From Aliidongia dinghuensis (lineage in GTDB: Bacteria; Pseudomonadota; Alphaproteobacteria; ATCC43930; CGMCC-115725): a stretch of DNA of 64,000 bases. The notes under the pieces are model-generated. The model worked only from the letters and a program-made list of their open reading frames with translations. It was not told where the DNA came from and did not search any database. The translations under genes and the position numbers were made by a program. Positions 1-64,000 of this stretch are shown here, piece after piece. Where the stretch lies: NCBI RefSeq assembly GCF_014643535.1, contig NZ_BMJQ01000009.1:62001-126000 (forward strand), given 5' to 3'. Every line of letters begins with the position of its first letter. Positions within the stretch are counted from its first letter, which is position 1.

Positions 1-631
1 TCACCGTCGCCGTCCTGCCATCCTGGTCCAGGAGGAAGCCCGAATCCTCGCCGCCGTTGCGCTCGTAGAGATCAACGAGCGCGTCGCACAGCTCGAACTC
101 GAACACGCGCGGCACGATCAGCACCGGCGCCGTCAGCGGCACGCCGGCCGAGGCGCCGACCTCGGGCAGCTGCTGCAGAAACGTGGTCACCATCTGGCCG
201 TGGCCGTTCGGATCGTCGAACGAGACGTTGGCGACGGCGCGCAAAAGCGGATCGAGCACGATGGTGCGCGGCGCGCCTTCGGCGCCGTAGGCCCGGATGA
301 TGTCGCCGGCATCGTCGACGATATAGCCCATCGCCGGTCCGGAAATGCTGGCGAGGACCGGCGCGTCGGCCGGCATCTCCGACAGGATGCCGTAGAAGAC
401 ACAATGATCCTCGCGGAACCGGGCCGCCTCCGCCAGGATCGTCGCGAGCTCCGCCATCGCGCGCCGGTCGGCGAGCGAACCCAGGAAGCACAGCACGACC
501 CAGCGCCCGGCCTCGACATGCAGGTCGACCTGCGCGCCGGTGATGGTCCGGGCGCTGAACCAGGGCACGGGATCACCCAGCAGAATCTTCCCGCCCGAAG
601 CCTCCGTCTCTGCCGTGACACCCTCTGCCAT
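1..631 (-). CDS. Peroxiredoxin-like / 2OG-Fe(II) oxygenase fusion protein (3' end cut by window)
   Basis: The reading frame is open from the ATG at 631 to base 1, so the C-terminus lies outside the window (about 210 residues visible). A GGGAGG ribosome site sits upstream of the ATG. Residues about 15-150 resemble a thioredoxin-fold AhpC/TSA domain (GDPVPWFSARTITG, WVVLCFLGSLADRR). The usual peroxidatic Cys position is not a cysteine; the only nearby Cys lies just before it. From about residue 175 the sequence (PRVFEFELCDALVDLYE, GGEDSGF) matches the start of prolyl-4-hydroxylase-type 2OG-Fe(II) domains found behind such redoxin-like domains in alphaproteobacteria. The HxD...H iron site would lie beyond the edge. 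Oxygenase function is inferred from the partial domain; the substrate is unknown. Confidence 0.75.
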   Translation of the reverse strand, partial: MAEGVTAETEASGGKILLGDPVPWFSARTITGAQVDLHVEAGRWVVLCFLGSLADRRAMAELATILAEAARFREDHCVFYGILSEMPADAPVLASISGPAMGYIVDDAGDIIRAYGAEGAPRTIVLDPLLRAVANVSFDDPNGHGQMVTTFLQQLPEVGASAGVPLTAPVLIVPRVFEFELCDALVDLYERNGGEDSGFLLDQDGRTATV

Positions 632-825
632 GAACCGTCCGCCCTCCCAGGGTCGATACCGTTGGCCGTCAGCAGAGCACGGTCAGGATTAACGTTTCAT
701 TGACCATGCCATCCGACAACGGCAATTAGGCTTGCGCATCATGCGCGTAGGCTGCAACGCGACGAACGTCTACAATCGACGGCAAGCCCGGCGCGGACTG
801 GCCGGGATCGACCGAGCGAGATTGG

Positions 826-1521
826 ATGACCGTGCGCTACGCGATTTATGTCGTGCCCCCCACCGACTCGCCGCTCTGGCGCATGGCCTCGACTTGGCTC
901 GGCCGCGAGCCGGAAACCGGCGCCGAAGAACTGCCCGCCCTGCCGCTGTGGCTCGCGCGCGACCGCTGGCGCGAGATCACCCGCGAGCCGCGCCGCTACG
1001 GTTTTCACGGCACCCTGAAGCCGCCGCTGACCCTGGCCAGCGGCCGGACCCATGACGGGCTGGCCGCGGCCCTCTCGCTGTTTGCGTCCGAGATGCAGCC
1101 GTTGCCGCCGGTCGCCCTCCATGTCGCGTCGATCGGTGGGTTCCTGGCGCTCGTGCTGCGCGAGCCGTCGGCACCCCTGAAGCGGCTCGCCGATCTCGCG
1201 GTCGAGCGGTTCGACCGGTTTCGCGCCCCGCCGACTCCGGCTGAACTCGCTGGGCGGCGCCAGGTCCCGCTGTCGACCCGACAAGAGGAATACCTGTCCC
1301 GCTGGGGCTACCCCTATGTGTTCGACGAGTTTCGTTACCATATGACGTTAACGGGCCGGCTGCCCGATCCCGAGCGGCCCCGCGTCGCGGCCCTTTTGAC
1401 CGAGCTGCTGGCACCGGCACTGGCCCAGCCCATTCCCTTGGGTCTCGCGCTCTTCGTCCAGAAGGATCGCGACAGCCCGTTCACACTGGTTCGGCGGTTT
1501 CGCCTGGGATCCCCACCATGA
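826..1521 (+). CDS. DUF1045 family 2H phosphoesterase-like protein
   Basis: The 231-residue protein carries two H-x-T motifs spaced as in the 2H phosphoesterase superfamily: FHGTLKPP near residue 65 and YHMTLTGRL near residue 170. Together with the YAIYVVPP start this matches DUF1045, a family often found beside phosphonate-degradation genes. No phn genes are nearby here, so the substrate (a cyclic or terminal phosphoester) is unknown. The stop codon overlaps the start of the cyclase gene by four bases, so the two are probably translated together, which hints at a nucleotide-related role. The start ATG lies in a GC-rich leader without a strong ribosome site. Confidence 0.8.
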   Translation: MTVRYAIYVVPPTDSPLWRMASTWLGREPETGAEELPALPLWLARDRWREITREPRRYGFHGTLKPPLTLASGRTHDGLAAALSLFASEMQPLPPVALHVASIGGFLALVLREPSAPLKRLADLAVERFDRFRAPPTPAELAGRRQVPLSTRQEEYLSRWGYPYVFDEFRYHMTLTGRLPDPERPRVAALLTELLAPALAQPIPLGLALFVQKDRDSPFTLVRRFRLGSPP

Positions 1522-2726
1522 ATGTCGATGAGACCTGTCGAGCTTTCGCCGAATGGCTCGAATCGACCGGCCGCTTCGTGGCCGACGTCGGCGAATTCCT
1601 GATCGGCGCCTGTGGTTTCCTGACCGAGCGCGGCCTGCCGCTCGACCGCGTGTCGACTCACATCAAGGTCGTTCACCCGCGCACCATGTCGGTCTGGCGC
1701 ATCTGGCGGCAGGATCAGCCGCTCGAAGTGCGACGTGCGGTGCGCGGCGCCGAGATGACCGCCGCCTTCCTGCGCAGCCCGGTCAAGAAAGTCTGGCACA
1801 CCGGCGAATGGATCGACGAGCGCATCCTGCCCGGCGAGGAGGACCGCTGGGCGATCGTGACCGACCTCCGGGCCGAGGGCTTCACCCACTACATGATCGG
1901 CCCGATCCTTTTCTCGAACCGGCAGATCCACGCGGCATCGTTTGCGACGAAGCAACCGGGCGGCTTCACCGTTGAGGAAGTCGAGGTGATTCGCCGCTTC
2001 ACGGTCAAGTCGGCGCCGATCATCGAAACGCTGGCGCTCCGTAACGGCATGGACAATCTGCTTGAGACCTACCTCGGGCACGAGACCGCTCAGCTCCTGG
2101 CCCAGGGCCAGGTGACGCTGGGCCAGGGCACGCAGCGACGGGCCGCGCTCTGGTATTCCGACTTGCGCGGCTTCACCTCGCTCACCGAGGGCGCGCCGCT
2201 TGAGGAGGTGGTGCAGATCCTGAACGTCTATTTCGGCCTCGCCGGCGCCGCGGCCGACCGCCACTCGGGCGAGATCGTGCAGTTCATCGGCGACGCCATC
2301 CTGATGTTCTTCGCCGTGACCGAAGAGGGCGGCGACGCCGCCGCTTGCCGGCGCGCACTCATGGCGGCAACCGAGGCGCGGACCGAACTTAGCCGTTGGA
2401 ACGAGGCGCGCCGTGCGACGCGCGAGCGCGAGATCGCGTTCGGCCTCGGCCTCGACCTGGGCAACATCATCCATGTCAACGTCGGCGGCGGCAATCGCCA
2501 GGCCTTCAACATCGTGGGACCGGCCGTCAATCGCGCAGCGCGGCTGCAGGAACTGACAAAGTCGCTCGGCCGCCCGATGCTGATGTCGTCCGACTTCGCG
2601 TCCGCGATCGGGGAAGGCATGATATCTCTGGGCGAATACCCGCTGCGCGGCATCAACCTGCCGATCGAAGTGATCGAGCCGTCGCAGGAACTGATCGCCT
2701 CCCTGCCGGCACTACCACAGGACTGA
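1518..2726 (+). CDS. Class III adenylate/guanylate cyclase domain protein
   Basis: This 402-residue soluble protein has about 190 N-terminal residues of unassigned sensory sequence followed by a class III nucleotidyl cyclase domain (about 205-390). Both metal-binding aspartates are visible: D215 in YSDLRGFT and D259 in QFIGDAI. The VNxAxR motif is present (N338, R342). The residues that normally select ATP are atypical: the lysine of K-F-I-G-D is Gln255, and the aspartate before the V-x-G turn is Asn331. The product could be cAMP, cGMP or another cyclic nucleotide. The start overlaps the upstream DUF1045 stop (ATGA). No transmembrane segment is seen, so it acts in the cytoplasm. Confidence 0.9.
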   Translation: MNVDETCRAFAEWLESTGRFVADVGEFLIGACGFLTERGLPLDRVSTHIKVVHPRTMSVWRIWRQDQPLEVRRAVRGAEMTAAFLRSPVKKVWHTGEWIDERILPGEEDRWAIVTDLRAEGFTHYMIGPILFSNRQIHAASFATKQPGGFTVEEVEVIRRFTVKSAPIIETLALRNGMDNLLETYLGHETAQLLAQGQVTLGQGTQRRAALWYSDLRGFTSLTEGAPLEEVVQILNVYFGLAGAAADRHSGEIVQFIGDAILMFFAVTEEGGDAAACRRALMAATEARTELSRWNEARRATREREIAFGLGLDLGNIIHVNVGGGNRQAFNIVGPAVNRAARLQELTKSLGRPMLMSSDFASAIGEGMISLGEYPLRGINLPIEVIEPSQELIASLPALPQD

Positions 2727-2797
2727 CCCGCCCGACGTCCTGTGCCCCATCCGGGCCGTGATCAGAATTTCCGCTCACGCCCGGGGCGGATGTTCCT

Positions 2798-3358
2798 TCA
2801 GTCGTCGCCAATCGAGCGAAGGACCCGTGCCGGATTTCCTCCGACAAGGGTATTCGGGGGAACGTCCTTGGTAACAACCGAACCTGCCGCCACAACCGAG
2901 TTTTCGCCTACCGTCACCCCGCCGATAATCGTTGCGCCGGCTGCGATCCAGACGTTTCTCTCGATCACGATGGGCTTTCCGATGGTTGCGGCGCGGCGCT
3001 GCGAAGGTTCCAGAGGATGGCCCGCCGTGATGATGCTCACGTTCGGCCCGATCATCACATCGTCCGCGATGTCGAGGCCGCCAAGGTCATAGAAAGTGCA
3101 GTTCTGATTTATGAAGACATTATGCCCGACGCGGATTTCGTCCCCGCCGGCAGTATAAAATGGCGGGATCAGCAAAAAGCTTTCGTCTACCTTTTTACCG
3201 ATGAGTTGGCTGAACAAGTCCCGAATTTCGTCCGCATCGTTGAACGTCAAACGATTAAGTGCAGCGGTGATCGCCATCGCCCGTTTGACGTTTGCCAACA
3301 TGGCCGCTGATTCCGGCGTCCTCCTGTAAATGATCTTGGTGCCGTCCCCATTCGACAT
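2798..3358 (-). CDS. Sugar O-acetyltransferase (maltose/nodulation acetyltransferase type)
   Basis: This 186-residue protein has an N-terminal mac-type helical segment and then hexapeptide repeats forming a left-handed beta-helix (VGHNVFINQNC, IADDVMIGPNVSI, GATIIGGVTVG, NSVVAAGSVVTKD). The expected active-site histidine is in ITAGHPLEP. It should move acetyl from acetyl-CoA to a sugar hydroxyl in the cytoplasm, as LacA, Maa and NodL do. Length matches the family (about 185). It converges with the cyclase gene across a 71-bp gap and appears monocistronic. The sugar acceptor cannot be told from sequence. Confidence 0.88.
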   Translation of the reverse strand: MSNGDGTKIIYRRTPESAAMLANVKRAMAITAALNRLTFNDADEIRDLFSQLIGKKVDESFLLIPPFYTAGGDEIRVGHNVFINQNCTFYDLGGLDIADDVMIGPNVSIITAGHPLEPSQRRAATIGKPIVIERNVWIAAGATIIGGVTVGENSVVAAGSVVTKDVPPNTLVGGNPARVLRSIGDD

Positions 3359-3585
3359 TCGTCATTTTCCTCGGCCTATAGGTGAGCGTGCGTTTCGGCG
3401 CACGAGGGCGGCACCGAGATTCGCTAAGCATAGCCAGAAAGCGGAAGGGTCGGAATCGACCCAGTCCCGAAATTCAAACTAAGCCACTGCTTTGACGTTC
3501 AAGAGCTTTGGCTTTGCCCGTCGGCGCGGTATCATCCAACCAATCGGGTGCGCGATTGCGAGCCTACCTGCGGGGGGAGGTCGGA

Positions 3586-4443
3586 ATGGGACGCCAGGCA
3601 AGACGATTCGTCGCGTTATTCCTCGCCATCACCTATCCAATCGCGGTCCTGGCCCAATCGAGCGGTGCCGTCGCGTCGCTCGTGCGCGACGTGCTCAGCA
3701 TCTCGCGCGGCCAGACGGCGCCGCACCCGCTCTCGACCGGCGAGCCCGTGGTCGAGGGGCAGGAAATCCAGACGGCCTCGACCGGCGCGGTCAACGTCAA
3801 TTTCCCGAACGGGACCGCGCTTGCCGCCCTACGCCAGGCCGATATCACGTTCGGCGAGCAGACCGCGGTGGCCGGTCAGGGCCTGGCCCAGCCGCTCCAG
3901 GGCCTGGACCTCGTGACCCTGTCGCCAGGCGTCTTCCGCGTGACGGTCGGCCTGCAGCCGACGACCGTGCGCACCCGGCGCGGCGCCGCCTTCCTCATCA
4001 ACGGCCAGGGCGGCCCGGCGACCGCACTCATCGAAGAGCAGGCGGACGGCAGCGTCACGCTCTCGACCCTTGCCGGCACGGTCCAGGTCACAAGCGGCGG
4101 CAGCACCGTTGCCGTCCCCGCCGGCTCGTCGATCACGCTGTTCGGCAGCCTCGCCGCGCTGTCCGCTGCGGCGATCCAGCCGATGAGCGCCGCCTCGCAG
4201 GGTGTCGCCGCCGAGTTCGCCGCCGTCATCGGTCCGGTCGCCGTTGCTTCGGCCGCGCCTGCGGCCGGCGGCAGTGCCGGCGTCGGCACGGCCGCCGGCC
4301 TGTCGGTCAGCCCGCTTGCGATCGGGGCGGCCGCCGCTGCCGTCGCCATCGGCATCGGGATCGCGGCCAGCGAGAGCGGCGGCTCCGGCACACCGAGCCC
4401 AGCGGGTGGCACCGGCACGAGTACGAGCACCAGCACCAACTAG
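3586..4443 (+). CDS. Exported FecR-domain protein
   Basis: The ATG at 3586 is chosen because a GGGGGGAGG site lies just upstream and it opens directly into a signal peptide (VALFLAITYPIAVLA, cleavage before QSS); an in-frame upstream ATG at 3508 has neither. The mature protein contains a FecR-type beta domain at about residues 50-200 (LSTGEPVVEGQEIQT, NFPNGTALAALRQADI, TVRTRRGAAFLI, GTVQVTSGG). Near the C-terminus is an Ala/Gly-rich hydrophobic stretch (about 240-265) that could span a membrane, then a Gly/Ser/Thr tail. It lies 12 bp before the CHAT gene, so the two form an operon. There is no sigma factor or TonB receptor here, so the classical FecIR role is unlikely; a periplasmic scaffold or sensor partner of the CHAT protein is an inference. 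Confidence 0.8.
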   Translation: MGRQARRFVALFLAITYPIAVLAQSSGAVASLVRDVLSISRGQTAPHPLSTGEPVVEGQEIQTASTGAVNVNFPNGTALAALRQADITFGEQTAVAGQGLAQPLQGLDLVTLSPGVFRVTVGLQPTTVRTRRGAAFLINGQGGPATALIEEQADGSVTLSTLAGTVQVTSGGSTVAVPAGSSITLFGSLAALSAAAIQPMSAASQGVAAEFAAVIGPVAVASAAPAAGGSAGVGTAAGLSVSPLAIGAAAAAVAIGIGIAASESGGSGTPSPAGGTGTSTSTSTN

Positions 4444-4455
4444 CGGGCCGGCAAG

Positions 4456-7400
4456 ATGTCCCTGCGCTGGCCCTTCGCGTGCCGGTGGCGCCTCAGCAGC
4501 CCAGCGCTCACCCTGCCGATCCTGTCGACGATGCTGCTGTCGACCGGAGCCCAGGCACTCGACGCCTGCTGGCCGCCGGTGCCGGAGACCATGGCCGGCG
4601 GCGAGGCGGCGGTGCGCGACCGCTACAAGCAGGCAACGGCACCTGTCGCCATCGTCGACGGCGCCGTGGCGCTCGCCGCGGTGCTGGAGGGTAGCGGCCG
4701 CGCTGCAGACGCCGAGGCCACCCTGCACGACGCCGAGACGCGCCTCGCCCAGCAGGGAGCGGCGAGCCCGCGCCTCATGGGCGACGCCGCCTCGCTCGCC
4801 TTCGCCGCGGGCCGCACCCAGGATGCGGCCGCCCTGCTGCGCCGCCTGCTGGCGGCCAATCCCGCACTCGATGCCGGCCGGATCGGCTGCTATTTCGAGA
4901 CGCTGGGCACGATCGAGGCGCAGCAGGGCGATCTCGCCCAGGCGGAGACCGATTTCAACCAGGCCGAACGGAAGTACGAGGGCCGCCAGGACGCCCATGA
5001 CGCGGCACTCATCGAGCTGCGCATCAACCAGGCCGAGCTCAAGACCCGCCGCGGCCAGGCGAAGGACGCGCTGGCCGTGCTCGACCGGGTCGACGACCAG
5101 CTGAGTGCCGTGTCGGAGCCGCTGCCGACCCTGCACAGCCGCAGCGCCGAGGCACGGGCGTCGGCCCTCTTCGTCGGAGGCCAGTTCGACGCGGCGCTGG
5201 CGAAGCTCACACCGCTCATCGACGCCGCAGCGAAGCGAGGCAGCAATGCCGACCCCGAAGCGGTTCGCGCCCAGTTCGAGCTCATGGCGCTCAGGGCCCG
5301 CATCCGCGCCGAGAAGCGGGATTTCCTGGCGGCGGAGCGGGACTACAAGGCGGCATTCGACCTCTATCAGCACAATGGCCTCGCCGGCACGCCGACCGGC
5401 CGCGCCTTCATCCGCAACCTCGCCGCCTATTACAGCAGCATCGGCCGGCCCGACCTGGCGCTCTCGGTCCAGGAACGGCTGCTCTCGAGCGATGCGGGCC
5501 GCGGCGGCGTCTCGGTGCCCGAACAGGCCGAGGAACTGATCAACATCGGCTATACGCAGTACCAGCTGCGCGACTTCGCCCGGGCCCGCGACCTGTTCGC
5601 CCGCGCGCTTGCCGCCTTGAAGCCGCTCGGCGCGTCGGGCGACCTGATGGCGGCCAACGCCTATCTCGGCCTCGGCATGACGGCGCTCGAGCAGCGCGAT
5701 CCGGCCAAGGCGGTCGAGTTTTTCAAGGCGGCGTTCGACAAGCGCTCGGGCGCGCTGCCGGCCGGCTCGCCGCTGGTCACCGGCGCCATGCTGCAGCTGG
5801 CGCACGGGCTGGTCGAGATGCTGGCGGCGGCACCGTCCTCGAGCCACGACGACCGCGCCGCGATCCTGTCCCTGCTGCAGGAGGTGGTGAACCGGCGCGG
5901 CAGCGAACGGGCGGAGCACAAGGAGGACCTGATCGAGCCGCTGCTGCGCCTCGCCGAAGCCTATGACCTCGACGACCAGCCGGCCCAGGCGCTGGCCCAG
6001 GCGCAGCGCGCCGCCGACCTGATCATGAGCCAGCGGCGCTATCTCCTGGAGCAGGTCGGCAATCTCGACGCGATCAGCCCGACCGTGCACGAGGTCTTCC
6101 TGCAGATCATCGCCGAACGGCAGCGCCTGGGCGGTGCCCAGGCCGGCACGCCGGCGGCGCTGTTCGACGCGTTCCAGAACGTCAATATTTCGCGCACGGG
6201 CCTGACCTTGAGCCGGCGGGCCGGACAGGCGGTGACAAGCAACGCGGAACTCGCCCGCGCGCTCGACGACAAGGCTGAGCTCGAGCGGCGCCTGCGTGAC
6301 TTCAACATGCGCATGGCCCGCAACACGGTGGTCGCCGCGGCGGCCGCCGACGAGGCCACGACCGAAGCCGCCGACGCGACCGCCCAGAGCTACGACCAGG
6401 TCCTGCAGCAGCTCGACAAGGTCGCAGCCCGCGTCAGTGCGCTCGATCCCAAGAACGAGACCGGGGCCGCGGGCCTGAGCGTCCGCTTGGGCGACGTGCA
6501 GCAGGCGCTCAAGCCCGACGAGGCGCTGGTGCTGTTCGGCTTCGGCCAGCACAAGTCCTTCGCGCTCGTCGTCGACGCCCAGGGCGCCCATCCGGCGGCG
6601 CTACCGACGACCCGGGGCGACCTTGTCGACCGGATCGGCAAGCTGCGCGCGTCGGTCTCGGGCGACCAGGGCACGCAGCGCTATTGCCTCGCCTGCGCCT
6701 ACGAGCTCTACCAGAAGATCGTGGCGCCCTGGCTGCCGCTCGTCAAAAGCGCCAGGAACCTGGTGATCGTGCCCGACGGACCGATGACGAGCCTGCCGCT
6801 CTCGATCCTGGTCGACGCACCGCCGGCGGCCGGGCACGAAACCGACTATGCCGGGGCGTCCTGGCTCCTGCGCCGTTACGCCCTCACCTACGCCCCATCG
6901 GCCGCCGCCTTCTACAGCCTGCGCCATGGTGCCAAGCAGGCAGCGGCGCCGAAACCGTTCCTCGGCATCGGCGATCCGGCGATCGGCAAGGAGCGCGCGC
7001 AGACCGCGACCCGCAGCGTCGCCGATCCGGATGCGCTCGGCATCTATGCCACCATGGCCCAGGCGCTGGCGGCAGCACCGGCGCTGCCGGAGACCGCGGA
7101 CGAGCTGAAAGGCCTCGCCGGCATCCTCGGCGCCTCCGACGCCGACCTGCTCCTGGGCATACGCGCGACGAAGCAGACGGTGCTCGCGACCGACCTCGCG
7201 CAATATCGCGTACTGGCTTTCGCAACCCACGGGCTCCTGGCCGACGATCTCAAGGATTGGAAGGGCCCGGCCGCGCCGGGGCTGGTGCTGACGCCGCCGG
7301 CGAAGCCGACGCGCGACGACTACGGCATCCTCACCAGCGACGAGATCGGCGCGCTCAAGCTCGACGCCGACTGGGTCATCCTGTCCGCCTGCAACACGGC

Positions 7401-7677
7401 CGGCGGCGATGGTCGGCCGGGGGCCGAGGCGTTCACGGGCCTCACTCAGTCGTTCTTCCGCGCCGGGGCGCGCAGCGTGATCGCGACCCACTGGGCGATC
7501 CCGTCGCTGACTGCGGTCAAGATCACCAACGGCACATTCCGGCGGCTCTCGGCCTCGCCCGACATGACGCGCGGCGAGGCGTTGCGCCAGGCCGAGCTCG
7601 ACGTCGCGAACGACCCGGCGACGGCGCACCCGCTCTATTGGGGCGCCTTCGTGCTGATGGGCGAGGGATACCACTAA
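4456..7677 (+). CDS. Exported TPR-CHAT (caspase-like peptidase) protein
   Basis: This 1073-residue protein begins with a signal-peptide-like segment (about residues 10-34, ending STGAQA). Helical TPR-like repeats follow (about 45-560; for example INIGYTQYQLRDFARARDLF). The last 390 residues form a CHAT domain with the caspase-type dyad: His925 in FATHGLL and Cys979 in LSACNTAGG. The downstream FRAGARSVIATHW motif is also typical of CHAT. Active CHAT proteases cleave protein partners, usually selected by the TPRs. It is unusual that the whole protein appears to be exported. It follows the FecR gene by 12 bp and probably works with it outside the cytoplasm. The substrate is unknown. Confidence 0.88.
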   Translation: MSLRWPFACRWRLSSPALTLPILSTMLLSTGAQALDACWPPVPETMAGGEAAVRDRYKQATAPVAIVDGAVALAAVLEGSGRAADAEATLHDAETRLAQQGAASPRLMGDAASLAFAAGRTQDAAALLRRLLAANPALDAGRIGCYFETLGTIEAQQGDLAQAETDFNQAERKYEGRQDAHDAALIELRINQAELKTRRGQAKDALAVLDRVDDQLSAVSEPLPTLHSRSAEARASALFVGGQFDAALAKLTPLIDAAAKRGSNADPEAVRAQFELMALRARIRAEKRDFLAAERDYKAAFDLYQHNGLAGTPTGRAFIRNLAAYYSSIGRPDLALSVQERLLSSDAGRGGVSVPEQAEELINIGYTQYQLRDFARARDLFARALAALKPLGASGDLMAANAYLGLGMTALEQRDPAKAVEFFKAAFDKRSGALPAGSPLVTGAMLQLAHGLVEMLAAAPSSSHDDRAAILSLLQEVVNRRGSERAEHKEDLIEPLLRLAEAYDLDDQPAQALAQAQRAADLIMSQRRYLLEQVGNLDAISPTVHEVFLQIIAERQRLGGAQAGTPAALFDAFQNVNISRTGLTLSRRAGQAVTSNAELARALDDKAELERRLRDFNMRMARNTVVAAAAADEATTEAADATAQSYDQVLQQLDKVAARVSALDPKNETGAAGLSVRLGDVQQALKPDEALVLFGFGQHKSFALVVDAQGAHPAALPTTRGDLVDRIGKLRASVSGDQGTQRYCLACAYELYQKIVAPWLPLVKSARNLVIVPDGPMTSLPLSILVDAPPAAGHETDYAGASWLLRRYALTYAPSAAAFYSLRHGAKQAAAPKPFLGIGDPAIGKERAQTATRSVADPDALGIYATMAQALAAAPALPETADELKGLAGILGASDADLLLGIRATKQTVLATDLAQYRVLAFATHGLLADDLKDWKGPAAPGLVLTPPAKPTRDDYGILTSDEIGALKLDADWVILSACNTAGGDGRPGAEAFTGLTQSFFRAGARSVIATHWAIPSLTAVKITNGTFRRLSASPDMTRGEALRQAELDVANDPATAHPLYWGAFVLMGEGYH

Positions 7678-7745
7678 CCGGCCCCAGGTCGACCACGTCC
7701 GAAAATCGCGAGCGCCGCCGGCGCCGGGGTGGCATTGTCCAGCCC

Positions 7746-9230
7746 ATGGAACAGCTCGATGCCCATGCCTGCTACCGGGCGCTGGAGACGCGGGACGCCC
7801 GGTTCGACGGCCGCCTCTTCGTCGGTGTCACCTCGACCGGGATCTATTGCCGGCCGGTCTGCCCGGCGCGAACGGCAAAGTTCGAGAATTGCCGCTTCTT
7901 CCCCTCGGCGGCGGCCGCCCAGGAGGCGGGCTTCCGCCCCTGCCTGCGCTGCCGGCCGGAAACGGCGCCGGAGCTCGCGTCCTGGCGCGGCACGTCCAAC
8001 ACCGTGTCGCGCGGCCTGGCGCTCATCGCCGAGGGTGCGCTCGACGGCGAGGATGCCAGCGTCGACCAACTGGCCGAGCGCTTGGGCGTCGGCGGCCGGC
8101 AGCTCAGGCGCCTGTTCAAGCAGCACCTGGGTGCCTCGCCCATCGCCGTCGCCCAGACGCGCCGCGTGCTGTTCGCCAAGCAATTGATCCACGACACGCG
8201 CATGCCGATGACCGAGATCGCGCTGGCATCCGGCTTCGGCAGCGTGCGCCGGTTCAACGAGGTGTTCCAGACCCTGTTCCGCCGGCCGCCGAGCGCCATC
8301 CGGCGCCGGGCGGTGCAGAGCCTGCCGGAAGGCTCCGTCGCGGCGAGCGGCGTCGTGCTGCGCCTGCGCTACCGGCCGCCCTACGACTGGCCGGCCATGC
8401 TGGATTTCCTCAAGGCCCATACGGTCGACGGGCTGGAGCAGGTCCGAGGCGGCCGCTATCGCCGCGCCATCGCCCAGGACGGCGAGCGCGGCACGATCGA
8501 GGTCGGCCATCTGCCGTCGGCGGAGAGCCTGGTCGTGACCATCCGCTTCCCGAACGTGCGGGCGCTGCCCGCGATCGTTGCCTCGGTCCGCCGTGTGTTC
8601 GATCTCGGGGCGGACGTGCAGACCATCGGCGCCCATCTGGCGCAGGATCCGCTGCTGGCGCCCTTGGTCGCCGAGCGGCCGGGCCTCAGGGCGCCCGGCG
8701 GCTGGAACGGCTTCGAGCTCGCCGTCCGCGCGGTTCTCGCAGAGGACGCGACGGTCGAGGTCGCGCGCAAGCTCCTGAGCCAACTCGTGGCGCTCTCGGA
8801 CGCCCGCGTGCCGATGGAACAGCGCCTCGACCCGTCGCTCGCCCTCGCCTTCCCGACGCCGGCCGAACTCGCCCGGACCGACTTGGCACCGCTCGACGTC
8901 CCGCCGGCCCGCCACGCCGCGCTCAAGGCACTGGCGGAGGCGGCGGAGGCCGATCCCAACGTGTTCAAGCCGCAGGCGCCGATCGAGGCGACGCAGGCGC
9001 GCCTCAGCGCCATCCGCGGCATCGGCGAAGGGACCGCGAACGACATCGCGCTGCGCGCCGTGCGCGAGACCGACGCCTTTCCGGCCAGCGATCTCGGCCT
9101 GCTGGCCAAGATCCGGCCGAGCCCGGCCGCGCTCAACGACCGCGCCGAACCCTGGCGCCCCTGGCGTGCCTATGCCGCACAGCATCTCTGGGCCGCCGAC
9201 CCGGCCTATCTGAAACGGAGCTTCCGATGA
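7746..9230 (+). CDS. alkA: Ada-type metal-binding / AraC HTH / AlkA DNA glycosylase fusion
   Basis: This 494-residue protein combines adaptive-response modules. An N-terminal Ada zinc domain has ligands C35, C39, C66 and C69; C35 is the equivalent of the methylphosphotriester acceptor. An AraC-type helix-turn-helix follows (about 88-180, FKQHLGASPIAVAQTRR). Then come the AlkA N-terminal fold and an HhH-GPD glycosylase (IRGIGEGTANDIALR) with catalytic Asp449 in ASDLGLL. There is no Ogt-type methyltransferase domain. It should remove alkylated bases and activate alkylation-repair genes, including itself, once methylated. The start codon ATG 7746 directly precedes the Ada domain. The stop overlaps the next gene by four bases. 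Confidence 0.92.
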   Translation: MEQLDAHACYRALETRDARFDGRLFVGVTSTGIYCRPVCPARTAKFENCRFFPSAAAAQEAGFRPCLRCRPETAPELASWRGTSNTVSRGLALIAEGALDGEDASVDQLAERLGVGGRQLRRLFKQHLGASPIAVAQTRRVLFAKQLIHDTRMPMTEIALASGFGSVRRFNEVFQTLFRRPPSAIRRRAVQSLPEGSVAASGVVLRLRYRPPYDWPAMLDFLKAHTVDGLEQVRGGRYRRAIAQDGERGTIEVGHLPSAESLVVTIRFPNVRALPAIVASVRRVFDLGADVQTIGAHLAQDPLLAPLVAERPGLRAPGGWNGFELAVRAVLAEDATVEVARKLLSQLVALSDARVPMEQRLDPSLALAFPTPAELARTDLAPLDVPPARHAALKALAEAAEADPNVFKPQAPIEATQARLSAIRGIGEGTANDIALRAVRETDAFPASDLGLLAKIRPSPAALNDRAEPWRPWRAYAAQHLWAADPAYLKRSFR

Positions 9231-10033
9231 GTGATCTCGCCGCCATCTTCCGCAGCCTGCATCAGGGGCCGACGCTGCTGCGCCTCGCCAACGCGTGGGA
9301 CGCCGGCAGCGCCCGCCTGATCGAGAGCGTCGGCGCCCCCGCGATCGCAACCACCAGCGCCGGCGTCGCCTGGGCAGAGGGTTATCCGGACGGCGACGCG
9401 CTGCCGGTCAAGGCGCTCGCCGCCGTCGTCGCGACCATCACGCGCGTCATCCGCGTGCCGCTGTCGGTCGATTTCGAGGGTGGCTATTCGCATGAGCCCG
9501 CCGGCGCGGCCGAGAACATCGCCCCGCTGCTCGACGCCGGCGCGGTCGGCATCAACATCGAGGACGGCACGGCCCCGCCGGAACTGCTCTGCAGCAAGAT
9601 CGAGGCGATCAAGCGGGTCGCCGCGGCCAAGGGCATCGACCTCTATATTAACGCCCGCACCGACGTCTATCTGCAGGGCCTGGTGCCCGAGGCTGAGCGG
9701 CTCGCCGAGACGAAGCGCCGTGCTGCCCTCTATCGCGAGGCTGGCGCCGACGGCATCTTCGCCCCGGCCGTGATCGATCCGGCGACGATTCGTGCGATCG
9801 CGGAAGCGACGCCGCTGCCGCTCAATGTGCTCGCCCGCAAGGGCCTGCCGCCCGCGGCTGAGCTGGCGCCGCTCGGCGTCCGGCGCCTCAGTGCCGGCTC
9901 GGGCATCTGCCAGGCGCTGTGGGGCCGGGCGGCCGCACTCGCCAGAGGTTTCCTCACCGACGGCGCGTCCGATCCGCTCGCCGAGGGCGCCATGATCTAT
10001 CCGGAGATCAACGCCCTGTTCCAGGGGCGCTGA
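9227..10033 (+). CDS. Isocitrate lyase / PEP mutase family protein
   Basis: The 268-residue TIM-barrel protein has the PEP mutase/ICL superfamily hallmarks: NAWDAGSARLIE near the N-terminus, the metal-binding VDFEGGY and NIEDG segments, and INARTDVYL. The strict lyase KKCGH-type loop of isocitrate lyase is absent, so it belongs with small oxaloacetate-decarboxylase, carboxyphosphonoenolpyruvate-mutase or 2-methylisocitrate-lyase-like enzymes. Its ATG overlaps the stop of the Ada-AlkA gene (ATGA), suggesting translational coupling. Its 3' end overlaps the convergent pseudouridine synthase gene by 26 bp. The exact reaction is unknown. Confidence 0.85.
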   Translation: MSDLAAIFRSLHQGPTLLRLANAWDAGSARLIESVGAPAIATTSAGVAWAEGYPDGDALPVKALAAVVATITRVIRVPLSVDFEGGYSHEPAGAAENIAPLLDAGAVGINIEDGTAPPELLCSKIEAIKRVAAAKGIDLYINARTDVYLQGLVPEAERLAETKRRAALYREAGADGIFAPAVIDPATIRAIAEATPLPLNVLARKGLPPAAELAPLGVRRLSAGSGICQALWGRAAALARGFLTDGASDPLAEGAMIYPEINALFQGR

Positions 10034-10724
10034 TCCCCCAGCCGCAAACGCTGAGCAGCGCCCGCATATGGTCCGGCGGCGGCGCCTCGGCGCTCGCCGC
10101 CGGCCGGTTTGCGCCCAGCGGCGGCAGCGCGATGCGCCGCGCCATCAGATGGAGCGGCCGATCGGCCGTGCGGCCACTGCCGTAGAACGGATCGCCGACC
10201 ATGGGCCAGCCGGCCTCGGCCGCATGGACGCGCAGCTGATGGGTCCGTCCGGTCTCGGGGGTGAGCTCGAGCCAGGCAAAGCCGGGGCATCGGCCGAGCA
10301 CGCGGAAATTCGTCACAGCCGGCTGGCCCTTGGCATCAACGACCATGCGCCAGCCGGCCTTGTCCGTCCGTTTCGCAAGCGGCAGGTCGATGCGGCCGAG
10401 ATCGGCCTCGGGCCCTCCCTCCACCACGGCCCAATAGGTCTTCTCGGCATCGCGGCCGGAAAAGGCGCGGCCGAGCCGGGTCAACGCCTTGGCATGGCGC
10501 GCCAACACGAGGCAACCCGACGTGTCGGTGTCGAGCCGGTGGGCGAGCCGCGGCACCTCGCGCCCGTCGAGCTTGAGCGCCGGCAACAGCGCTTCGAGGT
10601 CGGCCGTTGTCTTCGGCCCGGCATGGACCGGCAGGCCGGCCGGCTTGTCGATGATCAGGATGTCGGCATCGCGATAGAGCACGCGTGCCTTGAGCGCTTC
10701 CGGTGTCATGATGGGATGAAGCAT
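10008..10724 (-). CDS. RluA-family pseudouridine synthase
   Basis: This is a 238-residue protein if started at the ATG at 10724 (MLHPIMTPEALK); ATG 10709 is an alternative. The sequence shows DILIIDKPAGLPVHAGP, the catalytic motif HRLDTDTSG with Asp65, and the substrate-loop sequence ETGRTHQLRVH. These define RluA-type enzymes that isomerise uridine to pseudouridine in rRNA or tRNA. There is no S4 domain, so it resembles the short RluA/TruC-type members. It is divergent from the YjbR gene with about 44 bp between starts, and its 3' end overlaps the lyase gene. Confidence 0.9.
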   Translation of the reverse strand: MLHPIMTPEALKARVLYRDADILIIDKPAGLPVHAGPKTTADLEALLPALKLDGREVPRLAHRLDTDTSGCLVLARHAKALTRLGRAFSGRDAEKTYWAVVEGGPEADLGRIDLPLAKRTDKAGWRMVVDAKGQPAVTNFRVLGRCPGFAWLELTPETGRTHQLRVHAAEAGWPMVGDPFYGSGRTADRPLHLMARRIALPPLGANRPAASAEAPPPDHMRALLSVCGWGISAPGTGR

Positions 10725-10768
10725 GGGCCCCACCCCATATGCAACCGGCCGCGCACAATGGAGGAAAC

Positions 10769-11092
10769 ATGGCGACGGGAGACGACCTGCGCCGGCTGGC
10801 GCTGGCCCTGCCTGGCACGACCGAGGCGCCGCATTTCGACCGGACGGCATTCAAGGTCGCGCGCATCTATGTGACGCTGTCGGCCGACCGGGCGAGCGCC
10901 AATTTCAAATTGACGCCGGAGGAGCAGGAATTGAAATGCCTGACCGCACCCGACGCGTTCTCGCCCATCCCCAACGCCTGGGGTCGCCAGGGCTGGACCA
11001 CCGGTACGTTGGCGGCGCTAAGCGAGGCGGAGCTCGAAAGCGCGCTCCGTATCGCCTGGCAGGCGAGCCAGCCCCGGAAGGGCCGGCGCTAG
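10769..11092 (+). CDS. MmcQ/YjbR family DNA-binding-like protein
   Basis: The 107-residue protein matches the MmcQ/YjbR (CyaY-like fold) family: LALALPGTTEAPHFD, FKVARIYVTLS, TPEEQELKCLTAPDAF and GWTTGTLAALSEAEL. A strong GAGGAAAC site immediately before ATG 10769 fixes the start. Family members are small proteins of uncertain role, called DNA-binding only from structure. The gene is divergent from the pseudouridine synthase and its last bases overlap the convergent hypothetical gene by four. Confidence 0.85.
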   Translation: MATGDDLRRLALALPGTTEAPHFDRTAFKVARIYVTLSADRASANFKLTPEEQELKCLTAPDAFSPIPNAWGRQGWTTGTLAALSEAELESALRIAWQASQPRKGRR

Positions 11093-11475
11093 AGTGCGCC
11101 GTCGATCCGGACAACGAGCCCGTTCACGGCCGTAACGGTGCCGAACGGATCGCCGGTCGATACTGCGGCCGCGACCGCGAGCACGGCGGCGGCGAGCTGC
11201 AGGTTCTTCTCTATCGCCTCGATGTCCTTGAGCACCGCTTGGGCGGCCGTGACCTTGGCCGAGAGCGCCGCTGTCGCCGCCGCGATCTCGGGTGCCAGTC
11301 CCGCGAGTGCCAAGGCCGCCACCAGGTTGGCAGCGCCAGCGATCTGGCCCTGCGACGCCCGCAGGTCCACGAAGCTGCCGTCGAAGGGATTGGCCTGCGC
11401 CGCGATGAAATCGTCGATGGCGCCGGCATAGCCGTTCAGGCAATCGGCGAGGTCGATCAGCTCCCGTGCCGCCAT
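11089..11475 (-). CDS. Hypothetical Ala-rich helical protein
   Basis: The 128-residue protein starts at ATG 11475 behind a GGGAGGGG ribosome site. It is very alanine-rich and predicted helical (AANLVAALALAGLAPEIAAATAAL, shown in part), with a mildly hydrophobic stretch near residues 95-110. I do not recognise the family. It lies 13 bp downstream of the lipoprotein gene on the same strand and is probably co-transcribed. The absence of a signal peptide and the hydrophilic start suggest a cytoplasmic partner, but this is a guess. Confidence 0.6.
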   Translation of the reverse strand: MAARELIDLADCLNGYAGAIDDFIAAQANPFDGSFVDLRASQGQIAGAANLVAALALAGLAPEIAAATAALSAKVTAAQAVLKDIEAIEKNLQLAAAVLAVAAAVSTGDPFGTVTAVNGLVVRIDGAL

Positions 11476-11488
11476 GTTTCCCCTCCCA

Positions 11489-12316
11489 TCATTTGAAGAC
11501 GAGCTTCGACGCGCTCTGGATTTCCGCCTGATAGCCGGCGAGCAGCGCGGAGACCGTCGCGAGATCGAGCCGGTCGACATTGTCGTAGAGGATCTTCTGG
11601 CCGCTGCAGACCTTGTCGAGCGCGGTCGCGAGCGCCGTCGCCTTCTGCTGATTCAAGGCGAAGCCCGCTGCCTCCTGGTTCGCGAGCGCCGCCATGAGCA
11701 CGCTGCCGCGGATGTCGTTCGCCGGTCCCGGGATGCGCGCGTAATAGGCCTTGGCGGCCAGGCCGTCGGCCTTCCAGGCCTCGGCGACCGCGCGCGCCGC
11801 GGTAGCGAGGTCGGTGCAGAGCACCATCACGTCCGGATTGGCGCCGCGGATCAGGTCGCCGACCTCGCGGTTGCGCCAGGCGTCGAGCGGCGCCGACACG
11901 AGGAACTGCAGCAGGCTGCCGGCCGGGGCCGTACCCGCGCCGGGGACCGCACCCGGCGTGCCGATGGACCCGGCCGCGTCCTTGACGTCGATCAGCGTAC
12001 CCGACGCGAGATTGCCGAGCACGGTCAGATAGAGCGACAGGACCTTGAGACCCGCGGCGTCGCCGGCCGCAAGGCCCGCGGCCTTCGCGTAGCGCACTTC
12101 GGCCGCCTGCCGGAGCTGGAGATCGGTCGGGCTTGGACGATCGCTCGGCGGCACGGCGAGGCGCACTGCGTTCGCCTCCGCCGCGACATAGCCGTCGAAC
12201 ACGTCCGTGCCGCCTGCAATCTCGGCACCGCTCTTCGCGAAATTGGCGACCGGCGTCAAATCCGTGCAAGCGGCGAGGAGGGTCAGCGGCAGGATTGATT
12301 TCGCGAGACTGCGCAT
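11489..12316 (-). CDS. Hypothetical lipoprotein
   Basis: Starting at ATG 12316, the 275-residue protein has a lipoprotein signal (ILPLTLLAAC, Cys lipidation about residue 17) followed by an Ala-rich, mostly helical mature part. It should be anchored in the inner or outer membrane; no Asp follows the Cys, so outer-membrane sorting is possible. The family is not recognised. It is the first gene of a two-gene unit with the Ala-rich protein behind it. Confidence 0.7.
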   Translation of the reverse strand: MRSLAKSILPLTLLAACTDLTPVANFAKSGAEIAGGTDVFDGYVAAEANAVRLAVPPSDRPSPTDLQLRQAAEVRYAKAAGLAAGDAAGLKVLSLYLTVLGNLASGTLIDVKDAAGSIGTPGAVPGAGTAPAGSLLQFLVSAPLDAWRNREVGDLIRGANPDVMVLCTDLATAARAVAEAWKADGLAAKAYYARIPGPANDIRGSVLMAALANQEAAGFALNQQKATALATALDKVCSGQKILYDNVDRLDLATVSALLAGYQAEIQSASKLVFK

Positions 12317-12359
12317 GTGCTTGACGCCCGGAAGTTGAACGCGATCAATAGCACAGCGC

Positions 12360-12422
12360 GGGCTTGCAAGCCCATGCCCGCGCGCTCGCACGTTCAAAAC
12401 CCGATGGTGGTAGGCTAGCCTA
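12360..12422. promoter_or_regulatory. Paired palindromes between the lipoprotein and histidine kinase genes
   Basis: Two perfect inverted repeats sit in the 260-bp divergent gap: a 14-bp palindrome gggcttgcaagccc at 12360-12373, embedded in a larger GC-rich inverted repeat, and a 12-bp palindrome taggctagccta at 12411-12422. They could be operators or cruciform/RNA hairpins. No convincing -35/-10 pair is visible with them. Confidence 0.35.
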
Positions 12423-12576
12423 GGCGCGGCTGCGATCGGCCTTTCCTTTCGGGTCGCCGCCATCCCGGTGCGCCCCGCGCATGCAACGCGTCATCTTGCC
12501 GGGGCCTTCGGGGACGAAATTCAACGCTCGATTAGCCTATTGCGTGCGATTCTTTTCGGGGAAGGCAGGTACAGGC

Positions 12577-15276
12577 ATGATCAGCAGCCCGGGCGATCGA
12601 CGACATACACCACACAGCGTTCGCTTCGCGGGCAGTCTGGTGCTGGTTGCGGTTGCCTATTATCTGGCGGCCCGTGCGGGCTTGCAGCTGCAGTTCCAAT
12701 CGTCCCAGGCGACCCCGGTGTGGCCGCCGTCCGGCGTGGCCCTCGCAAGTTTCCTGCGGCTCGGCACCCGGGCCGCCGGGCCGGTGTTCGTCGGCGCCTT
12801 CCTTGCCAACATGGCCGATTTCTTCGTCAAGGCCGGGGCCGGGTCACTCGTCGACGCGGATGATCTCGTCCGGCATTTCTCGGCCCATCCCCTTGAGATC
12901 GCCGTCAGCGGCGCGATCGGCGTCGGCAACATGCTGGAAGCGGCGGTGGCGCATCTGATGATCCGCCGCCTGGTCCCGGGCGGCGATTTCGGCGGCAGCG
13001 TGCGCGGCGTGCTCCTCTTCGTGCTCTCCGCGCTCGTCGGCTGCCTCGTCAGCAGCACCATCGGCGTCTCGACTCTCTTCGCGGGCTCCTACCTGCCTGC
13101 TCCGGTCGTCCGAACCGTCTGGCTCACCTGGTGGTTGGGCGACGTCACCGGCATGCTGATCCTGGCGCCGGCCATCGTCATCTGGGCGGGCGGCATTCAG
13201 CGCCCCGCCGCCTGGCGGCCGGCACTGGAGATCCTGCCGGCCCTGCTGGTCGCGAGCCTCGCCGCCATGGTCTTCGACGCCTGGCTCGGGGCGACCGCCA
13301 GCAAGGCGCTCGCCTATGCGTTCATCCCGCTCCTGTTGTGGATCGAGGTTCGGTTCGGCAATGGAGCCGGCAGCCTCGGCGTCGCCATCATCTCCGTGAT
13401 CGCGGTGACCGCCACGGTCTATGGCCGAGGCCCGTTCGCGGACGAGCCGCAGAATGATGCGCTCCTCGACCTGCAGAGCTTCGTCGCGGTGGTCGCCGTC
13501 ACCACCGCGCTGCTGAGCGCGGCACTCCGAGAGCGCACCCGGGCCGTTGCCGCGCTCAGGGAGGCCCACAGGACCCTGGAGCAGCGCGTCGAGCAGCGGA
13601 CCGATCAGCTGGCGCGCGCCAACGAAGAGCTGCTGGCCGCGACCGAGCAATCCCGCCAGATCCAGGCGGCGCTCGCCCGCAGCAAGGAGGACTACAAGGG
13701 GCTCTATGTCCGCACACCCGCCCTGATGCATTCGATCGATACTGACGGGCGGCTGCTCAGCGTCAGCGATCACTGGCTCTCGACGCTGGGATACAGCCGC
13801 GAAGAGGTTATCGGCCGCCGCTCGACCGAGTTCCTGACCGAAGAATCCCGCCGGTATGCGCGCGAGGTCGTGCTGCCCGAGTTCTTTCGCACCGGCGTCT
13901 GCATGGACATCCCCTATCAGCTGATCCGCAAGGACGGCAGCCTGATCGACGTGCTGCTGTCCGGCGTCGGCGAGCGGGATCAGAGCGGGCGGATCGTGCG
14001 TTCGCTCGCGGTCATGGTCGACGTCACCGAGCGCAACCGCGCGGAAGCAGCTCTGCGGGCGAGCGAGGCCCGCCTGCTCGAGGAGAAGAGCCGCGCCGAG
14101 GATGCGAGCCGGGCGAAGTCGGAGTTCCTCGCGAACATGAGCCACGAGATCCGCACGCCGTTGAACGGTGTCATCGGGCTCGCCGACCTGCTGCTCGGCT
14201 CGGAACTCACCGAGACGCAGCGCCGGCACGCGAACCTGCTCAAGGATTCCGGCAAGTCACTGCTGGCGATCCTGAACGACATTCTCGACCTGTCGAAGAT
14301 CGAGAGCGGCAAGGTCGAGCTCGCAAGCGTGTCGATGAGCTTGGGCGGCGTCGCCGAAGCCGCCATGGCGATCGTCAGGCCCCAGGGCGAGGCGAAGGGC
14401 CTGACGCTCGAGCTGGAGCTCGCGGACGATCTGCCGCCCTGGACGCTCGGCGATCCGATCCGCCTGCGCCAAGTGCTGCTCAACCTCCTGAGCAACGCCG
14501 TCAAATTCACGGAGCGCGGCCTGGTGCGGCTCTCCGTCGCCATGCGGCCGGCAGAAGCCAGCCTCGCCGTTCATTTCACTGTGACCGACACGGGCATCGG
14601 CGTGCCGACGGATCGGCGCCATCTTCTGTTCGAGAATTTTTCCCAAGTCGACCGCTCGATCCATCGGCGCTTCGGCGGCACCGGCCTCGGCCTCGCCATT
14701 TCCAAGCGGCTGGTCGAAGGCATGGGCGGCGAGATCGGCTTCACCAGCAACGACGAGGGACATGGCAGCGTCTTCTGGTTCATGCTGCCGGTACGCGCGG
14801 CCGCCTCGCCGACGCCCTCGATCTTGTCGCCCAGCGCCGGCGCCGCCGCCCGACCGCTGCGGATCCTGGTCGCCGAGGATATCCCGATCAATCAGCTGGT
14901 CGTGGAAGCGACGCTGACCGCCGCCGGACATGAGGTCGCCCTTGCGGCGAACGGCACCGAGGCGGTCCGGACACTCGCCGCCGGCGCGTTCGACCTCGTA
15001 CTGATGGACGTCGAGATGCCCGAGATGGACGGCATGGCGGCCACCCGCGCGATCCGTGCGCTCGACGGCGCGTGCGCGCGGGTCCCGATCATCGCGCTGA
15101 CGGCCAACGCCATGGACGAGCAGATCCGCCTGTGCCGCGCCTCCGGCATGGACGACCATCTCGCAAAGCCGATCGATCGCGAGCAACTGCTTGCCATGGT
15201 CGACAAATGGGTGCCCCCCGACTCCCGGCAGGAAACGCATTCGACGGCCCGCGCCGGCGGATCCGCCGCCGACTGA
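12577..15276 (+). CDS. MASE1-PAS hybrid histidine kinase with receiver domain
   Basis: This 899-residue membrane kinase has an N-terminal MASE1 sensor of about eight transmembrane helices (about 15-300, with ATPVWPPSGVALA typical of MASE1). A coiled coil (about 315-370) and a PAS domain (about 375-490) follow. The HisKA domain has phospho-acceptor His523 in SHEIRTPLNG, then HATPase_c (NLLSNAVKFTE, DTGIGV, GTGLGLAISK) and a receiver domain with Asp811 in VLMDVEMPEMDG. It should autophosphorylate and pass phosphate to its own receiver, then through an unlinked HPt protein. The ATG at 12577 is preferred over ATG 12481 because it sits closer to MASE1 and has a GGAAGGCAGG stretch upstream. No partner gene lies beside it. 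Confidence 0.93.
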   Translation: MISSPGDRRHTPHSVRFAGSLVLVAVAYYLAARAGLQLQFQSSQATPVWPPSGVALASFLRLGTRAAGPVFVGAFLANMADFFVKAGAGSLVDADDLVRHFSAHPLEIAVSGAIGVGNMLEAAVAHLMIRRLVPGGDFGGSVRGVLLFVLSALVGCLVSSTIGVSTLFAGSYLPAPVVRTVWLTWWLGDVTGMLILAPAIVIWAGGIQRPAAWRPALEILPALLVASLAAMVFDAWLGATASKALAYAFIPLLLWIEVRFGNGAGSLGVAIISVIAVTATVYGRGPFADEPQNDALLDLQSFVAVVAVTTALLSAALRERTRAVAALREAHRTLEQRVEQRTDQLARANEELLAATEQSRQIQAALARSKEDYKGLYVRTPALMHSIDTDGRLLSVSDHWLSTLGYSREEVIGRRSTEFLTEESRRYAREVVLPEFFRTGVCMDIPYQLIRKDGSLIDVLLSGVGERDQSGRIVRSLAVMVDVTERNRAEAALRASEARLLEEKSRAEDASRAKSEFLANMSHEIRTPLNGVIGLADLLLGSELTETQRRHANLLKDSGKSLLAILNDILDLSKIESGKVELASVSMSLGGVAEAAMAIVRPQGEAKGLTLELELADDLPPWTLGDPIRLRQVLLNLLSNAVKFTERGLVRLSVAMRPAEASLAVHFTVTDTGIGVPTDRRHLLFENFSQVDRSIHRRFGGTGLGLAISKRLVEGMGGEIGFTSNDEGHGSVFWFMLPVRAAASPTPSILSPSAGAAARPLRILVAEDIPINQLVVEATLTAAGHEVALAANGTEAVRTLAAGAFDLVLMDVEMPEMDGMAATRAIRALDGACARVPIIALTANAMDEQIRLCRASGMDDHLAKPIDREQLLAMVDKWVPPDSRQETHSTARAGGSAAD

Positions 15277-15427
15277 GTTTCCCGCCGGGGAACGCCGATC
15301 AGCACGCTGTCATGGCCGCACCAATCCCCCCGGGACACGACACCTGCGCGGGGATGACGGAGAGTTGAAGGTGCCAACACCGGATCGCGCGCGTTCCGGT
15401 TAAGCTGTCAGCGCCCTCCAAGTTGCG

Positions 15428-15871
15428 CTATTGATTGATCTCGGGCTCGACGAGCCTTGCCAGGTTTCGCAGTGACTCCTGCCAGCCGAGATAGCAGGCC
15501 TCGGGCGGAATGACGTCCGGGATGCCGGCCTGCACGATATCGAGCTCGGTGCCGACCGATACCTTTTTCAGCGTCACCGTCACCTCAATGTCGCCGGACA
15601 GGTTGGGATCGTCGAATTTGTCGGTGTAGCGCAGCCGCTCGCCCGGAACGAGCTCGACATATTCGCCGCCAAACGCGTGGCTTTTGCCCGTCGTGAAGTT
15701 CCGGAAGGACATTTTGAACGTACCGCCGACTTTCGGTTCCAGATGATGCACGGTGCAGGCAAACCCGTTGGGCGGGAGCCATTTCGCGAGCGCGTCCGCC
15801 TCGAGGAACGCGCGATAGACTTTCTCTGGGCTGGTCGCCAGCACGCGGTGCAGGCGTACGGTGTTGGGCAT
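15428..15871 (-). CDS. SRPBCC (AHSA1-like) domain protein
   Basis: The 147-residue protein starts at ATG 15871 with MPNTVRLHRVLATSPEKVYRAFLEADALAKW, the usual opening of AHSA1/START-like SRPBCC proteins (shown in part in KVYRAFLEADALAKWLPP). The GGTFKMSF and GWQESLRNLARLVE segments fit the family. These cytoplasmic proteins form a hydrophobic ligand pocket; the ligand is unknown. It is 44 bp downstream of a YciI gene on the same strand, a pairing seen in many proteobacteria. Confidence 0.85.
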   Translation of the reverse strand: MPNTVRLHRVLATSPEKVYRAFLEADALAKWLPPNGFACTVHHLEPKVGGTFKMSFRNFTTGKSHAFGGEYVELVPGERLRYTDKFDDPNLSGDIEVTVTLKKVSVGTELDIVQAGIPDVIPPEACYLGWQESLRNLARLVEPEINQ

Positions 15872-15915
15872 GCTCGTTTCTCCTTTTGAACCGAGGAAAC
15901 GGATGTTGCCGCCAG

Positions 15916-16281
15916 TCAGGCGCCTGGTATCGGCAGAACCGGCATGATCTCCACGGACTCGCCCGGGAAGATCGTGAAGTGAGGATGCTTCTCGAACAGC
16001 CGGGCAGCCGCCTCGTGCGACTCCGCCCTCACGACCACGAAGGCGCCCATCTCGTTGCTCACGTCCGCGATGCCGTGTTCGGTGATCTTCTTCGTCTTGC
16101 CGAGCGGCCCGCCCATGGCGGAAATCACCGCGTGGTGCTTCTCCGCCCAGGCTTTCCAGGCGGCCATGCCCTCCTGCTCCTTGGCGCGCCGCTCGGCTTC
16201 GGGAAGGGCCGTCCACGCCTTCCAGCGTGGGCTGGCTTTGCTGCCGAGGAAGATGGCGAGGTAGGTGTCGTTCGTGGTCAT
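15916..16281 (-). CDS. YciI family protein
   Basis: The 121-residue protein (MTTNDTYLAIFLGS start) matches the YCII/DGPF-like alpha-beta barrel family: EHGIADVSNEMGAFVVV and EAARLFEKHPHFTIFPG, with the conserved histidine in KHPHF. Family members are small, often dimeric enzymes or partners with unknown substrates. It lies first in a two-gene unit with the SRPBCC gene, and a 228-bp gap separates it from the divergent exporter gene. Confidence 0.85.
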   Translation of the reverse strand: MTTNDTYLAIFLGSKASPRWKAWTALPEAERRAKEQEGMAAWKAWAEKHHAVISAMGGPLGKTKKITEHGIADVSNEMGAFVVVRAESHEAAARLFEKHPHFTIFPGESVEIMPVLPIPGA

Positions 16282-16509
16282 GCGGTTTCCTTTCCTCCGC
16301 GGATTGCGGGCTGAAGCAAGAGTTCAATCGAGCGGCGCGGGTGATCGACGCTCGCGGGCGGCAATATCTGCGCGATCCACCTCCTGAGGACGAACGAGGC
16401 TTAGCCAGCCCGACACGCAATCTCAGATTTTTTGACTTCCACTCGCCCCCTTTGCCGCCAGGTGCCCTTCCTCTAGGATGACGGGCAACGACCGCCAGAG
16501 TCCCGCCCC

Positions 16510-17397
16510 ATGTCCGTCGCCCTGCCCCGCCCCGCCAGCGCCCACCAGAACGGCGCCGGCATCGCCTCCATGCTGCTGGCGGTGCTGCTCTACGGCCTGA
16601 TGGACGCGCTCATCAAGCTCGAGGCCGGGCGCTATCCGGTCATCGAGGTCGTGTTCTTCCGCAGCCTGTTCGCCCTCATCCCGCTCACCTGGCTGGTCAT
16701 GCGCAACGGCGGCTGGCCGGCGCTCCGCACGCGCCAGCCCGGGCTGCAGCTGGTGCGCGCGATTACCGGTTTCATCTCGCTCTTCTGCTTCTTCCAGGCC
16801 TTCGCGCTGATGCCGCTCGCCGATGTGGTGGCGATCGGCTTCGCCGCACCGATCTTCATCACCGCGCTGTCGGTACCGCTCCTGGGCGAACAGGTCGGCT
16901 GGCGGCGCTGGTCGGCCGTGCTCGCCGGCTTCGCCGGCGTGATGGTCATGGTCCGGCCTGGCGCCGGCGTGTTCGACCTCGCCGCCGGCATAGCGCTCAT
17001 CGCCACGCTCACCTACGCGCTCTCGATCATCGTGATCCGCCGGCTCTCGACGACCGACGGCAGCGCGGCAACCGTCGCCTCCTTCACCTGCTTCGCCGTG
17101 CTGGGCGCCGGCGTGATGCTGCCGTTCTGCTGGGTGATGCCGGCGTTTGAGGACTGGCTGCTGCTGGCGGCGGCGGGCCTGCTCGGCGGCGCCGGCCAGA
17201 TCGCCTTCACCCGCGCCTTTGCGCTGGCACCGCCGGTCGTGGTGGCGCCGTTCGACTATGCCAACATGCTGCTCGCGACGGCCCTCGGCTATATGATCTG
17301 GGGCGACGTGCCGACCGCGCCGGTGTTCGTCGGTGCCGCCCTCGTCATCGCCAGCGGGCTCTATATCGTCTATCGCGAGGCGATCCGAGGCGGCTGA
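16510..17397 (+). CDS. EamA/DMT family transporter
   Basis: The 295-residue protein has ten predicted transmembrane helices arranged as two EamA repeats. Recognisable parts include YGLMDALIKLEAGRYPVIEVVFFRS and the glycine-rich loop EQVGWRRWSAVLAGFAGVMVMVRPG (fragments). It belongs to the drug/metabolite transporter superfamily of the inner membrane and probably exports a small metabolite or amino acid. The substrate is not predictable. The gene appears monocistronic. Confidence 0.88.
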   Translation: MSVALPRPASAHQNGAGIASMLLAVLLYGLMDALIKLEAGRYPVIEVVFFRSLFALIPLTWLVMRNGGWPALRTRQPGLQLVRAITGFISLFCFFQAFALMPLADVVAIGFAAPIFITALSVPLLGEQVGWRRWSAVLAGFAGVMVMVRPGAGVFDLAAGIALIATLTYALSIIVIRRLSTTDGSAATVASFTCFAVLGAGVMLPFCWVMPAFEDWLLLAAAGLLGGAGQIAFTRAFALAPPVVVAPFDYANMLLATALGYMIWGDVPTAPVFVGAALVIASGLYIVYREAIRGG

Positions 17398-17424
17398 ACG
17401 GCCTGAGCTGGTGCGGCCGCAAGT

Positions 17425-17913
17425 CTAAATGCGTTCCGCCGGCAGAGGATTTAACACCGCTCTAATAGCAGAAGCGTCGTCCGAGAGCTTTCTGACGCGG
17501 GCGCTATGGAAGATGATGGACATCCTGAAGCACCCGGTTTCGAGCGTCATCGCGAACATTGGCTTACCCAGGCGCGCGGACCATTGCACGGCTAAAGGAT
17601 CATTGTCGGGCGCCTCAATCCCTGGATAGGCAAACGAGTTAGCACCCCATACGAAGCCGTCGGGCATACCCGCGGCCTGCCATGCATCGCCGTCGGTGAA
17701 AGAATCGTCCCAGGAAACCGACCAGAGATCATCACGCACCGCCGTCTGGTAACGATGCTCAACCACGTGGGTAAGCGTGAGTTCATAAATACCCATCGCC
17801 TGAAGAATTAGAACATAGTCGCGGCCATGCTGTGCAAATCCATGGTGCAGCACGCCGAAATCAAATTCAGGCAGCCATTCTCGCATAGGCTGCCGCAACG
17901 GATGTTCCGCCAT
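17425..17913 (-). CDS. YxiG-like domain protein
   Basis: The 162-residue protein starts at ATG 17913. The segment FDFGVLHHGFAQHGRDYVL followed by a beta-rich region with ELTLTHVVEHRYQTAV resembles YxiG-like proteins, small soluble proteins known from Bacillus and actinobacteria and rarely from alphaproteobacteria. Function is unknown. It sits 29 bp after the AcuI gene on the same strand but has lower GC than its neighbours (for example the bases around 17700-17850), which suggests separate acquisition. The family assignment is from memory of the motif and is moderate. Confidence 0.55.
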   Translation of the reverse strand: MAEHPLRQPMREWLPEFDFGVLHHGFAQHGRDYVLILQAMGIYELTLTHVVEHRYQTAVRDDLWSVSWDDSFTDGDAWQAAGMPDGFVWGANSFAYPGIEAPDNDPLAVQWSARLGKPMFAMTLETGCFRMSIIFHSARVRKLSDDASAIRAVLNPLPAERI

Positions 17914-17942
17914 AGTGCTGCGCCTTTTCGATTGGCCGTTGC

Positions 17943-18950
17943 TCACCCGTTGACGTCGACCACCACGCGGCCGCGCACCTGGCCTTTGAGGATGCGGTTC
18001 GCGTAGTCCGGCAAGCTCGCGAGCGGGATGCGCTCGATCATGCCGTCGATCAGCGCCGGGTCGAGCTCGCGGGCGAGCCGGCTCCACGCGGTCTGCCGCT
18101 CCGGCAGCGGCGCCAGCACCGAATCGATGCCGAGCAGATTGACGCCGCGCAGCAGGAACGGAATGACGGTTCCCGGCAGATCGTTGCCACCGGCGAGGCC
18201 GCAGGCGGCGACCGAGGCCCGGTAGCGCAGCTGGGTCAGGAGCGTCGCGAGCGTGGTCGAGCCGACCGAGTCGACGGCACCGGCCCAGCGCTCGGCCTGC
18301 AGCGGCTTCGTCACTGGCTGGGCCAGCTCCGCCCGGTCGATGAAGCCGGCGGCACCGAGGCCGGCGAGGTATTCATGCGTTTCCGGCCGGCCGGTCGACG
18401 CGATCACGCGATGGCCAAGCCGGGCGAGCAGCGCCACGGCGACGCTGCCGACGCCGCCGGCAGCCCCGGTCACCAGCACCTCGCCGGCGCCGGGGGCGAG
18501 CCCGTGCCGCTCGAGCGCCATGACCGCCAGCATCGAGGTGAAGCCGGCGGTGCCGATCGCCATCGCGCGCTCCGCCGTCATGCCGTCGGGCAGGCGCACG
18601 AGCCAGTCGGCCTTGACCCGGGCATATTGGGCATAGCCGCCCCAGTGCTGCTCACCGACCCGCCAGCCGGTCAGCACGACCGGGTCGCCGGCCCGCCATT
18701 GCGGGCTCGAGGAGTGCTCGACCACGCCCGCGAAATCGACGCCCGGCACGTGCGGGTAGCTGCGCACCAGGCGGCCGAGGCCGTTCAGGACCATGCCGTC
18801 CTTGTAGTTCAGCGTCGAATGGCTGACGCGGACCAGCACCTCGCCTTCGGGCAGCCGGTCCGTATCCAGCGTTTCGATGGACGAGGAAACCTTGCGGTCC
18901 TGTTCGGTCAGGACCAGGGCCTTGAAGCTCGTCGCCTTGAAGCTCGTCAT
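17943..18950 (-). CDS. acuI: Acrylyl-CoA reductase-like MDR oxidoreductase (AcuI/YhdH)
   Basis: The 335-residue medium-chain reductase has the YhdH/AcuI signature: TLNYKDGMVLNG, HVPGVDFAGVVE, the NADPH-binding GAAGGVGSVAVALLA, and CGLAGGNDLPGTVIPFLLRG. AcuI reduces acryloyl-CoA to propionyl-CoA with NADPH, for example in 3-hydroxypropionate or DMSP metabolism. It follows the thiolase gene by 13 bp, so the two likely share an operon for acyl-CoA metabolism. The first residues are MTSFKATSFKA, made by a 15-bp tandem duplication at the start codon. Confidence 0.9.
   Translation of the reverse strand: MTSFKATSFKALVLTEQDRKVSSSIETLDTDRLPEGEVLVRVSHSTLNYKDGMVLNGLGRLVRSYPHVPGVDFAGVVEHSSSPQWRAGDPVVLTGWRVGEQHWGGYAQYARVKADWLVRLPDGMTAERAMAIGTAGFTSMLAVMALERHGLAPGAGEVLVTGAAGGVGSVAVALLARLGHRVIASTGRPETHEYLAGLGAAGFIDRAELAQPVTKPLQAERWAGAVDSVGSTTLATLLTQLRYRASVAACGLAGGNDLPGTVIPFLLRGVNLLGIDSVLAPLPERQTAWSRLARELDPALIDGMIERIPLASLPDYANRILKGQVRGRVVVDVNG
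18921..18950. repeat. 15-bp tandem duplication at acuI start
   Basis: The unit cttgaagctcgtcgc occurs twice, at 18921-18935 and 18936-18950, the second differing only in its last two bases. The second copy contains the start codon on the minus strand. It adds five residues (TSFKA-type repeat) to the AcuI N-terminus. Confidence 0.85.
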
Positions 18951-18963
18951 GGCCTCCCCCGGT

Positions 18964-20130
18964 TCAGCGCAGCGGTTCGAGGATGCTGACGAAGTTCGCG
19001 ACCGCGGCACCGCCCATGTTGAACAGGCCGGCGAGCTTCGCGTCCTTCACCTGGATGCCGCCGGCCGTGCCGGTGAGCTGCATCGCCGCCAGCACATGCA
19101 TCGAGACGCCGGTAGCGCCGATCGGATGGCCCTTGGCTTTGAGGCCGCCCGACGGATTGACCGGCAGCCGCCCGTCCTTCTCGGTCCAGCCCTCGGCGAT
19201 GGCGCGGGCACCCTCGCCGGGGGCCGTCAGCCCCATGGCCTCATACTCGATGAGCTCGGCCGTGGTGAAGCAGTCGTGCGTCTCGACCAGGTCGAGATCG
19301 TCAAGCCCGACCTTGGCGTCCGCGAACGCCTTGGCCCAGGCGAGGCGCGGCCCCTCGAACGCGACGATGTCGCGCTTCGACATCGGCAGATAGTCGTTCA
19401 CCTGCACCGCGGCGCGGAACACGATCGCCTTGTCGAGCGCCAGCGCCGTGTCGACGTCGCTCAAGACCGCTGCCGCGGCACCGTCCGAGACGAGCGAGCA
19501 GTCGGTCCGGCGCAGCATGCCTGCGACATAGGGATTCTTGTCCGACACGGTGCGGCAGAAGTCGTAGCCCAGATCCTTCTGCACATGGGCCAGCGGATTG
19601 GCGGCGCCGTTCCTGTGGTTCTTGGCGGCGATGCGGGCGAGCGCGTCCGACTGGTCGCCGTAGCGCTGGAAATAGAGCTCGGTGATGCGCGCGAACACGC
19701 CGGCGAAGCCGCCCGGGATGTCACCCTCCTCGGGAATGTAGCTGGCCTTGATCAGGATCTCGCCGACCTCGGGGCCAGAGACCTCCGTCATCTTCTCGAC
19801 GCCGACGACGAGCACCCGCTTCGCCTTCTTGGCCTCGATCGCGTTCAGCGCCTGGTGGATCGCAGCGGAGCCGGTGGCACAGGCGTTCTCGACTCGCGTC
19901 GCCGGCTTGAAGCGGAGCGCCGGGTCGAGGTTGAGCACGAGGGAGGACGGGAATTCCTGGCGCAGGAAGCCGGCATTCATGGTGCCGACATAGATCGCGT
20001 CGATGTCGGCCGGTGCCAGGCCCGCGTCGGCGATGGCGTCGGCGGCGGTCCGGACGATGAGGCTTTCCAGGCTCTCGCCCTCGAGCTTGCCGAAGCGGCT
20101 ATGGGCCCAGCCGACGATGCAGGCGGTCAT
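18964..20130 (-). CDS. SCP2-type thiolase / acetyl-CoA acetyltransferase
   Basis: The 388-residue protein is a thiolase-fold acyltransferase: nucleophile Cys in VENACATGSAAI, ETHDCFTTAELI, and GLKAKGHPIGATG with its catalytic His. The position of the second catalytic Cys (CxG in biosynthetic thiolases) is NMGG, which is typical of the SCP-x/SCP2 thiolase group acting in degradation rather than acetoacetyl-CoA synthesis. It probably cleaves 3-ketoacyl-CoA. It is the first gene of a unit with acuI 13 bp downstream. Confidence 0.9.
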   Translation of the reverse strand: MTACIVGWAHSRFGKLEGESLESLIVRTAADAIADAGLAPADIDAIYVGTMNAGFLRQEFPSSLVLNLDPALRFKPATRVENACATGSAAIHQALNAIEAKKAKRVLVVGVEKMTEVSGPEVGEILIKASYIPEEGDIPGGFAGVFARITELYFQRYGDQSDALARIAAKNHRNGAANPLAHVQKDLGYDFCRTVSDKNPYVAGMLRRTDCSLVSDGAAAAVLSDVDTALALDKAIVFRAAVQVNDYLPMSKRDIVAFEGPRLAWAKAFADAKVGLDDLDLVETHDCFTTAELIEYEAMGLTAPGEGARAIAEGWTEKDGRLPVNPSGGLKAKGHPIGATGVSMHVLAAMQLTGTAGGIQVKDAKLAGLFNMGGAAVANFVSILEPLR

Positions 20131-20303
20131 GATTCTCTCCCGGATGAGTTCTTGTCGATCGAGTCTTCTGGCCGAACCGTAGCAGCAACACCTGTGTGCC
20201 GAAAGGCGCAGCCCGCGACCGAATAACGGTTGCGAGCGTCCCGATATTGACGATGGGCGCCCGAGCGACGAAGTTGCAGACCATGTTAACCGAGGCTCGT
20301 TCG

Positions 20304-21365
20304 ATGACTGCCCCCGCCCGCCCCAGGATCGACCGCCTGACGATCCGCCGCCCCGATGATTGGCATGTCCATCTGCGCGACGGCGCGATGCTGGAGGCCG
20401 TGGTCGGCTATACCGCGCGTCAGTTCGCGCGTGCGATCATCATGCCGAACCTGGTGCCGCCTGTGACAACGGCCGAGGCGGCGGCGGCCTATCGCACGCG
20501 CATCCTGGCGGCACTGCCGAAGGGCCATGATTTCACGCCGCTCATGACCTGCTACCTGACCGACACGACGGACCCGGACCAGCTGGCCGATGGCTTCGCC
20601 CGCGGCATCTTCACCGCGGCCAAGCTCTACCCCGCCAAGGCCACGACCAATTCCGCCTTCGGCGTCACCGACGTGACCAAACTTACCCCCGTGTTCGAGC
20701 GCATGGCGAAAATCGGCATGCCGCTGCTGATCCACGGCGAGGTGACCGATGCCGAGGTCGATATCTTCGACCGCGAGGCCGTGTTCGTCGACACCGTGCT
20801 GATCCCCCTGCGCGCCCGGGTGCCCGGCCTCAAGATCGTGCTCGAGCACATCACCACGGCCGAGGCCGCAGCCTATGTCATGGATGCCGAGCCCGGCATC
20901 GCGGCCACCGTGACGCCGCACCACCTGCTGATCAACCGGAACGCAATCTTCCAAGGCGGCTTGCGCCCTCATGCCTATTGCCTGCCGGTCGCCAAGCGCG
21001 AGAGCCATCGCCAGGCGTTGCGCCTCGCCGTTGCGTCCGTCAGCGACCGCTTCTTTCTCGGCACCGACACGGCGCCTCATCCGCGCCACGCCAAGGAGGC
21101 GGAATGCTGCGCCGCCGGCGTGTTCTGCGCACCCTCGGCGCTCGAGATCTACGCCAGCATCTTCGACGAATTGGGGGCACTCGACCGGTTCGAGAGCTTC
21201 GCGAGCCTGAACGGCCCGCGCTTCTACGGCCTGCCGGTCAACGAAGGCACCGTCACGCTGGAGCGCGCCGAGACGGCCATCCCCGAGAGCGTCGGCGAGA
21301 TGGTGGGTGGCTTGAGGCCGTTCCGCGCCGGCGAGACCGTCCATTGGCGGATGGCCACGCTCTGA
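20304..21365 (+). CDS. pyrC: Dihydroorotase
   Basis: Starting at ATG 20304, the 353-residue protein matches class II (PyrC-type) dihydroorotases, which are about 348 residues in E. coli. Zinc ligands are visible in DDWHVHLRD (His21, His23), the carbamylated Lys in [22 protein letters not shown] and GTDTAPH. It closes N-carbamoyl-aspartate to dihydroorotate in pyrimidine synthesis in the cytoplasm. An upstream ATG at 20283 is possible, but 20304 fits the family start. The stop is 18 bp before the proposed start of the Tat-exported protein. Confidence 0.95.
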
Positions 21366-21382
21366 GCTCGACCCCGATCTTG

Positions 21383-22126
21383 GTGCCTTTGGATACGACA
21401 CGGCGGCTCGACCGCCGTCAATTTGGCCGTCGTGAGTTTGGCCGTCGTGAGTTTGGCCTGGGTCTCGCGGCAGTGCTCGCCGCGAGCGTTTTCTCGCGTC
21501 CGGCCCATGCCAGCGACAGTTTCGCCTCGCTGCCATACCGGAGCCTGCTCGAGAGTGTGACGACCTTCCTCGACGCGCCGCCGGAAAAGCGCAGCCGGCT
21601 GGCGCTGCTCCAGCGCCTGCGCCCGGACGGCGACAATCTGGTCGCCCGGCCGCTCACCATGACGATCCAGGCGAAGAGCGGCCCGATCGAGATCCCGGTC
21701 GCCGACGACAACAGCTTCGTCCTGCCGGTCGACGACCGGCTCAAGGACGAGAACCCGCCCGTCATCACCAACCAACCGAAGGGCACGCTCTCGCTGCAGG
21801 TGGGCGTGCGCATCCTGCTGCCGCAGACGACGCACTACGCCTATAGCGAATTCGCCGAGGGCGTGCGCCAGGCCAACGCCATGACCAAGCGCTTCGCCGG
21901 CATGCTGTGGCTGTTCTCGCAAACTGCCGACAGTGTGATCCTGCGCTTCTATCGCCCGGAGCGGCAGATGCTGCGCATCGCGGCCGCCGACGGGGCGCTG
22001 ACGCTCATCGCCGACGACAGCGGCACGATCTTCGTCCGGCTCGACAAGAAGCTGATCGACGAAAATCCCATGATGGACCTGTCCGAACCGGCGCTCGACG
22101 CGCTGCCGGCCGTCAGCAGCCGCTGA
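21383..22126 (+). CDS. Predicted Tat-exported protein of unknown function
   Basis: The frame ending at 22126 has no ATG near its beginning. GTG 21383 (about 247 residues) is the likeliest start, with TTG 21380 or 21389 as alternatives. The N-terminus contains RRQFGRREFGRREFG and a hydrophobic stretch GLAAVLAASVF ending SRPAHAS, so it looks like a twin-arginine signal peptide with three tandem RR motifs made by a 15-bp repeat. The mature domain (about 205 residues, beta-rich, with VADDNSFVLPVDDRL and FVRLDKKLIDENP as related segments) is not recognised. It probably acts in the periplasm. Confidence 0.65.
   Translation: MPLDTTRRLDRRQFGRREFGRREFGLGLAAVLAASVFSRPAHASDSFASLPYRSLLESVTTFLDAPPEKRSRLALLQRLRPDGDNLVARPLTMTIQAKSGPIEIPVADDNSFVLPVDDRLKDENPPVITNQPKGTLSLQVGVRILLPQTTHYAYSEFAEGVRQANAMTKRFAGMLWLFSQTADSVILRFYRPERQMLRIAAADGALTLIADDSGTIFVRLDKKLIDENPMMDLSEPALDALPAVSSR
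21411..21455. repeat. 15-bp tandem repeat inside Tat signal-peptide region
   Basis: The unit gccgtcgtgagtttg is perfect at 21426-21440 and 21441-21455 and degenerate at 21411-21425. In frame it encodes repeated RRxFG, multiplying the twin-arginine motif. Confidence 0.85.
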
Positions 22127-22284
22127 GCCCCACCCCCCGCGGCGCCCGCCGTTGGGTCCCCACTCTCGGCGCGGGGGCACCTCTTCGACAACCGCCGATG
22201 AGGGGTTCGGGTTAACTACCACTCCTTAACTTTCACCGGTCATGATCTGGCTCGTAGACCTTCGAGCCTGAGGAGCACTGTGTC

Positions 22285-22467
22285 GTGATCACAGCCAGGA
22301 TGACCGTAGAACATACCATTGAACATTTTGGCGCCCGCGCCGACGTCGTTCGGGACGGGGAAGAAAAATATCCGCGCTGGGTGCGGCGCAGCCTGCTCGT
22401 CGGCCTCGCCAGCCTGTCCTGGGCGGTTGTTGCGGGCGTCGTCTATCTCGCGGTGCAGTTCATCTGA
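22285..22467 (+). CDS. Small single-pass membrane protein
   Basis: This 60-residue frame starts at GTG 22285 with GAGGAG nine bases upstream; an ATG at 22300 is an alternative. It has a charged N-terminal half and one clear C-terminal transmembrane helix (SLLVGLASLSWAVVAGVVYL). The hydrophobicity pattern and good ribosome site support a real gene, although no family is recognised. It stands alone between two larger genes. Confidence 0.5.
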   Translation: MITARMTVEHTIEHFGARADVVRDGEEKYPRWVRRSLLVGLASLSWAVVAGVVYLAVQFI

Positions 22468-22616
22468 TCCCGCACACCCGGGTCGCTTTCCTCGGGCCAT
22501 AACCATTCGGCGGACCATGCCGCCGCACCGGCGCCCCTGCTGATCGCTCGGGGCTGCAAGGCTCTCGAAGCCTTACCTAATTTCAAAAATTTTCGGCAAA
22601 TTAGCCGCGCTTTTCC

Positions 22617-22651
22617 CACTTCGCCTCGCCTTCTTTTGCTTGGCGAAAGTG
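22617..22651. terminator. Possible hairpin terminator upstream of asparagine-synthase-like gene end
   Basis: In the 209-bp gap 22468-22676 the bases cacttcgcc (22617-22625) can pair with ggcgaaagtg (22642-22651) with one bulge across a T-rich loop. It lies just beyond the stop of the minus-strand asparagine-synthase-like gene and may end both converging transcripts. The surrounding bases 22570-22615 are AT-rich and show no gene. Confidence 0.3.
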
Positions 22652-22676
22652 AGCCCTTGACTCGTTCCAGCATTGC

Positions 22677-24425
22677 TCAGCCGTGGCTCGACAGCGTCTG
22701 GAACACGTCGCGCTCGGGCGGCAGGCGTGCCACATGAGCGCGATGCCAGAGCGCGTAGAACAGCAGGCTCCAGGCGGCAAAGGCCTGCCGCTTGTTCTCT
22801 ATCCCCGCGAACAGGCGCTCGACCGCCTCGGGTGGGCAGAGCGCGCGGATCGGTTCCTGGCGGGCGACGAGCGGCCCCAGCATGACGCCGCGCCGGCGGA
22901 GCCAGTCGGCGATCGGCGGCGCGCCACGCCGACGCCGGACGAGCGCGCCCGCCGCCGGCATCCGCTGGTCGAGCCAGCGGCGCAGCAGCCACTTGCCCAT
23001 GCCGTCCCGGATCTTGAGCCCGTCCGGCAGGCCGAAGGCGAACAGCGCCAGGCGGCGATCAAGCAGCGGCAGGCGCCCGTCGAGGCCCTGGGCCGCAAGC
23101 GCGCGGTCGAACCGGGCGAGCGGGCCGTTGGGCAGCCACTCCTGGCAATCCGCCGCCTGCGCCTGCTGTAAGCGGGTGCGAGAACCGAGCGCCTGCGCCC
23201 GTTCGGTGGCGTCGAGCCCGTCGCGCCAGCCGGCGAGCGGCTCTCGCAGTAGCGCCAGGCCGTCGAGCACGCCGCGGGCCCGCGGCAATCGACCGCCGGC
23301 CCACCAGGGTCTGAGCAGGCTGCGATAGCGGCCGTAGCCGCCGAACAGCTCATCGCCGCCCTCGCCTGCGAGGATGGTGCGGAACCCGGCCTCGGCAGCG
23401 GCGCGCGCCAGCTTCCAATGCGGCACGAGCGCCACGTCGGCCATCGGATCGTCGACCGCGGCGGCGACCTCGGGCAGCAGGTGCCAGAAGTCCGCCTCGC
23501 GAAACGGCACTTCCGTCAGAGTAGCTCCGGCCTCGGCCGCGACGGCGCGCGCAAGCGCGATCTCGCCTGGGCCTTCGGCGCGCGAAATATCGAGGCTGAG
23601 CGCCTGGACCGGCGCCGGCCCCCGAGCCGCCATCAGTGCCAGCAGCACCGTTGAATCGATGCCACCCGACAGGAACAGGCCGATCGGCCCCTCGGCCCGG
23701 CAATGCGGCGCGATCGCCCGTCCAAGTAGCTCGTCGAGCGTGCCGAGCGCCGCGTCGATCGACACCGGCAACGGCGCCGCGGCCGGCAGCGGCCGATAGA
23801 GCCGGCGGTCGACCACCCGTCCTCGTTCGACGATCAGGGTCTCGCCCGGCAAGACGCGCGAGATGCCGGCGAACGGCGTCGCCCGCCCGGTCGTGAACTG
23901 CAGTTGCAGGAGTTCGTCGCGTGCCGGCGCCGCCAGCGTCGCCGGCACGAGGCCGGTCGCCTTCAGCGCCGCGATGGTCGAGGCGAACAGCAGGCCGCCG
24001 GCGGTCTCGGCGTAATAGAGCGGCTTGATGCCGAACCCATCGCGCGCCAGGAACAGCCGGCCGGCCTCGGGATCATGCAGCGCCAGCGCCGTTCCGCCCT
24101 GCAGATGATGGGCGAATTCGATGCCATAGGCGCGATAGAGCTGGAGCGGCGCCGGATCGAGCGCGCCATCGCCAACGAGAGCGGCGCCTACGAGAGCGGC
24201 GCCCACCGGAGCGATGCCCACCGGAGCGATGCCGCGCGGCTCGCGATAAGGCTGCCGGCTCGCCCCCCCACCAGCCGGTCCGCGATGGACCAGCATCACG
24301 GCACCGTGGCCGTACAAATCCTCCGGGCCCGCCGCACGTCCGGCGAGCGCCAGGACGAGGCGACTCATCGCGTCCGCGTCGACCGCAGCCCCCTCGCGCG
24401 CGAAAAATCCGCCGATGCCGCTCAC
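22677..24425 (-). CDS. Asparagine-synthase-like amidotransferase with Ser in place of catalytic Cys
   Basis: This 582-residue protein starts at GTG 24425 as (M)SGIGGFFAREG, the place where glutamine-hydrolysing asparagine synthases have MCGIxGF. The N-terminal nucleophile Cys is therefore Ser, and the RGPDG motif is missing. The synthetase half is intact: the ATP pyrophosphatase loop FLSGGIDSTVLLALM and LAGEGGDELFGGYGRY. It may use free ammonia, or act on another acceptor, as related AsnB-like amidotransferases of polysaccharide or peptide clusters do. An in-frame insert IAPVG-IAPVG-AALVG-AALVG arises from a 15-bp repeat. It is divergent from the acyltransferase gene of the glycan cluster. 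Confidence 0.85.
   Translation of the reverse strand: MSGIGGFFAREGAAVDADAMSRLVLALAGRAAGPEDLYGHGAVMLVHRGPAGGGASRQPYREPRGIAPVGIAPVGAALVGAALVGDGALDPAPLQLYRAYGIEFAHHLQGGTALALHDPEAGRLFLARDGFGIKPLYYAETAGGLLFASTIAALKATGLVPATLAAPARDELLQLQFTTGRATPFAGISRVLPGETLIVERGRVVDRRLYRPLPAAAPLPVSIDAALGTLDELLGRAIAPHCRAEGPIGLFLSGGIDSTVLLALMAARGPAPVQALSLDISRAEGPGEIALARAVAAEAGATLTEVPFREADFWHLLPEVAAAVDDPMADVALVPHWKLARAAAEAGFRTILAGEGGDELFGGYGRYRSLLRPWWAGGRLPRARGVLDGLALLREPLAGWRDGLDATERAQALGSRTRLQQAQAADCQEWLPNGPLARFDRALAAQGLDGRLPLLDRRLALFAFGLPDGLKIRDGMGKWLLRRWLDQRMPAAGALVRRRRGAPPIADWLRRRGVMLGPLVARQEPIRALCPPEAVERLFAGIENKRQAFAAWSLLFYALWHRAHVARLPPERDVFQTLSSHG
24171..24230. repeat. Four-copy 15-bp tandem repeat (2+2 variants)
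   Basis: The units are gccaacgagagcggc, gcctacgagagcggc, then gcccaccggagcgat twice, followed by a partial gcc. They lie inside the N-terminal half of the asparagine-synthase-like gene and keep the frame. The pairwise variant structure suggests two rounds of duplication. Confidence 0.85.
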
Positions 24426-24696
24426 AGTCGCGCCTCGGCTCTGGAGCGGCGCGCGGTCGCAGGGGCGAAAAGGGCGGGCATGGAAAGGATCTGACGGCTC
24501 CTCGGACGAAACGAAGGGCGCGCACACTGCCACAAGCACTGCCCGACTCAAGCGAACTTCCACAATCCTGTAACACAAGGCCTACCGGACGAGGCTCCCC
24601 GCGTCGGCGGGACTGATTGACAGGGCGGGCGAAGCTGGGGCCTCTTTCGGCCAATTCTCGCCCGCCCCATTCTCGACAGTCGGAGCGCCCGCCCTC

Positions 24697-25761
24697 TTGT
24701 CCGCGACCGCCTACAACAGGAATCTGAACGGCCTGCGCGGACTCTGCGCCTTTCTCGTGTTCGTGCGCCACGTCTGGGCGGGGCCGCGCCTCGAAGGCTG
24801 GTGGGGCGATGCGCTGCCGCACGCGGCGACCTGGGACTTCCTGTTCAACTCCCTGCAGTGCGCGGTCGAGATCTTCTTCATGATCAGCGGCTTCCTGATC
24901 ACGGCCAGCCTGCTGCGCGCGCCGTCGGCCGGCCATTTCCTCTTGAACCGCGTGCTGCGCATCTATCCGGTGTTCCTCGCCACCCACCTCGTGCTGTTCG
25001 CCCTCGGCCCGGCGCTGCACTACAAGCTCTTGGACGGGGTCGACGCGGCTGAATGGTCCCGGCTGTTCGCGACGAACATCCTGCTGCTGCCCGGCGTCTT
25101 CGACCTGCCGCTGGTGCAGACCAACGCCTGGTCCTTGAGCTACGAGGCCGCCTTCTACGGCTTCGCCGTCATCGCGGCCGTGCTCGGCCGGCAACTGCCG
25201 CGGCAGCCGCAGCTCATCGTGGTGGCGCTCGCCACGGCCGGCATCTGCTTCTTCTATCCGCGCGCCGTGTTCTTCGGCGGCGGCGCCGTCGTCTATCTCC
25301 TCGGCGAACGCGCGGTGGCGCTCGGGCGCAGCCGGTGGCTCGCCCCGGCCCTGCTGCTGCCGCTCCTGTTCCTGCTGCTCCAGGCGTCGATCGAGGCGGC
25401 GCCGGCGGGGATGCGGCTCGGCTATGGGCTGGGCTTCTTTCTCGGCATCGCCGTCTTCGCGGCACTCGTCCATGGCACGGGCGGCGTCGCCCGCTTCCTT
25501 GCCCGGCGGCCGATGCAGTACCTGGGCAACATCAGCTACAGCTTCTACCTCTGGCACCCGTTCGCCTATTTCGCCGGCAAGAAGATCGTGCGCGCGTTCG
25601 CCTCGGGCCTGCCGCCGCTGCTGCAGCTCGCGTTGCTGTTCGTCATCGCCCTGCCGCTGGCGCTCGCCCTGTCGCATGCGAGCTGGCGGTTGATCGAGCG
25701 CCGCGCGACCGGCCTGCTCCGCCGCCGGCTGCAACTGCAGGCCGTGCCGAGCGTCGCCTGA
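24697..25761 (+). CDS. Membrane-bound acyltransferase (acyltransferase 3 family)
   Basis: The 354-residue protein appears to start at TTG 24697. It has about ten transmembrane helices and the acyltransferase-3 signatures: NLNGLRGLCAFLVFVRHVW with its catalytic His, the FFMISGFLIT segment and RVLRIYPVFL. These enzymes acetylate or succinylate sugars of lipopolysaccharide or capsule on the inner membrane. The gene opens a run of glycan genes on the plus strand. Its TGA is followed two bases later by a perfect 15-bp triplication. Confidence 0.9.
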   Translation: MSATAYNRNLNGLRGLCAFLVFVRHVWAGPRLEGWWGDALPHAATWDFLFNSLQCAVEIFFMISGFLITASLLRAPSAGHFLLNRVLRIYPVFLATHLVLFALGPALHYKLLDGVDAAEWSRLFATNILLLPGVFDLPLVQTNAWSLSYEAAFYGFAVIAAVLGRQLPRQPQLIVVALATAGICFFYPRAVFFGGGAVVYLLGERAVALGRSRWLAPALLLPLLFLLLQASIEAAPAGMRLGYGLGFFLGIAVFAALVHGTGGVARFLARRPMQYLGNISYSFYLWHPFAYFAGKKIVRAFASGLPPLLQLALLFVIALPLALALSHASWRLIERRATGLLRRRLQLQAVPSVA

Positions 25762-25763
25762 CG

Positions 25764-25808
25764 CGGGCGTCCCAGCGGCGGGCGTCCCAGCGGCGGGCGT
25801 CCCAGCGG
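25764..25808. repeat. Perfect three-copy 15-bp tandem repeat after a stop codon
   Basis: The unit cgggcgtcccagcgg is repeated exactly at 25764-25778, 25779-25793 and 25794-25808. It begins two bases after the acyltransferase TGA (25759-25761), so it is non-coding on this strand. The unit is palindromic in flavour but forms no long hairpin. Confidence 0.9.
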
Positions 25809-25897
25809 CGGCGAAGCACCGGCCGGCTTGCCCTCTGCTCTTGGCCCGGCTAACTAGCTGCTGCTCCGGCACTCAACCGGGGTGCCGAGGACCCTTG

Positions 25898-27169
25898 ATG
25901 ACCCTGTCTCCCTCCACGCCGACCGACCTTCGGCTCCGCCGTGGCCAGAATGCGGCGCCTCTCCTGGCCGTCGCCCTGTTCCTGCTGGGCCCGCTGGTCT
26001 ATGCGGCCCCGCTGTCGGCCGCCATCCTGCTGCCGATCACGACGCTCATCGCCGGCATCCTCGCTTGGCGCCGGTCGGCACTCGACTGGCGCGGCGTCGG
26101 CCGGTCGATCGCGCCGTGGCTGCCGTTCTTCGCCCTCATGCTGGCGTCGAGCCTGTGGGCGCTCGACGGCAAGGCGGCGCTGCTGCTCGCGGCGCGCTTG
26201 AGCCTGGTGGTGGCACTCGGCCTGGCGCTCGTCCATTGGTGCCGGGACGTGGCGGCGATGCAACCCGCCCGCCTGTTGCCTGCGCTCGCCTGGGGGCTGG
26301 TCGTCGCCAACCTCGTCGTCCTCGCCGACATCGCGCTCGGCGGCGCCCTGAGCCGCCATACCCACGCGCCGCGCGCGGCCTACGATTTCATCACCTATTA
26401 CGGCCGCGGGGCGACGATCCACGCCATCCTGCTGGCGCCGCTCGCCTGGGGCCTGTGGCGGTCAGGCGCGCGCCGGCTGGCCGTGGCGCAGGTGGCACTC
26501 GCAGTCCTGTGCGTGTTCGAGACCCATGACCTCTCGGCCAAGGTGGCGCTTGCCGGCGCCCTGGCGGGTGGCGCTCTGGTGCTTGCGGCACCGCGCCTGC
26601 GCTGGGGTTTCCTGGCACTCCTGGGCGTCGTGGCGCTGGGCCTGCCGCTGGCATTTCCGGTCCAGCTCGACCCGGCGCGCGAGTGCTGGATGTTCGAGCA
26701 CAAGAAATCGGCGCTGCACCGCGTCTATATCTGGGATTTCGTCACGACGCGCATCGCCGAGCGGCCGATCTTCGGCTGGGGCCTCGACGCCGCCCGGCGC
26801 ATCCCCGGCGGCCAGGACACGGTGCGGCTCGGCGAGGGCTGCCCGGGCGCGATCCCGGTCGAGGGCCAGAAACTGCCGCTGCATCCGCACAACGCGGTCC
26901 TGCAGACTTGGCTCGAGCTGGGCGCCGTCGGCATCGTCGTGGGATTCGGCACGGTGATCCTGGCGCTCGGCCGGAGCTATGTCGACCGCCGCCGCACGGC
27001 TGCCGCGGCCCTGGTGGCAGCCAGCGTCGCCGGCACGCTGGTCGCACTCGTCAGCTACGGCGTCTGGCAGGAATGGTTCCTGTCCTCGCTCATGCTGGCG
27101 GCGGCGGTCGCGGCGCTGGCGCTGCGCCAGGATGCGCTCGGTTCGACCACAGGGAGCCAATCCGACTGA
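25898..27169 (+). CDS. O-antigen ligase / WzyE-WaaL-like polymerase
   Basis: The 423-residue membrane protein starts at ATG 25898 (GAGGA upstream). It has about ten or more transmembrane helices and the Wzy_C-type periplasmic loop: a segment with RVYIWDFVTTRIAERPIFGWGLDAAR and later HPHNAVLQTWLELG, whose His-Asn pair is characteristic of O-antigen ligases. It should join polysaccharide to lipid A core, or polymerise repeat units, at the periplasmic face. Its stop overlaps the next glycosyltransferase start (TGATG), so they are coupled. Confidence 0.9.
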   Translation: MTLSPSTPTDLRLRRGQNAAPLLAVALFLLGPLVYAAPLSAAILLPITTLIAGILAWRRSALDWRGVGRSIAPWLPFFALMLASSLWALDGKAALLLAARLSLVVALGLALVHWCRDVAAMQPARLLPALAWGLVVANLVVLADIALGGALSRHTHAPRAAYDFITYYGRGATIHAILLAPLAWGLWRSGARRLAVAQVALAVLCVFETHDLSAKVALAGALAGGALVLAAPRLRWGFLALLGVVALGLPLAFPVQLDPARECWMFEHKKSALHRVYIWDFVTTRIAERPIFGWGLDAARRIPGGQDTVRLGEGCPGAIPVEGQKLPLHPHNAVLQTWLELGAVGIVVGFGTVILALGRSYVDRRRTAAAALVAASVAGTLVALVSYGVWQEWFLSSLMLAAAVAALALRQDALGSTTGSQSD

Positions 27170-28284
27170 TGCGCACGGCGCTGCTCTATCGCGACCGGCT
27201 GATCCCGCGGTCCGAGGCGGCGTTCATGCGCCGGCAATATTGCGCGTTCGAGACGCTGGCACCCTATTGGCTCGGCTGCCACTTCGATGATGGGCTCGCC
27301 GACCTCGGCGCGCCGGGCCATCTGCTCGGCGGTGCGGGTGCCTTTGGCAATATCGAGCGCACCCTCTTCAAGCAGCTGGGCCGCCTGCCCGCTACGCCGG
27401 ATCTGGCCGCGCTCAACCCGGCAGTCATCCATGCTCATTTCGGCCGCGGAGGCGCGATCGCGCTGCCGATCGCACGCAAGCTCGGCCTGCCGCTGATCGT
27501 GAGCTTCCACGGCGGCGACGCGACCAAGGACAAGCACTATCAGCGTCGGCTGATCCCGACGATCTATCAGCGCCGGCTCGAGGCCTTGAAGCGTGAGGCG
27601 AAGCTGTTCGTCTGCGTCTCCGACTTCATCCGGCGGCGCCTCATCGAGCGCGGCTTCCCGCCGGAAAAGCTGGTGGTGAACCGCTACGGCATCGAGGTTG
27701 AGGGATTGCCGCCGCCCCGGCCACCGGACGAGCCGCCGACCGTTCTGTTCGTCGGCCGGTTCGTCGAGAAGAAGGGCATCCCGACTCTGCTCGACGCCAT
27801 GGCGCTCCTGCGCGCCGAGGGCAATCCGCTGCGCCTCGTCCTCGTCGGCGATGGGCCGCTCGGCCCCCTCGTCGCCGGCCGCGCCGCCGACCTGGGCGGC
27901 ATCGAGCAGACCGGCTGGCTCGCGAACGACCAGGTGAAGGCGCGCATGGCGGGGGCGCTCGCGCTCGCCGTGCCGAGCGTCACCGCCAAGGCCGGCGATG
28001 CCGAAGGCCTGCCGAACGTCATCCTGGAGGCGATGGCGGCCGGTGTGCCGGTCGTGGGCTCCGACAGCGCCGGCATCGCCGAGGCGATCGTCGATCGCGA
28101 GACCGGGTTCGTGGTGCCGCCGGGCGACGCCCCGGCGCTGGCCCGGGCACTCGCCCGGCTCGCGGCCGACCCCGCGCTGCGCCAACGCATGGCAGAGGCT
28201 GGCCGCGCACGGGCAGTCGCCGAATTCTCGGCACCGGCCCAGTCGCATCGCCTGGAGCAGATCCTGCTATCGGTCGTGCCTTGA
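27169..28284 (+). CDS. GT4 family glycosyltransferase
   Basis: The 371-residue enzyme has a GT-B fold. The N-terminal half includes VIHAHFGRGGAIALPIARKLG and SFHGGDATKD; the C-terminal half has VGRFVEKKGIPTLLDAMALL, VLVGDGPLGPLV, and the EGLPNVILEAMAAGVPVV motif with the EX7E nucleotide-sugar region. It transfers a sugar from a nucleotide donor with retention of configuration, probably to a lipid-linked glycan. It starts within the O-antigen-ligase stop and its own stop overlaps the next gene. Confidence 0.92.
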   Translation: MRTALLYRDRLIPRSEAAFMRRQYCAFETLAPYWLGCHFDDGLADLGAPGHLLGGAGAFGNIERTLFKQLGRLPATPDLAALNPAVIHAHFGRGGAIALPIARKLGLPLIVSFHGGDATKDKHYQRRLIPTIYQRRLEALKREAKLFVCVSDFIRRRLIERGFPPEKLVVNRYGIEVEGLPPPRPPDEPPTVLFVGRFVEKKGIPTLLDAMALLRAEGNPLRLVLVGDGPLGPLVAGRAADLGGIEQTGWLANDQVKARMAGALALAVPSVTAKAGDAEGLPNVILEAMAAGVPVVGSDSAGIAEAIVDRETGFVVPPGDAPALARALARLAADPALRQRMAEAGRARAVAEFSAPAQSHRLEQILLSVVP

Positions 28285-29588
28285 CCCGGCCGGACCGTGC
28301 GCTTACCTCAGCCGATTTCCGGCCCGAAACGCCGCTCAATCGTTTCTTCGCCTGGAACGAGGCGCGCGCGCGCCATGACCGCCGCTACGAGGCGCTGCGC
28401 GCCGTCTGGCGGCTCGAGCGGCCGCAGGCAATCGACTATCTGGTCGGACCAGCGCCCAACCCCGAGGTGGTCCGGTCGGCCGAGCACGTGCTGGACGCGC
28501 TTGATGCCGCAATCGGCGCGGACGAGCTTGACCATCATGCGGCCTTGTTCCAGGTGCTGGATGCGCTCGAGGAGCAGGTCGACCTTTCCGCCCTGCCCGC
28601 GCACCGCCCGTCGCGCCGCCAGCCGCGCCAAGGATCAGGCCCGCGGCGCATCCTGGTCATCAAGCTGAGCGCGCTTGGCGACTTCATCCAGGCGCTGGGT
28701 CCGATGGCGGCGATCCGCCGGCATCATGCCGCCGACCAGGTTACGCTGCTCACGACCCGGCCGTTCGCCGAGTTCGCCCGCACCACCGGCTATTTCGACG
28801 CCATCCAGGTCGACCGGCGCGCCCAGCCCCTCGACATCCGCAGCTGGCTCGGCCTGCGCCGGTTCCTCAAGGACGGGCGCTTCGACCGGGTCTACGACCT
28901 GCAGACCTCGCAGCGCTCGAGCTCCTATGCACGGCTCTGGTGGCCCGAGGCGACACCGGAATGGTCCGGCATCGCCACCGGCGCGTCCCATCCGCACGCC
29001 TATCTCGAGCGCGACCCGCAGCACACGATTGCGAAGCAGGCCGAGCAGCTGCTGATGGCCGGGATCTATCCGGTGCCGTTGCCGGCACTGCCCGCACAGG
29101 GCGGCACGCTGCCGCCGGAACTCGTGGACCGGCGCTTCGCGCTGCTGATCCCCGGCTCGTCGCCGGGCCATCCGGGCAAGCGCTGGCCGGCCGAGCGCTA
29201 TGGCGAGCTCGCCCGCGCCCTGATGGAACGCGGGCTGCTGCCGGTCGTGCTCGGCGGCAAGGGCGAGCGCGGCCTGGCCGAGACGATTGCGGCCCGCGCG
29301 CCGGCGGCACTCGATCTCACCGGGCGGACGGAGCTCGCCGACCTGGTGGCGCTCGCACGCGCCACCACCGTCACCATCGGCAACGACACCGGCGTCAGCC
29401 ATATCGCCGCGGCCGGCGGCCGGCCGCTCGTCGTGCTGTTCTCGGGCGAATCCGAGCCGAGCCGCTGCGCGCCGCGCGGCAATGCGGTAACCGTGCTGCG
29501 CCGCGTGCCGCTCACCGACATGGCGGTAGCCCCGGTGCTGGCGGCGGTCGAGAATACAGTCGGCCAAGGGAGCAGCCGCAACATCTAG
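28281..29588 (+). CDS. GT9 family glycosyltransferase (heptosyltransferase-like) with N-terminal extension
   Basis: The 435-residue protein most likely starts at TTG 28281 in the overlap with the preceding stop. The first about 120 residues are a helical extension not seen in WaaF-type enzymes. The GT9 part begins at RRILVIKLSALGDFIQALGPMAAI and includes LLIPGSSPGHPGKRWPAERY and TIGNDTGVSHIAAAGGRP, the ADP-heptose-binding motif. It probably adds a heptose or related sugar to the lipopolysaccharide core. It is the last GC-rich gene of this run. Confidence 0.9.
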   Translation: MTRPDRALTSADFRPETPLNRFFAWNEARARHDRRYEALRAVWRLERPQAIDYLVGPAPNPEVVRSAEHVLDALDAAIGADELDHHAALFQVLDALEEQVDLSALPAHRPSRRQPRQGSGPRRILVIKLSALGDFIQALGPMAAIRRHHAADQVTLLTTRPFAEFARTTGYFDAIQVDRRAQPLDIRSWLGLRRFLKDGRFDRVYDLQTSQRSSSYARLWWPEATPEWSGIATGASHPHAYLERDPQHTIAKQAEQLLMAGIYPVPLPALPAQGGTLPPELVDRRFALLIPGSSPGHPGKRWPAERYGELARALMERGLLPVVLGGKGERGLAETIAARAPAALDLTGRTELADLVALARATTVTIGNDTGVSHIAAAGGRPLVVLFSGESEPSRCAPRGNAVTVLRRVPLTDMAVAPVLAAVENTVGQGSSRNI

Positions 29589-29778
29589 CCCGGGTAGCAA
29601 TCAAACTACACACACGCCTGGATATGTGCCGTCGACCGCGCTGACGATCATCGCGCCGAAACGCTCGGCCGACCGGGTCCGTTGAAACACGGAGAAATGT
29701 ACGATACACACTCGAACCGTTCCACGCCGTGCCTGGGGATGTCTCAGCGAGCGTATGTCGATCGAAAGTGGATGAGAG

Positions 29779-30810
29779 ATGGCTGTGAAAGATGTCGCAC
29801 GAGGCGTGGTGGGATCTTTTATACGCCCGATCTGGAGAAGAGCTTGGGCGCGCCTCGAAACAAGATTGCAGATACCCGAACGGCGGATTGCCGAGCTTGA
29901 AACGCGCTCGGGAGGGCTAGAGGCACGCCTCGACGAATGGCTTCCCGTAATGTTGAGCATGACCTCGACGATGGCAAAATTGAGCAAGGAACTCGCCTCC
30001 GCTCCCCTGGCCCGCATCGAAGAAATGGATAAGCAGCTTTCAGAGCTTGCCGCACATCTCAAACAGACCGAAAGTCGTATCGACGCTAAGTTGGCGTCCA
30101 ACCGGGATTCCTTTGCTCAGCTCCAGAATACGACGCAGCAGCTCTGGGAGCGGATCGATTTCATTCGCAAAGAGGTCTTGCTTGAAATTCGGTACGGCAA
30201 CCATCCGGCGAGCGCTAAACCGGGGAAAGTCACGCCAAAGATCATCAACTCCATCAAGATCGCTGAAATGGCAGCCCGCGGTCTTCGGCTGAATCTTGGC
30301 TGCGGGCATATACCGATGGAGCAATACATCAACGTAGACCTACGAGAGTTGCCGAGTGTCGATGTGGTGGCGGAGGTCGATGATCTGCCGTTCGAAGCGG
30401 AGACCGTTTCGGAGATATATTCCGCACATCTGATCGAGCATTTCCCTCAAGAACATTTTCGGCGACGGTTGCTCCCTTATTGGCGCTCGCTCCTGGCGGA
30501 TCATGGCGTCCTCCATGTTGTAGCGCCCGACGGCGAGGCTATGCTGGACGGGATTGCGAAGCGGACCTATGCCTTCTCAGATTTTCGAGAAGTCCTCTTC
30601 GGTGGACAGGACTACGACGGAGATTTCCACTACAACATGTTCACGCCGGACACGCTTGCCGAGATGCTCGCGGAAGTCGGCTTCAAGGACATTACGTGTC
30701 TGGCGAAGGGACGTCGAAACGGTGCATGTTTCGAGTTCGAAATGACTGCAAAACGGACCGCCGCCCATCGCCCGAATCCCGCACCGGCCGAAATGGAGTT
30801 AGTAGGATGA
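29779..30810 (+). CDS. SAM-dependent methyltransferase with N-terminal coiled coil
   Basis: The 343-residue protein has a long helical, coiled-coil-like N-terminal region (about 20-140, heptads such as RIEEMDKQLSELAAHLKQ). A class I methyltransferase domain follows: LRLNLGCGHIPMEQYINVD is motif I, DDLPFEAETVSEIYSAHLIEHF the post-II region, with HVVAPDGEAM after it. Such coiled-coil methyltransferases occur in polysaccharide clusters, where they cap or modify chains. The stop overlaps the following methyltransferase by four bases (ATGA). Composition is lower in GC than upstream genes. Confidence 0.85.
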   Translation: MAVKDVARGVVGSFIRPIWRRAWARLETRLQIPERRIAELETRSGGLEARLDEWLPVMLSMTSTMAKLSKELASAPLARIEEMDKQLSELAAHLKQTESRIDAKLASNRDSFAQLQNTTQQLWERIDFIRKEVLLEIRYGNHPASAKPGKVTPKIINSIKIAEMAARGLRLNLGCGHIPMEQYINVDLRELPSVDVVAEVDDLPFEAETVSEIYSAHLIEHFPQEHFRRRLLPYWRSLLADHGVLHVVAPDGEAMLDGIAKRTYAFSDFREVLFGGQDYDGDFHYNMFTPDTLAEMLAEVGFKDITCLAKGRRNGACFEFEMTAKRTAAHRPNPAPAEMELVG

Positions 30811-31502
30811 ACCAGGGAAATTTGCCGTTTGAAGACATTCTTTTCCCGTCGGTCGTCCGTGAAAATTGGCAAATGATGCAATGGGAGCGCATCGCGATCA
30901 CAGGTGTATTGGCCCGCACCCGTCCTTCGGTCGCACTCGAAATTGGTGTGTATTACGGCGGTAGTCTTTCACTGACCTCACAATTTTCAAGCAGAATTAT
31001 CGCAATCGATATCGACCCTGCGGTTCCGAACCGATTTGATGTGCCGTCCAACGTGGAACTCCGCATCGGCGATTCCGGCACCCTCATTCCGCAGGCCCTT
31101 GACGATATTCGCGCGTCGGGCGACGCGCTGAATTTTGTGCTGATTGATGCCGACCATTCCAGCTCCGGGATAAAGCGAGACATCGAGGCGGTGCTGAAGT
31201 ATCAGCCGAAAGAACCGCTGATCATCCTCATGCATGACTCCGGCAATCCCGAGTGTCGCAAAGGCATCCTGGCAGCGGACTGGCAGGCAAATGAGTTCGT
31301 TCACATGGTCGACTGTGACTTTGTTCCCGGGCAAATCATTGAACATAGTGTGGTGGACGGCCGCGGCGAAGTCTGGGGCGGCTTTGCCATCGCCTATTTA
31401 AATGGGAACAGGCGCGCCGGTCCGCTTCACGTCGGACAGGGAGCACGAACCTCTATTGAATGTCTGCACGCTCACATGAATAGTACCCCTTCCGAACACT
31501 GA
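30807..31502 (+). CDS. Class I SAM methyltransferase / cephalosporin-hydroxylase-like protein
   Basis: The 231-residue protein starts in an ATGA overlap with the preceding gene. SVALEIGVYYGGSLSLTSQF is the SAM-binding motif I, IIAIDIDPAVPN follows, and FVLIDADHSSSGIKRDIEAVLKYQ is the acidic motif shared by Methyltransf_24 and the cephalosporin-hydroxylase-like (CmcI) group. In glycan clusters these are usually sugar or polysaccharide methyltransferases. Coupling to the coiled-coil methyltransferase suggests they act on the same chain. Confidence 0.8.
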   Translation: MNQGNLPFEDILFPSVVRENWQMMQWERIAITGVLARTRPSVALEIGVYYGGSLSLTSQFSSRIIAIDIDPAVPNRFDVPSNVELRIGDSGTLIPQALDDIRASGDALNFVLIDADHSSSGIKRDIEAVLKYQPKEPLIILMHDSGNPECRKGILAADWQANEFVHMVDCDFVPGQIIEHSVVDGRGEVWGGFAIAYLNGNRRAGPLHVGQGARTSIECLHAHMNSTPSEH

Positions 31503-31546
31503 AAGCGACGAACAAGAAAAGCCACACAGATAATGTTAAAGTAACA

Positions 31547-33235
31547 ATGTCAAAGCGCTTACTGATAGTTAGTAACTTCTACCCCCCTGCGACAGTCGGC
31601 GGCGCTGAAATTGTGGCGCACCGGCAGGCAAAAGCACTCGTGAAGCGTGATTGGGATGTGGTTGCCCTCGGCGGGCGAATTCCTAGCGCAGACGCGCCCG
31701 CTGGGTCTTTGGATGTCGACGAGTTCGACGGGATTCCGGTATACCGGCTGTCTCTGCCTTCGTTGGAGGTCAGCGATAATTATCGGTGGGCACCAGCTGG
31801 AAGAGCGCTGACCAGCCTGATTGCTTCCCACCAACCGCAATGGGTCCATTTCCACAACCCGATCGGCCTCGGAGCGGATCTCATCCCGTTGGCCAAAAAG
31901 CTTGGTTGCATGGTCGCAACGACGCTCCATGACAATTGGGGATTCTGCTTCAAAAATACTCGGCTGCGCCGCGATAACGCCGTGTGCAGCGACTTCGATG
32001 AGTGTCAGCTTTGCATCCCGACCGTGCGTACGAAAGCCGGTCAGCAGATACCAATGCGTCTGCGTCGCGACTACGTCGCTCATTGCCTCGACCAAGCGGA
32101 TCTACTGATCAGCCCGAGCGCCGATCTCGCTCAAGCTTATTCCGCTGCGGGCTTCGAGGGACGTGTCGAGGTCGTCTCAAACGGGATAGATCTGTCGAGC
32201 GTAGTTGCATCGCCACGATCGGTTCCCTCGCAGATCCGATTCCTCTGTTCCGCCTCTTTAGGCGAGCATAAAGGAATACTCGTGCTGCTCGAGGCGCTGA
32301 AGCTTCTCGGACGCGAAGTCACGCTGCGCGACCGATGGGTCATGACGATCGCAGGCCACGGTCATTTGGAAGACCGCCTTCGCAGCGAGATCAAAGAAGC
32401 GGGCCTGGAAAATAATGTGCTGCTGATTGGACGAGTCGAGCGCGGCGAACTGCTGGACATCATCAAGGCGTCTCATGCCGTCGTTTTGCCGTCGATATGG
32501 CCCGAAAACGAACCGGTTTCACTGTTGGAAGGCCTCGCCTCTGGGGCTGCGCTGTTGGCAACGGATATTGGAGGCAACCCAGCGCTCGTCGAGCATGGAA
32601 AATCCGGTCTGTTATTCAAGCCCGCCGATCCCCGCGCAATCGTCGGGGCGATGACGTCTTTGATTAGCGAGCCCGCCCTCATAGCCCAATATAGCCGCTG
32701 CAATATCGCGCGACGACCCGAATTCGACGAGGAATTATCCGTAACGCGCATCATCGACCTACTCGATCGGAGCGCCTCCAGGTTCGCGCAAGATAACCCC
32801 GCAAAAGAACAAGAAGTCATCCTGATCTGTGGCGGCGATCATGCCGATGCAGTGACCGCCATCGAGGTTGGTCTTTTGGCGAAGACTGTGCCCGGGCTTC
32901 GATTGCGATTGATCTGGCAGGAACATGCCAGTGACGAAATATGGGAGCGTGCTTCCGCATTCTGGTGGTGGTCTCGGACGGGCGGGCTCGGTGCGTTGGA
33001 TTATGCCGTTCGCCGCGGGCTGCCCGTCATTATGCGCAATGGCCGGGAAGCCGGCATTCTCGCTGAAACCTTACCCTCGATTGTGATCTATTCCGATGGA
33101 CGTGAACTGATACGTGCAATAGGAGAATTACGACCGAACAAACAGAGGGATCGGCAATACACAGATGTGAATATATTGCGATTCCTTAATCAGCTGCGCG
33201 CGCGCGACCAGTACTACCTTCCAATCGAGGCATAA
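31547..33235 (+). CDS. Large GT4 glycosyltransferase
   Basis: The 562-residue protein has a complete GT4 glycosyltransferase in the first about 400 residues: LLIVSNFYPPATVGGAEIVAH at the N-terminus, TLHDNWGFCF in the acceptor half, SLGEHKGILVLLEALKLL, and SIWPENEPVSLLEGLASGAAL with the EX7E nucleotide-sugar site. About 150 further residues form a second partial alpha/beta region of unknown role (VILICGGDHADAVTAIEVG). It follows the methyltransferase by 44 bp and is two bases from the next glycosyltransferase, so all belong to one operon. Confidence 0.9.
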   Translation: MSKRLLIVSNFYPPATVGGAEIVAHRQAKALVKRDWDVVALGGRIPSADAPAGSLDVDEFDGIPVYRLSLPSLEVSDNYRWAPAGRALTSLIASHQPQWVHFHNPIGLGADLIPLAKKLGCMVATTLHDNWGFCFKNTRLRRDNAVCSDFDECQLCIPTVRTKAGQQIPMRLRRDYVAHCLDQADLLISPSADLAQAYSAAGFEGRVEVVSNGIDLSSVVASPRSVPSQIRFLCSASLGEHKGILVLLEALKLLGREVTLRDRWVMTIAGHGHLEDRLRSEIKEAGLENNVLLIGRVERGELLDIIKASHAVVLPSIWPENEPVSLLEGLASGAALLATDIGGNPALVEHGKSGLLFKPADPRAIVGAMTSLISEPALIAQYSRCNIARRPEFDEELSVTRIIDLLDRSASRFAQDNPAKEQEVILICGGDHADAVTAIEVGLLAKTVPGLRLRLIWQEHASDEIWERASAFWWWSRTGGLGALDYAVRRGLPVIMRNGREAGILAETLPSIVIYSDGRELIRAIGELRPNKQRDRQYTDVNILRFLNQLRARDQYYLPIEA

Positions 33236-33236
33236 A

Positions 33237-35675
33237 ATGGCGCGCGAGCTTCGAATTCAATTCTGCAATGAACGTTTCATCTCAAGATTTGGGGTTGACC
33301 GCCTTCTAATCTTGGCAGCGCGCGAATTTCGGCAAAAAGGAGCGCGGATTTCTTTCGCGTGCATGCGATATGCCGCTGATTTGATAACGGGACTTGGCGA
33401 TCACGTTAAGGTCGTGAAGCCACCTAATGGCGCAGATATGCAGCAGATCGAGCGCGCCGCTACGAAAGCGGTCATGGAAAGTTGGCTGCATGAAAAGCCG
33501 GATGTACTAATTGTCGGAGGGTGGCCGTTTTTCGACCTTGCGGCTCGAAGCGGAACCATGGGAGTTCCTAGTATTTTCATCGATGCGGGAGCCGTGCCGC
33601 ATGATGGGATCCCGACAGCAGGTCTTCCCATCCAGCTTGAGTTGCGTCGCATCAGGAAATCGACACTGCCCTTCATCGATAGAGTATTGCCGATCAGTCA
33701 CTTCATCGAGCAGTCTCAAACGCTGGGAGATCGTGCCCATTCGGCAGGTGTCAGGACGATCCTGCTTGGTTCCGATCATTTGCGAGCACCTTATGCGGCT
33801 GAGGAAACAGCGGACGGCGGCGCGAGCGGCCCGATCGTGCAGCAAGTCCGCCAACTGCGGCGGGACGGCTGCAAGCTGGCGCTCTGCCTTGGTCGCTACG
33901 AGCCGACCGGATATAAAAATTCGCCATCGGCGTTAGCTGTCTTGGAGAGCATTAGGCATTCGCTTCCGGCCACCCTCCTGCTGATCTTGGGGACGCAGCA
34001 GGAAGTTGACGTTCCGGAGCACCTCTCATCTTTTGTGAAGTTGCTTGGACATCCGACCGATGCTGAACTTCGCGAGATCATGAGCGAAGTTGATCTCGGG
34101 GTTTCGACGTCGCGCTGGGAGGGCTTCAATCTGCCCCTCGTGGAAATGCAGAACGGCGGGAAGCCTGTCCTTGCTTTTTCGCTTGGCGCACATCCGGAGG
34201 TCGCCGCAGATCCTTGGTTTCTGTGCAGTGACGAAAAGGAGATGTGCCGCAAAGCGGTAGCGATCCTGTCCGGCGCGGACCTACCGCGTATCCCATTTAG
34301 GAACCTTGCCGCATTCGAAACGAAACTTCCATGGCGGCAGACCTTGTCGGCATGGTGGGAAGAAGTCCAATCGGCGGCGTCGGCGACCACCGAGCGTTCG
34401 CCGGGACGACGCATGACTCTCGTCGACGTCACCAACTCCGCGGCCGACGGTGCAAATTCCGGAGTTGTGCGCGTAACACGGCAACTGACAAAGCGCCTTC
34501 AGCGCAATCCCCAGTTGGACGTCGTCTTTGTTCGCTGGAATGCTGGCGGTGGATGTTATGAACTAACTGATCCTGATCATGGCTTTTTGAGTTCCTACGG
34601 CGGCCCCGTCGATTATCCGGCCATGCTCGTGGACCCGGCACGCCGCGGCGCCGCGTTGGAGCGAATAATGCTGGCGAGGCATCCGCAGTGCGTATTGCCG
34701 CCGATTATGTTCTTTCCGGAAGTCGCACTGGATGGAACGAACATGCTTCGGCTGGAATGGGCTCGCCGACGGGGCTTGATGTGCTCCGCCATCCTGCACG
34801 ACTTGATCCCTGTGTTTCACAAGACGCACTGCTCCGACGAGGTTATTCGAAATTTCCCACAATATCTGGCGGCTCTCATCCGGTCAGATCAAGTGATCGC
34901 GAACTCCAGCGAATCCCTGCGGGCTCTCCGCCGCTACGTCCAAGAACAAAAGTCGTCTCTGCCCGCAAATTTGGACGCGATATGGCTTCCAGCGCAGTTT
35001 GGAATGACCGATCGGGTCAAGGATCCTGGCATGCCCGACCAGGACGAAGTGCGGATCCTCTGTGTTTCGACGTTGGAGCCTCGTAAGAATCACCGCCTTC
35101 TTCTGGCGGCGTTCGCTGAGCTTGTGCGACGCCATCCCGCGCGGCGGCTGAAGCTCATCCTCGTCGGGAATCGTTACGCCGGCGCCGATTCCATCGTGGC
35201 GGACGTCGAGGCCGCCATAGCTGCCGGTCTGCCGGTTCACTGGCGCCAAGTTCTGGACGATGCCGAGTTGCGGGGGGAATACAGCGCCGCCCGCTTCACC
35301 GTCTATTCCTCTCTGGTCGAGGGGTTCGGGCTGCCGATCGTGGAAAGCCTCTGGCTCGGAAAACCGTGCATCTGCAGCAATGAAGGCGTGATGGCGGAAC
35401 TGGCGCGCGAAGGCGGCTGCCTGACTGCCAATATGTCCGACGTTTCGTCTCTCGTGGAGGCGATGGAGCGGCTAGCGTTCGACGAGGCGCTGCATTGCAA
35501 GCTCGCAGATGAGGCAACTCGTCGACCGCTCAGTTCATGGGACGACTACGCCGCGCTCGTCGGCGATGCGTTGTATGGCTTGGGAAACCCCGATCCTGGT
35601 CCCGCTCCACTACAGCGTAAACCCGCGCCTGTTGAAGAGCCCGAGCGGACCAAAGTAGCGATCACGCTTTCCTAG
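33237..35675 (+). CDS. Tandem two-domain glycosyltransferase
   Basis: The 812-residue protein contains two GT-B glycosyltransferase units. The first (about 1-380) is divergent, with STSRWEGFNLPLVEMQNGGKPVLAF as its nucleotide-sugar region. The second (about 395-790) is a typical GT4: MTLVDVTNSAADGANSGVVRVTRQL, ILCVSTLEPRKNHRLLLAAF, and SLVEGFGLPIVESLWLGKPCI. One chain could therefore add two successive sugars, as seen in bifunctional capsule or O-antigen enzymes. It begins one base after the previous stop. No membrane helix is visible, so it is cytoplasmic. Confidence 0.88.
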   Translation: MARELRIQFCNERFISRFGVDRLLILAAREFRQKGARISFACMRYAADLITGLGDHVKVVKPPNGADMQQIERAATKAVMESWLHEKPDVLIVGGWPFFDLAARSGTMGVPSIFIDAGAVPHDGIPTAGLPIQLELRRIRKSTLPFIDRVLPISHFIEQSQTLGDRAHSAGVRTILLGSDHLRAPYAAEETADGGASGPIVQQVRQLRRDGCKLALCLGRYEPTGYKNSPSALAVLESIRHSLPATLLLILGTQQEVDVPEHLSSFVKLLGHPTDAELREIMSEVDLGVSTSRWEGFNLPLVEMQNGGKPVLAFSLGAHPEVAADPWFLCSDEKEMCRKAVAILSGADLPRIPFRNLAAFETKLPWRQTLSAWWEEVQSAASATTERSPGRRMTLVDVTNSAADGANSGVVRVTRQLTKRLQRNPQLDVVFVRWNAGGGCYELTDPDHGFLSSYGGPVDYPAMLVDPARRGAALERIMLARHPQCVLPPIMFFPEVALDGTNMLRLEWARRRGLMCSAILHDLIPVFHKTHCSDEVIRNFPQYLAALIRSDQVIANSSESLRALRRYVQEQKSSLPANLDAIWLPAQFGMTDRVKDPGMPDQDEVRILCVSTLEPRKNHRLLLAAFAELVRRHPARRLKLILVGNRYAGADSIVADVEAAIAAGLPVHWRQVLDDAELRGEYSAARFTVYSSLVEGFGLPIVESLWLGKPCICSNEGVMAELAREGGCLTANMSDVSSLVEAMERLAFDEALHCKLADEATRRPLSSWDDYAALVGDALYGLGNPDPGPAPLQRKPAPVEEPERTKVAITLS

Positions 35676-35749
35676 CGCGATCAACCGAACGGACGCGACT
35701 TTTTCGCAGCGTTTCTCGCTTCCTATGCTTCTGAGAGAAGGCGCGCCCA

Positions 35750-36053
35750 ATGCAAGATCCGCGACCGACGGTTCGTCGGATCATGGATGACGGCTGGACG
35801 ATCGCTACTGCGGCAGCTGCGACGCGAGCGCAAGTCGCTCTCGGAAGGCCGGGCGATGAACTGCTGCTGTCCGAGCGCTCGCAGAGGTGGGAGCCCGGTT
35901 GAGCCAACGCAGGACGGGCGCGGCTATGGCGTCGTCTACCTTCTCTCGAATTGACAAAAGCGACTCCCGTGAGCCGAGCATGGATATCGCCTCTCGCCCG
36001 GACGACGCGGCCAGGCAGGGCAGCGACTGCCCCATTGGCAGCAATACTATTTT
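35750..36053 (+). pseudogene. Decayed IS481-family transposase N-terminal remnant
   Basis: The 551-bp space 35676-36226 has no intact gene. In shifted frames it keeps pieces of an IS481-type transposase head: NAR near 35749, VRRIMDDGWTIATAAAA, then GDELLLSERSQRWEP (compare GLLDRSSRPHR), and after another frame change QRRTGAAMASSTFSRI (compare TGAxIAxxxxxSTVSRV). The central helix is partly deleted and stop codons interrupt the frame. No terminal inverted repeats were found by eye. The remainder, 36053-36226, is AT-rich with a T-run and shows nothing else. The family identification rests on motif memory. Confidence 0.5.
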
Positions 36054-36226
36054 TTTTATTTGACTTAGCCGCACAAACTAGCTCGAGCCTTATTCCGCAG
36101 GCCCCACGTCCCAGCCATCTGATGATGGTCTCAGGATCTTCGGGGATGGGAAGCATGCAGAGTGCGTACTTTTATCTGGAGAAGGGCATACCTTCTCGAT
36201 TGACAGCATTCGAGCGGTAACATGGC

Positions 36227-37099
36227 ATGTGCGAAACAATTACTTCCATCCAAAGAAGCTACTCAATCGCATTCACCCCGCGTTGCGGAAGCAATGCCAT
36301 ATGTGATTTGTTGGCACAAAACGGCATGGGGGCGCCAGGAGAGCTGTTCCAACCATCACCCGAGAATCGCGAGCATTTACTGAGATGTGACAAGCAGGAC
36401 TTTCTGGAGCGATTTCTGCAGCTGATCAGACGCCACCAAGCGAGTGGAATCTTCGGCGTGAAAATGAGCCACGATCATCGTGCAGCGGTTGACGAGCGCT
36501 TGCGCGCAGTCATTCCAGGGTATCGTTTGATTGATGATGTGCTACCAAATCACCGATGGGTTTGGTTGACGCGTCGCGACAAAATCCTTCAAGCGATTTC
36601 ATTATGCCGTGCGGAGGTTTCCAATTCTTGGGTGCATTCGCAACAAGATCGAACAAAAAACAGCCTTTTCCAATATAATTATTTGGATATACTATCAAAA
36701 TATATGATCATCTCGGCGGCAAATCTCGCTTGGGACGTATATTTTAGTAAATATAAAATTGCACATCACAAAATTGTTTATGAAGACTTTTTTGAAAATC
36801 CGGATGCCGCATTGAGCCGATTGATCAGTTTCCTGGGCGGCCGGCCCGAGGATTTTGGGGAGGGTCGAATCCTATCCGCCACGCCACTTCAAGTGCAACG
36901 CGACGCCGAGAGCTTCGAAATGCGGGAGCGTTTCATCGCCGATTTGGAGCATGTCGGCGAAAGCGCATTTGAGACGCGACAGGGTGAGTCTCTTAGACGT
37001 TGGAATCGCTTTTTCTTCGAGCGAGGATGGAGGCTTAGGCAAATGAACTGGACTGAAGCGCTGGATACCGTCGCGAGCCCTCGTCTCAGATCCGAATGA
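36227..37099 (+). CDS. Stf0-like sulfotransferase
   Basis: The 290-residue protein resembles the Stf0 (trehalose 2-sulfotransferase) family. The PAPS 5'-phosphosulfate loop is YSIAFTPRCGSNAICDLLA, followed by GAPGELFQP and GIFGVKMSHDH. The 3'-phosphate region is VWLTRRDKILQAISLCRA. It should transfer sulfate from PAPS to a sugar hydroxyl. It is the most AT-rich gene of the window, with runs such as those at 36680-36760, and sits behind the IS481 remnant, so it probably arrived by transfer. No sulfate-activation genes are adjacent. Confidence 0.85.
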   Translation: MCETITSIQRSYSIAFTPRCGSNAICDLLAQNGMGAPGELFQPSPENREHLLRCDKQDFLERFLQLIRRHQASGIFGVKMSHDHRAAVDERLRAVIPGYRLIDDVLPNHRWVWLTRRDKILQAISLCRAEVSNSWVHSQQDRTKNSLFQYNYLDILSKYMIISAANLAWDVYFSKYKIAHHKIVYEDFFENPDAALSRLISFLGGRPEDFGEGRILSATPLQVQRDAESFEMRERFIADLEHVGESAFETRQGESLRRWNRFFFERGWRLRQMNWTEALDTVASPRLRSE

Positions 37100-37190
37100 T
37101 TTCAATGGCTTGCCGCCCCTTGAGAGCAACAATCTAGCCAACTTCCGCCACCTCAAGCCGAGCCACCACGCGGTTGCTCTTGCGCCTTGA

Positions 37191-38171
37191 TTAGTGATCG
37201 CCCCCGGTCGCCGACAGGAGCCGGGAGCTCGCGCGGTCGGCCGTTTCGCGCACCTCGTCGCTGAGCCGTGCGCCGATACGCACGCGGTTGGCGGCGGCGG
37301 CGGCCTTGAGGGTCGGGGCGCCGTCCGACTGCTCCGCGAGCTGGTACCATTCATAGGCCTGGACCGGGTCCGGGGCGATGCCGACGCCATGTTCATAGGC
37401 ATAGGCGAGGTCGTATTCCGCGAGCGGATAGCCCTGGGCCGCGGCCGCCTGGAGCGAGGCCAGCGCCCGGGCGCCACCCTTGGCCAACCCTTTCGCCCGC
37501 CATTCGGCGACGGCGGTCGCGAACTGCCGTTCGCCCATCGCGGGCCGCGCCGACGGCGTGGAAGCCTTCGGCGCCCCCGCGACCGCGGCCAAGCGCACCT
37601 TGGCGGCGCCGACACCGCCCGCCGCCGCTCGGCGATACCATTTTGCCGCCTCCGCGGGATCGGCGGCGACGCCGTCACCCGTTTCGGTCATGACGCCCAC
37701 GAGATAGGCGGCGCGCGCGAAGCCTCGCTCCGCCGCGACGCGGTACCAGTGATAGGCCGCGGCCGCGTTGCGACCACCGCGGCGGCCGGAGTCATAGAGC
37801 GTGCCGAGATTGAACGCAGCCGCGGCACTGCCGGCTTCGGCAGCCTTGCGGTACCATTGCTCGGCGGCGGCGAAGTCCTGGGGCACACCCCGGCCCGTGT
37901 CGTAGAGCATGCCCAGCTGCAGCGCCGCGTCCGCATCACCGCGCGCCGCGAGCGCCTGCCAGCGGGCGATCGCAGCCCCATAGCCGCCGGTCGGCGCGGG
38001 ACTCATCGGCGGCATGACGTCAGGCTGGAAGCCGTTCGGTGGGACGGGGTCCGGCTCGGCTGCCGCTGGCGGAACGGGACCTGGCGCAGGGTCAGCCGGT
38101 GCCGTGTCCTCTGCGGAAGCAGCCGCGGTAAACAGGGCAGCCAGGACGAAGATTGCGACGGATCGCCACAT
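37191..38171 (-). CDS. Exported SEL1-like repeat protein
   Basis: The 326-residue protein has a signal peptide (VAIFVLAALFTAAASA) and a Pro-rich linker. At least five Sel1/TPR-like units follow, for example GMLYDTGRGVPQDFAAAEQWYRKAAEAG and AYAYEHGVGIAPDPVQAYEWYQLAEQ (parts). Sel1 repeat proteins are periplasmic or secreted adaptors that bind other proteins; the partner is unknown. Composition is again typical of the chromosome, marking the right border of the low-GC segment. A 160-bp gap separates it from the divergent lipoprotein gene. Confidence 0.85.
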   Translation of the reverse strand: MWRSVAIFVLAALFTAAASAEDTAPADPAPGPVPPAAAEPDPVPPNGFQPDVMPPMSPAPTGGYGAAIARWQALAARGDADAALQLGMLYDTGRGVPQDFAAAEQWYRKAAEAGSAAAAFNLGTLYDSGRRGGRNAAAAYHWYRVAAERGFARAAYLVGVMTETGDGVAADPAEAAKWYRRAAAGGVGAAKVRLAAVAGAPKASTPSARPAMGERQFATAVAEWRAKGLAKGGARALASLQAAAAQGYPLAEYDLAYAYEHGVGIAPDPVQAYEWYQLAEQSDGAPTLKAAAAANRVRIGARLSDEVRETADRASSRLLSATGGDH

Positions 38172-38331
38172 TTCAGATGCTCAAAGCTTCAGGTCGCGCC
38201 ATGCGTCGGCAAACGCCGGGATACGCAATTCAGCGCCAGAAATGTGCATGGAGCTGAGTATGCCTCTGTTGCGTTAGCGGTGGGCGACAATCTTTCAGCC
38301 CAGACAAAGGGCCCCAACGGATGGCACCTTG

Positions 38332-38748
38332 ATGACGCGCCGACATCGTACCTTGGCTCTGAGCACCTTGCTTCTGACGGGTCTTCTGGCCGGCTGCAAG
38401 TACCTGCCCGTGCCCGTGCCGCCGGTCTCGCCGCCGAGGTCTGCGGCACCGAAGACGCCGCCGAGCCGGCTCGATTGCAGCTTCACCGACGACACTGGCA
38501 GCCACGCCCATAGCTATCGCATGACCGCCGGTGCGATCGTGGAGCTCGGTCCGCCCCACACCCGCTTCAAGATCACCTCGGACGACGGCGAGACCGTGAC
38601 CGCGCGGCACGAGGCGCGCGGCGGTGCCTCGGCCTTGCTGACGATCGATCTGCGCCAGCACGAGGCCGTGCTGACCCAGGTTTCGTCCGTCACCGGCGAG
38701 CAGAAGACGCAGCCCGGGACCTGCGCCGAGGTCGGCGGCGCCAATTAA
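38332..38748 (+). CDS. Hypothetical lipoprotein
   Basis: The 138-residue protein starts at ATG 38332 and has a lipoprotein signal (LALSTLLLTGLLAGC, lipidated Cys about residue 22). A Pro-rich linker and a small beta-rich domain (about 45-130) follow. Two cysteines in the mature part (LDCSF and PGTCAEV) could form a disulfide. No family is recognised. It is convergent with the next gene, and the 44-bp gap between them is filled by a degenerate 15-bp tandem repeat. Confidence 0.7.
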   Translation: MTRRHRTLALSTLLLTGLLAGCKYLPVPVPPVSPPRSAAPKTPPSRLDCSFTDDTGSHAHSYRMTAGAIVELGPPHTRFKITSDDGETVTARHEARGGASALLTIDLRQHEAVLTQVSSVTGEQKTQPGTCAEVGGAN

Positions 38749-38763
38749 CGCCAGGTCTATGGT

Positions 38764-38800
38764 TAGGTCGCCTATGCTTAGGCTGCCTAAGCTTAGGTCG
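38764..38800. repeat. Degenerate 15-bp tandem repeat in convergent gap
   Basis: The units taggtcgcctatgct (38764-38778) and taggctgcctaagct (38779-38793) are followed by a partial taggtcg; a weaker copy precedes them. The minus-strand gene's stop (38793-38795) falls on a unit junction. Confidence 0.7.
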
Positions 38801-39233
38801 GGGGCGGCTCGGAATCGGCGGACATGACGGACGCCCAGCTGATATTGCGCGACTTGAGCAGCGCCACTACAGCCTTGGCGGCATTCAGGATCTCGCCGTC
38901 ATGTTCCGAACCCAGCATGTTGAGCAGCTTCAGGATGCGCTCGCGGTCGGCGCGGTTGAGCCGTTCCACCGGCTCGCGCGCGGCGGCGCGCCTGCCGTCG
39001 AGCGTCGGGGGCGGCAATTCGCCGCCGCCGATCCAGGCGAGCACCGGCCCCTCGAAGACGCGATGCTGGCGGGCGCCGATGACTCCTTCGGGCGCCTGAA
39101 CCCGATAGGAGCGGCGCCCCCACCGGTCCTCATAGAGATGAAAGCTTATGGGGATGCGCCCCCACCCGTCGTGAAATTCTGCGGTCGAAACCCGGACAAG
39201 GCGCTTGCCCAATATCATCGCCACCAAACCCAT
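38793..39233 (-). CDS. Hypothetical protein with C-terminal helical motif
   Basis: The 146-residue protein starts at ATG 39233 (alternative 39218). The first half is beta-rich (FHLYEDRWGRRSYRVQAPEG). The C-terminal helix pair, with RERILKLLNMLGSEHDGEI and ALLKSRNISWASVM, resembles a short motif that recurs at the ends of many unrelated alphaproteobacterial hypothetical proteins. Function is unknown. It is convergent with the lipoprotein gene and appears to stand alone. Confidence 0.65.
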   Translation of the reverse strand: MGLVAMILGKRLVRVSTAEFHDGWGRIPISFHLYEDRWGRRSYRVQAPEGVIGARQHRVFEGPVLAWIGGGELPPPTLDGRRAAAREPVERLNRADRERILKLLNMLGSEHDGEILNAAKAVVALLKSRNISWASVMSADSEPPPT

Positions 39234-39346
39234 TGCACCAGTCTTCTCACCCGCCCAGAGTCGCCCCCTTCGGAGTGAGAACGCAGTAACAACGGTTCTG
39301 CTCCCGCGCGCTCGTGGCAAAAAACGGCGGCGGTCGGAAGGGCGCG

Positions 39347-39802
39347 TCAGCGCTGGCCGGCGAGATGCTCGGCGAGCTTGTCGAGGTTCTGCTCGTTGCC
39401 CAGCGTGGCGAGGCGCTTGATGCTCTCGTAGGTCTCCTTGGTCTCGAACAGCTGGCGGAACGTGAGCTTGGTCTGCTCGCCCACCTCGTCGAACTTGGCG
39501 GTCAGGCGGAAGCGCGGGGCCGACAGATGGTCGAGCACGATCCGCTCCGGCTCGGCGATCTCGACGAACAGGCATTCGTTCGGATAGTCGGTCCCGTTGG
39601 GGCCATGCATGACGAAGCGCCAGGCGCCGCCGGGGCGGAACTCGAACACATGGAACGTGTTGGTGAAGCCCTTCGGCCCCCACCAGCGCTTCAGCTGCTC
39701 GGGATCGCTCCAGGACCGCCAGACGAGCGCGCGCGGCGCGTCGAACACGCGCGTCGTGACGATTTCCCGGGCGTAGAGTTCGGCGAGCTCATTCATGTCC
39801 AT
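39347..39802 (-). CDS. SRPBCC (AHSA1-like) domain protein
   Basis: The 151-residue protein (possible later start MNELAEL) has the AHSA1-type signature: VTTRVFDAPRALVWRSWSDPEQLKRWWGPKGF (parts) and GAWRFVMHGPNG, ending in KLTFRQLF and NLDKLAEHL. The gene overlaps the upstream ArsR-type regulator by 14 bp. ArsR-SRPBCC pairs are common in proteobacteria and actinobacteria, and the regulator usually controls the pair. The ligand is unknown. Confidence 0.88.
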   Translation of the reverse strand: MDMNELAELYAREIVTTRVFDAPRALVWRSWSDPEQLKRWWGPKGFTNTFHVFEFRPGGAWRFVMHGPNGTDYPNECLFVEIAEPERIVLDHLSAPRFRLTAKFDEVGEQTKLTFRQLFETKETYESIKRLATLGNEQNLDKLAEHLAGQR

Positions 39803-40145
39803 CGTCGGTGCCTCCCAGTGGCGTGTTCCTGATCTGCTCCAGATGTTCGCCCAGGCGGTCGAACGTCTCCGTCCAGAAGCGGCGATAGTGCTCGACCCAG
39901 AGCGCGATCTCCTCGAGCGGCTGGGTCTCGAGCCGGCAGGGCCGCCGCTGCGCCACCCGGCTGCGCGAGATGAGCCCGGCCTGTTCCAGCACCTTCAAGT
40001 GCCGCGAGATCGCCGGCTGGCTCATGCGGAACGGCCGCGCCAGCTCCGTGACCGAAGCCTCCCCGCGGGCAAGCCGGGCGAGGATCGCTCGACGGGTCGG
40101 ATCGGCGAGGGCCGAAAAGGTGACGCTGAGCGGGTCGATTTGCAC
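39789..40145 (-). CDS. ArsR-family transcriptional regulator
   Basis: The 118-residue protein starts at GTG 40145. It is a winged-helix regulator of the ArsR type: SALADPTRRAILARLARGEASVTELARPF, then the recognition region MSQPAISRHLKVLEQAGLI. The CVC metal-binding motif is absent, so it is not a classical metal sensor. It is translationally coupled to the SRPBCC gene downstream. An AT-rich stretch with direct repeats just upstream is its likely operator. Confidence 0.9.
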   Translation of the reverse strand: MQIDPLSVTFSALADPTRRAILARLARGEASVTELARPFRMSQPAISRHLKVLEQAGLISRSRVAQRRPCRLETQPLEEIALWVEHYRRFWTETFDRLGEHLEQIRNTPLGGTDDGHE

Positions 40146-40159
40146 TACATAACCTATAT

Positions 40160-40183
40160 GCTATATAACAACATCGCTATATA
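40160..40183. promoter_or_regulatory. AT-rich direct repeats, possible ArsR operator/promoter
   Basis: Two copies of gctatata lie at 40160-40167 and 40176-40183, sixteen bases apart, in an AT-rich island just upstream of the ArsR start at 40145. The surrounding DNA is strongly GC-rich, so this island stands out as the promoter/operator of the ArsR-SRPBCC unit. Confidence 0.45.
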
Positions 40184-40311
40184 AGTGACAGACCTCGGCA
40201 AGTCAATGCCGTTTGGAGCGACCAGTCGACGCGCACCCTTGACGGGCGCGCGCCCTCGGGCTTACTGCGCGCCACCCGCCCGTTTGCCCCGCCCCATCGC
40301 CAGGCCCTTTG

Positions 40312-42189
40312 ATGCATTTCCTGCCGCACCACCTCGCCGATCTCGCCGCTCTCGCCCAAATGGCGCTCGCCTTTCTGGCCCTGTGCCTGGTCGGGCGCTT
40401 CGTCGGCGGCCGGCAGGCGCAGTTCGAGATCGACGCCCTCGCGGGCTGGGGCCTGCTTGCCGCTTTACTGACGCTCTGGGGCGTCGCGACCACGCTCTCG
40501 CTCCGGATCCCGGCCGCGGCATTTCTGGCCGCCGCCCTCGTCGCCGTCATCTGGCCCGGGCGCCGGCCGGATCGCGCGGCTTGGGGCGAGCTCGGCCGGC
40601 TCGTGGTGCTGGTGCTGCCGATCCTCGCGATCATGGCGACGATCCTGCCGTCGCAGTCCGACATCTTCATGAACCTGATGCCGAACGCGGCCTATCTCGT
40701 CGACCACGGCACCTTCCCGACCGCTGGCGCACCCGACGCGCATTCCTTTCTGCCGGTCGCCCCATACAACACGCAATTGGTCCCGTTCCTGGGCTCGCTC
40801 GTGATCGGCGGCTTCCAGGCCGGCGGCCTGGCACTCTTCACCATCTGCCTCTATCTGATGGCGGCGCTGCTGTTCGCCCGCATGCTGGTGACGCCGATCG
40901 ACGGGGCGGACGCCCGCCCCGAAACCCGCCCCGGCTGGGCCGCGACCGGCTTCGGCATCCTGCTGGTCACGCTGCTCAATCCCGGCTTCGTGCCGCGCGT
41001 CGCCTTCGCCGGCTATGGCGAGGCGCCGGTCGCGATCACGCTCCTGTTCGCCGGCTGGCTCGCCTGTCGCGCCATGGTCGCGATGACGGCGGGCGAAACC
41101 GGCCGCACCAGCCTCGTGCAGCTGGCGCTCGTGCTCGTCGCCCTGGTGAACGTCAAGCAGCAAGCGATCGGCATGCTGATCGCCTTCGCGCTGGCTGCCA
41201 TCCTGGTCGCGGGCTACGAGCGGCAGATCGGCTGGCGCCGGGCCGCCCTCGCCTTCGGCGCCGCCGCCCTGCCGGCCATGGCACTCTATCTCGTCTGGCG
41301 CGTGTTCGTGCTGACGCGCTTCCCCGACGGCGAATTGAAGCCGCTGCCGTTCGACGAATGGAACTGGGGCAACCTGGCGCCGATCTTCGTCAGCATGGGC
41401 AAGGTGGTGGTCGAGAAGATCACCTTCTTCGCCTGCGTCGCCGTGCTGTTCGTGTTCCTGGAGCGGCGCCTGCGACACCGCCAGCTGGACGCGACGGGCA
41501 AGGCGCTGGGTTTGGCCGCCGCGACCTTCCTGCTCTACAACGGCTTCCTGGTCGTAACCTACATCGGGCACTTCCCGGGCGTGATGAGCGTCGAGGCCCA
41601 TTCCTTCTTCCGCTACAACACGCACCTGGCTTTGCTGATCGAGTTCGCGCTGGTCGTGACCATCCGCAACCGACTGACGCCCTGGCTCGCCTCCTGTCCG
41701 AGCCTCGCCCGCCAGGCTGGCGTGGCGGCGATCGTGCTGGCGCTCTTAGTGCCCGTCGGCTTCGCGAAGCGTCTGCGCTTCGATTTCGACCAGCCGCAAC
41801 CGGTCGTGCGCCAATTGGCGCTGCAGCTGGCGCCGGAGCTCAAGGACGACGACCGGGTAGCCTTGCTCTTGCCTGGCGACACCAACAGCGTCGACTGGAT
41901 GCTGATGAGCCTGCTGCATTTCTCGGCGCCGCGCCGGCCGGGCCTCGACGTCAAGCCGTGGGACCACGCCGACCAGGCGGCGTTTGATGAGGCCGCGGCC
42001 GAGGGCTACGGCCTGGCCTTCCTGTCCTGCACCAAGGGCAACAGCCTGGGCCTGCCCGACCACGCCTCGGCGCTGCTGCGCCACGGCGCCGACGGCTGGG
42101 AGCCGGTCAAGGTATGGCCGTATCCGCCGGTCGATCCGAAGCAGCGCTGGCAGCCGGCGCTAGCACCGGGTCCGCTCTGCCGGTCGTAG
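40312..42189 (+). CDS. Large multi-pass membrane protein, probable glycan-related
   Basis: The 625-residue protein starts at ATG 40312. It has about eleven predicted transmembrane helices, and a large loop after the second block (SQSDIFMNLMPNAAYLVDHGTFPTAGAPDAHSFLP, parts) contains Asp and His residues placed as in GT-C glycosyltransferases. The C-terminal about 140 residues are soluble. I cannot name the family; a polyprenyl-phosphate-sugar-dependent transferase of surface glycan synthesis is possible. Its stop lies inside a tandem repeat, and its last 83 bases overlap the convergent GT9 gene. Confidence 0.7.
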   Translation: MHFLPHHLADLAALAQMALAFLALCLVGRFVGGRQAQFEIDALAGWGLLAALLTLWGVATTLSLRIPAAAFLAAALVAVIWPGRRPDRAAWGELGRLVVLVLPILAIMATILPSQSDIFMNLMPNAAYLVDHGTFPTAGAPDAHSFLPVAPYNTQLVPFLGSLVIGGFQAGGLALFTICLYLMAALLFARMLVTPIDGADARPETRPGWAATGFGILLVTLLNPGFVPRVAFAGYGEAPVAITLLFAGWLACRAMVAMTAGETGRTSLVQLALVLVALVNVKQQAIGMLIAFALAAILVAGYERQIGWRRAALAFGAAALPAMALYLVWRVFVLTRFPDGELKPLPFDEWNWGNLAPIFVSMGKVVVEKITFFACVAVLFVFLERRLRHRQLDATGKALGLAAATFLLYNGFLVVTYIGHFPGVMSVEAHSFFRYNTHLALLIEFALVVTIRNRLTPWLASCPSLARQAGVAAIVLALLVPVGFAKRLRFDFDQPQPVVRQLALQLAPELKDDDRVALLLPGDTNSVDWMLMSLLHFSAPRRPGLDVKPWDHADQAAFDEAAAEGYGLAFLSCTKGNSLGLPDHASALLRHGADGWEPVKVWPYPPVDPKQRWQPALAPGPLCRS

Positions 42190-43249
42190 AGGGGCCGGTC
42201 GTAGAGGGGCCGGTCGTCGAGGAGCCGGTCGTCGAGGAGCCGGTCGTCGGCGTCTCGGCCGCAACGCGCCGCCAGAGTTCGACCGCCGCGCCCTCGACCG
42301 TGTCTACGGCGAGCCCGTCCATCAGCGTGTCGGTCGTCTCGGGATACATGCCGGGTGTCGCCCACAGTTCCTCGAAGCTCTCGGGCGTGCGTGCGACCGC
42401 GGTCAGCGGCCCCCAGGGCGCGTAGATGCCGCTCGGGCTTGGCCCGAACAAGCCCAGGGTCGGCACGCCCATGGCCGCCGCCATGTGCATCAAGCCGGAA
42501 TCATTGCCGATGAACAGGTCCGTGCGCCCGAGCAGCGCCGCCACGGTCAGGAGGTCGCCGGCGCCGATCAGGTCGAGCCGTCGGTCGGCCGGGATCGCGG
42601 CCAATAACGGCTCGGCCTGAGGCCGCTCGTGGCCAGCGGCGAGCACAGCGACACGAGCGCCTGCAAGCGGACCGGCCTCGGCCGTCAGCCGCTCCGCAAG
42701 CTCGGCGAAGCGCTCGGCGCGCCACTGCTTGCCGCGCCAGTTGGCGGCGGGGCCGATGGCAAGCACGGGACCGCCGGCCGGGATCAGCTTCTCGGCCGTC
42801 ACTTGGTGCCCGACCGTCGGCCACAGGGTCGGCGCCGGCGGGGGGTCGAGCGCGAACAGGCGCGACAGCTGCAGGATCTTGTGCTCGCCGTCGTCGCCCT
42901 TGCCCATGATGCGGCGATGGCGCGCGCGCAGCAGCCAGGCGAGCGCCGATCCCTTGAGATCGACCACCAGGTCCCAGTGGATGGGGGCGACCTGGCGCCA
43001 GAGATCGAGCCAGTGGCGCGCGTGGCGGCGCTTCGACAGCGCGATCAACCGCTCGAGCCCGGGCACGCCCTGGAACAGCGGCGCCGCGATCGGGCCGGCC
43101 GTGACCGTGATCCGGGCGCCCGGATAGCGGTGGATCAGGTGCGCCAGCAGGCCGGTCGACAGCACGGCATCGCCAATCCGCGTCGCGGTCACGAACAGGA
43201 TCTGGGGGCGGGTGCCGAGCACCGGCAAGGGACGGCAGAGACGCAACAT
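42107..43249 (-). CDS. GT9 family glycosyltransferase (ADP-heptose transferase-like)
   Basis: The 380-residue protein starts at ATG 43249. GT9 features are ILFVTATRIGDAVLSTGLLAHL, DLVVDLKGSALAWLLRARH, LAIGPAANWRGKQWRAERF and FIGNDSGLMHMAAAMGVPTLGLFGP. It probably adds a heptose or a related sugar to lipopolysaccharide core. The last about 50 residues (STTGSSTTGPSTTGPS and beyond) come from a 15-bp tandem repeat and the tail past it, so the protein seems to have been lengthened at its C-terminus and now overlaps the convergent gene. Confidence 0.9.
   Translation of the reverse strand: MLRLCRPLPVLGTRPQILFVTATRIGDAVLSTGLLAHLIHRYPGARITVTAGPIAAPLFQGVPGLERLIALSKRRHARHWLDLWRQVAPIHWDLVVDLKGSALAWLLRARHRRIMGKGDDGEHKILQLSRLFALDPPPAPTLWPTVGHQVTAEKLIPAGGPVLAIGPAANWRGKQWRAERFAELAERLTAEAGPLAGARVAVLAAGHERPQAEPLLAAIPADRRLDLIGAGDLLTVAALLGRTDLFIGNDSGLMHMAAAMGVPTLGLFGPSPSGIYAPWGPLTAVARTPESFEELWATPGMYPETTDTLMDGLAVDTVEGAAVELWRRVAAETPTTGSSTTGSSTTGPSTTGPSTTGRADPVLAPAASAASDRPADTAIP
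42181..42255. repeat. 15-bp tandem repeat (2+2 copies plus partial) spanning a stop codon
   Basis: The units are cggtcgtagaggggc twice (42181-42210), cggtcgtcgaggagc twice (42211-42240), then a partial cggtcgtcgg. The first unit contains the TAG that ends the plus-strand membrane gene. On the minus strand the repeat is read through in frame as TTGxS/TTGP repeats. Confidence 0.9.
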
Positions 43250-43346
43250 CGCTTGGCGCTTATACGGCGGCGCCCGCCGCTTGCCAAGCGGCCCGGGCCG
43301 CGCCACCTATGAGGCCTCCGCGCACCGCCTTCAGGACCCGCCCATC

Positions 43347-44234
43347 GTGACCGAGCTGTTCTTCGCCCCTGCCCAACCGGCCCGCGGCCTCATCCTTCTG
43401 ACCGGCGAGGACCGGGCGAGCTTCCTCCAGGGCCTGATCTCGAACGACGTGCGTCAAGTCGGCCCGACCCGGGCGATCTGGGCGGCGCTCTTGACGGCGC
43501 AGGGCAAGTATCTCCACGACTTCTTCGTCGCGAGTTTGGGCGAGGGCTGGCTGATCGAGGGCGAAGGCGAGCGCGTCGCCGATTTGAAGCGCCGGCTCGG
43601 CATCTACAAGCTGCGCGCCAAGGTGGTGATCGAGGACGTGAGCGACCGGTTCGAAGTGCTGCAGGCCTGGGGCGCGGACGCGGGCCACGCCTTCGGCCTC
43701 GCCGAGCCCGGCCAGGCTGTCGAGCAGGACGGTGCCACCGCCTTCCTCGACCCGCGCCTGACCACACTCGGCCTCCGCCTGATCGCGCCCAAGGGCACCG
43801 GCGCCGGGCGGCTCGCGACACTGGGCCTTGCCCCCGGCGACATCGCGGCCTGGGACCGGCTCCGGTTGTCGCTGGGCATCCCGGACGGCAGCCGCGACAT
43901 GGTGCTGGAGAAGGCCATCCTGCTCGAGAACGGCTTCGACGAGTTGCACGGCGTCGCCTGGGACAAGGGCTGCTACGTCGGCCAGGAACTGACCGCGCGC
44001 ACCAAGTATCGCGGCCTCGTCAAGAAGCGGCTGATGCCGGTCGCGGTCGAAGGCCCCCTGCCCGAGCCGGGCACGCTCATCCTCAAGGACGGCCAGGAGG
44101 CGGGCGAGATCCGCTCCGGCCGTGACGGGCTGGCGGTCGCCCTCGTGCGGCTCGAAGCGCTCGAGGCCGGCGGCCCGCTCACCGCCGGCGACGCGACCGT
44201 GCGGCCGCAGCGGCCGGACTGGGCCAAGTTCTAG
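43347..44234 (+). CDS. ygfZ: YgfZ/GcvT-type folate-binding Fe-S assembly protein
   Basis: The 295-residue protein starts at GTG 43347. The fold is that of aminomethyltransferases but it carries the YgfZ signature DKGCYVGQELTARTKYRG with its Cys, and the N-terminal GEDRASFLQGLISNDVR. YgfZ helps mature or repair iron-sulfur enzymes in a folate-dependent way in the cytoplasm. Length fits the alphaproteobacterial family. It is divergent from the GT9 gene with about 98 bp between starts. Confidence 0.92.
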   Translation: MTELFFAPAQPARGLILLTGEDRASFLQGLISNDVRQVGPTRAIWAALLTAQGKYLHDFFVASLGEGWLIEGEGERVADLKRRLGIYKLRAKVVIEDVSDRFEVLQAWGADAGHAFGLAEPGQAVEQDGATAFLDPRLTTLGLRLIAPKGTGAGRLATLGLAPGDIAAWDRLRLSLGIPDGSRDMVLEKAILLENGFDELHGVAWDKGCYVGQELTARTKYRGLVKKRLMPVAVEGPLPEPGTLILKDGQEAGEIRSGRDGLAVALVRLEALEAGGPLTAGDATVRPQRPDWAKF

Positions 44235-44311
44235 CCCCCAGGCCTCTTGCATCCATAGCCAATCGCTCCCCATTGTCGGGGCGTCATCCGCCAAAACCGA
44301 GGATCCGGAAC

Positions 44312-44788
44312 ATGACCGCTGTGACCGGCCGCTTGCTCCTCTTGCCGTTCGGACGGGTCGCGAGCATGGCCCTGCTCCTCTGCCTCGGCACGGCCGCCTA
44401 TGGCGCCGGCGATCCGTCGCCGGCGGGCAGTGCCCCCACCACCGCCCCGTTGACCGACACCAAGGCGTTCTGGGGCACGCCTCAGGCAGCCGGCGGCACC
44501 TGCTGTCAGACCCTGGGCGAGGTGCGTGGCAACATCGACCGGATCGACCGGCAGATCGTGGCGCTCATCGCCGAGCGCGGCAGCTACGTGCGCGAGGCGG
44601 CACGCTTCAAGGCGAACCCGGCCGCAGTCGAGGACAAGACGCGCGTCGAGCAGATCATCACGCGGCTGCGCGGGCTCGCCGTCGAGGACAAGGCGCCGCC
44701 CGACGTGGTCGAGGCGACCTATCGCGCGCTCATCGCCGCCTATACCGAGGAAGAGAAGAAGATCTCGGCGGCGGGCGCCAAGCCGTGA
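44312..44788 (+). CDS. Exported chorismate mutase (AroQ fold)
   Basis: The 158-residue protein starts at ATG 44312 and has a signal peptide (VASMALLLCLGTAAYGA). The mature part has the AroQ/PchB helical layout: LGEVRGNIDRIDRQIVALIAERGSYVREAARFK (parts), DKTRVEQIITRLRGLA, then PPDVVEATYRALIAAYTEEE. It could convert chorismate to prephenate or act as an isochorismate pyruvate lyase. An exported, short, single-domain form is unusual, because the usual substrate is cytoplasmic. The stop overlaps the acetyltransferase start (GTGA). Confidence 0.82.
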   Translation: MTAVTGRLLLLPFGRVASMALLLCLGTAAYGAGDPSPAGSAPTTAPLTDTKAFWGTPQAAGGTCCQTLGEVRGNIDRIDRQIVALIAERGSYVREAARFKANPAAVEDKTRVEQIITRLRGLAVEDKAPPDVVEATYRALIAAYTEEEKKISAAGAKP

Positions 44789-45324
44789 CCGACCGATTTC
44801 CCGATCTGTTCGAGACGCCGCGGCTCACACTGCGTCCGGTCGCCCTGACGGACGCCGAGGCGATCTTCGACGGCTATGCGCAGGACCCGGAAGTCGCCCG
44901 CTTCACCATCTGGGCGCCGCACCGCGATCTGACGGACACGGTGGCGTTCCTGGAACTCTGCCTCGCGAAATCGCCGGCCGACGCGCGGACCTATGCTCTC
45001 ATCGGCCGCGAGGACGGCGCTTTGCGCGGGCTCCTCGACCTGCGGCGCACGAAACCCCATGCCGTCGAGTTCGGCTATGTGCTGGCCCGCCGATGGTGGG
45101 GCCAAGGGCTGATGACGGAAGCGCTCGGCACCATCGTCGCCTGGGCACTCGCCCAGCCGGACATCTTCCGCATCGGCGCCGTGTGCGATGTCGACAACAT
45201 CGGCTCGGCGCGCGTCATGGAAAAGGCCGGGCTCAACCGAGAAGGCGTGCTGCGCCGCTGGCTCGTCCATCCGAACATCAGCGCAGAGCCGCGCGACTGC
45301 TACGGCTACGCCAAGGTTCGCTAG
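44785..45324 (+). CDS. GNAT family N-acetyltransferase (RimJ-like)
   Basis: The 179-residue protein starts at GTG 44785 within the chorismate mutase stop. It matches the RimJ/RimL group: FETPRLTLRPVALTDAEAIFDGYAQDP, WGQGLMTEALGTIVAWAL (acetyl-CoA loop) and SARVMEKAGLNREGVLRRWLVHP. It transfers acetyl from acetyl-CoA to an amine, perhaps a protein N-terminus. The convergent reductase gene begins 13 bp downstream. Confidence 0.9.
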   Translation: MTDRFPDLFETPRLTLRPVALTDAEAIFDGYAQDPEVARFTIWAPHRDLTDTVAFLELCLAKSPADARTYALIGREDGALRGLLDLRRTKPHAVEFGYVLARRWWGQGLMTEALGTIVAWALAQPDIFRIGAVCDVDNIGSARVMEKAGLNREGVLRRWLVHPNISAEPRDCYGYAKVR

Positions 45325-45337
45325 AAAGGCGCGTCGG

Positions 45338-45985
45338 TCACTCGCCCCTGGCGATCACATAGTGGGTGGCGTTCGCCGTCGGCACCTGCTCGACACAGCG
45401 ATAGCCGAGCGCCGGCAGGTCGAGGCCGCCGAGAAGATGTTCGCCCGCCCCCAACAGGACCGGCGAGACGGCAAGATGCATCTCGTCGACCAGGCGCGCC
45501 CGGAGATATTGCTGGATCGTGGCGATGCCGCCGCCAAGCCGGACATCGCGGCCGCCGGCTGCCTCGCGGGCGCGCCGCAGCGCCGCCTCGATACCGTCGG
45601 TGACGAAATGGAAGACGGTGCCGCCACGCATCTCGAGCGACGGCCGCGCATGGTGGGTCAGCACGAACACCGGCGTGTGGTACGGCGGCTCCTCGCCCCA
45701 CCAGCCCTTCCATGCCTCGTCTGGCCAGGGCCCGCGGATCGGCCCGAACATGTTGCGGCCGAGAATCCAGGCGCCGGTGCCGTCGAACCCGCGCGCGGCG
45801 AAATCATCGTCGACGCCCGTCGAGCCGCCGTCGCCGCCGAACATCCGCTGAAAGGTCCGCGTCTCGACGAGCCATTTGTGCAAGGCCCTGCCGCCGACAC
45901 CCAGCGGGTTGGCGAGATCCTGGCTCGGCCCGGCTCCATAGCCATCGAGCGACAGAGTGAAGCATTGGACGCGCAGCTTGGACAT
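45338..45985 (-). CDS. Dihydrofolate reductase family protein (RibD C-terminal type)
   Basis: The 215-residue protein starts at ATG 45985. The RibD_C/DHFR-like fold is shown by LRVQCFTLSLDGYGAGP, GAWILGRNMFGPIRG, FVTDGIEAALRRAREAAGGRDVRLGGGIATIQQYL (parts) and DEMHLAVSPVLLGAGEHLL. It is probably an NADPH-dependent reductase of unknown substrate; it is not the essential folA enzyme, because this class rarely is. It is monocistronic and convergent with the acetyltransferase gene. Confidence 0.88.
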   Translation of the reverse strand: MSKLRVQCFTLSLDGYGAGPSQDLANPLGVGGRALHKWLVETRTFQRMFGGDGGSTGVDDDFAARGFDGTGAWILGRNMFGPIRGPWPDEAWKGWWGEEPPYHTPVFVLTHHARPSLEMRGGTVFHFVTDGIEAALRRAREAAGGRDVRLGGGIATIQQYLRARLVDEMHLAVSPVLLGAGEHLLGGLDLPALGYRCVEQVPTANATHYVIARGE

Positions 45986-46072
45986 GGCGGCCTCATTCGA
46001 TTGCGGAGCGCAACCCGTTTTGGATAGCAAAACCGATTTTATTTCGCAATCAGATTCGACAGTCCCACCGCC

Positions 46073-46354
46073 TCACCGCCCCGACCGGTTCTGCCGATAG
46101 CCGCCGCTCTTGACGTCGCGCTGGCACATGTAGGCACCGCGCTTGGTCGAGCCGTAGCGGTCCTGGCCGCGAAAATAATAAACGCGCGCGTCCAGATCGA
46201 CCCAGACGATGACCTCGCCCGGGCAATGATCCTCCGCGGCGGCGCGGGTCGGGTATTGCGAGTTGTCGCTCGGCGGCGGAGCGGCCACGGCGGCGAGCGG
46301 CAGGAAACCTGCGAGCCCACCGGCGCGCAGCAGACGGAAGAAATGCTCCTGCAT
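46073..46354 (-). CDS. Small exported protein of unknown function
   Basis: The 93-residue protein starts at ATG 46354 and has a signal peptide ending near AAVAAPPP. The mature part, SQYPTRAAAEDHCPGEVIVWVD, YYFRGQDRYGSTKRGAYMC and a C-terminal RQNRSG, belongs to a small-protein type that is frequent in alphaproteobacteria and carries two conserved cysteines. Function is unknown; it is probably periplasmic. Confidence 0.72.
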   Translation of the reverse strand: MQEHFFRLLRAGGLAGFLPLAAVAAPPPSDNSQYPTRAAAEDHCPGEVIVWVDLDARVYYFRGQDRYGSTKRGAYMCQRDVKSGGYRQNRSGR

Positions 46355-46681
46355 GGAACCCTCCGGCCGATGCCCCAGGCAACAGCCTGAAATAGCACGA
46401 GGGTTCGGGGATGCGCGAGAGGTTATCGTCGTATAAAGAAGGCACTTCGGTCGATCGTCTTCTATCAACTAGATTTGTTTAAAAATTAGCCGAGGCGCCA
46501 AACTTTTCGCCACTTCACTTGAAAGGCGTATCATAATAAGGTTATATTTGTATTTTAATACGCCCTATGGTTACAACCATCTACCCGCACATTGCAGGAC
46601 AATTGCCTGAATCAGAGTCGAAACATTCGATCCACGGCGCCTCTCTGACGGTCCTGCCGCCCCAATACTTGCGGAAGCAGG
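46355..46681. other. 327-bp AT-rich gap with promoter for the sulfotransferase gene
   Basis: The space between the small exported protein and the sulfotransferase gene holds no convincing gene. Positions 46430-46560 are strikingly AT-rich for this genome and contain a sigma-70-like promoter (listed separately). A reading frame from 46567 runs into the sulfotransferase gene in another frame and looks accidental. Confidence 0.6.
46519..46547 (+). promoter_or_regulatory. Sigma-70-type promoter for sulfotransferase gene
   Basis: TTGAAA at 46519-46524 and TTATAT at 46542-46547 are separated by exactly 17 bases, close to the sigma-70 consensus. The gene start lies about 135 bp downstream, leaving a long leader. 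Confidence 0.6.
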
Positions 46682-47488
46682 ATGCATCTCTTGAACCACC
46701 AGCCGAAAATTTTTTTCTTCCACAATCCCAAGGCAGCCGGTTCGGCGATCAGGTCGATTTTGGAGCCCCGATTCGCCGAGAGCGTACGTAGCCCGTCGAT
46801 CGTCAATGATCTGTGTGGACACGAGGCGCTGGCCGGCCGCTATCGGCCGTTTCAGGGATACGACTATTACGGCGGCCACTATGGTCGCGATATTTTCGAA
46901 AGCGTCGAGGCCGGCCATCTCGCAACAACGAATTTCCGCAACCCCGTATCGCGCGTCGTTTCCCTCTACAACTACTTCCGCCACATGGTGACGCTCACCG
47001 AAGCGGAACTTAGGAGCGAGCGCTTCTTCGCGGTCAAGGCCGCCAAAACCTTGGAATTCGGCCGGTTCATCGCCAGTTCGGATCCGCGGATCGAGGTCTA
47101 TATCCGCAACCAGCATTACCGTCAGCTCACCGCCTCCTGCTGGTCGCTCGCCATGACGGACAGCCTGGCCGAAACATGCCGGTTTGTCGACACCATGCCC
47201 TGGTATTATGTGTGCGAGCATCCGGACCTGTCGGCGCTGTGGGCGCGGCACGCGTTGGGCTGGACGGCTGCCCGCCTGCCCCGGGCCAACATCACGACCG
47301 GGCCGCAAGCCGAGATGATCCGGGTCGAGGAACTGGACCGCATGACCTGCCGGGTGATTTGCGAGAAGAATCGGCTCGACCTGGCGCTCTACCAGTATGC
47401 CGTCGGCCGGTTCCTCCAGCGCGTCACGGTGCTGTCAAGCGAGGCGGATGATCTCGAAACCTGTGATTTTGAGGCGGCCGTCGCGTAA
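46682..47488 (+). CDS. Sulfotransferase family 2-like protein
   Basis: The 268-residue protein starts at ATG 46682 behind GGAAGCAGG. The PAPS-binding start KIFFFHNPKAAGSAIRSIL and the 3'-phosphate region TTNFRNPVSRVVSLYNYFRHM match the Sulfotransfer_2 type (heparan/chondroitin/chlorosome-like), which is a different family from the Stf0-like gene at 36227. It should sulfate a glycan or other surface molecule. The coding DNA is typical of the chromosome, but its leader is AT-rich. Confidence 0.85.
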   Translation: MHLLNHQPKIFFFHNPKAAGSAIRSILEPRFAESVRSPSIVNDLCGHEALAGRYRPFQGYDYYGGHYGRDIFESVEAGHLATTNFRNPVSRVVSLYNYFRHMVTLTEAELRSERFFAVKAAKTLEFGRFIASSDPRIEVYIRNQHYRQLTASCWSLAMTDSLAETCRFVDTMPWYYVCEHPDLSALWARHALGWTAARLPRANITTGPQAEMIRVEELDRMTCRVICEKNRLDLALYQYAVGRFLQRVTVLSSEADDLETCDFEAAVA

Positions 47489-47561
47489 GCATCGGTCCGG
47501 CATCAAACGCCCGGCAACGGGCGATTGGCATCGGACCGTATTCCGGGTGTAGCGTCGGGCC

Positions 47562-47888
47562 ATGACCAGCCCGCCCCCATCGGACCAGCAATTGCCCCCA
47601 TCGGACTTGCAATTGCCACTGTCGGACCGGCAGTTCGGCCGGATCGCCCGCGCCCTTGCCGAGCCCCGGCGCTATCAGATCCTGAAGGAAATCGGCAGCC
47701 GTGCCGAACCGATGCCGTGCGGCGCGCTGCACCAGAGCCATCCGGTCAGCGCTGCGACCCTGTCCCATCACATCAAGGAACTCGAGACCGCGGGGCTGAT
47801 CCGCATCATCCGCGAGGGCAAGTTCGCCAACCTTCAACTGCAGCGCGACGTGCTCAACGCCTACCTGAGCCAGCTCGCGCAGATCTGA
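47562..47888 (+). CDS. ArsR-type winged-helix regulator
   Basis: The 108-residue protein starts at ATG 47562. After an N-terminal tandem repeat ([20 protein letters not shown]) comes a winged helix: [21 protein letters not shown], then [29 protein letters not shown] (parts). It lacks metal-binding cysteine pairs of ArsR/SmtB. It lies 100 bp before the SDR gene and probably represses it through the palindrome in between. Confidence 0.88.
47576..47638. repeat. 21-bp tandem repeat at the regulator's N-terminus
   Basis: The unit cccatcggaccagcaattgcc (given as cccatcggaccagcaattg plus cc) occurs at 47576-47596, with close copies at 47597-47617 and, degenerate, 47618-47638. It encodes a seven-residue PSDxQLP-type repeat. 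Confidence 0.8.
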
Positions 47889-47932
47889 ACGTCGACACCG
47901 AGCGGCGCCAGATCGGTGGGCTCTTGCAATTG

Positions 47933-47948
47933 TTAGATGATTATCTAA
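47933..47948. promoter_or_regulatory. Palindromic operator candidate upstream of SDR gene
   Basis: TTAGAT (47933) and ATCTAA (47943-47948) form an inverted repeat with a four-base spacer in an AT-rich patch, followed by a further half-site-like tctaa at 47952-47956. It lies between the ArsR-type regulator and the SDR gene and is a fitting target for that regulator. Confidence 0.5.
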
Positions 47949-47988
47949 ATGTCTAACCGATAGCCTCACAGTCGGGAGACGAAAAATC

Positions 47989-48738
47989 ATGGGCAAGCTT
48001 ACAGGCAAGGTGGCGGTGGTGACCGGCGCGTCGAAGGGCATCGGCGCCGGCATCGCCCGGGAACTGGCAGCGGCAGGAGCCGCCGTCGTCGTGAACTACG
48101 CCACCGCCAAGGAGGGCGCCGACAAGGTCGTGGCCGACATCGCCGCCAAGGGCGGCAAGGCCGTGGCCATTCAGGCCGATGTCGCGAAGGAAGGCGACGT
48201 CGAGCGCCTCTTTGCCGAAGCGCGGCGGACGTTCGGCCCGATCGACGTGCTGGTGAACAATGCCGGCGTCTACCGGTTCGGCTCGATCGAGGAATTCACC
48301 GAGGCCGAGTACCGCCGGCAGTTCGACACGAACGTGCTGGGCCTGCTGTTCGCGACCCGCGAGGCAGTCAAGCAGTTCAATCCGGCCGGCGGCAGCATCA
48401 TCAACATCAGCTCGATCGCGCCCTCGGTCGCGCTACCGGGAACCGCGATCTACACGGCGACCAAGGGCGCGGTCGATTCGATCACCCGTGTGCTGTCAAA
48501 GGAGCTGGCACCGAAGAAGATCCGGGTGAACGCGATCGGCCCCGGCGGCGTCGAGACCGAGGGGCTGCACGCCATGGGCATCGTCGGCACCGACTTCGAG
48601 AAGGAGATGACCGCCCAGGTGCCGCTCGGCCGCCTCGGCCAACCGGAAGACATCGGCCCGGTTGCCCTCTTCCTCGCCTCCGAGGACGCCGGCTGGGTGA
48701 CGGGCGAAATCCTGTTCGCGTCGGGCGGGCATCGATAG
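47989..48738 (+). CDS. Short-chain dehydrogenase/reductase (SDR)
   Basis: The 249-residue protein is a classical SDR: the cofactor motif VTGASKGIGAGIAREL, NNAGVYRFG, catalytic Ser in INISSIAPS, and YTATKGAVDSITRVL with the YxxxK pair. The Asn of NNAG is present. It reduces or oxidises a carbonyl/alcohol with NAD(P)H; the substrate is unknown. It is preceded by GGGAGACG and paired with the upstream ArsR regulator. A palindromic repeat follows it. Confidence 0.92.
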   Translation: MGKLTGKVAVVTGASKGIGAGIARELAAAGAAVVVNYATAKEGADKVVADIAAKGGKAVAIQADVAKEGDVERLFAEARRTFGPIDVLVNNAGVYRFGSIEEFTEAEYRRQFDTNVLGLLFATREAVKQFNPAGGSIINISSIAPSVALPGTAIYTATKGAVDSITRVLSKELAPKKIRVNAIGPGGVETEGLHAMGIVGTDFEKEMTAQVPLGRLGQPEDIGPVALFLASEDAGWVTGEILFASGGHR

Positions 48739-48747
48739 GACGAGTAG

Positions 48748-48881
48748 CCCTCGCCCACGCGAGTGGGAGAGGGCGGCCGAGCGATAGCGAGGCGGGTGGG
48801 GGTCCTTCAGCCGCACCACCCTCACCCTCCCCGGCCCTGACGGGCCGGGTCCCCTCCCTCTCCCGCTCACGCGGGCGAGGG
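48748..48881. repeat. Long imperfect palindromic intergenic repeat element
   Basis: A 26-bp arm beginning ccctcgcccacgcgagtggg (48748-48773) pairs with 48856-48881, differing at three positions. The inner part has a further GGTGGGGG...CCACCC-type stem. It fills the gap between two convergent genes. Similar CCCTCTCCC-rich palindromes are dispersed in many proteobacterial genomes, so this is likely one of a family in this genome. Confidence 0.8.
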
Positions 48882-48883
48882 AC

Positions 48884-49789
48884 TTACTCGAGTCCCAGCG
48901 CCACCAGCCGCGCGAATGGCGACTCACCGGCACCGAGCGTCAATGCTCCTGCCCGCTTCAGCCCTTCCCGCCCCCAGCGTTCGCGCACGAACTGGGCGAG
49001 CCACTGCTCCGCCTGACCGTGCCGGCGCGCCGCGAGCATCGACGCCAGATGCGCGCCATGCCGGTCGATGAGGTCGGCGAGTGCCGCCACTCCCTCGCCC
49101 TTCAGGGACGAGACGCCGAGCGCCGCCACGGCCCAGTCGCCGGGCGCATGCTCGCGCCGGTCGAGCGCCGCGGCCAAATCGGCCTGAGCCCGGGCCGCGG
49201 TGGCGCCGAGATCGGTCTTGGTCACGGCAACGATGTCCGGGATCTCGACGATGCCGGCCTTCATGAATTGCAGCGCGTCGCCAGCGCCGGGCTGGATGCA
49301 GAGCACGACCGTGTCGACGGCGCTGGTCACGTCGGTCTCCGACTGGCCGACGCCGACCGTCTCGACCAGCACCAGGTCGAACACGGCGCGCATCAGCACG
49401 AGGGCTGAGATCGTGAGGTCGGCGAGACCGCCCAGCCGGTCGCGCGCGGCCATGGAGCGGACGAACACGCCCCGGTCCGCAGGATCGGTCCGAAGCCGCG
49501 TGCGGTCGCCCAAAAGCGCGCCGCCGGTAAGCTTGGATGAGGGATCAACGGCGATGACGCCGACCGTACGGCCGGTCGTCCGCCAATGGTCGATGAGCGC
49601 GCCGGTCAAGGTCGACTTGCCGACGCCGGGCGGGCCGGTCAGGCCGACCGTATGCGCCCGCGCGGCCGCATAGGCCGCGTCGAGCAGTTGGATGGTCCGG
49701 GCCGCGTCGGGCTCGGCCTCGATCCGGGAGAGCGCATGGGCGAGCGCCCGCTTGCCGCCGTCCCGGATCTGGTCGAGCCCGCTGCTCAA
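48884..49789 (-). CDS. meaB: MeaB/ArgK-type G3E GTPase chaperone of methylmalonyl-CoA mutase
   Basis: No ATG is available near the N-terminus, so the start is placed at TTG 49789, four bases after the ppdK stop, giving 301 residues. The P-loop is GLTGPPGVGKSTL; VIAVDPSSKLTGGALLGDR and LVLVETVGVGQSETDV are MeaB hallmarks, with the base-recognition TKTD. MeaB protects and loads adenosylcobalamin-dependent methylmalonyl-CoA mutase. The mutase gene is not in the window. Tight spacing makes it the last gene of the glyQ-glyS-ppdK run. Confidence 0.88.
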   Translation of the reverse strand: MSSGLDQIRDGGKRALAHALSRIEAEPDAARTIQLLDAAYAAARAHTVGLTGPPGVGKSTLTGALIDHWRTTGRTVGVIAVDPSSKLTGGALLGDRTRLRTDPADRGVFVRSMAARDRLGGLADLTISALVLMRAVFDLVLVETVGVGQSETDVTSAVDTVVLCIQPGAGDALQFMKAGIVEIPDIVAVTKTDLGATAARAQADLAAALDRREHAPGDWAVAALGVSSLKGEGVAALADLIDRHGAHLASMLAARRHGQAEQWLAQFVRERWGREGLKRAGALTLGAGESPFARLVALGLE

Positions 49790-49793
49790 ACGA

Positions 49794-52478
49794 TCAGGCC
49801 GTGGTCGCGATCGTCTGGCCCGGATTGAGCGCCGCATGGGCGGCGGCAAGCCGGGCGATCGGCACGCGGTAGGGCGAGCAGGAGACGTAGTCGAGCCCGA
49901 CCGAGGCGCAGAAATGCACCGAGGCCGGATCCCCGCCATGCTCGCCGCAGATGCCGAGCTTGATGTTGTTCCGCGTCTTGCGGCCCTTGCCCGCCGCCAG
50001 CTCGACAAAGGCGCCGACGCCCTCGACATCGATCGAGACGAACGGATCGCGCTCGATGATGTTCTGGCGCTGGTAGGAGCCCAGGAACCCACCAGCGTCG
50101 TCGCGCGACAGGCCGAACACCGTCTGGGTCAGGTCGTTCGTGCCGAACGAGAAGAACTCTGCCGTCTCGGCGATCTTGTCGGCGGTCATGGCCGCGCGCG
50201 GCAGTTCGATCATGGTGCCGACCAGATACTCGAGCTTCTTGCCCGAGGCCTGGCGCACCTCGCCCGCGACCTTGTCGACCAGCGCCTTCAGCTGATCGAG
50301 TTCCTTCTTCATCGAGACGAGCGGGATCATGATCTCGGCCGTGATCGCGGCACCGCCTTCCCTCTCGATCTCGACCATCGCCTCGAACACGGCGCGGGCC
50401 TGCATCTCGTAGATCTCAGGATACGTGATGCCGAGACGGCAGCCGCGATGGCCCAGCATCGGGTTGGTCTCGTTCAGCGCCGAGGCCCGGTGACGGACGA
50501 AGGCGACGTCCTTGCCGGTCAGCTGTGCAATCTCCTCGAACTCGGCGTCCGAATGCGGCAGGAACTCGTGCAGCGGCGGATCGAGGAAGCGGATCGTGAC
50601 CGGCAGGCCCTGCATGATCCGGAACAGCTCGACGAAATCGCCACGCTGCATCGGCAGCAGCTTGTCGAGCGCCTTGCGGCGGCCGGTCGTGTCGTCGGCG
50701 AGGATCATCTCGCGCATCGGCCCGATACGGTCCGCGTCGAAGAACATGTGCTCGGTCCGGCAGAGGCCGATGCCCTCGGCGCCGAACTTGCGCGCCGTGC
50801 GGGCGTCGAGCGGCGTCTCGGCGTTGGCACGGACCTTCAGGCTGCGGATGGCATCCGCCCAGACCATGAGCTCGGCGAAGTCGCCCGACAGGTCCGGCTG
50901 GATCGTCGGCACATGGCCGAGGATGATCTCGCCGGTCGAGCCGTTGATGGTAATAATATCACCGGCCTTGACCGTCTGGCCCATCACCGTGAACTGCTGC
51001 GTCTTGTAGTCGACGCGCAGGTCGCCGGCACCGGCGACGCAAGCCCGGCCCATGCCGCGCGCCACGACGGCCGCGTGGCTGGTCATGCCGCCACGGGTCG
51101 TCAGGATGCCCTTGGCGGCATGCATGCCGTGGATGTCTTCCGGGCTCGTCTCGATGCGCACCAGGATGACGGCCTCGCCCTTGCCGGCCATGCTCTCGGC
51201 CGTGTCGGCAGAGAACACGACCTTGCCCGATGCAGCGCCGGGCGACGCCGGCAGGCCCTTGGCCAGCACCTTCTTGTCGGCCTTGGGATCGAGCGTCGGA
51301 TGCAGCAGCTGGTCGAGCGAGGCCGGATCGATGCGCTTCACCGCCTCCTTCTGGTCGATCAGGCCCTCGCGCGCCATGTCGACGGCGATCTTGAGGGCCG
51401 CCGGCGCCGTGCGCTTGCCGGTGCGCGTCTGCAGCATCCACAGCTTCTTCTGCTGCACCGTGAACTCGATGTCCTGCATGTCGCGATAGTGCTTCTCGAG
51501 CAGCAGGCGCACGTCGTTCAGCTGCTGGAACACCTCCGGCATGACCTCTTCCATGGCCGGCAGCTTGGAGCCGTTCTCGATCTTGCCGGCGATGGTCAGG
51601 TGCTGCGGCGTCCGGATGCCGGCGACCACGTCCTCGCCCTGGGCGTTGACGAGATATTCGCCGTAGAACTTGTTCTCGCCGGTCGACGGGTTGCGCGTGA
51701 AGGCGACGCCGGTCGCGCAATCATCGCCCATGTTGCCGAACACCATGGCCTGGACGTTGACCGCCGTGCCCCAGCTCGCCGGGATCTCGTGCAGGCGGCG
51801 ATAGGTGATCGCGCGCTGGTTCATCCAGCTGCCGAACACGGCGCCGATGGCGCCCCACAGCTGGTCGTGCGGATCCTGCGGGAACGGCTGGTTCAGCTGC
51901 TCCTCGACCACTTCCTTGTAGCCGGCGACGACCTGCTTCCAGTCGTCGGCCGTAAGGTCGGTGTCGAGATGAGCGCCGATGTCGAGCTTGTGGCTCTCCA
52001 GGATCTCCTCGAACAGGTGATGCTCGACGTCGAGCACGACCTGGCCGTACATCTGGATGAAGCGGCGATAGCTGTCATAGGCGAAGCGCGGATCGCCCGA
52101 GCGGACGGCCAAGCCCTCGACCGTCTCGTCGTTGAGCCCCAGGTTCAGCACCGTATCCATCATGCCGGGCATGGACGCGCGGGCGCCCGACCGCACGGAA
52201 ACGAGCAGCGGGTTCGCCTTGTCGCCGAACTTGTTGCCGAGCAGCTGCTCCATCTTGGCGATGCCCGCCTCGACCTGCCCCTTGAGGTCGGCCGGATACT
52301 GCTGCCCATTGTCGTAGAAATAGGTGCAGACCTCGGTGGTGATCGTCAGGCCCGGCGGCACCGGCAGGCCGAGATTGCTCATCTCGGCGAGGTTCGCGCC
52401 CTTGCCACCCAGCAGGTTCTTCATGTCCGCACGGCCTTCGGCGGCACCGTCGCCGAAGGTGTAGACCCATTTCGTCAT
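49794..52478 (-). CDS. ppdK: Pyruvate, phosphate dikinase
   Basis: The 894-residue enzyme has the full PPDK layout: an ATP-grasp N-terminus (GGKGANLAEMSNLGLPVPPG), the central swivelling domain with catalytic His in GGMTSHAAVVARGMGRACV, and the C-terminal PEP/pyruvate TIM barrel (GICGEHGGDPASVHFC with its catalytic Cys). It interconverts pyruvate, ATP and phosphate with PEP, AMP and PPi. It begins three bases after the glyS stop on the minus strand and is probably co-transcribed with glyQS, an arrangement common in alphaproteobacteria. Confidence 0.97.
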   Translation of the reverse strand: MTKWVYTFGDGAAEGRADMKNLLGGKGANLAEMSNLGLPVPPGLTITTEVCTYFYDNGQQYPADLKGQVEAGIAKMEQLLGNKFGDKANPLLVSVRSGARASMPGMMDTVLNLGLNDETVEGLAVRSGDPRFAYDSYRRFIQMYGQVVLDVEHHLFEEILESHKLDIGAHLDTDLTADDWKQVVAGYKEVVEEQLNQPFPQDPHDQLWGAIGAVFGSWMNQRAITYRRLHEIPASWGTAVNVQAMVFGNMGDDCATGVAFTRNPSTGENKFYGEYLVNAQGEDVVAGIRTPQHLTIAGKIENGSKLPAMEEVMPEVFQQLNDVRLLLEKHYRDMQDIEFTVQQKKLWMLQTRTGKRTAPAALKIAVDMAREGLIDQKEAVKRIDPASLDQLLHPTLDPKADKKVLAKGLPASPGAASGKVVFSADTAESMAGKGEAVILVRIETSPEDIHGMHAAKGILTTRGGMTSHAAVVARGMGRACVAGAGDLRVDYKTQQFTVMGQTVKAGDIITINGSTGEIILGHVPTIQPDLSGDFAELMVWADAIRSLKVRANAETPLDARTARKFGAEGIGLCRTEHMFFDADRIGPMREMILADDTTGRRKALDKLLPMQRGDFVELFRIMQGLPVTIRFLDPPLHEFLPHSDAEFEEIAQLTGKDVAFVRHRASALNETNPMLGHRGCRLGITYPEIYEMQARAVFEAMVEIEREGGAAITAEIMIPLVSMKKELDQLKALVDKVAGEVRQASGKKLEYLVGTMIELPRAAMTADKIAETAEFFSFGTNDLTQTVFGLSRDDAGGFLGSYQRQNIIERDPFVSIDVEGVGAFVELAAGKGRKTRNNIKLGICGEHGGDPASVHFCASVGLDYVSCSPYRVPIARLAAAHAALNPGQTIATTA

Positions 52479-52481
52479 GCC

Positions 52482-54599
52482 TCAGCCCTCGATCTTGGAG
52501 AAGTCGGCCACCTGATTGAGCGTCGTCCAGATCTGCGCCAGGAGACGCAGCCGGTTGATGCGCAGGTCCCGATCCTCGGCATTCACCGTTACTCGATCAA
52601 AAAACGCATCGACCGTCAGCCGGAGCTTCGCGAGCTCGGCCATTGCCCCCACGAAATCCTCGGCCGCCAGTCGGCCGTTCGCTAACGCAGCAATACGGTC
52701 AAGCGATCCCGCAAGTGCGAACTCTTCGTCCTGCACGAGCTTCGCGGTATCGACCGGATCGCGGTAGAGCGTGCCGTCCTTCTTCTCTTCGATCTGCGAG
52801 ATCTTGAAGGCCCGGCGATAGGCGATCAACAGATTGGCGCCGTCGTCGGCGGCCAAAAAGCCTTCGAGCGCCCTGGCGCGCGCCACCAGCTGCACCAGGT
52901 CGTCGTCGCGGCCGCCCTGGGCGAAGACGGCGCTCACCAGATCGTGCCGGATGCCCTGGTCGCGCAAGTAGACCTTCAGCCGGTCGGCGAAGAATTCGAC
53001 GAGCGCGTCGGCGACCCCAGTGGCGGACGCATAGGAGCCGCCCGTCGGCAAAAGCGCATGGGCGCGCGCAACCAGCGTCCGAATCGGCAGGCGCAGGCCG
53101 TTTTCCAGCACGATGCGGATGATGCCCAGTGCCGCCCGGCGCAACGCGTAGGGATCCTTGGAGCCGGTGGGCTTTTCATCGATTGCGAAGAAGCCCACCA
53201 GAGAATCGAACTTGTCAGCGATCGAGACGACGATGCCCAGCGGCGCCACCGGCACGCTGTCGGCGGCGCCAACCGGCGAATAATGCTGCGCGATCGCATC
53301 GGCGATGTCGGCGGGTTCACCCTGCACCCGGGCGAGGTACCGGCCCATGATGCCCTGCAGCTCCGGGAACTCACCCACCATGGTGGAGGACAGGTCGGCC
53401 TTTGCGAGCTGAACCACGCGGCGAGCCGCCCGCGGCTCGGCGTCCGCCACGAATGGGCAAAGCGTCTCCGCCAGCAATGCCATGCGGGCCACTTTGTCTT
53501 CGACAGTGCCGAGCTTGGCGTGGAAGATCCGCTCCTTAAGGCGCCCGGCATAGGATGCGAGCGGCGTCTTCTTGTCCAATTCCCAGAAGAACTGGGCATC
53601 CGAGAGCCGTGCTCTCAGTACGCGCTCGTTGCCGGCGACCATCTGCTTGCCGCCGTCGCGCGTCACCATGTTGCCGACGACGATGAAATAGGGCGCCAGC
53701 ACGCCATCTCTTGTTTCGACGGCGAAATATTTCTGGTGCGTGCGCATCGAGGTGGTCAGCACCTCGGCCGGCAGGTCCATGAACTTGGGCTCGATGGCGC
53801 CCATGCGCACAACCGGCCATTCGACCAGCCCTGCCACCTCGTCGAGCAGGCCCGGGTCGGGTTTCACCACCAGGCCCTGGGCCGAGGCGAGCTTGGCGCC
53901 CTCCTCCAGGATTCTGGCCTTGCGCTCGGCCGCATCGAGCACGACGAAACGCTCGGCAAGCTTCGCCCGGTAGTCCGCGAAACCGGTGACGGTGAATTCG
54001 TCCGGCGCCAGGAAGCGATGACCGCGCGTGCGGTCGTTGGCGAGCAGCGTCTCCGAGCCGCCATTCGCTCTGTCGAGCGCCCAGGAGACCGGCACGACCG
54101 TCGAGCCGGCGTCGTCGATCATGAGCGCCAGGATATTGTGCAGCGGGCGGACCCAGCGCACGTCATGGCCGGCCCAGCGCATGCTCTTCGGCCACGGCAA
54201 CTGGTCCATCGCCTCCGCGATCACCTCGGCCAGCACGTCGATCACCGGACGGCCCAGTACCTTGTTGACCGCGAAATAGAACACGCCCTTGCCGGTGTCG
54301 CGCTGCTCGCAAGCCTCGATCGACGCGAGGCCGGCCGAGCGCAGGAAGCCAGCCAGCGCCTGCTCCGGCGCGCCGACGCGCGGGCCCTTGACCTCGACGG
54401 TGCGATCGGGCTGACGCGCCGGCAGTCCTTGAACGACGAGCGTGAGCCTACGCGGCGTGACATAGGCCTCCGACGCCTCCGCGGCCAGATCGAGGGCGGC
54501 GAGCTTGTCGGTCACAAGCCGCTGCAGGTCCTTCGCGGCCTGCGCCTGCATGCGGGCGGGGATTTCCTCGGAGAGGAGTTCGAGCAGCAGATCGGCCAT
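52482..54599 (-). CDS. glyS: Glycyl-tRNA synthetase beta subunit
   Basis: The 705-residue protein starts MADLLLELLSEEIPARMQ, the standard GlyS opening, and has EVKGPRVGAPEQALAGFLR and GFFAIDEKPTGSKDPYALRR. The size fits (about 690). With GlyQ it forms the alpha2beta2 enzyme that charges tRNA-Gly; the beta subunit recognises the tRNA. It begins three bases after the glyQ stop and ends three bases before ppdK, so the operon is clear. Confidence 0.97.
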   Translation of the reverse strand: MADLLLELLSEEIPARMQAQAAKDLQRLVTDKLAALDLAAEASEAYVTPRRLTLVVQGLPARQPDRTVEVKGPRVGAPEQALAGFLRSAGLASIEACEQRDTGKGVFYFAVNKVLGRPVIDVLAEVIAEAMDQLPWPKSMRWAGHDVRWVRPLHNILALMIDDAGSTVVPVSWALDRANGGSETLLANDRTRGHRFLAPDEFTVTGFADYRAKLAERFVVLDAAERKARILEEGAKLASAQGLVVKPDPGLLDEVAGLVEWPVVRMGAIEPKFMDLPAEVLTTSMRTHQKYFAVETRDGVLAPYFIVVGNMVTRDGGKQMVAGNERVLRARLSDAQFFWELDKKTPLASYAGRLKERIFHAKLGTVEDKVARMALLAETLCPFVADAEPRAARRVVQLAKADLSSTMVGEFPELQGIMGRYLARVQGEPADIADAIAQHYSPVGAADSVPVAPLGIVVSIADKFDSLVGFFAIDEKPTGSKDPYALRRAALGIIRIVLENGLRLPIRTLVARAHALLPTGGSYASATGVADALVEFFADRLKVYLRDQGIRHDLVSAVFAQGGRDDDLVQLVARARALEGFLAADDGANLLIAYRRAFKISQIEEKKDGTLYRDPVDTAKLVQDEEFALAGSLDRIAALANGRLAAEDFVGAMAELAKLRLTVDAFFDRVTVNAEDRDLRINRLRLLAQIWTTLNQVADFSKIEG

Positions 54600-54602
54600 G
54601 GC

Positions 54603-55502
54603 TCAGTTCCCCGCCTGCTGGCCGGCCGTGAGCCAACCCTCGCAACAGCCCTTGGCGAGTGCGCGCACGCGGCCGATGTAGCTCGCGCGCTCGGTCACGC
54701 TGATGACGCCGCGCGCGTCCAGCAGGTTGAACAGATGGCTCGCCTTCATGCACTGGTCATAGGCCGGCAGCGGCAATCTCGCCTCGAGCAGCGCATTGCA
54801 CTCGCGCTCGGCGTCCTTGAAGTGCTGGAACAGCATGTCGACGTTCGCGCGCTCGAAATTATAGGCCGAGAACTCGCGCTCGTTCCGGTGAAACACGTCG
54901 CGATAGGTCAGATTGAAGGCACCCGGCGCGCCGTTGTAGTCGAGGTCGTAGATGCTCTCGACGCCCTGGATATATGTCGCGAGCCGCTCGAGCCCGTATG
55001 TCAGCTCGGTCGAAACCGGCGCGCATTCGATGCCGCCGACCTGCTGGAAATAGGTGAACTGGCTCACCTCCATGCCGTCGAGCCAGCATTCCCAGCCGAG
55101 GCCCCAGGCGCCCAAGGTCGGGCTCTCCCAATCGTCCTCGACGAAGCGGATGTCATGGAGTTCGGTATCGATGCCGAGCGCCCTCAGGCTGTCGAGATAG
55201 AGCTGCTGGCTGTCGGCCGGCGACGGCTTCAGGATGACCTGGAACTGGTAGTAATGCTGCAGCCGGTTCGGGTTGTCGCCATAGCGGCCGTCGGTCGGCC
55301 GGCGGCACGGCTGGACATAGGCGGCGCGCCAGGAGTCGGGCCCCAGCGCACGAAGCGTCGTCGCCGGATGGAAGGTGCCGGCCCCGACCTCGACGTCGTA
55401 GGGCTGCAAGATGACGCAACCCTGCGCGGCCCAGAAGGACTGCAGCCGCAGGATCAGGGATTGGAAACTATTGCCGGACGACCCGTTCGGCGCCATCGCC
55501 AT
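54603..55502 (-). CDS. glyQ: Glycyl-tRNA synthetase alpha subunit
   Basis: The 299-residue protein has the GlyQ catalytic core: [32 protein letters not shown] (parts), [34 protein letters not shown] (parts) and [22 protein letters not shown]. It carries ATP and glycine binding for the bacterial two-subunit enzyme. It heads the glyQ-glyS-ppdK-meaB series on the minus strand. A short gggtcaagc direct repeat at 55561-55580 lies in its leader. Confidence 0.97.
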
Positions 55503-55625
55503 GCTGCAGAACCCTCGAAATCTTCTTCGTTGCGGCGCAACCTAAAGACCGGCCGGCCCAGGGTCAAGCTGGGGTCAAGCCGATCTCGCGCATGCGTCGC
55601 CGCCGAAAACGGCCGGGCTCGGATT

Positions 55626-55889
55626 TTATTGCGGGCAGTTCGTGCGCGAGCAGCGCGCCGCGACATAATGGCCACACACCGGGCACTGCACCAGGTCCTG
55701 CGCGACCATGCGCGGCGGCTCGCCGGACCGGGCCGGGTCCCCTTGCCGATTGTCCGGGCGCGGGTCGGCCTGGCGCCGTTCGTCCGGCCGCCGCTCCGCC
55801 CCGCCCGGCGCGCCGAGGCCGGCGAGGAACCGCCGCACGAAATGGAACGCCACATAGGCGAGCAGCGCGTAGATCAGCAGCTTGACCAT
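55626..55889 (-). CDS. Small PP0621-like protein with Cys motif
   Basis: The 87-residue protein has one N-terminal transmembrane helix (LLIYALLAYVAFHFV), a charged linker and a C-terminal CPVCGHYVAARCSRTNCP cluster that could bind zinc. This layout matches small PP0621-type membrane proteins of unknown function. It lies between sppA and glyQ on the same strand and may be expressed with them. Confidence 0.75.
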   Translation of the reverse strand: MVKLLIYALLAYVAFHFVRRFLAGLGAPGGAERRPDERRQADPRPDNRQGDPARSGEPPRMVAQDLVQCPVCGHYVAARCSRTNCPQ

Positions 55890-55934
55890 GATCCTGCCGG
55901 TCTAGCCGGCCGCCTCCCCCGGGTCAAGGCGACC

Positions 55935-56795
55935 TTAAAGCCCGAAACGTGCCCAGATCGCGCGTTCCTCGAGCGCGTTCAGCCCGTCGGTCAACAGGTC
56001 GATCGGATCGAGCCGGCTTGCGAGCCCGGGAAAGCGCAGGCCGAAACGGCGGCGCGGCCGCTCGCCCACGGGGCGGAGCCGGACACGCGTGCCGAACCGT
56101 TCGCGCAGCACCTGGCGCAAGTCGCCGATGCCGTCGATCAGGCCGCGCGCGAGCGCCTGACGGCCGGTGAAGACGGCACCGGTGAAGATCTCGTCGTCCT
56201 CCCTGAGCCGCGCGCCGCGCCGGGCGCGCACCAGGTCCTTGAAGCCGTCGTGAATGTCGAGCTGCAAAGCTTTCAGCCGCTCGACGTCGCCCGGCTCCTC
56301 CGCCCGGAACGGGTCGAGCATCGCCTTGCTGGTGCCCGCGGTATGGACCCGTCGCTCGATGCCGAAGCGGCGGATGAGATCGGTGAAGCCGAAGCCGGCC
56401 GAGACGACGCCGATCGAGCCCATGATCGACGCTTCCTGGGCGTAGATCTCGTCCGCAGCAAGCGCCAGCCAATAGCCGCCGGAGGCGGCTACGTCCTCGG
56501 CAAAGGCGAGCACGGGCACGTTCTTCTCGAGCGCCAGCTGCCGGATGCGCCGCTCGATCAACGCCGACTGCACGGGCGAGCCGCCGGGCGAATTGATGAC
56601 GAGCGCCACTGCCGCCAGGTCCTTGAGCCGGAACGCCCGCTCGATCGGCTCGGCAAGGCCCGCGATCGACAGGCCCTTGCCGCGCAAGCCGCCGCGCGCG
56701 GCGATGACGCCGTCCAAGCGCAGCACAGCCACGACCGGCGGCGCCGGCGGCAAGCGGCCGCCAGAAATCTGATGAAGGATGCGCCGAATATTCAT
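55935..56795 (-). CDS. S49 family signal peptide peptidase (SppA/SohB-like)
   Basis: The 286-residue protein starts at ATG 56795. The S49 protease motifs are VALVINSPGGSPVQS, the nucleophile Ser in DVAASGGYWLALAADEI, SIMGSIGVVSAGFG, and the base Lys in HTAGTSKAMLDPF. These membrane-associated serine peptidases degrade cleaved signal peptides. The size is that of short SohB/SppA-type alphaproteobacterial members. No N-terminal transmembrane helix is clear, which is slightly unusual. Confidence 0.9.
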   Translation of the reverse strand: MNIRRILHQISGGRLPPAPPVVAVLRLDGVIAARGGLRGKGLSIAGLAEPIERAFRLKDLAAVALVINSPGGSPVQSALIERRIRQLALEKNVPVLAFAEDVAASGGYWLALAADEIYAQEASIMGSIGVVSAGFGFTDLIRRFGIERRVHTAGTSKAMLDPFRAEEPGDVERLKALQLDIHDGFKDLVRARRGARLREDDEIFTGAVFTGRQALARGLIDGIGDLRQVLRERFGTRVRLRPVGERPRRRFGLRFPGLASRLDPIDLLTDGLNALEERAIWARFGL

Positions 56796-56846
56796 GATCG
56801 CAAGGAGATGGGGTGGCGCAGCGGCGCGCGCCAGGGGCACCTATCG

Positions 56847-56870
56847 AGAGTTCAGGGGGCCAGAGTTCAG
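56847..56870. repeat. Short 15-bp-period duplication at a stop codon
   Basis: The bases agagttcag occur at 56847-56855 and again exactly 15 bases later at 56862-56870. The second copy contains the stop (56867-56869) of the minus-strand SGNH gene. Only about nine of 15 bases are conserved, so this is a weaker case. Confidence 0.5.
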
Positions 56871-57451
56871 AACCAGCGGCGCCAGCCGGCCCAACCCGAG
56901 ACGGCACGAGCGAACTCGGCATAGCCGGCGGCACCGGGATGGGCGCCGTCGCCGGCCGCCACCTCGCGCATCCACACATTCGAGCGCGAGAGCGGTGTCA
57001 TCATGTCGAGATAGGGCACGTCCAGCCGGGCGCACAGCGCCGAGAACGCGTCCGACAGGCCTTCGATATGACGGTTGGTCGCCATGTCGGCGACCGGCGG
57101 CGGCCCGACGAACAACGTCGGCTTCCAGGTGGCCGCGTTGGCCAAGATGCTCGTCGCGTGCTCGAGCGTCAGCGACCGGGCGAGACGCGGGCCGCCGCCC
57201 TCGAGGCTGCAATCATTGACGCCGAAGGAGAACACGAGCCGGCCGTCGAGACCCTCGGGCAGGCGCCCCAGCGCCTCGGCCCGCCAACGCGCCCGCACGT
57301 CGGCGCTCGTGTCGCGCCGGACGCCCAGATTGTAGCAGGTGAGATCGTGCCCCTGCCGGCGCTGCTCAGCGCAGATGCGCCCAACCCAGCCGAGACAGTC
57401 CGGATCGGCCGTGCCATTGACGAAGCTGTCGCCGAAAAAGCAGATGCGCAT
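56867..57451 (-). CDS. SGNH/GDSL family hydrolase
   Basis: The 194-residue protein starts at ATG 57451 as MRICFFGDSFVNGT, the block I GDS motif with nucleophile Ser. Block III is FSFGVNDCSL and block V is GDGAHPGAAGYAEFA with the catalytic Asp/His. It is a cytoplasmic esterase or lipase of unknown substrate. It ends 71 bp upstream of the sppA start on the same strand. Confidence 0.9.
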   Translation of the reverse strand: MRICFFGDSFVNGTADPDCLGWVGRICAEQRRQGHDLTCYNLGVRRDTSADVRARWRAEALGRLPEGLDGRLVFSFGVNDCSLEGGGPRLARSLTLEHATSILANAATWKPTLFVGPPPVADMATNRHIEGLSDAFSALCARLDVPYLDMMTPLSRSNVWMREVAAGDGAHPGAAGYAEFARAVSGWAGWRRWF

Positions 57452-57522
57452 GTCGCGACCATGTGGCACCGCCCCCTGGTCGTCCAGCGGCGCCGCATCA
57501 GTCCACTCGTCTTGTTCCACCG

Positions 57523-58377
57523 CTAAGCCTTTCTGGACCGAGGATTGTCGGGATCGCTGGGCGCGAGGTCGTGAAATTCCGGGTCGGACTCGATCCGCCG
57601 ATAGAGGAGACTGCTGCCGGCGACGGCAATGAACAGCCAGGTCAAAACGAACACGAGCCGATGCAGGAACGCCCAGACGATTACTTGAAAGATCCGCAGA
57701 TGTATCGGCAGGTGCACCATGCGCAAGATCGCGACGACGACATAATAGACCGTCTCGAGACGCAATATATAAAGCGGCGCAATCGCGATGCCGAGGGTGA
57801 GCGCGATCTGCCAGAAATGGCCCTTCACGATCCGTTCCGGGAGCTTGGCACGGCTTGGTGTCAGGCCGAGTGCCAAGCTGGGGAAGAAGGCGACCTGCCG
57901 CAGCCAAATCAGGCACACGACGATGGTCGCAATGTCGCACAGGATGAGACCGGGCCCGCTCGCCGAGTCGCCGAATAGGCAGAAGAAAAAACCGATATTG
58001 TTCGCGCAATAGAGACCAAGCGCGAAGGCCAGATAGAGCGTGGCCGCCGCGGCCGTGTTCATCGTCAGGCGCCTCTCGGCATAGAGCGTCGGCAACAGCC
58101 TGCGATGCGCCGTGAAGACGAGCGGCATCGTCGCCACCACCCCGGCCGCGACCATGGCGAAATTGATCCAGCCCATGAGGACCAGGTTGCTGTAGCCGAC
58201 CCGGGCGAAGGTCTGGCTCTGCCAGATGCTGGTGGCCGTCGAGACCGTCATCGCCAGGATGAACAGGAACGGCAGATCGCGGATGATCTCGATCGCCTCG
58301 TCATAGCATTCGGCAGCCGACACCAGGATATGGCCGATACCGCGCAGCGGCGATCGAACGATATCGGCGTCACGCAT
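57523..58377 (-). CDS. Hypothetical multi-pass inner-membrane protein
   Basis: The 284-residue protein has about six transmembrane helices (for example NLVLMGWINFAMVAAGVVATM and IWAFLHRLVFVLTWLFIAVAG-like segments). It also has an N-terminal hydrophilic part and a charged C-terminus. It resembles no family I can name with confidence. It lies 71 bp upstream of the SGNH gene on the same strand. Confidence 0.65.
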   Translation of the reverse strand: MRDADIVRSPLRGIGHILVSAAECYDEAIEIIRDLPFLFILAMTVSTATSIWQSQTFARVGYSNLVLMGWINFAMVAAGVVATMPLVFTAHRRLLPTLYAERRLTMNTAAAATLYLAFALGLYCANNIGFFFCLFGDSASGPGLILCDIATIVVCLIWLRQVAFFPSLALGLTPSRAKLPERIVKGHFWQIALTLGIAIAPLYILRLETVYYVVVAILRMVHLPIHLRIFQVIVWAFLHRLVFVLTWLFIAVAGSSLLYRRIESDPEFHDLAPSDPDNPRSRKA

Positions 58378-58387
58378 CCAGCCGGCT

Positions 58388-58490
58388 CTCCGAAAATGCT
58401 TCGGAGCTACTACTATGGCGATAAAGGTGAAGAATACGCTACCGGGCCAGTGGCAGACGACCGCTGGCAGGCGACCACTGGCCGGCTACA
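58388..58490 (-). terminator. Hairpins and 14-bp tandem repeat after trmN6
   Basis: The 108-bp gap between trmN6 and the membrane-protein gene contains a hairpin ctccgaa-aatgc-ttcggag (58388-58406) and an inverted pair ggccagtgg/ccactggcc (58445-58453 and 58475-58483). The latter overlaps a 14-bp-period repeat (tggcagacgaccgc, tggcaggcgaccac, tggccggc) at 58451-58490 that runs into the trmN6 stop. They likely end the trmN6 transcript, though no T-run follows. Confidence 0.45.
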
Positions 58491-59235
58491 GCACCAATCC
58501 CCAGCCATCGCGCAGCACCGCGTCGGCCTCGGCCGTGAACTTGCCATCGGCGGCATGGAGGACGAGGCCGGGCGCCACGCGGGTCGGGGTCTGGATGTCG
58601 CGCCGGGCGCGCACCAGCACGCGCTTCGCCGGCTTGCCGACCGCGGGCCACAGCGGAAACACCACGATCTCGCCCGCCTTGCCGTGCAGCCGGGTCAGGA
58701 GCCCGTCGAGCCGGTCGGCGCGATGGATGAAGGTGATGGTGCCCTTGGGCCGGACCATGGCGAGCGCGAAGCGCACCCAGGCCTCGAGATCGGCCGCCCC
58801 CTCGCCCACCGCCATGCGGCGCGGCGCGTCCTCCGGCAAGGTGGCACTCCCCGCCTCGAGGTAGGGCGGATTGGCCATGACATGGTCGAAGCCGCCGGGC
58901 GCCAGCCGCGGCGGTGGGTTCAGGAGGTCGCCGAACACGATCGCGACCTCGGCCTCAAGCCCGTTCAAGGCCGCATTCTCGCCGGCGAGGCGCACAAGGT
59001 CGCGCTGCAGCTCGAGCCCGGTGACGCGCACGCCCTTGACACGCCGCGCGAGACACAACGCCGCCGCCCCGGTGCCGGTGCCGATTTCGAGCACGCTGTC
59101 GCGCGCCGTCGCCGGCACGCTGGCCGCGAGCAGCACCGGGTCGATCGCGGCGCGGAAGCCGTCCGTCGGCTGCCGGAGGACGACGCGGCCGCCCATGAGC
59201 GTGTCTTGCGTCAGGCCGGCCGGGACTTCGGTCAT
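58486..59235 (-). CDS. tRNA1(Val) (adenine-N6)-methyltransferase family protein (TrmN6/YfiC-like)
   Basis: The 249-residue protein starts at ATG 59235. LTQDTLMGGRVVLRQPTDGFRAAIDPVLLAA (parts) is the YfiC/TrmN6 opening; VLEIGTGTGAAALCLARRV is the SAM motif I, and DHVMANPPYLEAG contains the NPPY catalytic motif for exocyclic-amine methylation. It probably methylates A37 of tRNA-Val. It follows the DUF2007 gene by ten bases and is likely co-transcribed with it. Confidence 0.9.
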   Translation of the reverse strand: MTEVPAGLTQDTLMGGRVVLRQPTDGFRAAIDPVLLAASVPATARDSVLEIGTGTGAAALCLARRVKGVRVTGLELQRDLVRLAGENAALNGLEAEVAIVFGDLLNPPPRLAPGGFDHVMANPPYLEAGSATLPEDAPRRMAVGEGAADLEAWVRFALAMVRPKGTITFIHRADRLDGLLTRLHGKAGEIVVFPLWPAVGKPAKRVLVRARRDIQTPTRVAPGLVLHAADGKFTAEADAVLRDGWGLVL

Positions 59236-59245
59236 GGAGCCCCTC

Positions 59246-59464
59246 TCATCGCCCGCGCTCCTCGGCGATCTCGCCGGCCTCGATGAGGAGGCGGCGGGCG
59301 CGCGCGAAATCCTCGTCCTCGACCATGAGCCGCGACGGGATCGCCGCCCCCCAGATCGCATTCATGTTGCGGTCGAGCACCAGCGCCTCGATCCCGGCGC
59401 CGGCGAGCAGGGCTTCGAGAAAGCTCAAACGCACGCAATCATCGGAACGGAGCAGTTCCATCAT
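59246..59464 (-). CDS. DUF2007 domain protein
   Basis: The 72-residue protein starts MMELLRSDDCVRLSFLEALLAGAGIEALVLD, which fits DUF2007, a small ferredoxin-like-fold family called putative signal-transducing proteins. IPSRLMVEDEDFARARRLL is the typical end. Placement directly upstream of trmN6 is common in alphaproteobacteria. Starts at 59464 or 59461 are equivalent in effect. The 257 bp upstream to the polyprenyl synthase hold no further gene. Confidence 0.85.
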   Translation of the reverse strand: MMELLRSDDCVRLSFLEALLAGAGIEALVLDRNMNAIWGAAIPSRLMVEDEDFARARRLLIEAGEIAEERGR

Positions 59465-59721
59465 GCCGCACCCCTTGCGAGGACGCCCGATTTGCAGCGG
59501 GTCTGCGGCAGATGCGCGCAAAAGAAGTAAGGCACTGGATGAACTGCTCGTCCGGATCTGTTAGGTGTACCCTCGCCAGGCGGAAGCCCGTCGGGGCGGG
59601 AAGGCCACGCGGCTTGACCGGCCCTCCGCGCACTTTATGCTGCCCGGCAGCCGCCTGTCATGCCCCGAAGGGGCCGAGTGGGGTTTTAGGCGTGAGCTTG
59701 GGAGTAGATGGATTGGCAGCG

Positions 59722-60735
59722 ATGCCCGGTTTGACGAATACGGCGGCAGCGGCGCGCAAGCCGGACATGAGCGCGCTTGCGGCGCTCGTCGATTCCGACC
59801 TGAAGCGCGTCAATGCGCTGATTCTCGACCGGATGCAGAGTCCGGTGGCGCTCATCCCGCAGCTCGCCGGGCACATCATCGCAGCCGGCGGCAAGCGGCT
59901 CCGGCCGATGCTGACCTTGGCGGCCGCCAAGCTCGTCGGCTATCGGGGCGAGCGGCACCTGGCGCTCTCTGCCGCCGTCGAGTTCATCCATACCGCGACC
60001 CTGCTGCATGACGACGTGGTCGACGCGAGCGACCTGCGCCGCGGCCTCGCCACCGCCAACGCCGTCTGGGGCAACAAGCCGTCCGTGCTGGTCGGCGACT
60101 TCCTGTTCAGCCGCGCCTTCCAGCTTATGGTCGAGGATGGCTCGCTCGAGGTGCTGCGCATCCTGTCGAACGCGTCCGCCATCATCGCCGAGGGCGAGGT
60201 GCTGCAGCTCGTGACCGCGAACGATCTTTCGACGACCGAGGAGGCCTATCTCCAGGTCATCGGCGCCAAGACCGCCGTGCTGTTCGCGGCGGCAAGCCAG
60301 ATCGGCGCCGTCGTGGCCGAACGGCCGGAGGAAGAGGTGCAGGCGCTCGCCCGCTTCGGCCAGAGCCTGGGCATGGCGTTCCAGCTGGTCGACGACATGC
60401 TCGACTTCTCGGCGCGCGAGGCCGAGCTCGGCAAGGCGGTCGGCGACGATTTCCGCGACGGCAAGATGACGCTGCCGATCGTGCTGGCCTTGAAGGCGGC
60501 CGACGAGACCGAGCGCGCCTTCTGGCACCGCACGCTCGAGGAGCAGAACCAGACCGACGCGGACCTGGAGCACGCGATCGGCCTGCTGCGCAAGCACGGC
60601 ACGCTCGAGGCGACGCGCGAGCGCGCGCGCTTCTATGCCGAGGATGCGGCGGCCGCCCTCTCGATCTTCCCGGACCAGCCGATTCGGCGCGCGCTCCTAG
60701 ACGTGGTCGAGTTCTGTTTGCAACGGGGCTACTAG
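59722..60735 (+). CDS. ispB: Polyprenyl (octa/decaprenyl) diphosphate synthase
   Basis: The 337-residue protein starts at ATG 59722 (GTG 59692 is possible). It is an all-trans prenyl synthase: GGKRLRPMLTLAAAKL, the first Asp-rich motif TLLHDDVVD, and the second QLVDDMLDF. It condenses isopentenyl diphosphate units into the C40-C50 side chain of ubiquinone in the cytoplasm; alphaproteobacteria usually make the decaprenyl form, so the chain length is inferred. The gene is followed by tRNA-Pro on the same strand. Confidence 0.93.
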   Translation: MPGLTNTAAAARKPDMSALAALVDSDLKRVNALILDRMQSPVALIPQLAGHIIAAGGKRLRPMLTLAAAKLVGYRGERHLALSAAVEFIHTATLLHDDVVDASDLRRGLATANAVWGNKPSVLVGDFLFSRAFQLMVEDGSLEVLRILSNASAIIAEGEVLQLVTANDLSTTEEAYLQVIGAKTAVLFAAASQIGAVVAERPEEEVQALARFGQSLGMAFQLVDDMLDFSAREAELGKAVGDDFRDGKMTLPIVLALKAADETERAFWHRTLEEQNQTDADLEHAIGLLRKHGTLEATRERARFYAEDAAAALSIFPDQPIRRALLDVVEFCLQRGY

Positions 60736-60806
60736 CAGCCATGCGGCACGATGAAGCCTGTTGCAGTCCTCTGACGAGCCCTCTATAACGCGGCTCCTGC
60801 GGACGG

Positions 60807-60883
60807 CGGAGTGTAGCTCAGCCTGGTAGAGCACTTGCTTCGGGAGCAAGGGGCCGGAGGTTCGAATCCTCTCACTCCGACCA
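60807..60883 (+). tRNA. tRNA-Pro (anticodon CGG)
   Basis: The 77-base tRNA folds into the cloverleaf: acceptor CGGAGTG pairs with CACTCCG, the D-arm is GCTCAGCCTGGTAGAGC, and the anticodon stem CTTGC/GCAAG encloses TTCGGGA, so the anticodon is CGG, reading CCG. The T-loop is TTCGAAT and CCA is encoded. A terminator follows directly. Confidence 0.97.
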
Positions 60884-60888
60884 TCGTT

Positions 60889-60941
60889 CGCATAGAAAAA
60901 GGGACTTGGCTCCAATGGGGCCAGGTCCCTTTTTCTATGCG
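60889..60941. terminator. Strong rho-independent terminator after tRNA-Pro
   Basis: A perfect 17-bp inverted repeat, cgcatagaaaaagggac (60889-60905) with its complement at 60925-60941, encloses a second stem tggctcc/ggggcca with an AAT loop. A-run and T-run flank the stem on both strands, so it can terminate in both directions. Confidence 0.92.
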
Positions 60942-61119
60942 CGGCAACGGCAGTCGGCCGCCTCACCGGACGACGACGCCGGACAACAGCGACGTGCAAC
61001 GACGCCGTGCAACAACGACGGGGCGGCATCGACGATGCCACACGTCACGATTGCTGACGGCAGCCTAAAACTCGGTCAGTATGAAGCCCGTGTGGGATGC
61101 AGCAGACACGGGGACAGAG

Positions 61120-62076
61120 ATGGTTGATGCCAAATTGACCTTGGATCCCAGCGAGAGGCATTTGACGGAAGCGGATCTCGAACGGCGGCGCGCGCTGGTC
61201 GGGCTTGAACAGCCGGACATCGCCCGCCTCTCCGCGATCGGCCCGCTGATTACCGACAATGCCGAGAAGATCGCCGCCAGCTTCTTCAATTATCTCTCCC
61301 GCATCGACGAGGCGTCGGAGCTGTTCAGGCGCCGCGATTGGCTCGACGAGGCAAAGCGACTCAAGATCGAGCATGTCCGGGCCATGGGCCTCGGCGAATA
61401 CAGTGCCACCTATCTCGGCCAGCGGGTCCGCCTGGCGCAGCTCTACACGCGCGCCGGCATCACCGTTCAGACCTTCCTCGCCGCCTTTCATCATCTCGTC
61501 CAATCGATCGATGCGGAAATCCTGAGCAACCGCGAGCGGCCCGCGCAGGACGCGATCCATGACGTCATGACGTTCAACAAGCTCGCGTTCTTCGACATCA
61601 CGATCATGGTCGAGGTCATGATCGCCGAGCGCGAGCGGACGATCGCCCTCCAGCAGGAAGCGATCCGGGAACTGTCGACGCCGGTGCTGCAGGTCCGCGA
61701 CCGTCTGCTGATCCTGCCGATCATCGGCGTGCTGGATTCGCAGCGAGCGAAGCAGCTGACCGAAAGCCTGCTCCATGCGATCCGCACGACGCGCGCCAAG
61801 ATGGCCGTCATGGACATCACCGGCGTCGCCGCCGTCGATTCCAAGGTGGCGAACCATCTGATGCAGACCGTCGCCGCGGCGCGGCTCATGGGTGCCAAGG
61901 TGATCATCACGGGCCTGTCGGCCGACGTGGCGCAGGCGCTCGTGGCGCTGGGCGTGGATCTGGGGCCGCTCAATACGGTGGGCGACCTGCAGGGCGGCCT
62001 CGAGGAGGCGGAGGCGCAACTGGGATACAAAGTCGTGCTCAACGGCTCCCCGGTATCGCCGGCCTACGCCCAGTAA
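61120..62076 (+). CDS. rsbR: RsbR-type stressosome sensor (globin-like domain + STAS)
   Basis: The start is placed at ATG 61120 (GGGGACAG upstream), giving 318 residues; ATG 61081 in the same frame is possible. The N-terminal about 160 residues have a globin-coupled-sensor layout, with a likely proximal His in RLKIEHVRAMG and a following YLGQRVRLAQLYTRAGI. A STAS domain (about 195-305) follows, with the conserved Thr234 of DITGVAAVDS, the kind of residue phosphorylated by RsbT; Thr264 in IITGL may be a second site. It forms the stressosome core with RsbS and could sense oxygen or redox through heme. Confidence 0.85.
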   Translation: MVDAKLTLDPSERHLTEADLERRRALVGLEQPDIARLSAIGPLITDNAEKIAASFFNYLSRIDEASELFRRRDWLDEAKRLKIEHVRAMGLGEYSATYLGQRVRLAQLYTRAGITVQTFLAAFHHLVQSIDAEILSNRERPAQDAIHDVMTFNKLAFFDITIMVEVMIAERERTIALQQEAIRELSTPVLQVRDRLLILPIIGVLDSQRAKQLTESLLHAIRTTRAKMAVMDITGVAAVDSKVANHLMQTVAAARLMGAKVIITGLSADVAQALVALGVDLGPLNTVGDLQGGLEEAEAQLGYKVVLNGSPVSPAYAQ

Positions 62077-62088
62077 GAGGCGGCGATC

Positions 62089-62463
62089 ATGGCCGTTCCT
62101 ATTATGAAGCAGGGTAACGTGCTCATCGCCTGCGTCCAGGCAGCCTTGAGCGACCGTGACCTCGTGCAGTTGAAGGACGAGCTGGCCTCGCAGATCGGCC
62201 GGCTGCGCTCGCGCGGCATCATCATCGACGTCTCGACGCTCGACGTCATGGATTCCTTTGCCACCCGAACCTTGCGCAGCATCGCGCAGACGGCGCGGCT
62301 GCGCGGGGCCGAGACCGTCATCGTGGGCATTCAGCCCGACGTGGCGTTCGCCATGGTGCAACTGGGGCTCGCACTGGACGACGTGACCACGGCACTCGAT
62401 CTCGAGGAGGGGCTTGAGTTGCTGAAGTCTTTGCAAGTCGGCGATGCCCGCCCCGGCGCCTGA
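62089..62463 (+). CDS. rsbS: RsbS-type STAS scaffold protein
   Basis: The 124-residue protein is a single STAS domain like RsbS: MKQGNVLIACVQAALSDRDL, IIIDVSTLDVMDSFATRTLR with the phospho-acceptor Ser49, and VIVGIQPDVAFAMVQLGL. RsbS builds the stressosome core with RsbR and holds RsbT until phosphorylated. It starts 12 bp after rsbR and its end overlaps rsbT by 20 bp, so the stoichiometry is coupled by translation. Confidence 0.92.
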   Translation: MAVPIMKQGNVLIACVQAALSDRDLVQLKDELASQIGRLRSRGIIIDVSTLDVMDSFATRTLRSIAQTARLRGAETVIVGIQPDVAFAMVQLGLALDDVTTALDLEEGLELLKSLQVGDARPGA

Positions 62464-62857
62464 CGCCTTCGTCGTCCGCGTGGCGGAGGACGTCGACGTG
62501 GTCGTGGCGCGCCAGAAAGGCCGCGAGATGGCGCAGCAGCTGGGCCTCGCCGGCACCGATCTGACGCTGATCGCGACCGCGATCTCAGAGATCGCGCGCA
62601 ACATCGTGAACTACGCCGGCCGTGGCGAGATCCGCTTCGCGCCCACGAAGGCGGGCGGACGCACCGGCATCGAGATCGTGGCGACCGACGAAGGGCCTGG
62701 GATCGCGGACATCGAGCTCGCCATGCGCGACGGCTATTCGACCGGCAAGAGCCTGGGCCTCGGCCTGCCGGGCGCCAGGCGCCTGATGGACGAGTTCGCG
62801 ATCCAGTCCACGGTCGGGTCGGGCACGACGGTCACCATGACGAAATGGATCAAATGA
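62444..62857 (+). CDS. rsbT: RsbT-type serine kinase (switch protein)
   Basis: The 137-residue protein has the GHKL ATPase motifs of RsbT: the N box SEIARNIVNYAGRG, G1 TDEGPGI and G2 KSLGLGLPGARRLMDEF. In Bacillus, RsbT phosphorylates RsbS and RsbR and then leaves the complex to activate RsbU. It overlaps the rsbS end and lies one base before the phosphatase gene. Confidence 0.93.
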   Translation: MPAPAPDAFVVRVAEDVDVVVARQKGREMAQQLGLAGTDLTLIATAISEIARNIVNYAGRGEIRFAPTKAGGRTGIEIVATDEGPGIADIELAMRDGYSTGKSLGLGLPGARRLMDEFAIQSTVGSGTTVTMTKWIK

Positions 62858-62858
62858 C

Positions 62859-63479
62859 GTGTCGGACGCGTCCAACCTCGCCGGCATCATGGAATGGGGC
62901 GTCGCGGCCCGGCCGCTGGCGAGCGAAAGCGTGTCTGGCGATCTGCACCTCGTTCTGCCGGTCGACCGCGGCGTCCTGCTCGCGGTCATCGACGGCCTCG
63001 GCCACGGCCCCGAAGCGGCGTTTGCCGCCGAGGCCACGGCAGCGGCCCTGGCCGAAGGGCTGCATCTGCCGCTGGTAGAGCTGGTGCGGCATTGTCATGA
63101 ACGGCTTCGCAAGACGCGTGGCGTCGTCATGAGTCTCGCGGCCGTCGAGCCGGAGCGAGGCCGCCTCTCCTGGATCGGCGTCGGGAATATCGAAACCGTC
63201 CTGTTCCGCGCCGATCCGGCGACCCGGCCCGGCCGCGAAGCGCTCCTGTGCCGCAGCGGCGTCGTGGGCTATCAGCTGCCGCCGCTGCGCCTCTATGAAA
63301 TGCCGATCTTCGCGGGCGACGTGCTGATGCTCGCGACGGACGGGCTGCACAACAGCTTTTCCGAACGGTCGCCGATCGGCGAGCCCCCGCAGACCGTCGC
63401 AACCGACTGTTTGGACCGGTACGGCAAGACGACGGATGATGGCCTGATCCTGGTCGCCCGCTATCTCGGAGCATCCTGA
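62859..63479 (+). CDS. rsbX: RsbX-type PP2C serine phosphatase
   Basis: The 206-residue protein starts at GTG 62859. It is a SpoIIE/PP2C-fold phosphatase: [22 protein letters not shown] contains the metal-binding Asp-Gly, [13 protein letters not shown] follows, and [13 protein letters not shown] provides the second acidic motif. It resembles RsbX, which resets the stressosome by removing phosphate from RsbR and RsbS. Its stop overlaps the kinase start (TGATG). Confidence 0.9.
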
Positions 63480-64000
63480 TGGAGAGCCTCCAGCAAGAAC
63501 GCCTCGAGCAATATGCCAAGGCGCTGAGAGCGCACCTGACGGCGCCGGGCGAACTCGAGCTCAACTATGCTTACGAGTTCGGCCGTGTCGCTATGAGCCA
63601 CGGGCTGGGTGTGCTGGACACGGCGATCCTCTATCACACGGCCCTCAAGGCAGCGACCAAGTCGTTCAGCCGAGCCGCGATCGAGCGTTCGATCGACATG
63701 GCGTCGGAGTTCCTGGCCGAGAGCCTGTCGCCGTTCGAGATGCAGCTGCGCGGTTACCAGGAGAGCAACGCGCGCCTGACGGCGGCGAACGAGGCCCTGC
63801 AGGCCGCCAACGACCAGCTGGCGCGCCAGGCGATGGAGCTGGCCGCCAACGCTGCCCAGCTGGCGCTCGCCCGCACCACAGCCGAGGCGGCGAGCGAGAG
63901 CAAGTCGCAGTTCCTCGCGGTCATGAGCCATGAGCTGCGCACGCCGCTGACCGCGCTCATCGGCTTCTCGGAACTGCTGCTGCAGGAAAACTTCACGCCG
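63479..64000 (+). CDS. RsbU-N-like domain / histidine kinase fusion (3' end cut by window)
   Basis: The frame is open from ATG 63479 to the window edge (174 residues visible). Residues 1-90 resemble the RsbU N-terminal RsbT-binding domain: [38 protein letters not shown] and [21 protein letters not shown] coiled coil (about 90-140) leads into a HisKA domain with His151 in [18 protein letters not shown]. The ATPase part must lie beyond the edge. In place of an RsbU phosphatase, RsbT would thus control a histidine kinase. This reading rests on the partial sequence. Confidence 0.85.

Follow-up and report, generated by a model that had tools for sequence, protein, structure and literature searches.

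A probable minimal stressosome operon of Aliidongia dinghuensis with a hybrid histidine kinase carrying an RsbU_N head as its output gene

The window, a stretch of 64,000 nucleotides of contig NZ_BMJQ01000009.1 from Aliidongia dinghuensis, ends within a run of five genes, all on the + strand like the other features given below. The first, rsbR (61081..62076, 331 aa; an in-frame ATG 13 codons downstream, at 61120, is an alternative start), encodes a protoglobin-type sensor followed by a STAS domain (PF11563, 75.2 bits; PF01740, 50.6 bits). It is followed by rsbS (62089..62463, 124 aa; STAS, 50.3 bits), rsbT for the switch kinase (62444..62857, 137 aa; HATPase_c_2, 51.6 bits), rsbX for the PP2C feedback phosphatase (62859..63479, 206 aa; SpoIIE PF07228, 50.5 bits) and a gene for a hybrid histidine kinase, of which the first 174 of 511 aa lie in the window (63479..64000) and whose end, as the fetched flank shows (L009:4480-6015), is 1,014 bases beyond it. 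Two STAS proteins, a Bergerat ATPase and a PP2C phosphatase form an RsbRSTX module, and both the gene order and the single operon proposed in an earlier sequence-only reading are borne out by the open reading frames, their Pfam domains and the junctions of +12, -20, +1 and -1 bases, the kinase gene overlapping the end of rsbX by a single base. The same order, rsbR-S-T-X-kinase, is found in two relatives, G283 and G726. The operon ends with the kinase, since the next gene, encoding a GNAT acetyltransferase, is on the opposite strand.

Upstream of the operon, and outside it, lies a tRNA-Pro (CGG) gene (60807..60883, ARAGORN), separated from rsbR by an inverted repeat with a T-run, a probable terminator (60890..60940). 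Its two perfect 16-base arms occupy 60890-60905 and 60925-60940, and a second scan placed a shorter stem at the same site. A promoter scan found nothing. The tRNA gene beside the operon raised the question of a genomic island, of which no sign was seen: the last 12-18 bases of the tRNA gene do not recur in the window or in L009, and the GC content resembles that of the fetched surroundings.

The best solved relative of RsbR is 7o0i_B (E 1.7e-36), named only 'Anti-anti-sigma factor' and presumably the RsbR of the Vibrio vulnificus stressosome complex. In alignments to HemAT 1or4, 2w31 and 7o0i_B, the column that presumably holds the proximal haem histidine is occupied by Tyr122 (61444..61446), so that the globin lacks this haem-binding residue and differs in it from the haem globin of Vibrio-type RsbR. 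The phospho-acceptors of the module are retained as Ser/Thr: in solved RsbR chains the column of Ser220 (61738..61740) holds Thr or Ser and that of Ser254 (61840..61842) Thr, each column having Ala in one chain, and in RsbS, which matches the RsbS chain 6qcm_A with E 1.6e-24, the corresponding residue is Ser56, Ala in one solved RsbS variant.

The last gene of the operon had been read as a kinase with an RsbU-N-like head in place of the RsbU phosphatase, and Pfam agrees. Along the 511 residues RsbU_N (10-88; 63506..63742) is followed by a helical linker, HisKA (141-207), HATPase_c (255-366) and Response_reg (391-507), these last three, all over their Pfam cut-offs, standing where RsbU has its C-terminal PP2C domain. 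With the catalytic motifs SHELRTP (150), NLLTNA (part of the motif at 260) and GTGLGLA (329), a further motif at 301, and the receiver motifs VIDIQMP (438) and AKPFD (495), the protein is a complete hybrid histidine kinase. The expected continuation into an ATPase domain and the receiver domain were both found past position 64000, while no cognate response regulator is present in the operon. Neither of the outcomes named beforehand as refuting the sequence-only reading, a head without an RsbU_N match or a gene that does not run on into an HATPase domain, came about. The linker has Asn97/104/111 and Leu100/107/114 at seven-residue spacing (63767..63820), a coiled-coil pattern read in the sequence; Asn97, Leu100, Asn104 and Leu107 are common to the kinase and its nearest relative, and a low-confidence AlphaFold model has a helix at 65-167.

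The head matches PF08673 with 26.7 bits in the whole protein and 30.0 bits on its own, modestly above the gathering cut-off of 25.5. It is the only match over the cut-off in the whole 7.4 Mb genome, the sole other one at E<=1 scoring 13 bits, and the heads of the G283 and G726 kinases score 32.9 and 37.1 bits, respectively. A profile of 13 RsbU_N heads, this one among them, finds B. subtilis RsbU chains with E 2.9e-16. Among the RsbT-contact residues of B. subtilis RsbU (Glu24, Tyr28, Ile74, Ile78) one of four is kept in the kinase head, Glu24 as Glu25, with Asn29, Ala80 and Ser84 at the other three positions. The glutamate is invariant in all 13 heads; the other contact columns vary among them and hence do not define the family. 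Two AlphaFold models of the head, built on two-row alignments, both show four helices at low confidence (mean pLDDT 69.1 and 64.3), and neither of these low-confidence models had a Foldseek match at E<=0.001, RsbU 1w53 being listed without significance at rank 2 (E 1.6) and rank 26 (E 3.2).

In B. subtilis two arginines of RsbT, Arg19 and Arg23, are implicated in RsbU binding, and by alignment the columns taken as theirs hold Arg23 and Arg27 in the RsbT of the window. Loci were compared for this pair after 7 of 58 had been dropped for want of a free-standing RsbT (G430, G486, G507, G575, G613, G665, G718); RsbU_N was sought in them with our own 13-row profile, not that of Pfam. The pair is kept in all 11 loci with RsbU_N against 23 of all 40 others (p 0.009), and in none of the 13 RSTX loci with a free RsbX and without RsbU_N (p 4e-7 versus the RsbU_N loci). 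Both p values overstate the contrast, since it is phylogenetically clustered: the RsbT tree has two changes in the presence of RsbU_N and three in the arginines, with only one independent pair (two counting unsupported branches). The 13 loci were read at least 3,592 bases past rsbX, except for G528, which was read for 1,595. The pair is not confined to RsbU_N loci: 22 of 26 loci with an RsbT-RsbX fusion and without RsbU_N keep both arginines, as does one further locus without the other parts. The RsbT of the window groups with five RsbTs from other RsbU_N loci, including those of Listeria and Lysinibacillus (support 96/91). In the RsbU_N locus of G538 a second RsbT has Thr at the Arg23 column.

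The genome contains one RsbT. HATPase_c_2 has 29 matches at E<=0.01, and no free-standing RsbW-like protein is seen among them, because the 28 besides RsbT lie in frames of at least 414 aa; nor did a genome search for a SigB-type sigma factor yield any over the cut-off, the best SigBFG match reaching 133.1 bits versus the required 234.35. At these thresholds the RsbW and SigB of a partner-switching branch are both missing from the results, in keeping with the earlier suggestion that sigma-B is bypassed. Hpt domains (PF01627) have 14 matches over the cut-off. One operon, a single RsbT and a single protein with RsbU_N over the cut-off would, if RsbT docks on the kinase, make this a clean test case for RsbU_N as an exchangeable input module.

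Taken together, the locus is probably a minimal stressosome operon with the hybrid histidine kinase as its output gene, in which RsbT released on a signal would dock on RsbU_N and set the activity of the kinase, the phosphate leaving via the receiver. In the absence of a signal the RsbR:RsbS complex would hold RsbT; upon a signal RsbT would phosphorylate RsbR (Ser220/Ser254) and RsbS (Ser56) and be freed. It would then bind the RsbU_N heads of the kinase dimer and order the coiled-coil linker, thereby altering autophosphorylation of His151, most likely upward. The phosphate would pass to the kinase's own receiver (Asp440), perhaps on to one of the Hpt proteins of the genome and from there to an unlinked response regulator, while RsbX would reset the stressosome core. 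We infer the phosphorylation, the release, the binding and its sign, as well as the route after the receiver, from the Bacillus pathway. If RsbT does dock, signals sensed by the stressosome would feed into a His-Asp phosphorelay with neither sigma-B nor a partner switch in between.

The direction of control is the point at which another model comes closest. Control of histidine kinases through their linkers can go either way, and the evidence for docking would serve equally well a released RsbT that turns the kinase off or into a phosphatase, the kinase being on while the stressosome holds RsbT. RsbU, however, is activated when RsbT binds its N-terminal domain and linker, and we regard inhibition as rather unlikely. 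A second alternative dispenses with docking: RsbT would transiently phosphorylate the kinase on Ser/Thr, with RsbU_N serving merely as a dimerisation module. Three of the four RsbT-contact residues of RsbU do differ here, and changing one of them, Tyr28, to Ile in RsbU abolishes RsbT binding; such phosphorylation has moreover been suggested, in the available text of Heinz et al. 2022 (PMC9237108), for kinases without RsbU_N. The kinase of the window, however, carries the domain that VvD1, the Vibrio vulnificus kinase, lacks, and its RsbT keeps the two arginines that none of the 13 RSTX loci without RsbU_N keeps, which makes this alternative improbable. That a helical bundle gave the RsbU_N match by chance, and that the kinase lies downstream only by coincidence, is hardly credible: the Pfam score barely above the cut-off and the non-significant Foldseek results on low-confidence models would fit it, but the match is the sole one over the cut-off in the genome, in a gene overlapping rsbX, and the relatives with the same operon order score higher.

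RsbT and RsbU_N occur together in other known systems. The Bacillus/Listeria RsbRST-RsbU-SigB systems share with the window the RsbT type, both arginines and an RsbU_N target, whereas here the effector is a histidine kinase rather than a PP2C phosphatase, rsbX directly follows rsbT, and neither a free RsbW-like protein nor a SigB over the cut-off was found. In Moorella, RsbU_N is likewise carried by a non-phosphatase effector, a GAF-GGDEF protein instead of a histidine kinase, and this diguanylate cyclase was reportedly placed under RsbT by Quin in 2012. Control of a diguanylate cyclase through RsbT and the RsbU N-terminal domain is cited in the accessible part of Baral et al. 2025 (PMC12143880).

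The direct fusion of RsbU_N to a kinase, put forward by the sequence-only reading as deserving attention, is not new. The accessible text of Heinz et al. 2022 (PMC9237108) describes RsbU_N-like N-termini on signalling proteins that follow RsbX in alpha-, beta- and gammaproteobacteria, as well as RSTX modules with HisKA/REC phosphorelays downstream; that paper and Baral et al. 2025 (PMC12143880), as far as the available text of each goes, place RsbU_N proteins, among them kinases, within stressosome operons. These modules share with the window a globin-STAS RsbR, RsbS, RsbT, RsbX and then an RsbU_N protein; what sets the window apart is a receiver on the kinase itself, which is therefore a hybrid, and a globin without the proximal histidine. 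Heinz et al. 2022 (PMC9237108) distinguish eleven types, of which the exact architecture of the window may be one. Novelty is therefore limited, the idea under test, RsbU_N as an exchangeable input module, being already in print; the details added here are the Tyr122 globin and the contrast in RsbT arginines between RsbU_N and RSTX-only loci.

The Vibrio vulnificus VvD1-VvD2 stressosome resembles the window in having rsbRSTX with two-component genes downstream. In the available text of Heinz et al. 2022 (PMC9237108), no RsbU_N was detected in the downstream proteins of V. vulnificus, and no positive interaction result is given for VvRsbT-VvD1. The Vibrio locus compared here is that of another strain, Vibrio sp. 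THAF191d (L072), which, unlike the window, has no RsbU_N match and has a globin with His, and in whose RsbT Val and Tyr replace the two arginines; the arginine contrast is a possible reading of the VvRsbT-VvD1 result, with the reservation that the RsbT is not from V. vulnificus. A wider reading, which we offer tentatively and consider doubtful as a whole, would make RsbT and RsbU_N a portable docking pair and have stressosomes of Pseudomonadota wired to kinases in three ways: by docking, with RsbU_N on the kinase as here; by covalent fusion, the kinase itself carrying an RsbT-like domain; and without docking, as in the Vibrio type. On this view the docking arginines would have disappeared from the RsbT of RSTX loci without RsbU_N, and two residues would suffice to tell the wiring of an RSTX locus. 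The globin of the window would be haem-free or tyrosine-ligated, so that the signal reported by the kinase would not be the binding of oxygen to a haem with a histidine ligand.

As for distribution, the kinase head gave no match to plasmids and phages in tblastn, and in a survey of the same family one of 39 genomes, the window's own, had it at E<=0.001. When 84,980 species genomes were scanned with a two-row head alignment, one of 58 candidate stretches was confirmed, in a Rhodospirillales MAG (L046) with DNA identical to the G283 contig; as two short peptide patterns were used, the scan says little on rarity. The genome searches scored the best 10 or 11 candidates per genome, and where sampled Pseudomonadota genomes have an RsbU_N over the cut-off, it sits on a kinase in 9 of the 11.

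The stressosome genes rsbR, rsbS, rsbT and rsbX (61081-63479; the window corresponds to bases 62001-126000 of contig C9, which has 318,807 bases in a genome of 7.37 Mb and 91 contigs) are followed by the gene of a hybrid histidine kinase. As proposed in the sequence-only reading, the five genes are closely packed: the junctions within rsbRSTX measure +12, -20 and +1 bases, and rsbX and the kinase gene share one base where they meet. Immediately upstream are a tRNA-Pro gene and an inverted repeat that has a T-run and two perfect arms of 16 bases, and the operon is therefore probably a transcription unit of its own. Extended past the window end (stretch L009), the kinase indeed continues into HATPase_c and then Response_reg; its 511 residues comprise RsbU_N (10-88), HisKA (141-207), HATPase_c (255-366) and Response_reg (391-507), with the H, N, G and receiver motifs all intact. 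Since the next gene is located on the opposite strand, the operon contains no separate response regulator.

The suggested RsbU-like head of the kinase was upheld by the profile search, in which RsbU_N (PF08673, the domain by which RsbU binds RsbT) gave a modest score of 26.7 bits for the whole protein and 30.0 bits for the head alone, over the Pfam cut-off of 25.5. Relatives at the same operon position score higher (32.9 bits in G283 and 37.1 bits in G726, both sampled genomes). A profile of 13 such heads, the window's among its rows, retrieved chains of B. subtilis RsbU (E 2.9e-16), with any match to another protein at E 0.19 or above. One of four residues linked to RsbT binding in RsbU is kept in the kinase head, whose predicted structure models are too poor to serve as evidence.

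The kinase carries the sole PF08673 match over cut-off in the genome and is the only RsbU_N target found there. The window RsbT, searched against its own genome, has one good match, itself; two further matches (E 0.003 and 0.0035) lie within frames of 982 and 1203 aa. Among 29 genome matches of the small-ATPase profile at E<=0.01, RsbT alone has a short frame (143 aa), the remaining ones being located in frames of at least 414 aa. In line with the proposed bypass of sigma-B, none of nine genome matches of the SigBFG profile, itself over cut-off in one of 14 control genomes, exceeded the cut-off (best 133.1 vs 234.35 bits). As RsbT is the sole short-frame small ATPase among these matches and SigBFG has no match over cut-off, a SigB-type cascade is not supported in this genome.

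The direct fusion of RsbU_N to a kinase, which the sequence-only reading singled out for attention, is not unusual in the genomes sampled. PF08673 is over cut-off in 4/385 genomes of the class (taken to be Alphaproteobacteria) and 9/398 of the phylum (taken to be Pseudomonadota), 11 in union, and in nine of these (G000, G283, G380, G726, G489, G518, G531, G538 and G553) it is found on a histidine kinase; RsbU_N kinases are therefore the usual form in this sample and not an oddity. All nine kinases exceed the cut-off for HATPase_c and only four of them that for HisKA, with G489, G518, G531, G538 and G553 below it. RsbU_N is also or instead found on an HD domain protein in three genomes (G482, G489 and G553; the best match of G482, next to a stretch of N, has no gene assignment), on a GGDEF protein in G538 (25.7 bits) and on a PAS protein broken off by the contig end in G054. 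None of the 17 Pfam-scanned proteins, the window's included, gave a PP2C match. The kinase head of G319, itself one of the 13 profile rows, is matched by that profile; PF08673 matches it only below cut-off (18.9 bits) and does not list it in the Pfam scan at E<=0.01. The fetched stretch contains RsbT in eight of the 11 genomes, and none in G054, G518 and G531.

Behind an rsbT, three loci (G489, G553 and G538) each have two RsbU_N effectors that are over cut-off and assigned to genes. In L065:6281-9278, L066:4703-8298 and L069:6217-8894 an HD-domain or GGDEF protein adjoins a PAS-HK-receiver protein in tandem behind rsbT, an arrangement in which RsbT may control a c-di-GMP output jointly with a phosphorelay. 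The RsbU_N kinase of G518 adjoins a second protein, which has an MCP signalling domain (L070:695-2215); the RsbU_N match of this second protein is below cut-off (18.9 bits), and a link to chemotaxis arrays is possible. Unlike the window locus, where the receiver is fused to the kinase, G726 has a separate single-domain receiver gene (L064:4703-5080, minus strand), which overlaps the end of the RsbU_N kinase gene by 4 bases and is a candidate cognate regulator.

Heinz 2022 (PMC9237108) describes eleven downstream types of these modules, including phosphorelays of HisKA and REC proteins, and RsbU_N-like N-termini in alpha-, beta- and gammaproteobacteria; according to this paper, RsbU_N was not detected in V. 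vulnificus, and VvRsbT gave no positive interaction result with the downstream protein VvD1. The window locus is a real, well-formed case of a published kind and not a new kind, within which its features are the hybrid kinase and a globin without the proximal histidine; it merits a brief mention in a survey and is a useful test system. In the part of the literature that was covered, no experiment showed RsbT acting on a histidine kinase via RsbU_N.

In the proposed mechanism, RsbT freed from the stressosome core would dock on the kinase dimer, at RsbU_N and the linker. We infer both the sign of this control and the phosphate path beyond receiver Asp440, along which one or more of the 14 Hpt matches over cut-off in the genome could carry phosphate onward. 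In the linker, residues 97, 104 and 111 are Asn and residues 100, 107 and 114 are Leu, a pattern usual in other hybrid kinases too and therefore weak evidence. Its likeness to the phosphatase linkers lies in the polar residues of the coiled-coil core, discussed for the latter by Baral 2025 (PMC12143880).

The same paper implicates RsbT Arg19, Arg23 and Asn24 in RsbU binding. RsbT loci collected at E<=1e-15 (42/398 phylum and 15/357 class genomes, 53 different genomes), with second loci of G525 and G538 and named Vibrio sp., Lysinibacillus and Listeria records, totalled 58, with free-standing RsbT in 51. Both arginines (Arg23 and Arg27 in the window RsbT) are kept in 11/11 RsbU_N loci, 0/13 loci with free RsbX and without RsbU_N, 22/26 loci with an RsbT-RsbX fusion and one remaining locus outside these classes. 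At the RsbU_N locus of G538 the better-matching RsbT has Arg-Arg and the second Arg-Thr; at its other locus, of the second kind, RsbT has Thr-Arg. The variable Asn24 column has Glu in the window RsbT. On the RsbT tree the window sequence falls with those of G283, G726, G319, Listeria and Lysinibacillus (support 96/91), every one from an RsbU_N locus. The arginine contrast, being clustered on this tree, amounts to only one or two independent comparisons and is thus suggestive, not proof.

In the fusion class (26 of the 51 loci, such as L133, L139 and L140) a second RsbT is fused to an RsbX-type phosphatase; the four loci whose first RsbT lacks the second arginine (G367, G132, G242 and G384) form one tree branch (93/93). 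Behind rsbT and the rsbT-rsbX fusion, several Pseudomonadota loci encode a HisKA-HATPase-receiver protein with an RsbT-like ATPase domain joined to it (by Pfam, L140:4389-6152, minus strand; L133:7135-8964, L167:6675-8795 and L136:6465-9020, plus strand, the last scanned from 7062 on). RsbT-like and kinase domains share one frame in 12/58 loci, three weakly (G367, G685 and G133). Here the link between RsbT and kinase takes a covalent form, and a literature search listed no paper that by its title deals with it.

The Vibrio brasiliensis stressosome is O2-sensing according to PMC4976288. In the window RsbR, the alignment places Tyr122 where HemAT (1or4), 2w31 and 7o0i_B have histidine; the same column holds Tyr in G283 and Asn in G726, and within the aligned set, many members of which are probably not globin-type there, His is found only in the Vibrio record, G502, G634 and G724. 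As this histidine is presumably the proximal haem ligand, Vibrio-like oxygen sensing should not be assumed. A non-haem globin would be the simpler reading and a Tyr-ligated haem globin the bolder one.

Finally, an rsb-sigB locus with the gene order of the Lysinibacillus record L073 is present in L075 (CP031730.1), a record named as a Stenotrophomonas rhizophila plasmid and apparently from an assembly that is mislabelled or contaminated.
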